Shown here piece after piece: positions 1-20,824 of a DNA stretch of 20,824 nt. Under the pieces are notes generated by a model. It was not told where the DNA came from and did not search any database. It saw nothing but the letters and a program-made list of their open reading frames with translations. Numbering within the stretch: position 1 is the first letter of the stretch; every line of letters begins with the position of its first letter. The position numbers and the translations under genes are program-made. The stretch comes from a virus, in IMG/VR virus record IMGVR_UViG_3300047094_003086, positions 1-20,824 of that record. One strand, written 5' to 3'.

Positions 1-1
1 G

Positions 2-502
2 AAATGGGGATGGTGCTACGCGGCCCTTGCCACCTTCGGCTGCCGCCCGGCGGAAGTGCCGTCTCTGGTGCTCAACACCGACAGCACCGCGCAATGCGTG
101 ACGATCAAACGCCGCAACCGCACTCCCGTGCTGCGAACCTGCTTCGCCCTGCCCCGCAGCTGGATCGAGCGCTACGCCCTGGACAAGATCGAAATCCCCG
201 GTGAATACCGCTGGACCCGGCCCGACCAATACGACTCCTCGCTCAGCAGAAGATTCGTCGACGCCTGGCGCCACAGCCGGCGATCACGGGAGATCAAACC
301 GATCTTCGACGAGCTGCTCCCCGAGTTCGACCTCTACGACCTGCGGCACCGCTGGGCCGTCCGCAGCATCGAGGCCGGCAAGCCCCTGACGCTCTGCGCC
401 CGCGCCATGGGCCACAGCGCTGCCGTCCACGAGTCCTCGTACCACCGCCACATCCAAGCCGAGGACCTACGCCGAGCCATGGCAGAAGCCAGTCAGCCCT
501 AA
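2..502 (+). CDS. int: Tyrosine recombinase (integrase), C-terminal catalytic part; 5' end outside window
   Basis: Site-specific recombinase that would integrate or excise the element. The frame is open from base 2, so the 166 visible residues are only the catalytic domain; the core-binding domain lies outside. Family landmarks are in order: the first catalytic Arg in GCRPAEV near the left edge, the box II stretch YDLRHRWAVR (Tyr replaces the usual His of HxLRH), the second His in MGHS, and the nucleophile Tyr in ESSYHRH. The Tyr-for-His change is one I remember from other cyanobacterial integrases, so I do not read it as inactivation. The ORF ends in TAA. A GTG at 56 would start inside the conserved fold and is not the true start. 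Confidence in the family is high; the att site cannot be seen. Confidence 0.9.
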   Translation, partial: KWGWCYAALATFGCRPAEVPSLVLNTDSTAQCVTIKRRNRTPVLRTCFALPRSWIERYALDKIEIPGEYRWTRPDQYDSSLSRRFVDAWRHSRRSREIKPIFDELLPEFDLYDLRHRWAVRSIEAGKPLTLCARAMGHSAAVHESSYHRHIQAEDLRRAMAEASQP

Positions 503-534
503 CCAGATCCGGTCGGCAGCCCAACTCATTCCGA

Positions 535-558
535 ATTTGCACGCAAATGCGCTAGGCT
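535..558 (+). promoter_or_regulatory. Palindrome ATTTGC-AC-GCAAAT followed by a TAGGCT -10 element
   Basis: A perfect 6-bp inverted repeat with a 2-bp spacer (535-548) lies directly upstream of TAGGCT (553-558), which fits the TAnnnT form of a -10 box. The ATG at 580 is 21 bases downstream. No good -35 hexamer is present at 17 bp, and the palindrome fills that place, so it could be an activator or repressor site. Inference only. Confidence 0.4.
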
Positions 559-579
559 TCGCCGAGCTCACCCCAGAAG

Positions 580-861
580 ATGATCTCCACCGAACTCGGC
601 TCCGCGATCCTGCACGAAGTGCAAGAACTCAATCGGCGCATGGAGCGACTGGAGCAACAAATGCCGCTCGTCGCCCCGGAGAAGGTCTGGCTGACCCCCG
701 CAGAGATGAGCAAGCTCTGCAACGTCTCAACCCGCACGCTCCTTAACTATGTCTACTCAGGCCGGTTGTCGCAGTCCGCAGTGAAACAACAAAAACGGGG
801 CAATGCGTTCAACTTCCGGTACCACCGTGAACTAACTCTCCGCGAGCTCGGAATTTGTTGA
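580..861 (+). CDS. Small helix-turn-helix DNA-binding protein (excisionase/MerR-like)
   Basis: Predicted 93-residue DNA-binding protein. Residues 5-30 look like a short amphipathic coiled coil (LHEVQELNRRMERLEQQ). Residues 37-62 (WLTPAEMSKLCNVSTRTL) form a helix-turn-helix with the layout seen in excisionase or MerR-type domains, followed by a basic stretch with KQQKRG. Its place next to the integrase would suit a recombination directionality factor or a control gene for integration, but this is inference. The ATG at 580 is preceded by AGAAG, one of the few SD-like stretches in the window. The product could equally be a simple repressor. Confidence 0.65.
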   Translation: MISTELGSAILHEVQELNRRMERLEQQMPLVAPEKVWLTPAEMSKLCNVSTRTLLNYVYSGRLSQSAVKQQKRGNAFNFRYHRELTLRELGIC

Positions 862-870
862 GCTGCCTCG

Positions 871-1011
871 ATGACCGAGCAAGAGTGCTTACAGCAGTGG
901 TACAGCCGCCTCTACACCGAGTGGTTACCCAACTGGGTTGACATGCCAGAACTGCAGTTCCAATGGTGGAATCTGCTGGTCAAAGCACTCGACGACGCGG
1001 CAGACGACTGA
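871..1011 (+). CDS. Small acidic Trp-rich hypothetical protein (46 aa)
   Basis: A 46-residue ORF starting with ATG nine bases after the stop of the upstream HTH gene and in the same frame as it. It contains five Trp and many Asp/Glu residues (for example FQWWNLLVKALDDAADD), with no recognisable domain and no membrane segment. It ends one base before the stop of the converging minus-strand gene, which supports both being real coding ends. Such small acidic proteins in phages sometimes act as inhibitors, but nothing here shows a function. Confidence 0.4.
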   Translation: MTEQECLQQWYSRLYTEWLPNWVDMPELQFQWWNLLVKALDDAADD

Positions 1012-1012
1012 A

Positions 1013-1231
1013 CTACCGCCTAACACTTTTCCAGTAGCGGTCCTCTGCCTTGATCTCCCAGGCTCGGTGCTGAGCGATCCGCGCTGAAGCCCGAGCACGC
1101 TTCTTGCGCACATTCCAGTCACTGAAGAACTCAGCGTCGGCTACCAGCCTCTGCAACAGGCCATTCGGCAGCTTGCGCACCACCTTCTCCAAGCGGCGAA
1201 GCAAAGCACTCCTGACCTCGAGCTCGGTCAA
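1013..1231 (-). CDS. Small basic hypothetical protein (72 aa)
   Basis: Unrecognised basic protein (VRKKRARASARIAQHRAW near the C-terminus), probably helical. The chosen start is TTG at 1231, which overlaps the TGA of the preceding gene in a TTGA arrangement, the pattern expected for translational coupling. It is the last gene of the leftward replication block, behind the polymerase gene and a 78-residue protein. The basic tail would suit nucleic-acid binding, but no motif proves it. Confidence 0.5.
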   Translation of the reverse strand: MTELEVRSALLRRLEKVVRKLPNGLLQRLVADAEFFSDWNVRKKRARASARIAQHRAWEIKAEDRYWKSVRR

Positions 1232-1464
1232 CCACCCACCGAGAACAACATCTCGACGTAGCGCCGGCCATCGATCTCCATGCCGCGCCCATCGCCAACC
1301 ACGAGCCCGTCGAAGTGCTCCTCGAGCCTGGTGGTGAGCACATCCATCACCGCCATGGATTCGACAACCGGATCGACACTCAGCGACGCCTCGATTGCGT
1401 CGGCGATGTCCTCCATCAACACGCAGTAGAAGGAGCGATCCCGGGGCACAAATTGTGGGGCCAT
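1228..1464 (-). CDS. Hypothetical protein (78 aa) downstream of the polymerase gene
   Basis: Unrecognised, largely acidic protein (MEDIADAIEASLSVDPVVES) with a C-terminal part that looks beta-rich (DGRRYVEMLFSVGG). The start taken is ATG at 1464; an in-frame TTG at 1485 would add seven residues and lies 12 bases after AAAGG, so the longer form is possible. It follows the polymerase stop by about 36 bases and overlaps the next gene by TTGA, so it is probably in the polymerase operon. No function can be assigned. Confidence 0.55.
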   Translation of the reverse strand: MAPQFVPRDRSFYCVLMEDIADAIEASLSVDPVVESMAVMDVLTTRLEEHFDGLVVGDGRGMEIDGRRYVEMLFSVGG

Positions 1465-1500
1465 GGGTGTAGCGCCACTAAACAAGGCTACGGCTGCCTT

Positions 1501-3450
1501 TTACTTCGCGTCCGCCCAGGTCTTTCCCGAAGACACCTCCGCCACGATCGGCACATGGGTGCAGACTTCCGAGCCCGCGAGCTCCATCGACTCCTTCAGC
1601 ACGCCAGCCCAGTGCTCGGCTCGTTCTTCACGCACCTCGAGGACGATTTCATCGTGGACCATGGCGATCAACTTGGCCTCACCTGCCGGCGCTTGGACAA
1701 CGTGGCGCCAGAGCTTGTCAATCGCGATCTTGGCGATGTCACCCGCGGTGCCCTGCACCTGCGTGTTGATGCGCGTCGTGTACTTGTCGTTGAACCCCAC
1801 GAGCATGCGCCGGCGCCCAATCGCGGTGTTCACCGCCTTGGTGGTCTTGGTGCCTTCGCTCTGCTGCCAGGCATAAAGCGTGGGGTACGCGGCTCTGAAA
1901 CCCTCGACGATCTGCCGCGCCTCGTCGAGTTCCATATCGAGGCCGTACTGCGCAACGGCCTGCTTCTGCAACGTCGCCGGCCCCGCGCCATACAGCAGTC
2001 CGAAATTGGCCACCTTCGCTGAGGTCCTGGCCTCCTTAGTCACCTCCCCGAGGGCGACACCGGTCATCAACGCTGCAGTCTCGGTGTGCAGGTCGCGCCC
2101 CGCCCGATACGCCTCCCGCATCTTTTCCTCACCTGAGAGCTCCGCCGCCACGCGCAGCTCAATCTGCGAGAAGTCCGCCACCACGAGGACGTAGCCCGAG
2201 GCCGCAACGAATTTGCTGCGGAAATCCTTACCCCGATTTACTTGCTGAAGGTTGGGAGACGCCGCGCTCAGACGGCCCGTCTCAGTCCCCATTTGCCTGT
2301 AGTTGCAATGGGTCCGGCCATCCGGCCCCACTGACTCCAGCAGCTTCTCGATGTTCGAGACCTTGGTGACCGCCGTCTTCCAGGTCAGGTACTGATCGAT
2401 GAGCTCGTAGTCCTTGCGCAGGAACGCCAACAGGTTCTGATCCAGGCTCGGGGCCCCCTTCTCATCCGGGGGCAGCAGGATGCCCGCCTGCTCAAACCGT
2501 TCTGCCATCTGCTTCGGCGAACGGGGGTTGAAGCCCTTGAGCAGCTTGGTTCCCAGGCGCTTGGAGCCGGAATCCTTCTCCCGGGTATTGACACTGCCGT
2601 CTGGATCGCGCGGCAGCCAGACATGCGGATCGTCCGGGTGGTTAGCCCGGATCTCCTTGTCCAGGTGCTCAAGGAACAGGGTCTTCAGCGCCTCAGCCTC
2701 TTCCGTCAGCGCGACCCGCAGCTCCTCGGCTCCGGGCTGATCAAACCCAAACCCGTGCCACTGCATCGTGGCGATGGGCCGGAGCACCCGCATCTCGAGG
2801 GCGAACAGATCCCAGAGGGTGAAGCCATCCCGAATCTTCTGGGTCCGCAGCGATTCCGCCAGCTCCTCCGCCAGAAACGGCAAGCAGACGACGTCCCGCG
2901 CCGCGTACTCGACCATCTCCGGAGAAATCTCTCCCGACCAATCCGCCTTCTGCAGCTCCTTCGGCAGCTGGAGCTTGAGGACACGGTCCACCAGCGACCC
3001 GAGGTCGTTCTTGGCACCCGTCCCATTGTTGATGATCTTGGCCGCGATCATCGTGTCGAACAGAGCGCCCCCGAGGACGATGTTCTCCCCGCGCAGAAAA
3101 TTGAGGTCAAACGCAGCGTTCTGCAGCACTTTGCGCTTATTTCCCTCCAACAGCGCACGCAGCTCTGAAAGTCCCGGAGCACCCCAGGGCACTGTTCTTT
3201 CGCCCTCGGCTCTCCACCCATCCAGGTCAACAATCAGAGCAAAATCTTTAGTTCCGACCTGAACCAGACGCACCTGATGGACCAAAGGATCCAATCCGGT
3301 GGTTTCAGTATCTACGCCGATAATCCCGTCGCTCGCTGCGATCTCATTAATTCGACGCTGCAGTAGCCCCACCTGATGGGGGCCCTGCACAAAGTCGAAA
3401 TCAAGACGTGTCAGGGCCTCAGCCCTTTCCTGTGTTTTTAACGATGGCAT
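1501..3450 (-). CDS. polA-like: Family A DNA polymerase with 3'-5' proofreading exonuclease (no 5' nuclease domain)
   Basis: Replicative or repair polymerase of the Pol I family, 649 residues. The DEDDy exonuclease is intact: Exo I D47-T-E49, Exo II around NAAFD (D115), Exo III Y182xxxD186. The polymerase domain has motif A VADFSQIELR (D426), motif B ARTSAKVANFGLLYG (K479, F483) and motif C MVHDE (D600, E601). Phe at 483 matches E. coli F762, the residue type that discriminates against dideoxynucleotides. The 5'-3' nuclease domain of host Pol I is absent, as in many phage and plasmid polymerases, so RNA primer removal would need another enzyme. ATG at 3450. It lies in the minus-strand block with the primase-helicase and probably copies the element. 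It is not a host polA copy. Confidence 0.95.
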   Translation of the reverse strand: MPSLKTQERAEALTRLDFDFVQGPHQVGLLQRRINEIAASDGIIGVDTETTGLDPLVHQVRLVQVGTKDFALIVDLDGWRAEGERTVPWGAPGLSELRALLEGNKRKVLQNAAFDLNFLRGENIVLGGALFDTMIAAKIINNGTGAKNDLGSLVDRVLKLQLPKELQKADWSGEISPEMVEYAARDVVCLPFLAEELAESLRTQKIRDGFTLWDLFALEMRVLRPIATMQWHGFGFDQPGAEELRVALTEEAEALKTLFLEHLDKEIRANHPDDPHVWLPRDPDGSVNTREKDSGSKRLGTKLLKGFNPRSPKQMAERFEQAGILLPPDEKGAPSLDQNLLAFLRKDYELIDQYLTWKTAVTKVSNIEKLLESVGPDGRTHCNYRQMGTETGRLSAASPNLQQVNRGKDFRSKFVAASGYVLVVADFSQIELRVAAELSGEEKMREAYRAGRDLHTETAALMTGVALGEVTKEARTSAKVANFGLLYGAGPATLQKQAVAQYGLDMELDEARQIVEGFRAAYPTLYAWQQSEGTKTTKAVNTAIGRRRMLVGFNDKYTTRINTQVQGTAGDIAKIAIDKLWRHVVQAPAGEAKLIAMVHDEIVLEVREERAEHWAGVLKESMELAGSEVCTHVPIVAEVSSGKTWADAK

Positions 3451-3473
3451 TGTGGTGTAACGGCGTAGTGAGG

Positions 3474-3701
3474 ATGGACCACCTCTCGCTGAAGTTCGCG
3501 GAACAGGCCGCGCTGCGGATGGTGGACAGCTGCACCGACCTCGAGCAGCTCAAGCCTCTGGCCCGCAGCCTGGTCACAGGCCACTTCGAGGCCAAGGCGC
3601 TGATCTGCCTGCTCATGGAGCAGCAGCTTGAGGCTCTGACCCGAGATCGGTGTGAAGGGTGCCCATCCGTATTCGGAATCGATCAGGCCCCAGCAAGCTG
3701 A
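3474..3701 (+). CDS. Small conserved-looking hypothetical protein (75 aa) opposite the replication block
   Basis: Plus-strand gene between the divergent polymerase gene and the convergent KilA-N gene; its last 19 bases overlap the KilA-N 3' end. The ATG at 3474 (MDHLSLKFAEQAALRMV) is preferred over the first in-frame codon at 3408, which would run into the polymerase coding region. The sequence is helical (DLEQLKPLARSLVTGHFEAKALICLLMEQQ), of a style common among small cyanobacterial and cyanophage proteins. A Cys pair (CEGC) is near the end. Only 23 bases separate its start from the polymerase ATG. Function unknown. Confidence 0.6.
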   Translation: MDHLSLKFAEQAALRMVDSCTDLEQLKPLARSLVTGHFEAKALICLLMEQQLEALTRDRCEGCPSVFGIDQAPAS

Positions 3702-4453
3702 GACTTGAACCGCTGCAGCGTCTCGACCAGCCACGAGCGGCGATAGCTCTTGACCTGACGCGGTGCTCCGTCCACAAACTGCTGCCGAGTCGGGGGCTCC
3801 TCGCCAAAGTCCTCGCGGTAGGCGTTGGCGATCAAAATCCCGGCGGACCGGTACTTCGTCCGGGGCAACACCTCCTGGAACACCTCCATCCAGGCATCGC
3901 TCAGCGTGAGCTCGTCCTCGCCGGCCAGCGTGGGCACTGAACCCGAGCTCGCAGACAGCACGTTGCTCCGCACGATGTCCTTGAACAGCAACTCATCGCG
4001 CTGGTCCAGCCCACCGAGCCGATCGAACAGCGCCACGCTGCGCTCCACCAGAGCAATGACCTCGGCAGCCCCGAGCTTGGGGACCGTCGTTTTCTGTGGC
4101 TGAGCTCCGCTCTGGAAGCTCTCGATAAACCAGCGATCCATCCAGACCGCGAACGGCGCCGAGATCCACCGGGCCAGATCCACGGCGACCTGAGGGTGTA
4201 CCCAGGTTTCACCACCACTGGAACCGCCAGCCTGGGCCTGGATCAACCCGTAGACCGGAATTCGGACTTCGCTCGAGAGAGCCTCCAAATACTCCGAGGC
4301 GCGCTCAGATTCGCGGTACTTGGACCAGCGCTTCTCGTTCGCCCGGCACATGGCCGTGGCATTGACGTAGCCATCGGTGGTCCGGCGGCTGATCGGCGTC
4401 CCGTTCCAGGAACGCGACACGAGGCTGGAACTATCCATTGAGAAGAAAGCCAT
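3683..4453 (-). CDS. KilA-N domain protein
   Basis: 256 residues. The N-terminal half (about 15-112) is a KilA-N domain: ISRRTTDGYVNATAMCRA, a KRWSKY stretch, then GGETWVHPQVAVDLARWISAPFA, the family signature. KilA-N domains occur in large DNA viruses and temperate phages and are thought to bind nucleic acid. The C-terminal half (about 115-256) is not recognised; it is helical and ends in a basic RFKSQLAGA. The start is ATG at 4453; an in-frame ATG at 4438 is also possible. Neither has a Shine-Dalgarno sequence. The gene has its own leader with a TAGGCT promoter-like element and a hairpin, so it may be regulated separately from the primase gene upstream. Role inferred: anti-repressor or regulator. 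Confidence 0.85.
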   Translation of the reverse strand: MAFFSMDSSSLVSRSWNGTPISRRTTDGYVNATAMCRANEKRWSKYRESERASEYLEALSSEVRIPVYGLIQAQAGGSSGGETWVHPQVAVDLARWISAPFAVWMDRWFIESFQSGAQPQKTTVPKLGAAEVIALVERSVALFDRLGGLDQRDELLFKDIVRSNVLSASSGSVPTLAGEDELTLSDAWMEVFQEVLPRTKYRSAGILIANAYREDFGEEPPTRQQFVDGAPRQVKSYRRSWLVETLQRFKSQLAGA

Positions 4454-4531
4454 GTAGGTTGTGCGGAGCCCTGCTCCGGATGAGGTTGTCGGAGCGGCGC
4501 GGCCACCAGCGGTGAACGGTGGTGACGCAGG

Positions 4532-4554
4532 GGGAGGGGGTTGCCACCCCTCCC
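4532..4554 (-). promoter_or_regulatory. Perfect 8-bp hairpin in the KilA-N leader
   Basis: GGGAGGGG and CCCCTCCC flank a 7-base loop in the untranslated leader about 80-100 bases before the KilA-N ATG. No T-run follows on the minus strand, so this is not a normal terminator for the primase gene upstream; on the plus strand only TTT follows. The stem locks up the only GGAGG sequence in the leader. It may influence mRNA stability or translation. Confidence 0.5.
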
Positions 4555-4570
4555 TTTGCCGTATTTGGTC

Positions 4571-4598
4571 AGCCTAGCCCCGATTTCGGATCTGCAAG
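4571..4598 (-). promoter_or_regulatory. Candidate promoter for the KilA-N gene
   Basis: On the minus strand, TAGGCT (4576-4571) is preceded at 16 bp by CTTGCA (4598-4593), a weak -35 with a TTGCA core. Transcription would begin near 4564 and give a leader of about 110 bases. The same stretch CTAGGCTGAC occurs at the plus-strand promoter near 8981, which raises confidence a little. Confidence 0.4.
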
Positions 4599-4603
4599 CA
4601 GCC

Positions 4604-4623
4604 GTTGCCACTATCGGTGGTGG
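4604..4623. repeat. Copy 1 of a 20-bp palindromic repeat (CCACTA..GGTGGTGG type)
   Basis: Matches 8409-8428 in 17 of 20 positions. It lies just behind the stop codon of the primase-helicase gene. The core CCACTATCGGTGGTGG is an imperfect palindrome. It could be a protein-binding site or a 3' mRNA stem-loop. Confidence 0.55.
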
Positions 4624-4631
4624 CGCCAGGC

Positions 4632-7442
4632 TCACCCCGCCCTAAATCCAGCGTCGAGGTCGTCCCAGTCGACAACGGCCTCGGGCCTGGGCTCCTGCGC
4701 CCAAACAGGCGGTGCCACGGGCTGATCGCCGGATTCAGGGTGACTGATCACGGCCTCAACCCCAGCGTCGACGGCCTCCTCAGCTGTTTCAGCAGCGCCC
4801 TCGGAGCCTCTTATACCGAGTGTGGGCGTGTCCGTTGACCGCTCTGCCTCCAGATCGCTCTCGGGGACTGGGGATTTTGGATGGACATTGCCATCCTGGT
4901 TTGGTTGTTGTCCGTTCAGTTCCTGAGCAGGTTGAACGCGCTCAGTTGAAACGACAACGGCCTCGGGAGCAGACCCTTGTCCGTTCTGACTTTCGTTCTC
5001 CTGCAACGGATTTGAAGGACGAACTGACAAAAGTCCCTTCGTAGCAGGCAACGCACGCGCGCGAGAGGGAGGGAGTGTGTACGAAGGAGCCGGCTTGTTC
5101 TGCCCCTCAACCGAGAGCGCCTTCCCATTCACCAGCACCCCGTCATCCACCCAACGATCTAGCCAACGCTTCACGGTCCGACTGGATGGAGCCCGCCGCC
5201 CCTGTCCACCCATCTCCTCAAAAAGACACTCCCAAACCGTCTTGGCAGTCAGGCGGTCTTTCAGACCGACCCCGTCTTCCCCCCGCGCCTTGAGGACGTG
5301 GTCCTTCACGATCCGCAGCGCCATGGTGTGTGGCTCCGGATCACCCTGGCCCTGGTCCTCCCTCCGCTCGGTCGGGGTGTAGTCCCACACCGAGTACGCG
5401 AAGTCGTGGTCCCGCTCCACCACCAGCAGATCGCCCTGGCGCCCGAGCCTGGACTTCTTGATCTGGATCATCCGGCAGCTGGACGGAACCCGCCCCCGCT
5501 CCCGCAGGGCCTCCCGCTCATCCTCCGAGAGCGTCCGCAGGTGCCACTGCTCATCCACCGCAGCGATCAGGTAGCGCGTGCCCCTGGCATCGCCATTGGC
5601 GTTGTCGTGGTGAATCCAGATGATCGAGGTCGCCGGGAACCCTGATTCGTCCGGATCGCCGTTCTTCTCCGCGTAGTAATAGAAGGGGCTGGCGAACGCC
5701 TTGTCCTTCTCCTCGACCTGCATCTTGGTGCTGCAGGAGCCAATGGAGTCGACGACCACCAGCGCCGGCTTGTAGGCCCGGATCCACTCCGCAAACTCAT
5801 GCGTGTGGTTGATCTGGAAGCCGCGCTTGACGATGAACCACTTGTCGAGAGCGGGGTTAATCCCGTTGTCCTCGCAGTCCCGCAGGAGTTTGGCGGGGTT
5901 CTGGTCGTTCTGAATCCAGAGCACCGGGCCCTGCTTCACCGGCAGCTCGATGCCGCGGATCCGCATGGTTTCGCCGCGCCCAACAACCTTGGCCAGGCCC
6001 ATGCATGCCGATGTCTTCCCGAGGCCGCCGGCCGCGTGCAGCATCACCTGGGTGGGCCTCATCAACAGGTTCGGCACCAGGAACTGCATCTGCTCCACGT
6101 CCTGCCACCACTCCTTCTTCTGGTTGTTGCGGCGGCTGTCCTCGTAGTACCGGTACTCATCCATGGCAGCCAGGCACTGCTGGCCCGTCAGCCGCCGGCC
6201 GGTCTCCGCCGCCAAGCCCGCCATCCGCCCGAGCCTGATCGCCGGGTTGAGCTCCTCATCGTGGATCTTGATCAGCGCCTCGTGGAACTGGCGCTCATCC
6301 ATCACCAGCCGCGGGGCCTCCTTGGTGATCTGGGCCCGCGCATCCTCGGGGTAGTTGAACCCGAGCTTGGTGGCGATCTCCGCGACGTACCGCTCCAGGT
6401 CCGGCCCCTGAGGCCGCTCGGCATACAGGTCATTGACCGTGACCTTGTGAACGAAGTCGAGGACGTCACCACCAACCCCGCACGCCTTGCAGTCCCAACA
6501 GCCCGACTCAGCCGAGTACTGGAAGCTCGTGCCCGACTGGCCGCCGTGCCATGGGCAGCCCGACATCATCTGAGGCTTGTTGCCCCCGCGCTCCTTCCAC
6601 CCGTACTTGTCGAACACCGGGTGGTTGAACACCAACTCATCCAACCGAGGCCGCAGCAGCCGCTGCACCTCCTCCTTGAAGAACCAGCCCCGGATCTGCC
6701 GGGACGGAATCGCCGTCTCCCCGAGCTCGGCATCAAGGGCCTTCTGGTCGGCATCGCTCAGCCACTGCACCGGCTTGCGGTGATCCCGGAGCACATCGAG
6801 CACCCATGCCGGGGCCGGCGCGACCTGCGCCGCGTTGTAGTTCAACCAGCTGTAGGTCTTGCCCGTATCCGGATGGGGCGAGCCCGGCACCACGCTCTGG
6901 CACTGGTTGAAGCGCAGCACCACCTCTTCGTAGTGCGGGGCCTCGCTGGCCTCGACCTTGCCCGCTTGCCGCTCCACATCGCTGTTGCCCAAGTGCCAAT
7001 TCCCATCAGCGCGCAGGATCAGCGTCTTGACGTGCCGCAGCTCCGGCACGATCGACTGCGGCACCCGATACAGCAGTTGCCTGCGGCCCGGCCGCCCCGA
7101 AGTCCACGACATCGTCCGCTCCTCACCGAGCGCGTCGTAGTCATCGCCCGCCGCACCGCGATAGCGGGCATCGGCCTCCGGCCCATCAATATCCAGGGCG
7201 ATCAAGCCCCCCGAGAACTCCCCGGTGACAACACCGAGGCCGGCGTAGGCGCGGTTGGTCTTGTAGGCATCAATGCAGAGCTGCCGGGTCAACGGCTTGG
7301 TGCTCCACTCCTTCACAAAGGTGGCTTTCCCAGCCACCGGCACGAACGTCCACCACTCCGGGAAGGCGTTTTCGCGCAGCAGATCGATTGCACGTTTGCC
7401 ACCATCCGGCGCATCCGTGCTTGCCGAGTTCGGTCTTGTCAT
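4632..7442 (-). CDS. Primase-helicase: PrimPol domain + CHC2-type zinc finger + RecA-like ATPase
   Basis: 936 residues, the replication initiator candidate. Residues about 15-220: bifunctional primase/polymerase (PrimPol) domain with the metal-binding LDID (D84, D86) and the SWTSGRPGRR stretch. Residues 290-335: DnaG-like zinc finger, C296-x2-H299 and C318-x2-C321, followed by GGDVLDFV as in CHC2 fingers. Residues about 455-690: RecA/RepA-type helicase ATPase with Walker A AAGGLGKT (K476), Walker B LVVVDS (D565) and a sensor-like IIWIHHDN. Residues about 705-800 look like a winged helix, then a long polar tail. Start: ATG 7442 (MTRPNSAS). An upstream ATG at 7544 would place a strong leader hairpin in the coding region and begin at about the predicted transcript start, so it is less likely. 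It would unwind and prime DNA for the polymerase in the same block. Confidence 0.9.
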   Translation of the reverse strand: MTRPNSASTDAPDGGKRAIDLLRENAFPEWWTFVPVAGKATFVKEWSTKPLTRQLCIDAYKTNRAYAGLGVVTGEFSGGLIALDIDGPEADARYRGAAGDDYDALGEERTMSWTSGRPGRRQLLYRVPQSIVPELRHVKTLILRADGNWHLGNSDVERQAGKVEASEAPHYEEVVLRFNQCQSVVPGSPHPDTGKTYSWLNYNAAQVAPAPAWVLDVLRDHRKPVQWLSDADQKALDAELGETAIPSRQIRGWFFKEEVQRLLRPRLDELVFNHPVFDKYGWKERGGNKPQMMSGCPWHGGQSGTSFQYSAESGCWDCKACGVGGDVLDFVHKVTVNDLYAERPQGPDLERYVAEIATKLGFNYPEDARAQITKEAPRLVMDERQFHEALIKIHDEELNPAIRLGRMAGLAAETGRRLTGQQCLAAMDEYRYYEDSRRNNQKKEWWQDVEQMQFLVPNLLMRPTQVMLHAAGGLGKTSACMGLAKVVGRGETMRIRGIELPVKQGPVLWIQNDQNPAKLLRDCEDNGINPALDKWFIVKRGFQINHTHEFAEWIRAYKPALVVVDSIGSCSTKMQVEEKDKAFASPFYYYAEKNGDPDESGFPATSIIWIHHDNANGDARGTRYLIAAVDEQWHLRTLSEDEREALRERGRVPSSCRMIQIKKSRLGRQGDLLVVERDHDFAYSVWDYTPTERREDQGQGDPEPHTMALRIVKDHVLKARGEDGVGLKDRLTAKTVWECLFEEMGGQGRRAPSSRTVKRWLDRWVDDGVLVNGKALSVEGQNKPAPSYTLPPSRARALPATKGLLSVRPSNPLQENESQNGQGSAPEAVVVSTERVQPAQELNGQQPNQDGNVHPKSPVPESDLEAERSTDTPTLGIRGSEGAAETAEEAVDAGVEAVISHPESGDQPVAPPVWAQEPRPEAVVDWDDLDAGFRAG

Positions 7443-7488
7443 GTAGGTTCGGGTCGCTTGAGACTCGTCCTGTCCAAGGGCCGCCATC

Positions 7489-7520
7489 GCCCCACACCCC
7501 AGTCGGTGCGGGGCTTTTTT
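7489..7520 (+). terminator. Strong hairpin with T6 tail (rightward terminator); also hairpin of the primase leader
   Basis: GCCCCACACC and GGTGCGGGGC pair with one mismatch around a 6-base loop and are followed by TTTTTT, a classic intrinsic terminator for rightward transcription. No plus-strand gene lies upstream, so it would stop antisense or read-through transcripts. For leftward transcripts the same stem sits in the leader of the primase-helicase mRNA. Confidence 0.65.
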
Positions 7521-7547
7521 ATGCGCGACGCCCATCCAGGACAAGCC

Positions 7548-7576
7548 AAGCTATCGGGTACACCAGATTTGGACAA
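7548..7576 (-). promoter_or_regulatory. Candidate promoter for the primase-helicase gene
   Basis: On the minus strand TTGTCC (7576-7571), 17 bp, TAGCTT (7553-7548). Start of transcription near 7541 would leave about 100 untranslated bases with the 7489-7514 stem, matching the long leader of the KilA-N gene. Moderate match to consensus only. Confidence 0.4.
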
Positions 7577-7582
7577 CCGTCA

Positions 7583-7636
7583 AACCTTGATCCTTTTCTG
7601 AAAAAGGTTCGTAGTTGCCTCAACACCTTTTAGGGT
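7583..7636. promoter_or_regulatory. Divergent control region: clustered ACCTTTT-like sites and TAGGGT element
   Basis: CCTTTT-CTGA-AAAAGG (7592-7607) is a perfect palindrome nested in AACCTT...AAGGTT (7583-7609); another ACCTTTT lies at 7625. TAGGGT (7631-7636) is a possible rightward -10 with a weak TTCGTA at 17 bp. The position between divergent leftward and rightward transcription units suits operators for a phage repressor. Inference. Confidence 0.35.
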
Positions 7637-7693
7637 TGGCCCACGCACTCAAGCCTTCCGGCCCCAGAACTGTTGCCCAACCAATCAGTGTCC

Positions 7694-8407
7694 ATGGCGC
7701 AGTCCAAACGTGATGCGCACGTCGACCACCACACTCAGTTCACCCAGGGAGTCAGCACCTTCTCGCTGCTCTTCACCCGGTGGATGGACACCAACGGCTG
7801 GTCCCACCCGACCATGGTGACCCTGGCCCGCGCCTGCCTTGAAGGCACCTCGTGGCTCCACAGCAGCCAAATCAGCGGCCTGCGCCACGGCAAGCTCCTC
7901 AGCCCCGGACCGCGAACCTTCATCGCCATTGAGCGGCTGAACTTCTACATCCACCGCTACGCCACCACCAAAAAGCTCCTGCCCGGCACCCCCGGCAGCA
8001 ACCTCTACGCCAAAGCCTTCGCCATCACCGAGGGCGGCAAGCCCCCACAGCTGGGTTGGTGGGTCGAAGTCTTCTGCGGTCAGCGCCAGCCCCTCGACAT
8101 CGACCTGCGCGAAACCTTCTTCACCGAAGAGCAGGCCAACCGGATCTCCGCAGCGTGGGGAGCCATGATCCGCAAGCTGATGATCCAGCAGGACATGGAC
8201 ATCATCACCGAGCTCGACCGCGTCCTCCGCGAGAAATACCCGGCCAAAGACGCCGAGCGCCTGCGCCGCACCAACGCCGTCATCCAGAACCGCGATGTCT
8301 GGAACGCTCAACAGCTGGCTAACGAACTCCCCGCAATCAGCGCCCTGAGCGCAGAACTCGGCGGCCCCAGCACCGAGAGCGATCTGATCAAAGCCCTGAA
8401 AAGCTGA
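7694..8407 (+). CDS. Cyanobacterial conserved protein with N-terminal HTH-like domain, probable regulator
   Basis: 237 residues, first gene of the rightward block. The stretch LHSSQISGLRHGKLLSPGPRTFIAIERLN (about residues 54-82) is characteristic of a family I remember from many Synechococcus and other cyanobacterial genomes and their mobile elements, usually annotated hypothetical; the SSQISGLR part looks like a helix-turn-helix recognition region. The rest is helical with GWWVEVF and a C-terminal LPAISALSAELGG. ATG 7694 is preferred over TTG 7673. The location next to the divergent control region fits a regulator of the replication block, but no binding site has been shown. The family call is from memory. 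Confidence 0.65.
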   Translation: MAQSKRDAHVDHHTQFTQGVSTFSLLFTRWMDTNGWSHPTMVTLARACLEGTSWLHSSQISGLRHGKLLSPGPRTFIAIERLNFYIHRYATTKKLLPGTPGSNLYAKAFAITEGGKPPQLGWWVEVFCGQRQPLDIDLRETFFTEEQANRISAAWGAMIRKLMIQQDMDIITELDRVLREKYPAKDAERLRRTNAVIQNRDVWNAQQLANELPAISALSAELGGPSTESDLIKALKS

Positions 8408-8408
8408 C

Positions 8409-8428
8409 GTAGCCACTACCAGTGGTGG
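8409..8428. repeat. Copy 2 of the 20-bp palindromic repeat (CCACTA..GTGGTGG type)
   Basis: Core CCACTACCAGTGGTGG; 17 of 20 bases match 4604-4623. It again starts just behind a stop codon (that of the preceding regulator gene). No T-run follows, so it is not a standard terminator. Confidence 0.55.
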
Positions 8429-8484
8429 TAACGGTCAACCAGACCCCATAGGTGCCGTTACATTGAGGGGACTGCAACAGCTCT

Positions 8485-8961
8485 GTGCCCGTCAACCGAA
8501 TTGCCCACCGCCTCGCCGCTTCGCTCTGCGGAGCGCCGGTCGATTGGCACTACATGCCACTGCTCGAAATTGAGCAGCTCACCCACCAATCACATCCCCA
8601 AGCTCGCCTTGTTGTCGAAGACGACCAAGGCGGCCAGATGTACACGCTGCTGTGCTCGGGCGCTGATCTTGCTGCGCTGAAGCCTTACATCCAGCAACTC
8701 GCTGACTGCACCGCAGATCCGTTCGAGAACGAGATTCCGCTGCTGCCAGTGACTTTCGACGACAGCGGCCGCCCCCAGTTCTGCGCCGCCGGCGCCGCCC
8801 ACGATTTCCCCGAGATCGTCCCCTCCCGCCGTCTCAAAACCACGGTCAACCTGCCCTCCGAGCTCGCCGACCAAATCCGTACAACCGCCAAATCGCTTGG
8901 CTTCACAAGTGGCGAGCTCGTTCTCACCGCGATTCTCAAACAATCGTCCAAATCCGGTTGA
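8485..8961 (+). CDS. Protein with C-terminal ribbon-helix-helix-like domain
   Basis: 158 residues from GTG 8485. The first two thirds are unrecognised. The end (about 117-152, LKTTVNLPSELADQIRTTAK then TSGELVLTAILKQ) has the strand, helix, helix layout of CopG/Arc-type DNA-binding domains. Its TGA stop is embedded in the TTGACG -35 of the next gene, so that gene can be transcribed independently. GAGGGG lies about 18 bases before the GTG, rather far for a ribosome site. Likely a regulator; targets unknown. Confidence 0.55.
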   Translation: MPVNRIAHRLAASLCGAPVDWHYMPLLEIEQLTHQSHPQARLVVEDDQGGQMYTLLCSGADLAALKPYIQQLADCTADPFENEIPLLPVTFDDSGRPQFCAAGAAHDFPEIVPSRRLKTTVNLPSELADQIRTTAKSLGFTSGELVLTAILKQSSKSG

Positions 8962-8986
8962 CGCATTAGGCCAACCTGTCTAGGCT
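8958..8986 (+). promoter_or_regulatory. Sigma-70-type promoter TTGACG-17-TAGGCT
   Basis: TTGACG (8958-8963), a 17-bp spacer and TAGGCT (8981-8986) upstream of the GTG at 9008. Transcription would start near 8993, giving a leader of about 15 bases. It is one of the two best promoter matches in the window and would drive the small RHH gene and the ssDNA-binding protein gene up to the terminator at 9758. Confidence 0.65.
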
Positions 8987-9007
8987 GACATCAGTCGACG
9001 TTTTGGA

Positions 9008-9202
9008 GTGAGCACCAAGCACCGCCTCTACGGCGAGCTCAAGCGCAAACGGCATCTGTATCTCACAGATACCGCCCACACCCACCTCATCGATCTGGCA
9101 CACGGCTCCGGCTCATCTCCCTCCGAGGTCTGCGAGCAGATCATTCGGAATCACGCCTCCGCCACCGCCATCCCTGTCACCTCGGCATCTGAAGCCTCAT
9201 GA
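9008..9202 (+). CDS. Small ribbon-helix-helix protein (64 aa)
   Basis: 64 residues from GTG 9008. A basic N-terminus (LYGELKRKRHLYL) is followed by DTAHTHLIDLAHGSGSSPSE and VCEQIIRN, matching the beta-strand, helix A, turn, helix B plan of CopG-like repressors. The start is only about 15 bases from the predicted transcription start. The stop overlaps the next ATG (ATGA at 9199), so it is probably translated coupled with the SSB candidate. Could be an autoregulator of this two-gene unit. Confidence 0.6.
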   Translation: MSTKHRLYGELKRKRHLYLTDTAHTHLIDLAHGSGSSPSEVCEQIIRNHASATAIPVTSASEAS

Positions 9203-9738
9203 CATCCACGTTCCTTTCCGCTGGCGTAATCGACGAGATCGCCAACGAATCCAGTAGCTCTGGCCGCTACATCAACCCCTCCAAGCTGACCGGCGAAAAG
9301 CGCTTGCGCTTCTTCGGCGAAGGCATCACGGGCTACAGCGGCTGGACCCTCGACAAAAAACCAATTCGCTGGGAATCCAAGCCCACCGAACTTCCCGCCG
9401 ACCTGGCCCCCGACCTGAGCGGCAAACTCTCGGTCAAGCGTTTCCTGGCTGGCCTGGTCTACGACTACGAGGCCGGTGAATTCAAGATCTTGGAGATCAC
9501 TCAGCGCACGCTGATGGACCAACTCTTCAAGTTCATGAAGGACGAGGACTACGGCGACCCGACCACCTACGACATCAAGATCAGCAAGACCGGCGAAGGT
9601 AAGGAGACCGAGTACACGCTCGTCGCCGCACCGCCCAAGCCCGTCACCAAGGACATCTCCGAGTCCTTTGAAAAGGTGTCGTGCAACCTGAAGGCTCTGT
9701 TCGACGGAGACGACCCTTGGGCTGAAGCTTCAGCCTGA
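9199..9738 (+). CDS. Probable phage-type single-stranded DNA-binding protein
   Basis: 179 residues. The layout resembles phage SSBs: an N-terminal YINPSKLTGEKRLRFFGEGI stretch, aromatic-rich strands (GYSGWTLDKKPIRWES), a core with KRFLAGLVYDYEAGEF and TLMDQLFKF, and an acidic end (FDGDDPWAEASA). Acidic tails with a final aromatic are used by SSBs to recruit replication partners. Context supports this: it stands alone between its promoter with a short RHH gene and a strong terminator, in an element with its own polymerase, primase and nuclease. I recognise the style rather than a definite family member. Confidence 0.6.
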   Translation: MTSTFLSAGVIDEIANESSSSGRYINPSKLTGEKRLRFFGEGITGYSGWTLDKKPIRWESKPTELPADLAPDLSGKLSVKRFLAGLVYDYEAGEFKILEITQRTLMDQLFKFMKDEDYGDPTTYDIKISKTGEGKETEYTLVAAPPKPVTKDISESFEKVSCNLKALFDGDDPWAEASA

Positions 9739-9757
9739 TTTATCCAGTTCCTGAACG

Positions 9758-9781
9758 GGGTGGGCCCCAACCCACCCTTTT
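9758..9781 (+). terminator. Rho-independent terminator after the ssDNA-binding protein gene
   Basis: GGGTGGG (9758-9764), 6-base loop, CCCACCC (9771-9777), then TTTT and a T-rich stretch. Perfect 7-bp GC stem, 19 bases after the stop codon. Confidence 0.8.
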
Positions 9782-9809
9782 CGTTACTGTTGAATAAATC
9801 TTTTCACCC

Positions 9810-10064
9810 ATGTCCGCCAACCAGCCTCCTCTCCTGCACGTCTACGCACGAAATGTCGAGCACTGTGCGTTCAAACGCGGGTGGTCCATGGCAAAGCTGG
9901 CCCACGAACTGGGCGTCTCCCACAACACCCTCAACCGCATCCGCTTCGGCCGTAGCCGCTACCTCGACCCCGAGGTCTTCACCGCGCTGCTGGAGCTGTT
10001 CGGCTGTGAACCCAACGAACTCCTCCTCCCCCAGCCCGGCATTGACTACGCCAAACCTGACTGA
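9810..10064 (+). CDS. Cro/C1-type (XRE) helix-turn-helix protein
   Basis: 84 residues with an XRE fold: KRGWSMAKLAHELGVSHNTLNRIRFGR (about 22-48) is a clear helix-turn-helix, followed by DPEVFTALLELFGCEPNELL, the usual closing helices of this family. ATG at 9810 follows CACCC with no Shine-Dalgarno. It lies behind the terminator at 9758 and overlaps the start of the nuclease gene by about 23 bases if TTG 10042 is used. Probably a repressor or regulator of the downstream metabolic block. Confidence 0.8.
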   Translation: MSANQPPLLHVYARNVEHCAFKRGWSMAKLAHELGVSHNTLNRIRFGRSRYLDPEVFTALLELFGCEPNELLLPQPGIDYAKPD

Positions 10065-10749
10065 ACGTCTCCGGGCTCTCCCTCGCTACGAGCCCGTCCG
10101 CAGCCACGACGGCGACGAGCGCTTGTACAGCACCCCCGTCGGCGCCTGCCCCTCCGTCACCACGATCCTCTCGGGCTCCCGCGACCAATCCGGCCTCGAA
10201 GCCTGGCGTGAATCCGTCGGCCCCGAGCGCGCCGACTTCATCAGCTCCCTGGCCAGCCACCGCGGCACCAAGCACCACGAGGCGATCGAACTCTTCCTCG
10301 CCGACGGTGTCGAACCCACCTTCGACTTCCTCCAAACCCCTTACTGGAAGTCCAGCCGCCCCTTCCTGGACACGGTCGACAAGCCCCTTCTGATGGAAGG
10401 CGCGATCTGGCACCCGGACGGCTTCGCCGGCACGCTCGACTGCATCGCCTACCTCTCCGAGGACGGCCTCCAACCGACCTTGCTCGACTGGAAAACAGCC
10501 GACGCCCTGCGCAAGCCGGACAAGATCTACGAGTACTCGCTGCAATGCGCCGCGTACACCGCCGCAGCGAACCACGTCTACGGCCACCTGGGCCTCCACA
10601 TCACCCAAGCCAAGATCGTCATCGCCATCGCGGACTCCCCTCCGCAGATCGAGACCCTTGACGCCCGCTCCCTCGAGCAGCTCTACAAGCACTTCCTCGC
10701 CCGCCTGAAGCGCTTCACCTTCAGCCGAGCCCGGAGGTCAAAACGATGA
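10042..10749 (+). CDS. RecB-family PD-(D/E)XK nuclease (MGME1/Cas4-like phage exonuclease)
   Basis: About 235 residues. The RecB-type nuclease motifs are in order: His in GTKHHEAIELFL (H78/H79), D133 in GTLDCIA, the D149-W-K151 pair in LLDWKTA, and Q168xxxY172 in YSLQCAAYTAA. These predict a metal-dependent single-strand-preferring exonuclease, used by phages for recombination, end processing or host DNA breakdown. No zinc/iron-sulfur Cys cluster is visible, so MGME1-like is a better fit than Cas4. The start is uncertain: TTG 10042 gives MTTPNLTERL, GTG 10006 a slightly longer form; everything further upstream is the frame shadow of the HTH gene. Overlaps the next gene by ATGA. Confidence 0.8.
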   Translation: MTTPNLTERLRALPRYEPVRSHDGDERLYSTPVGACPSVTTILSGSRDQSGLEAWRESVGPERADFISSLASHRGTKHHEAIELFLADGVEPTFDFLQTPYWKSSRPFLDTVDKPLLMEGAIWHPDGFAGTLDCIAYLSEDGLQPTLLDWKTADALRKPDKIYEYSLQCAAYTAAANHVYGHLGLHITQAKIVIAIADSPPQIETLDARSLEQLYKHFLARLKRFTFSRARRSKR

Positions 10750-11141
10750 AGCGCGAACAAAACAAAGTCGAGGAATACCTGAGTTCCGCCATCGCCGGCT
10801 CTCTCATCGGCCAAATCGCCAGCCGCCGCGAGCTCAGCTTCTACACGCTGCTGGGCCCCAGTTTTGACGGCGACTCCCCCGAACTCCGCGCCCTCAGCGA
10901 CGAACTCACCGAGCTCGGCATCAACCCCGACCTCCTCGCCAACCACGCCCTCTCCAGCCTGGTCGCCCTCTTCGTCGAAGAGAGCAACGCCAACTTGATC
11001 GTCTGCCAATACACCTCGCTCCTCTGGTCAATCCTCGGCGACCCCAAAAACGGGGGCAAACCCCCCGAGATCTACCGCAAAGCCGGCGTCGCAATGCACC
11101 TCGCCCTCCTCGGAATTCTCGACCCCTCCTTCCCCGAGTAA
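10746..11141 (+). CDS. Hypothetical protein (131 aa)
   Basis: Unrecognised, mostly helical protein with a polar N-terminus (MKREQNKVEEYLSSAIAG) and a more hydrophobic C-terminal half (YTSLLWSILGDP, MHLALLGILDP). No signal peptide or clear membrane helix. Its ATG overlaps the stop of the nuclease gene (ATGA), and the dNMP kinase gene follows after seven bases, so it is in the same operon. Tight coupling to the nuclease suggests, without proof, a partner of it. Confidence 0.6.
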   Translation: MKREQNKVEEYLSSAIAGSLIGQIASRRELSFYTLLGPSFDGDSPELRALSDELTELGINPDLLANHALSSLVALFVEESNANLIVCQYTSLLWSILGDPKNGGKPPEIYRKAGVAMHLALLGILDPSFPE

Positions 11142-11148
11142 CCCAGTC

Positions 11149-11724
11149 ATGCGCACCCCACCCCGCCTGATCGGCCTCTACAGCCCGGCCCCCCGCTCCG
11201 GCAAAACCACCATCGCCCGCTACCTCATCGACGCGGGCTACGAAACCATCTCCTTCGCCCACCCCATCAAGCGCATGGCCACGGTCCTGCTGATGGAACT
11301 CGGCCACGACCTCGACACCATCAACCGCCTCCTCGAGTACGGCAAAAGCGACACCATCCCCGGCATCAAAACCAACCTCCGCCACATCCTCCAAACCCTC
11401 GGCACGGAGTGGGGCCGCGATTGCATCCACCCCGAGCTCTGGCTGATGTGCTGGGAGCACGCCGCCACCCGCCAACTCAACAACGGCTTCAACGTCGTCT
11501 GCGACGACATCCGCTACCCCAACGAAGCCGCCCTAATCCGCCGTCTCGGCGGCGAAATCTGGTGCGTCACCCGCCCCGCCACCGAGCGCGGCACCACGCA
11601 TTCCTCCGAGGGCAGCCTCGACAACTACCCCTTATTCGACCGCCGCATCCTCAACGACGGCACGTTGCTCAACCTCTACGAACGCATCCAACAAATCCTG
11701 TCCCCCCAATCCATCGCCGCCTAA
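11149..11724 (+). CDS. Phage-type deoxynucleoside monophosphate kinase
   Basis: 191 residues. P-loop kinase of the dNMP kinase type: nucleotide-binding loop SPAPRSGKTTIARYLI (about 11-26), FAHPIKRMA, LRHILQTLGTEWGRD as in phage dNMP kinases, and VVCDDIRYPNEAALIRRLGG, the conserved strand with the DDxRxxxE region. Such enzymes phosphorylate dGMP, dTMP or modified dNMPs to diphosphates for phage DNA synthesis. The Walker A loop has Pro where Gly/Ala is usual at its first position, a mild oddity. It precedes thyX in the same operon, so dTMP is a likely substrate. The substrate range cannot be read from sequence. Confidence 0.8.
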   Translation: MRTPPRLIGLYSPAPRSGKTTIARYLIDAGYETISFAHPIKRMATVLLMELGHDLDTINRLLEYGKSDTIPGIKTNLRHILQTLGTEWGRDCIHPELWLMCWEHAATRQLNNGFNVVCDDIRYPNEAALIRRLGGEIWCVTRPATERGTTHSSEGSLDNYPLFDRRILNDGTLLNLYERIQQILSPQSIAA

Positions 11725-11726
11725 CC

Positions 11727-11972
11727 ATGCCCCCCATCCCAACCAAACCCGTCCCCCTGGCCCCCGAGCCCGGCGACCTGCGCACCTACCCCTGGCGCTT
11801 CCAACTCGGCGAGACCGCTTACGTCAAGGGCTGGCCGCTGGACAGCACCTTCACGGTTGTCGGCGGCGAACTCTGGCTGGGCTTCCCCCACCTCCAACTC
11901 GTCGACCCCGCCGGAAAGCTCTGGCGCATCCCGCAGCTGCACTGCTCCTCCAAACCGATCACGTACCGCTAG
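11727..11972 (+). CDS. Small hypothetical protein (81 aa), beta-rich
   Basis: 81 residues from ATG 11727, two bases after the kinase stop. Aromatic and beta-strand-rich sequence (LRTYPWRFQLGETAYVKGW, ELWLGFPHLQLVDPAGKLW) suggests a small SH3-like barrel, of a kind seen in phage accessory proteins; no specific family is recognised. The longer open frame upstream is only the shadow of the kinase gene. thyX follows within four bases of the stop. Confidence 0.6.
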   Translation: MPPIPTKPVPLAPEPGDLRTYPWRFQLGETAYVKGWPLDSTFTVVGGELWLGFPHLQLVDPAGKLWRIPQLHCSSKPITYR

Positions 11973-11976
11973 TCCC

Positions 11977-12702
11977 GTGGCCATCGACCCCCACTTCCGC
12001 GTCGAAGTCCTCGCCCGCACCGAGCACCCCCAGACCCTGTGCTGGTGGGCCATGCACCAGGACTACTCCGAGAAATTCGTCTTCGACGAAGAACCCCCCA
12101 GCGAATCCGAAGCCGGCCGCCTGATCATCAAGCACCTCCTCGCTGGCGAGCGCGGCCACTACGGCCCGCTGGAACACCCGGCCATCACCTTCAACGTCGG
12201 GGGCTTCCCCCACTCGGTGATGCAACAGGCCCGCACTCACCGCGTCGGCGTCAGCTTCGACGTCCAATCCGGCCGCTACACCGGCAAACGCATCTTGGAT
12301 GTCTGCACCGGCGCCCGCGACGTCGAAGAAGTCTTCTACCTCCGCCCCGTCGGCACCTATCGCGACCGCCAAGGCAAGCAGTACGACTACACCGAGGACG
12401 CCCGCATCGTCCACCGCATCATCTGCATCGACTCCGCCGGCCGCTTCAAGCTCGCCCTCGAGGACGGTTTCAGCGAAGAACACGCCCGGGACATCATCCC
12501 CTACGCCATTCGCCAGGACTTCGTCGTCTCCTTCAACCTCCGCTCCTTACTCCACTTCATGGATCTGCGAGCCAAACGCGACGCGCAACTCGAGATCCAA
12601 CAGCTATGCGACCTCCTGTGGCCCCACCTCGAAAGTTGGGCCCCCGAGATCGCCAGCTGGTACGCCACCTCGCGTCTCCACAAAGCCCGCCTCGCACCTT
12701 AA
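11977..12702 (+). CDS. thyX: Flavin-dependent thymidylate synthase ThyX
   Basis: Makes dTMP from dUMP with methylene-tetrahydrofolate and FAD. 241 residues from GTG 11977. The ThyX signature is present as RTHRVGVSFDVQSGRY (R86, H88, R89, S93, S98, R100, Y101); Asp replaces the usual Asn after SF, as I remember for cyanobacterial members. Substrate and FAD regions upstream (ERGHYGPLEHPAITFNVGG) and downstream (LRSLLHFMDLR with a helical C-terminus) are intact, so the enzyme looks functional. Upstream dNMP kinase could carry dTMP onward. Its last nine codons including the stop are duplicated 330 bases downstream, see the repeat entries. Upstream in-frame sequence from 11857 is shadow of the previous gene. 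Confidence 0.92.
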   Translation: MAIDPHFRVEVLARTEHPQTLCWWAMHQDYSEKFVFDEEPPSESEAGRLIIKHLLAGERGHYGPLEHPAITFNVGGFPHSVMQQARTHRVGVSFDVQSGRYTGKRILDVCTGARDVEEVFYLRPVGTYRDRQGKQYDYTEDARIVHRIICIDSAGRFKLALEDGFSEEHARDIIPYAIRQDFVVSFNLRSLLHFMDLRAKRDAQLEIQQLCDLLWPHLESWAPEIASWYATSRLHKARLAP

Positions 12703-12715
12703 CTCAGTGAAAACA
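12676..12715 (+). repeat. Direct repeat, copy 1: thyX tail plus next start codon
   Basis: CTCCACAAAGCCCGCCTCGC (12676-12695) is identical to 13008-13027; similarity continues over the stop codon to (G/A)TGAAAACA, the start of the next gene. Copy 1 is the real end of thyX. Confidence 0.85.
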
Positions 12716-12973
12716 CCCAGTACTTTTTTCAAGCCCGGTGAGCTCCACTGCGAATCTTGCGAGTGGTATGAGTCCACACAGTACGAAGACATAACCCTGC
12801 GCTTCGGCCAGTGTCGACGTCACTCACCTACTACATCGGGCTTCGCCCAGGTATCAAACAAAGATTGGTGCGGTGATCACAGCCTACAAGCGGAATGGTT
12901 CATAAGCGATGCAGGCAAAAAACAAGCAGAAATAACAATAAGAGAGCTCAGAGCCGAAGGCGTGATTCCTTAG
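12707..12973 (+). CDS. Small four-cysteine, probably metal-binding protein (88 aa)
   Basis: 88 residues from GTG 12707, four bases after thyX. Cysteines at C15-x2-C18, C36 (GQCRRHSP) and C55 (NKDWCGDH) follow a pattern, CxxC...GQCRRxxP...WCGxx, that I remember from many small phage and bacterial proteins of unknown function, probably binding zinc. Base composition is clearly lower in GC than thyX, and the gene is bracketed by the two copies of the thyX-tail repeat, so it looks like a recently acquired cassette. The C-terminus is charged (GKKQAEITIRELRAEG). Confidence 0.65.
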   Translation: MKTPSTFFKPGELHCESCEWYESTQYEDITLRFGQCRRHSPTTSGFAQVSNKDWCGDHSLQAEWFISDAGKKQAEITIRELRAEGVIP

Positions 12974-12977
12974 CCCC

Positions 12978-13034
12978 ATGAGCCCTCCTCCTCCTCATCG
13001 CTATCCGCTCCACAAAGCCCGCCTCGCTCCCTAA
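12978..13034 (+). pseudogene. Remnant thyX C-terminus (duplicated tail)
   Basis: An 18-codon frame whose last nine codons, encoding LHKARLAP and stop, reproduce the end of ThyX in the same frame. The part before it (MSPPPPHRYP) is unlike ThyX. Probably a scar of recombination, although a translated short leader for the next gene cannot be excluded. Confidence 0.55.
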
Positions 13035-13046
13035 ACAATGAAAACA
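13008..13046 (+). repeat. Direct repeat, copy 2: thyX tail plus next start codon
   Basis: Second copy of the 20-bp exact repeat, ending at the ATGAAAACA start of the 201-residue gene. The distance between copies is 332 bp. Confidence 0.85.
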
Positions 13047-13643
13047 TTACTTGATGTTGTAAACGACCCTAAGTTCAAGGGCTTAGCACCGATCTATCAT
13101 CATCTCATGAGAGAAATAGCGACTGTACTAATCGAACAGCGCTTAGGCGAGATACAAGAAGCACAAGAAGAGCTCATACGTCTTCACATAGCGCAGCTGA
13201 TAGGGGACCCTCTTGAACAGCGCGCAGCAATTAAGCGCATGATGATTGAAGCCCTGCACAGTCGTAAAGCAGGCAAACTGATGCGTGCTTACGCTCGGGA
13301 GGCTATAGAGCACGCAAAATCGCAAGAACAGCTAACGGAGGAACTAGCTGAGCCTGCAATAGCAAAGCCCGCATATCACAGCAGCCCCGAGATACGAAAA
13401 CTAATAACAGACAATATCAAAGCTATTAGAGAATACTTTGGCGAACGTGAAGTAACTTTCGCCACTATTTGCGACCATCTTCAGCAGTACACGACTCTAA
13501 AAGAAGGAGACAGACAAACCCAACAAGCCGGAACACGATGGTCCCAACAAGTTTCAAATGCATTAAACTCTAGGTATTGGAAAGAGTGCCCAATAGTTTC
13601 AAGTGGCGTCCGTGGCCGTTACGTCATAAAACCTGCGGAATGA
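13038..13643 (+). CDS. Low-GC hypothetical protein, possible C-terminal winged-helix
   Basis: 201 residues from ATG 13038. The N-terminal half is highly helical (LIEQRLGEIQEAQEELIRLHI, then REAIEHAKSQEQLTEELAEP, coiled-coil-like). The C-terminal part (REYFGEREVTFATICDHLQQ, then NALNSRYWKECPIVSSGVRG and RYVIKPAE) has the look of a winged-helix domain. The gene is strikingly poorer in GC than its neighbours and uses codons such as AAA, ATA and AGA they avoid, so it was probably acquired from elsewhere. It begins with MKT like the gene at 12707, both directly after a copy of the thyX tail. Its stop overlaps the next ATG (ATGA). Function unknown. Confidence 0.65.
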   Translation: MKTLLDVVNDPKFKGLAPIYHHLMREIATVLIEQRLGEIQEAQEELIRLHIAQLIGDPLEQRAAIKRMMIEALHSRKAGKLMRAYAREAIEHAKSQEQLTEELAEPAIAKPAYHSSPEIRKLITDNIKAIREYFGEREVTFATICDHLQQYTTLKEGDRQTQQAGTRWSQQVSNALNSRYWKECPIVSSGVRGRYVIKPAE

Positions 13644-13993
13644 CCCACCTTTCCCCCCTCCTCATCACCATCCGCACCACCGAGGACGGCTACTACCGCT
13701 GGGAACTGCACGACGGCCCTGACGCCGCCTTCACCTACTCAGGCTGCGCGCCGCTCCTCGAGCGCTGCTTCGAAGACATCCTCCGAGCCCAGTGGACCCT
13801 CGCCGACCACCTCACAGCTGACCCGGACCCCGAGACCGACTGGCTGCCGGACCCACCCACGCACCAGACGCCCATCCCCGAGGTCCATCCGGCCGCTGGC
13901 ACTGCGCTCCCCGCTCAGCAGGACATCCCAGCCAGCCACCATCCAATGCAACCTTCATCTTCTATTTACCCTCACCCATCCAGTTCTGGTTGA
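13640..13993 (+). CDS. Hypothetical protein with disordered Pro-rich tail (117 aa)
   Basis: 117 residues from ATG 13640. The first half is globular and aromatic ([39 protein letters not shown]); from about residue 60 it is Pro/Asp/His-rich and likely disordered. The overlap ATGA with the low-GC gene upstream links their translation, although this gene has returned to the local high GC. The TGA stop lies within a TTGACA, but no -10 follows at the right distance. Unrecognised. Confidence 0.5.
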
Positions 13994-14003
13994 CAATCGG
14001 GCG

Positions 14004-14873
14004 ATGTCCCAATCCGAAATCAACCACTACCTATCCGAAATCGGCCGGCACCCGGTCCTCTCGAAAGAAGCGCAGCTCCGCCACTGCCAGCGCATCTTCG
14101 CCTGGATCCACCACGAGGACGGCCGCGAGAGCGCCCCGCTGCACATCCGCCGCTCGGGGAGCCGCTCGATGGAGGTCATGGTCCGCACCAACCTGCGCCT
14201 GGTGGTCTCCATCGCCAAGCGCTACCAAAACCGCGGCCTCGACCTGGCCGACCTCATCCAAGAAGGCAACCTCGGCCTGATCCGCGGCCTCGAGCTCTTC
14301 GACCCGACCCGCGGCTACGCCGTCTCCACCTACGCCTACTGGTGGATCCGCCAAGCCATCAACCGCGCCATCCACACCCACGCCCGCGCCATCCGCATCC
14401 CAATCAACACCCACGAACTCCTCGCCCGCATCCAACGCCTCACGACTGAGCACCTCACCCTCCACGGCACCGCCCCCAGCGTCGACTACCTCGCCACCCT
14501 CACCGACACCACCCCCGAGCGCATCGCCCAAGTCCTCCACACCAACACCATCACCGCCTGCGCCTCCCTCGACTCCCTCTCCACCGAGGGCGGCTCCGCA
14601 ATCATCGATCTGATCTCAGCCCCCACCGACTCCAACGAATCCGAGCCCGACGAGCACCTGACCTTCCGCAGCAACCAAGAAGCCCTCACCGCCGCCCTGG
14701 CCCGTCTCTCCACCACCGAAGCCACGGTCATCCGCGAATCCTTCTTCAACCGCCGCACCCTCAAAGACATCGCCACCGAGCTCGGCTTCAGCCGCTGCCG
14801 GGCAGGCCAAATCCAAAAAGCCGCGCTGCGCAAGCTGCGCTACTTCCTCAGCCTCGACGGTCATGAGCTCTGA
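14004..14873 (+). CDS. Sigma-70 family RNA polymerase sigma factor with altered promoter-contact residues
   Basis: 289 residues, group 2-like sigma factor that would redirect host RNA polymerase to element promoters. Region 1.2: [20 protein letters not shown] (6-25). Region 2: [20 protein letters not shown] to [16 protein letters not shown] (63-123). Region 3: [15 protein letters not shown] onward. Region 4: [17 protein letters not shown] and [12 protein letters not shown] then [17 protein letters not shown] (232-279). Against E. coli sigma-70, the position of T440 is Asn, E585 is Cys, R588 is Gly and E591 is Gln, whereas Q437, R584 and Q589 are kept. These are -10 and -35 contact positions, so specificity may differ. 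ATG 14004 has no Shine-Dalgarno. It lies upstream of the non-coding region and small-gene operon. Confidence 0.9.
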
Positions 14874-15162
14874 TCCCACCTTCCACCTGGACACGGGCTC
14901 CATCCGCGGCCCGCTGTTCCTCTACCCCCGCCTGGTCTTCGACGCCGCCTTCCTCGGCTGGGGCCGGCGCGCCGGAGACCCCTGCCCCGTCGCCGTCTAC
15001 GACTTCGAGGCGTGCATCAAAGCCGTGATGCGCGGGTACGACCTCGGCATCGAGGCCGCTCACGACTACGTCACCACCCAACTCGAGGGCGCCTGGCTCG
15101 GCCCCGGCACGCCACTGATCATCCAGCAGGCCCCCATCGAGGACCTCGAAGAGCTGTTATGA
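14863..15162 (+). CDS. Hypothetical protein (99 aa)
   Basis: 99 residues from ATG 14863, overlapping the end of the sigma gene by 11 bases in another frame. Unrecognised; mixed alpha/beta with [20 protein letters not shown] and an acidic end ([10 protein letters not shown]). The stop overlaps the next gene by ATGA. Tight linkage to the sigma factor could mean a partner such as an anti-sigma, but no such motif is visible. Confidence 0.55.
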
Positions 15163-15353
15163 CCCGGCGCGACCCCTACGTCCCCCTGCGCTGGTACGAG
15201 CTCTGGATGCTCCGCTTCCTCTCCCGCAGCCCCCGCATCCACCGAATCCTCATCCAACAAATCGTCTACGACGACGCCCCCGAGGACGGCCTAGTCCAAC
15301 AACTCGAAGCGCTGTACCAGGGCCCCAGCGCCGAAACGCAAGCCAAGGATTGA
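15159..15353 (+). CDS. Small hypothetical protein (64 aa)
   Basis: 64 residues from ATG 15159. A basic, aromatic N-terminal half (RWYELWMLRFLSRSPRIHRI) is followed by an acidic part (YDDAPEDGLVQQLEALYQG). ATGA overlap upstream; the stop overlaps a TTG of the following gene (TTGA) and lies in a TTGACA hexamer. No family recognised. Confidence 0.5.
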   Translation: MTRRDPYVPLRWYELWMLRFLSRSPRIHRILIQQIVYDDAPEDGLVQQLEALYQGPSAETQAKD

Positions 15354-15403
15354 CAGCTCTATGCTCCTGTGCCAGTCTATGGGATCCAAAACGACGCCTG
15401 ACA

Positions 15404-15787
15404 GTGGGCTACGCCAAATACATCCCACTGGAAGACATCGTCGCCACCTGCGAGCAGCTTTACACCGCCCACGGCTTTGTGAAATGGGCGGATGTGGCCA
15501 GGGTTCACGACGTCTCCCGCCAAGCCGTGCTGAATCGCCTGCAGTCCGCAAGTGACCGTGGCGACCTTCCACCCGACACGTTGGATCGTTGGCGCTCAAC
15601 ATCCGCTAGGGCCGCTCAATCCAGAAGCAACGAGACGCTCCGCCGCGAAAACGACAGGCTCCGCTTCTCGATGACCCTGACCCCTGAGAACAAGCGCTGG
15701 CTTGATGCCGAGTGTGTTGCCCGCAAGTGCCGTTCCGCCGACATCGTTAACGGGCTGATCACCAAAGCCCGCGAAGGGCGCGAGTAG
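15404..15787 (+). CDS. Putative DNA-binding protein with HTH and ribbon-helix-helix-like regions
   Basis: 127 residues from GTG 15404. WADVARVHDVSRQAVLNRLQ (about 28-47) is a helix-turn-helix; FSMTLTPENKRWLDAECVAR with KCRSADIVNGLITKA near the C-terminus has the strand-helix-helix order of CopG-type domains. A TTG at 15350, overlapping the preceding stop as TTGA, would add 18 residues and is a real alternative. I prefer GTG because TTGACA (15350-15355), 17 bp and CAGTCT could serve as its promoter and the extra residues look unlike a domain. It directly precedes the palindrome array at 15884, a plausible target. Function is inference. Confidence 0.55.
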   Translation: MGYAKYIPLEDIVATCEQLYTAHGFVKWADVARVHDVSRQAVLNRLQSASDRGDLPPDTLDRWRSTSARAAQSRSNETLRRENDRLRFSMTLTPENKRWLDAECVARKCRSADIVNGLITKAREGRE

Positions 15788-15883
15788 TACATATACATTA
15801 AATTTTTATGGGCCCGGCCATGTGCAAAGCACTGCACCCCCTGCCTCACCCTTCGTCCCAGGCTGCGTCTTGCTTTGAGACGG

Positions 15884-15921
15884 TGAGACTCATCCCTGTG
15901 ATCTGAGTCTCAATAGACTCA
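15884..15921. promoter_or_regulatory. Array of TGAGNCTCA palindromes
   Basis: TGAGACTCA (15884-15892) and TGAGTCTCA (15904-15912) are each palindromic, with centres 20 bp apart, two helical turns. A degenerate ATAGACTCA follows at 15913-15921 and a TGAGAC half-site precedes at 15876. They sit upstream of the TTGACA at 15932, an activator-like position. In RNA the same bases could form alternative stems (TGAGTCT-CAAT-AGACTCA). Confidence 0.5.
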
Positions 15922-15931
15922 GTCAAGACCC

Positions 15932-15960
15932 TTGACACTTGCCGCAGGCCGTGCTCTGAT
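15932..15960 (+). promoter_or_regulatory. Promoter TTGACA-17-TCTGAT upstream of the gene-free region
   Basis: A perfect -35 TTGACA (15932-15937), a 17-bp spacer and a four-of-six -10 TCTGAT (15955-15960). Transcription would start near 15967. No protein gene starts within the next 850 bases, so its first product would be a non-coding RNA or a very long leader. Confidence 0.55.
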
Positions 15961-15966
15961 AGCTCA

Positions 15967-16803
15967 GTCGGACGGAACCGGCCTGCGATCCCTTGGCCCA
16001 TAGGGTCAGGATCCCCCGGCTCCCCCGATCCCGCAACCTTTATCGGTGCGGGACTTGACAAAAGCCCGGCGATCTGCAAGGCTTGTCAGCACAACCGAAA
16101 AGCGGCCCTGCGGGGCCTCGGCCCCAGGCCAGCCCCCCGCCGGTATCGGTTGCCAACCGTCCATCCTATTCCTGAATCGTTCATGGTTTGACCCATTGCG
16201 GCGCTGTGCGCTGCGCCACTGACATCTGACGAAGGCCCATGGCGGGCCTGGTCTCATGGGCAGGCAAGACCCCCGCATCTGCGGTGAGGAGCCAGAGGTC
16301 CCAGCACAGAGACGATCCCGCCCTGCGTGCCCAGTTAGTCGATACCCCCAGGGAGGTAGCCAAGGTTGGCCCGTGAATAGTGCCGCGAGGCATCAAGCCC
16401 CAACCGCAAGCCTCAGCCGTGGGAGTCAGTCACCCGACCGAGCACGCCCTCCGTGTGCGTGGCGTCGGTCCGTGACGGCCCCTCCTGCCCGCTGTGCTCT
16501 GTCCTCCGTAAGGCCCTCGACTGCGCCCGTCTACAGATCACCCGCACGGCCCGGCGATTTACCTGAACCTCAGGCGGACAGATGCTTGCACCCACGGACT
16601 GCCCGCATCCCCTGCGCCTCAGCACACTCCAGGTTGCGGCTGCACGAGTGATCTAAATAGTGGGATACCTACTCCCAGCTGGGTGACACCCAGCAACGGT
16701 GGCCGCGTGCCCACCGTGGCACCGAGCACTCGGCTCTGCTCAGCACGCACAAACCCTCTCCCCCAGAAGTTCCCCCTGGCGCACTGCGTCCGGGGGTCTT
16801 CTA
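15967..16803 (+). ncRNA. Candidate large structured non-coding RNA in a 1-kb gene-free region
   Basis: 15788-16836 holds no credible protein gene. Stems seen include TGACAA(aa)GCC 16056-16066 with GGCTTGTCA 16080-16088; TCCCGCA 16029-16035 with TGCGGGA 16047-16053; GGGGCC/GGCCCC 16112-16125; GCCCATG/CATGGGC 16235-16261; TGCC-GCGA-GGCA 16381-16392, a GNRA tetraloop inside GGTTGG/CCAACC 16364-16405; a three-part stem 16429-16476 (GTCAC/GTGAC, GACCGA/TCGGTC, CGCC/GGCG); CTGGGT/ACCCAG 16679-16693; ACGGTGG/CCACCGT 16696-16717; and a long final stem 16765-16802. A promoter lies at 15932. Size, GNRA loop and phage context recall ornate phage RNAs such as GOLLD or ROOL, but I cannot show homology. 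GC-rich DNA gives chance stems, so this stays a candidate. Ends are approximate. Confidence 0.5.
16765..16802 (+). terminator. Long hairpin at the end of the gene-free region, possible terminator or processing stem
   Basis: AGAAG-CCCCC on the left pairs with GGGGG-TCTTCT on the right, with an inner CGC-ACT-GCG stem. The 3' side ends in TCTTCT rather than a pure T-run, so termination may be partial, letting transcription enter the small-gene operon. Confidence 0.4.
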
Positions 16804-16837
16804 GCTGAGGGGCTTTGCCTCTCCATCCCTCTAGCTG
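16800..16837 (+). repeat. Two direct copies of TCTAGCTG, 30 bp apart
   Basis: TCTAGCTG occurs at 16800-16807 and 16830-16837, flanking a small GAGGGGC-TTT-GCCTCTC stem just before the first gene of the right-hand operon. Short, and possibly chance. Confidence 0.4.
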
Positions 16838-17082
16838 TGAGTTCAGCCATGCAATTCGACTCACGCCGGGCCACCTGCCCCGGCTATCTGGAGTTCATCT
16901 GGCGCACCGACATTCCCCTCCCCGAGGGCGCCAACCCCCAAGCCATCGCCTACATCACCGACACCTACAGCACCCCGCGCAAGCCCTGGTTCTGCGGTGT
17001 CTACGGCATCCACGTCATCGAAGGCCCGAGCATCGCCTCCGTCAAGTCGGAGCTCTTCACCCTCATCGAGTCCGGCCAATGA
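16837..17082 (+). CDS. Hypothetical protein, first gene of the right-hand small-gene operon
   Basis: 81 residues from GTG 16837 or 77 from the in-frame ATG 16849 (MQFDSRRATC). GTG is preferred because its leader CATCCCTCTAGCT-GTGA closely matches the one before GTG 20225. Unrecognised alpha/beta protein with EFIWRTDIPLPEGANPQAIA and KPWFCGVYGIHVIEG, a ferredoxin-like or dodecin-like strand order at best. Overlaps the next gene by ATGA. Confidence 0.55.
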   Translation: MSSAMQFDSRRATCPGYLEFIWRTDIPLPEGANPQAIAYITDTYSTPRKPWFCGVYGIHVIEGPSIASVKSELFTLIESGQ

Positions 17083-17309
17083 TCACCGAGCACGCCACCC
17101 CCGAGCACTTCGCCCGCTGGGAGTCCCACGCCCGCACCCTCGACGCCTACTCCCTGCGCTACGTCATCTCCGACTGCAAGCAAGCCGCAGCCGCTATGTC
17201 CGGCTGGAATCCCTCCCGCGAGGGCTACTACATCGACCAAGCCGCCACCTACGGCATGGAACTAACGCGCCGCAACCGCCAGCTCCCGCCCGCCTTGCGC
17301 CACCGCTAA
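17079..17309 (+). CDS. Small phage-type hypothetical protein (76 aa)
   Basis: 76 residues from ATG 17079 in an ATGA overlap. The stretch SLRYVISDCKQAAAAMSGWN followed by EGYYIDQAATYGMELTRR resembles small helical proteins that I remember from many phage genomes with a DxxxA...GYYxDxAxxYxxEL pattern. No function is known to me. Confidence 0.6.
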   Translation: MITEHATPEHFARWESHARTLDAYSLRYVISDCKQAAAAMSGWNPSREGYYIDQAATYGMELTRRNRQLPPALRHR

Positions 17310-17332
17310 CCCATTCAGGAACTGCACACGCC

Positions 17333-17629
17333 ATGACCTATCGCAACCAATGGTTTCACGGCCGCGAATCTCTGCGGCAACTGCCCCCCGAGTGCGTCGC
17401 CGACTGCTCCGGCTCCGGTGACCGCACCGCCGATGTTGCCGCCTGGGTGCGCCGCCTCGACTTCGATGGCCCCGCCTGGCTCTTCCGCGAGTACCTCCGT
17501 GAGTACGGCGCGTGGGACCACTCCGACCTTTGCGACCACAACGCCAACCGCGAGCGCATCCTCTGGACGTGGGCCTGCAACTGCGCCGAGGAACCCGGCG
17601 CCTACGACTTTCTCTACCTCGGAGTCTGA
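17333..17629 (+). CDS. Hypothetical protein (98 aa), Trp-rich
   Basis: 98 residues from ATG 17333, 23 bases after the previous stop with CACGCC before it. Contains RQLPPECVADCSGSGDRTAD, then alternating aromatic segments (WLFREYLREYGAWDHSDL, RILWTWACNCAEEPG). The composition and four Cys residues are notable but no ordered metal site is evident. The form is typical of phage small proteins. Unrecognised. Confidence 0.5.
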   Translation: MTYRNQWFHGRESLRQLPPECVADCSGSGDRTADVAAWVRRLDFDGPAWLFREYLREYGAWDHSDLCDHNANRERILWTWACNCAEEPGAYDFLYLGV

Positions 17630-17631
17630 CG

Positions 17632-17796
17632 ATGCCCCAACTCACCATCCACCCGGAGGACTTCGACGCCCTCCTCAAATACTTCGCCCGCGCAAACCAG
17701 TTCCACTACGACGGCTACTGCACCGAGGCCGAGTTTGAGCTCGTCAACTACTACATCGATCAGATCAAAGACCTCGCCCTGAACTACCGCCAATGA
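17632..17796 (+). CDS. Small hypothetical protein (54 aa)
   Basis: 54 residues from ATG 17632, two bases after the previous stop. Predicted helical: LTIHPEDFDALLKYFARANQ and EAEFELVNYYIDQIKDLALN. The stop overlaps the next ATG (ATGA). Unrecognised. Confidence 0.5.
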   Translation: MPQLTIHPEDFDALLKYFARANQFHYDGYCTEAEFELVNYYIDQIKDLALNYRQ

Positions 17797-17996
17797 AAAC
17801 CCACTTCCACGATCCGGCGATTGCGCCTGTCACTCCCGAGCAACTGCGATCCGTAGGTGTGGACCCCACCGACCTCTATTGGTCCGGCACGTTCCGCTCA
17901 TGGCGCTTCGCTGGGGCCACTGCCAGCCGCTCCCCTTACTTCTCCACCGGCCAGATCCTGCACGAGCTCGGCCTCACCCCCGACCCCCGCGCCTGA
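17793..17996 (+). CDS. Small hypothetical protein (67 aa)
   Basis: 67 residues from ATG 17793 in an ATGA overlap. TPEQLRSVGVDPTDLYWSGT followed by SPYFSTGQILHELGLTPDP; no domain recognised. The next gene starts one base after its stop. Confidence 0.5.
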   Translation: MKTHFHDPAIAPVTPEQLRSVGVDPTDLYWSGTFRSWRFAGATASRSPYFSTGQILHELGLTPDPRA

Positions 17997-17997
17997 C

Positions 17998-18282
17998 ATG
18001 CAAACCCGCACCTTCCGCTTCTACTCCGACCCCGGCCACGGCTGGGTCCGCGTCCCCATCCCCTTCCTCGTGCAGATCATCGGCGCTGACTGGCGCAAGG
18101 TCTTCACCTGCTTCTCCTACGAGCGCGGCCAGCACGTCTACCTCGAAGAGGACGAAGACGCTGCCCGCTTCATCAAGTGGAGCCGCGCCGCAGGCATCGA
18201 GCCCGTGCTCAAACCCGCCAGCACCGGCGCCGCCACGCAACGCTCCCGCATCCGCTCCTACGCCCCCCTCGCCCCGATGTGA
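17998..18282 (+). CDS. Phage-type conserved hypothetical protein (SDPGHGW motif, 94 aa)
   Basis: 94 residues from ATG 17998. RFYSDPGHGWVRVPIPFLVQ then FSYERGQHVYLEEDEDAARF matches a small-protein pattern I remember from diverse phages: a DPGHGW start, then VYLEEDxDA. The fold is probably a small alpha/beta unit; the function is unknown. The C-terminal 25 residues are basic and likely disordered. The stop shares one base with the next start. Confidence 0.65.
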   Translation: MQTRTFRFYSDPGHGWVRVPIPFLVQIIGADWRKVFTCFSYERGQHVYLEEDEDAARFIKWSRAAGIEPVLKPASTGAATQRSRIRSYAPLAPM

Positions 18283-18482
18283 TGACCATCACCTTCTCCC
18301 GCTCCCACGGCGGCTATGTCGTCCGCCTCGACCGCAACCTGATCGGCCTACTGCTGGCCCCGCGCCCCCACGAACAGGACTGGCGCATCCTCACCGAGCA
18401 CGGCGACTGCGCCATCGCGCCCACCTTGCAGGACGCCAAACGTCTCGCCGCCGACTTCCTTCTCCTCGATCACGCCGCCTAA
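18282..18482 (+). CDS. Small hypothetical protein (66 aa)
   Basis: 66 residues from ATG 18282 (TGATG overlap with the gene before). ITFSRSHGGYVVRLDRNLIG and ILTEHGDCAIAPTLQDAKRL suggest a strand-rich front and a C-terminal helix. Unrecognised. Confidence 0.5.
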   Translation: MTITFSRSHGGYVVRLDRNLIGLLLAPRPHEQDWRILTEHGDCAIAPTLQDAKRLAADFLLLDHAA

Positions 18483-18487
18483 CCGCC

Positions 18488-18874
18488 ATGGCTACCCGCT
18501 CCGCCATCGGCTACGCCCTGCCCTCCGGCAAGGTGCGCGCCGTCTACTGCCACTGGGATGGCTACCCCTCCCACCAGCTCCCCATCCTCGAAGAGCACTA
18601 CCCCACCCTGTCCAAGGTGCGCGAGCTCATCCGCCCGGGCTCAATGTCCGCGCTCCGTTCCACCCAGATCTGGGAGTCCAAAGCCACCCGCGACCCCCAG
18701 CCCCTCTACCACCACGAGCGCGGTCCCGGCCCCTGGTCCGCCGGTGACGGTGGCTACGGCGACCCCCCGTTCTCCGTGCCCGACGCCGACGCCCCCTCCC
18801 ACTGGGCCGAGTACGGCTGCGAGCACCTCTACATCTTCCGCCCCGGCTACGGCTGGTTCCACTACGAGCTTTGA
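18488..18874 (+). CDS. Phage-type conserved hypothetical protein (YCHWDGYPSH motif, 128 aa)
   Basis: 128 residues from ATG 18488. The start MATRSAIGYALPSGKVRAVY, then CHWDGYPSHQLPILEEHY and KVRELIRPGSMSAL, is a pattern I remember from a widespread family of phage proteins (SIGxxxxDGxVxxxYCHWDGYPxxxGxxL). Its role is unknown to me; it occurs among non-structural accessory genes. The C-terminus (EHLYIFRPGYGWFHYEL) also fits that family. Five bases separate it from the previous stop. Confidence 0.7.
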   Translation: MATRSAIGYALPSGKVRAVYCHWDGYPSHQLPILEEHYPTLSKVRELIRPGSMSALRSTQIWESKATRDPQPLYHHERGPGPWSAGDGGYGDPPFSVPDADAPSHWAEYGCEHLYIFRPGYGWFHYEL

Positions 18875-18877
18875 CCC

Positions 18878-19081
18878 ATGCCCTACACCCAAGCACAAGT
18901 CTTCAGCGCCTTTCGCTACATCCACAACAGCAACTTGGAAGGCGACATCTACCTGCCCTCAGATCAGCCGGAGGTAATGGATGACTCCGACACATCCGAA
19001 GGCGTCTGGATTCACAACTGTGCTGTCTGGATCTCAAACGAACAGATAGAGCAAGCACTCGCAGATCTCAGCTCCCTTTAA
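18878..19081 (+). CDS. Small acidic hypothetical protein (67 aa)
   Basis: 67 residues from ATG 18878. Acidic (LPSDQPEVMDDSDTSEGVWI) with an aromatic N-terminus (AFRYIHNSN). GC content is lower than in the neighbours, so it may have arrived separately. Three bases separate it from the stop upstream and four from the next ATG. Unrecognised. Confidence 0.5.
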   Translation: MPYTQAQVFSAFRYIHNSNLEGDIYLPSDQPEVMDDSDTSEGVWIHNCAVWISNEQIEQALADLSSL

Positions 19082-19085
19082 TCCC

Positions 19086-19790
19086 ATGCCCATCAACCCC
19101 AACGGGCGAGTCCTCTATGAGGGCCCGTCCCCCATCGATGGCGCCCCCATCGTCTGCATCATCACCGGCTTCACCGAGTCTTCCGACAACGGCAAGACCG
19201 GCACCATGCTCCAAACCTGGATCCTCCGCCAGGACATCGCCCCGAACATCGGCTACCGCGACGGCTCCAACCTCTCCATCTGCGGCGGCTGTCACCACTT
19301 CACTCAGAAGACCTGCTACGTCACCTGGCACCAAGCTCCTTTGAGTGTCTGGCGCTGCTACAAGCGCGGCAACTACGCCCCCCTCACCGACTACAGCGTC
19401 CTCGACGACTTCGACCTCCGCATCGGCTCTGCCGGTGACCCCTACTGCGTCCCCGAGCCCGTCTGGCGCGCCTGCCTGGCCCACACCCGCCACCACACCG
19501 GCTACACCGCGCAATGGCGCCGCACCGACGCCCAATCCCTGCGCGACATCCTCCAAGCCTCCTGTCACGGCTTCCGCGACTACCTCGACGCCACCGCCCA
19601 CGGCTGGCAGCCCTATCTGGTCACCGAGCCCGGCCAACCCGCCCCCGCTGGCCTGACCCTCTGCCCCGCCTCTGCCGAGGCCGGCCACACCACCACCTGC
19701 TCCGCCTGCCACGCCTGCGACGGCAGCACCGGTGGCTACTACATCCCCGCCCACGGCACCCGCGCTCTTGCCTTCTCCTCGCGTAACTGA
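19086..19790 (+). CDS. Phage-type conserved hypothetical protein (NGKTGTM / CGGC motifs, 234 aa)
   Basis: 234 residues from ATG 19086. The sequence NGRVLYEGPSPIDGAPIVCI followed by SDNGKTGTMLQTWILR, ICGGCHH, TCYVTWHQAPLSVWRCYKRG matches a family I remember as very common in phages and unassigned. The CxxC at ICGGC, the following Cys residues and a second CSACHACDG near the end suggest metal binding. The region around 160-190 (ASCHGFRDYLDATAHGWQPY) is helical. The largest protein of this operon and one of the most recognisable, but with no known activity. Confidence 0.7.
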   Translation: MPINPNGRVLYEGPSPIDGAPIVCIITGFTESSDNGKTGTMLQTWILRQDIAPNIGYRDGSNLSICGGCHHFTQKTCYVTWHQAPLSVWRCYKRGNYAPLTDYSVLDDFDLRIGSAGDPYCVPEPVWRACLAHTRHHTGYTAQWRRTDAQSLRDILQASCHGFRDYLDATAHGWQPYLVTEPGQPAPAGLTLCPASAEAGHTTTCSACHACDGSTGGYYIPAHGTRALAFSSRN

Positions 19791-19809
19791 TTCCTAAATC
19801 GGTTGACCT

Positions 19810-19995
19810 ATGACCAGCATCCGCCCAAGATTGAAGCGTCGCCCCCGGCGCCCCATGCCCCCCTGGATCACCGCCGAGCACCTGGCCGGCTTCCTGCTCG
19901 GTCTCGCCCTTGCCGCCATGGCCATCGACGTCGGCCGCCACCACCCCACCAACACCCTGCCCAGCCCCGTCCCCACCACCTACCCAGGCCCATGA
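19810..19995 (+). CDS. Small single-pass membrane protein (61 aa)
   Basis: 61 residues from ATG 19810. A basic N-terminus (RPRLKRRPRRP) precedes one hydrophobic helix (HLAGFLLGLALAAMAIDV, about 24-41) and a short Pro-rich tail, so the predicted topology is N-in, C-out. It could be an inner-membrane accessory protein. A holin or lysis role is not supported by anything nearby. The stop overlaps the next ATG. Confidence 0.5.
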   Translation: MTSIRPRLKRRPRRPMPPWITAEHLAGFLLGLALAAMAIDVGRHHPTNTLPSPVPTTYPGP

Positions 19996-20195
19996 CCTAC
20001 TGCCCCGACCCCCGCACCCTCGACCCGCCGGACGATCCCCCCTCCCCGGCACCCCGCCCCGTCTGGCACTTCCTTGCCGACGACTGGGAGCACGAGCACT
20101 GGATCGACGACCCCACCGAGGTCGACAACTACCTCGTCACCTACGCCCAGCGCGGCGTCCCCTTCACCCTGCGCCGACTCCTCACCGAGGACTAA
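19992..20195 (+). CDS. Small acidic hypothetical protein (67 aa)
   Basis: 67 residues from ATG 19992 (ATGA overlap). A Pro/Asp-rich beginning (PDPRTLDPPDDPPSPAPRP) then WHFLADDWEHEHWIDDPTEV and YLVTYAQRGVPFTLRRLL. Unrecognised; strong negative charge in the middle. Confidence 0.45.
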   Translation: MTYCPDPRTLDPPDDPPSPAPRPVWHFLADDWEHEHWIDDPTEVDNYLVTYAQRGVPFTLRRLLTED

Positions 20196-20224
20196 GCGCC
20201 CATCCCTCTCATCCCTCTCTCGCT

Positions 20225-20590
20225 GTGACAACCACCATCACCCGGGCCCCCGCGCCCAGCGTTCGGCGCAAACGCGCCTACGTCCCCACAGGCGACGTCG
20301 GCCGCCACCTCACCCGCGCCGCCGAACTCCAATCCCAGATCGCCGAGCTCACCGCCCTCTACGACACCGAGCGCGACTGGCTCCGCACCCACATGACCGG
20401 CCAATCGCTGGCAACCCTCGAGCTCGGCCCCATCCGTGCCGTCCTCAAGTCCCGCAGCCGCTGGACCTACAGCCCCGAAACCCAGCGCGACATGCAAGCG
20501 CTCTCCGTCACCCAGAAGTGGGAGCAATCCCAAGGCATCGCTCAGAACGACCCCACCTACTACGTCGCCCTCACCCACAGCGAGTCATGA
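20225..20590 (+). CDS. Coiled-coil hypothetical protein (121 aa)
   Basis: 121 residues from GTG 20225. After a basic N-terminus, GDVGRHLTRAAELQSQIAEL and TALYDTERDWLRTH form a likely coiled coil; then SLATLELGPIRAVLKSRSRW, YSPETQRDMQAL and VTQKWEQSQGIAQNDPTYYV, a layout I have seen in small proteins of cyanobacterial mobile elements. The leader CATCCCTCT...GCTGTGA resembles that of the gene at 16837. Overlaps the next ATG by ATGA. Function unknown. Confidence 0.55.
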   Translation: MTTTITRAPAPSVRRKRAYVPTGDVGRHLTRAAELQSQIAELTALYDTERDWLRTHMTGQSLATLELGPIRAVLKSRSRWTYSPETQRDMQALSVTQKWEQSQGIAQNDPTYYVALTHSES

Positions 20591-20793
20591 CCCCCGTCAC
20601 CCTGCACCTCTCCCCCACCCAGCTCCACCGCACCGTCGCCTCCATGGAGCGCCACGGCGGCGGCTTCTGCCGCGCTCTGGCCGGCGCCTGGTACCTCGCG
20701 GACACCGGAAACAAGCGCCGCATTGAAACCACCTTCGCCCACATCCTCCAGGACTACGCCCCTGGCTCCGGCTTCTACGAGGACGAGTACTAA
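20587..20793 (+). CDS. Small phage-type hypothetical protein (68 aa)
   Basis: 68 residues from ATG 20587. GGGFCRALAGAWYLADTGNK followed by RRIETTFAHILQDYAPGSGF resembles a very common phage mini-protein of the type GGxFxxALAxAxxxADxxNxxRL...F...Y, for which I know no function. In ATGA overlap with the coiled-coil gene. Confidence 0.6.
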   Translation: MTPVTLHLSPTQLHRTVASMERHGGGFCRALAGAWYLADTGNKRRIETTFAHILQDYAPGSGFYEDEY

Positions 20794-20797
20794 CCCC

Positions 20798-20824
20798 ATG
20801 ACCACCCGCTACATCCGTCTCCTG
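20798..20824 (+). CDS. Start of a further gene, cut by the window end
   Basis: ATG at 20798 (MTTRYIRLL, nine codons visible), four bases after the previous stop, the same spacing as the other genes of the run. Too short to identify. Confidence 0.45.

Follow-up and report, generated by a model that had tools for sequence, protein, structure and literature searches.

The gene-free region at positions 15788-16848 of a viral contig of 20.8 kb, IMG/VR record IMGVR_UViG_3300047094_003086 (the window, meaning the whole analysed stretch of 20,824 nucleotides), is probably a promoter block followed by a long, structured, untranslated leader RNA, which would head a rightward and presumptively late operon, the late timing being a guess. 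Comparison with related loci, in which structure and position are conserved and no open reading frame is, gives good support to a large structured phage RNA at this place, because synteny and covariation go together with the lack of a conserved frame. The first-pass annotation had proposed such an RNA, perhaps of the GOLLD or ROOL kind: the large structured RNA stands on these three lines of evidence, the GOLLD or ROOL identity does not, and the look of an operon leader had been missed.

The contig carries genes for DNA polymerase A, a KilA-N protein, a primase-polymerase, ThyX and a sigma-70 family factor (Pfam). The sigma gene (14004-14873, plus strand; Pfam Sigma70_r2 and r4) belongs to the locus and lies outside the RNA, and in the window two small genes separate it from the RNA region. 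A small protein encoded in this interval (15350-15787, plus strand) looks helix-turn-helix-like by eye, matches no Pfam family above the cut-off and has, in some of the family, counterparts at the equivalent position. Among the top 80 relatives listed for the sigma factor in genome_contigs, 78 are cyanobacterial by title (identity 34-44%), many of them Cyanobium, Synechococcus or Prochlorococcus, which points to a likely host among the freshwater picocyanobacteria. Cyanophage KBS-S-2A, an isolate among the best sigma-factor matches, was set aside as a carrier of the region, as annotated genes follow its sigma gene and no such gap is seen there. In two related contigs the primase-polymerase match is interrupted by one in-frame stop, a TGA in G006:C1:178-2820 (the contig of L083) and a TAG in G005:C1:10056-12803 (that of L017), which may reflect a reassigned stop codon, decay or an assembly error.

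The gap is bounded by the stop codon at 15787 and the ATG at 16849, and its description as gene-free is borne out. None of the ten stop-to-stop frames of at least 60 aa in window positions 15872-16831 has a stop-free match that covers 80% or more of it in the other loci tested, L118, which is nearly identical to the window, having been excluded from this test. Some frames of other members remain open in near relatives with the same core type. A coding reading was rejected, since no window frame is conserved across the loci tested; a frame conserved across homologues, the outcome that the first-pass annotation had held against an RNA, was looked for and none was found. The region has no blastn match at 1e-5 among isolated phages or plasmids, and one 3' pattern gave 0 exact matches in the bacterial genomes of genome_contigs, so that no prophage copy was found by that route.

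Relatives were reached by searching with the sigma factor and with the small protein that precedes the gap; they have a gap at the same place, and the DNA there aligns in parts. A pattern for the most conserved part retrieved 62 stretches from viral_contigs, 54 belonging to the family and 8 not, and the 3' element is common to 41 distinct IMG/VR loci, with the window counted and 14 duplicates removed. The sigma gene lies upstream in 35/35 loci with more than about 1.3 kb of upstream DNA, while the upstream DNA of the remaining six (43-1276 bases) is too short to show it; its distance to the 3' hairpin of the RNA is 0.9-2.4 kb, and only 0.9-1.1 kb in 11 loci. When loci having 880 or more upstream bases, 37 in all, were aligned by sequence, the best-conserved stretches were 16092-16150 and 16692-16850, and the core was patchy. 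Seven of nine contigs searched have a terminase match (L002 and L085 have none), and in all five with a match and a known offset (L007, L008, L012, L017 and L083) the gene for it sits on the strand of the RNA, 9.4-13.1 kb further downstream; judged by the terminase, the RNA therefore heads the strand toward the structural genes.

The 5' part of the region is an array of promoter-like sites in tandem, about 80-130 nt apart and three in most members. Upstream of the first site the window has two copies of operator-like repeats, GAGACTCA and TGAGTCTC (15885-15911), and in the six relatives examined 1-5 copies of such repeats precede the RNA. The promoter TTGACA-17-TCTGAT proposed by the first-pass annotation is present as P1 (15932-15960, plus strand), with TTGACA at 15932-15937, 17 bases and TCTGAT at 15955-15960, and lies in the same register as a promoter-like site that is conserved and was aligned in 26 loci, the window counted. 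Across the family the -10 box of P1 has A at position 2 in 20/22 and T at position 6 in 21/22 distinct sites; that of the window lacks A at position 2, and for this reason a strict promoter scan does not list it. P2 (TTGACA-17-AAGGCT) lies at 16055-16083 on the plus strand, and P3 is marked by the -35 box TTGACC (16188-16193, plus strand); A2 and T6 occur together at spacer 17 in 16/25 distinct sites of P2 and 11/25 of P3. The window -10 boxes are poor at P1 and P2 and degenerate at P3. Three sites were found in 27 of 28 parsed loci and two in L104, with three also in L140, and the three-site array is absent from 8/37 loci. The distance from P2 to P3 is 119-120 in 18/28 loci and 119-133 in 27/28 (window and L118 counted). 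From their sequences, P1-P3 would act as promoters, and the phage sigma factor encoded upstream, which is of cyanobacterial type, may at a guess be what reads them. The composite stem once proposed at 16056-16088 straddles P2 and, by eye, is not conserved among the relatives.

A 50-nt stem-loop, H, formed by two helices with a conserved internal loop, follows P2 and, in the window, P1 as well. A covariance model of H (R1), built from 15 relatives with the window excluded and used on 822 kb, matches the window on the plus strand at 15972-16023, behind P1 (34.3 bits, E 7.2e-6), and at 16097-16146, behind P2 (45.4 bits, E 5.7e-9), the latter copy having covariation as well. Sense-strand matches at E <= 0.01 were obtained in 23/39 family sources, 15 of which built the model, and the best E among 38 non-family sources was 2.7. 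R1 finds no H in 16/39 family sources, four of which (L098, L104, L129 and L138) show H by hand; it also detects H in L146, L149, L150 and L154, and the far relative L018 has no convincing copy (best E 0.21, on the wrong strand). The stretch 15968-16050 folds with a z of -2.47. When 24 rows were aligned by sequence only, 87.6% of the H cells were paired, against 76.6% in shuffles and 28.7-47.4% when the structure is slid, with changes on both sides in 11/16 pairs; of 500 shuffles, which ignore relatedness, none was as high on four measures and 3 were on the fifth. The hand-parsed helices show 2-4 Watson-Crick types at 12/14 pairs.

The place of H directly behind promoter-like sites recalls the put element of HK022, which, according to PMC9378689, consists of two stem-loops, about 70 nt, downstream of early promoters. 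By this analogy, a put-like action of H is a rival explanation for the 5' part, and to it may be added the sigma gene upstream and a second small stem-loop that is seen by eye between H and P3 in many relatives. Unlike put, H is one two-helix stem-loop standing among tandem promoter-like sites, and the second stem-loop occurs only in part of the family and is missing in the window. Control of transcription could also be sought nearer the 3' end, in the leader with its long hairpin T (described below). In lambda, pR', the 6S leader and tR' form a long leader that heads the late operon behind a regulator gene, and the region would have the same layout; it differs in that its RNA is larger and structured up to the AUG, and that a consensus scan of the plus strand found no intrinsic terminator for H to overcome. 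In addition, the long hairpins before later genes lack a U tract by eye. A leader of this regulatory kind, with H acting on RNA polymerase like put, whose activity is protein-free antitermination, or with the T-bearing leader as a pR'-tR'-like attenuator, appears quite unlikely as the main account of the region.

The leader RNA that is preferred here would continue from P3 into a variable core (16225-16678, plus strand; start placed by reference to P3), which is 450-600 nt long in the family and occurs in several sequence types. Blastn divides the cores into groups (A, B, C, D and others) that have little sequence in common; the window core, whose nearest counterparts are those of L095, L096 and L109, shares a motif with these three and is joined by blastn to none. 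All four core groups tested beat shuffled alignments (16 column shuffles each): the alifold z on the plus strand is -9.1 for C (5 sequences), -5.3 for B (5), -4.2 for A (4) and -4.9 for D (3, being the window, L095 and L109), against -0.4 to -1.7 for sigma coding controls. On the minus strand the values are weaker in each group (C -4.5, B -4.9, A -2.9, D -3.4). Because the groups are small, alifold shows that the core is structured but not the detail of its structure. A home-made pair-by-pair covariation test of groups B and C, with 10 members per group, many of them near-identical, yielded 0 significant pairs in C and 3 in B, none within the alifold structure, a null result that we judge to be due to lack of power. 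Taken singly, the window RNA as a whole has a folding energy that does not improve on its dinucleotide shuffles (z -0.36), with 14 relatives at -0.8 to -5.7 and eight coding controls at +0.4 to -2.9; stems spotted in one sequence are therefore not evidence, and the comparison is. By eye, L085, L126, L100, L133 and others look as if their cores had been recombined with the promoter block and the 3' end on either side, and for this reason the RNA looks modular.

Towards the 3' end, a hairpin CTGGGTGACACCCAG at 16679-16693 (plus strand) has, by eye, a counterpart CTAGGTGATACCTAG in L095. It is followed on the plus strand by hairpin A (16697-16716), hairpin B (16724-16741, loop NNCGGCTC, parsed in 34/41 loci), hairpin T of 7+5+5 bp (16763-16804), hairpin D (16807-16823, GAGGNNC-TTT-GNNCCTC, parsed in 39/41 loci) and hairpin E (16834-16847, GCTG...CAGC), which abuts the start codon; in addition, the A loop GCGTG (16705-16709) can form a pseudoknot with CACGC (16744-16748), the strand behind B. 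In an alignment of 38 sequences, 36 of them distinct, the cells paired amount to 58% in A, which some rows lack or have misaligned, 83% in the pseudoknot, 90% in B, 99.7% in T, 95% in D and 92% in E. Changes on both sides were observed in 7/7 pairs of A, in 3/5 of the pseudoknot and in three of the 17 pairs of T, ten of which never vary, and in 21/46 pairs over the whole 3' end (A, B, T, D, E and pseudoknot). None of 500 shuffles was as high on any of five measures, in a test which, like that of H, uses shuffles that ignore relatedness and structures derived from members of the alignment. Collecting homologues and checking them for covariation, as the first-pass annotation had advised, thus gave strong signals in H and at the 3' end. 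The stems that it had drawn within 16697-16741 and 16765-16802 are supported by comparison, and of its three successive hairpins at 16679-16733 the part from 16697 onwards shares in this support, the first, 16679-16693, having only the L095 counterpart seen by eye.

In 41/41 loci the structured end leads into a start codon followed by an open frame of 40 codons or more; this ATG is found 72-83 nt beyond the first C of the conserved CCCCC stem. In the window this is the first gene behind the RNA, an exchangeable cassette of 77 aa (16849-17082, plus strand). Here, and at the corresponding position of 40 loci, the gene encodes one of several small proteins; by eye these look unrelated to each other, as if cassettes were swapped at a fixed junction.

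A DNA element, such as a replication origin or a packaging or recombination site whose inverted repeats merely resemble RNA stems, would account for the absence of genes, the repeats, the swapped flanking cassettes, the very high conservation of T and a GC skew that is weaker across the region. The skew keeps its sign there, however, compensatory changes occur in stems with asymmetric internal loops, and the plus strand outscores the minus strand in 4/4 core groups, though slightly in B; such an element is very improbable.

In seven relatives the 3' end of the RNA has a tRNA-like cloverleaf sequence in place of hairpin T (L149:602-709; L153:6520-6627; L154:790-895; L155:6404-6509; L156:1511-1616; L152:13086-13192; L146:2084-2244). 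The stretch is about 100 nt, longer in L146, with a conserved GGCAAGGCGCAGT and a canonical T loop, and the sigma gene lies upstream in six of the seven, L152 ending too soon upstream. Five of the six that were folded (L149 and L153-L156) form a full cloverleaf with a 7-9-bp acceptor and a z of -4.3 to -8.1, and L152 does so only in part (z -2.7); L146, which has an insertion, was left out of the folding. ARAGORN calls a tRNA-Ser of 85 nt within the stretch of L152, the only one of the seven with a call (L146, L149 and L153-L156 have none). A model of T-D-E (R2) finds no T in the seven; both R1 and R2 also give weaker opposite-strand matches at the same places as their sense matches, as near-palindromic stems do. 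The arrangement known from MALAT1-mascRNA, in which a tRNA-like fold stands at the 3' end of a long RNA, is comparable as regards these seven relatives; it differs in that the RNA here is of phage origin, that the window has hairpin T instead, and that cutting is putative here.

The junction is not confined to the end of the leader. Weaker T-D-E-like units occur about 0.6-2 kb further downstream in 23 family loci, the window not among them, and in the 20 inspected each precedes a start codon with a hairpin that by eye has no U tract. These second, diverged units, made of a long hairpin, a small hairpin and GCTG..CAGC-ATG, lie for example at L089:6666-6744, L099:2603-2676, L095:5645-5718 and L086:9444-9521. 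In the far relative L018, two ATGs are each preceded by a T hairpin. This recurrence before start codons fits a junction better than a transcript end. Read-through from leader to operon is suggested by it, because the like junction recurs inside the operon, and also because conservation and structure reach the start codon and a consensus scan gave no terminator-like site on the plus strand. The 3' strand of T is U-rich in most members, which leaves room for termination at T; the U-rich strand, absent in some, is paired in the stem.

These data also bear on a free-standing RNA of the GOLLD or ROOL sort, with its own promoters and end, which would act in trans, for example as an RNA-only multimer. 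GOLLD, according to PMC12286853, has a conserved 3' part and a less conserved 5' part, and the region is like it as a large phage RNA with a conserved 3' and a variable 5' region, its 5' promoter block being partly conserved as well. The size and phage origin of the RNA, its several promoter-like sites, the single match per stretch in the pattern scan and the U-rich strand behind T in most members would all agree with such an RNA, and ROOL is likewise a large structured phage RNA. GOLLD, which forms an RNA nanocage, is often found near tRNA genes; no tRNA gene was called in 29 sources (some contigs scanned twice under other ids), and no adjoining one in the loci scanned. The covariance-model check proposed by the first-pass annotation was run, and neither in the window nor in the scanned relatives did any Rfam family, including GOLLD and ROOL, reach its threshold. 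The GOLLD model RF02032 gave matches in 0/10 contigs at E <= 10; ROOL (RF03087) had none by cmscan and none in a direct search of ten contigs, in which its controls were unmatched too. Permissive matches were rejected as chance, both in the window (SAM-IV at E 2, two snoRNAs and a viral sisRNA) and in relatives (a miRNA-like match from GAGACTCA-type repeats in L149, and other matches). Since, moreover, the structure continues to the start codon, no terminator-like site was found on the plus strand and the RNA, unlike GOLLD, appears to lead into an operon, a free-standing RNA is regarded as rather unlikely.

For the operon leader, the following course may be proposed. The host RNA polymerase, perhaps with the neighbouring phage sigma factor, would start at P1-P3, and the nascent RNA would first fold H, directly after P2 and in the window after P1 too, next the core of 450-600 nt and, after it, hairpins A, B, T, D and E. 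The transcript would continue through the start codon at 16849 into the swappable small gene and, further on, the structural genes. The block at the 3' end, with hairpin T or in some relatives the cloverleaf, would probably be a junction for cutting and for the start of translation, and after a cut there the upstream 0.6-0.9 kb could accumulate as a free, stable RNA; both the cut and the free leader are suggested by the cloverleaf form. A more far-reaching reading is put forward tentatively, as a possibility: the family may form a new class of large phage RNAs, in which the cores are exchangeable and a tandem-promoter block is placed at the head of the late operon, and whose 3' release junction exists in two interchangeable forms, a cloverleaf that is a substrate of RNase P or a long hairpin that replaces it. 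If true, this would be a phage counterpart of the tRNA-like 3'-end formation of long RNAs.

To our knowledge, named large structured RNAs of phages are few, and no report of this one was found in the open-access literature searched; viruses may thus carry more large RNAs than are known. Here several core types are held in one fixed frame, and the conserved ends show what must be kept. The variety of cores, the conserved ends and the tRNA-like end in some relatives make the function testable: which end is cut and by what, and whether it is the RNA or its operon that matters.
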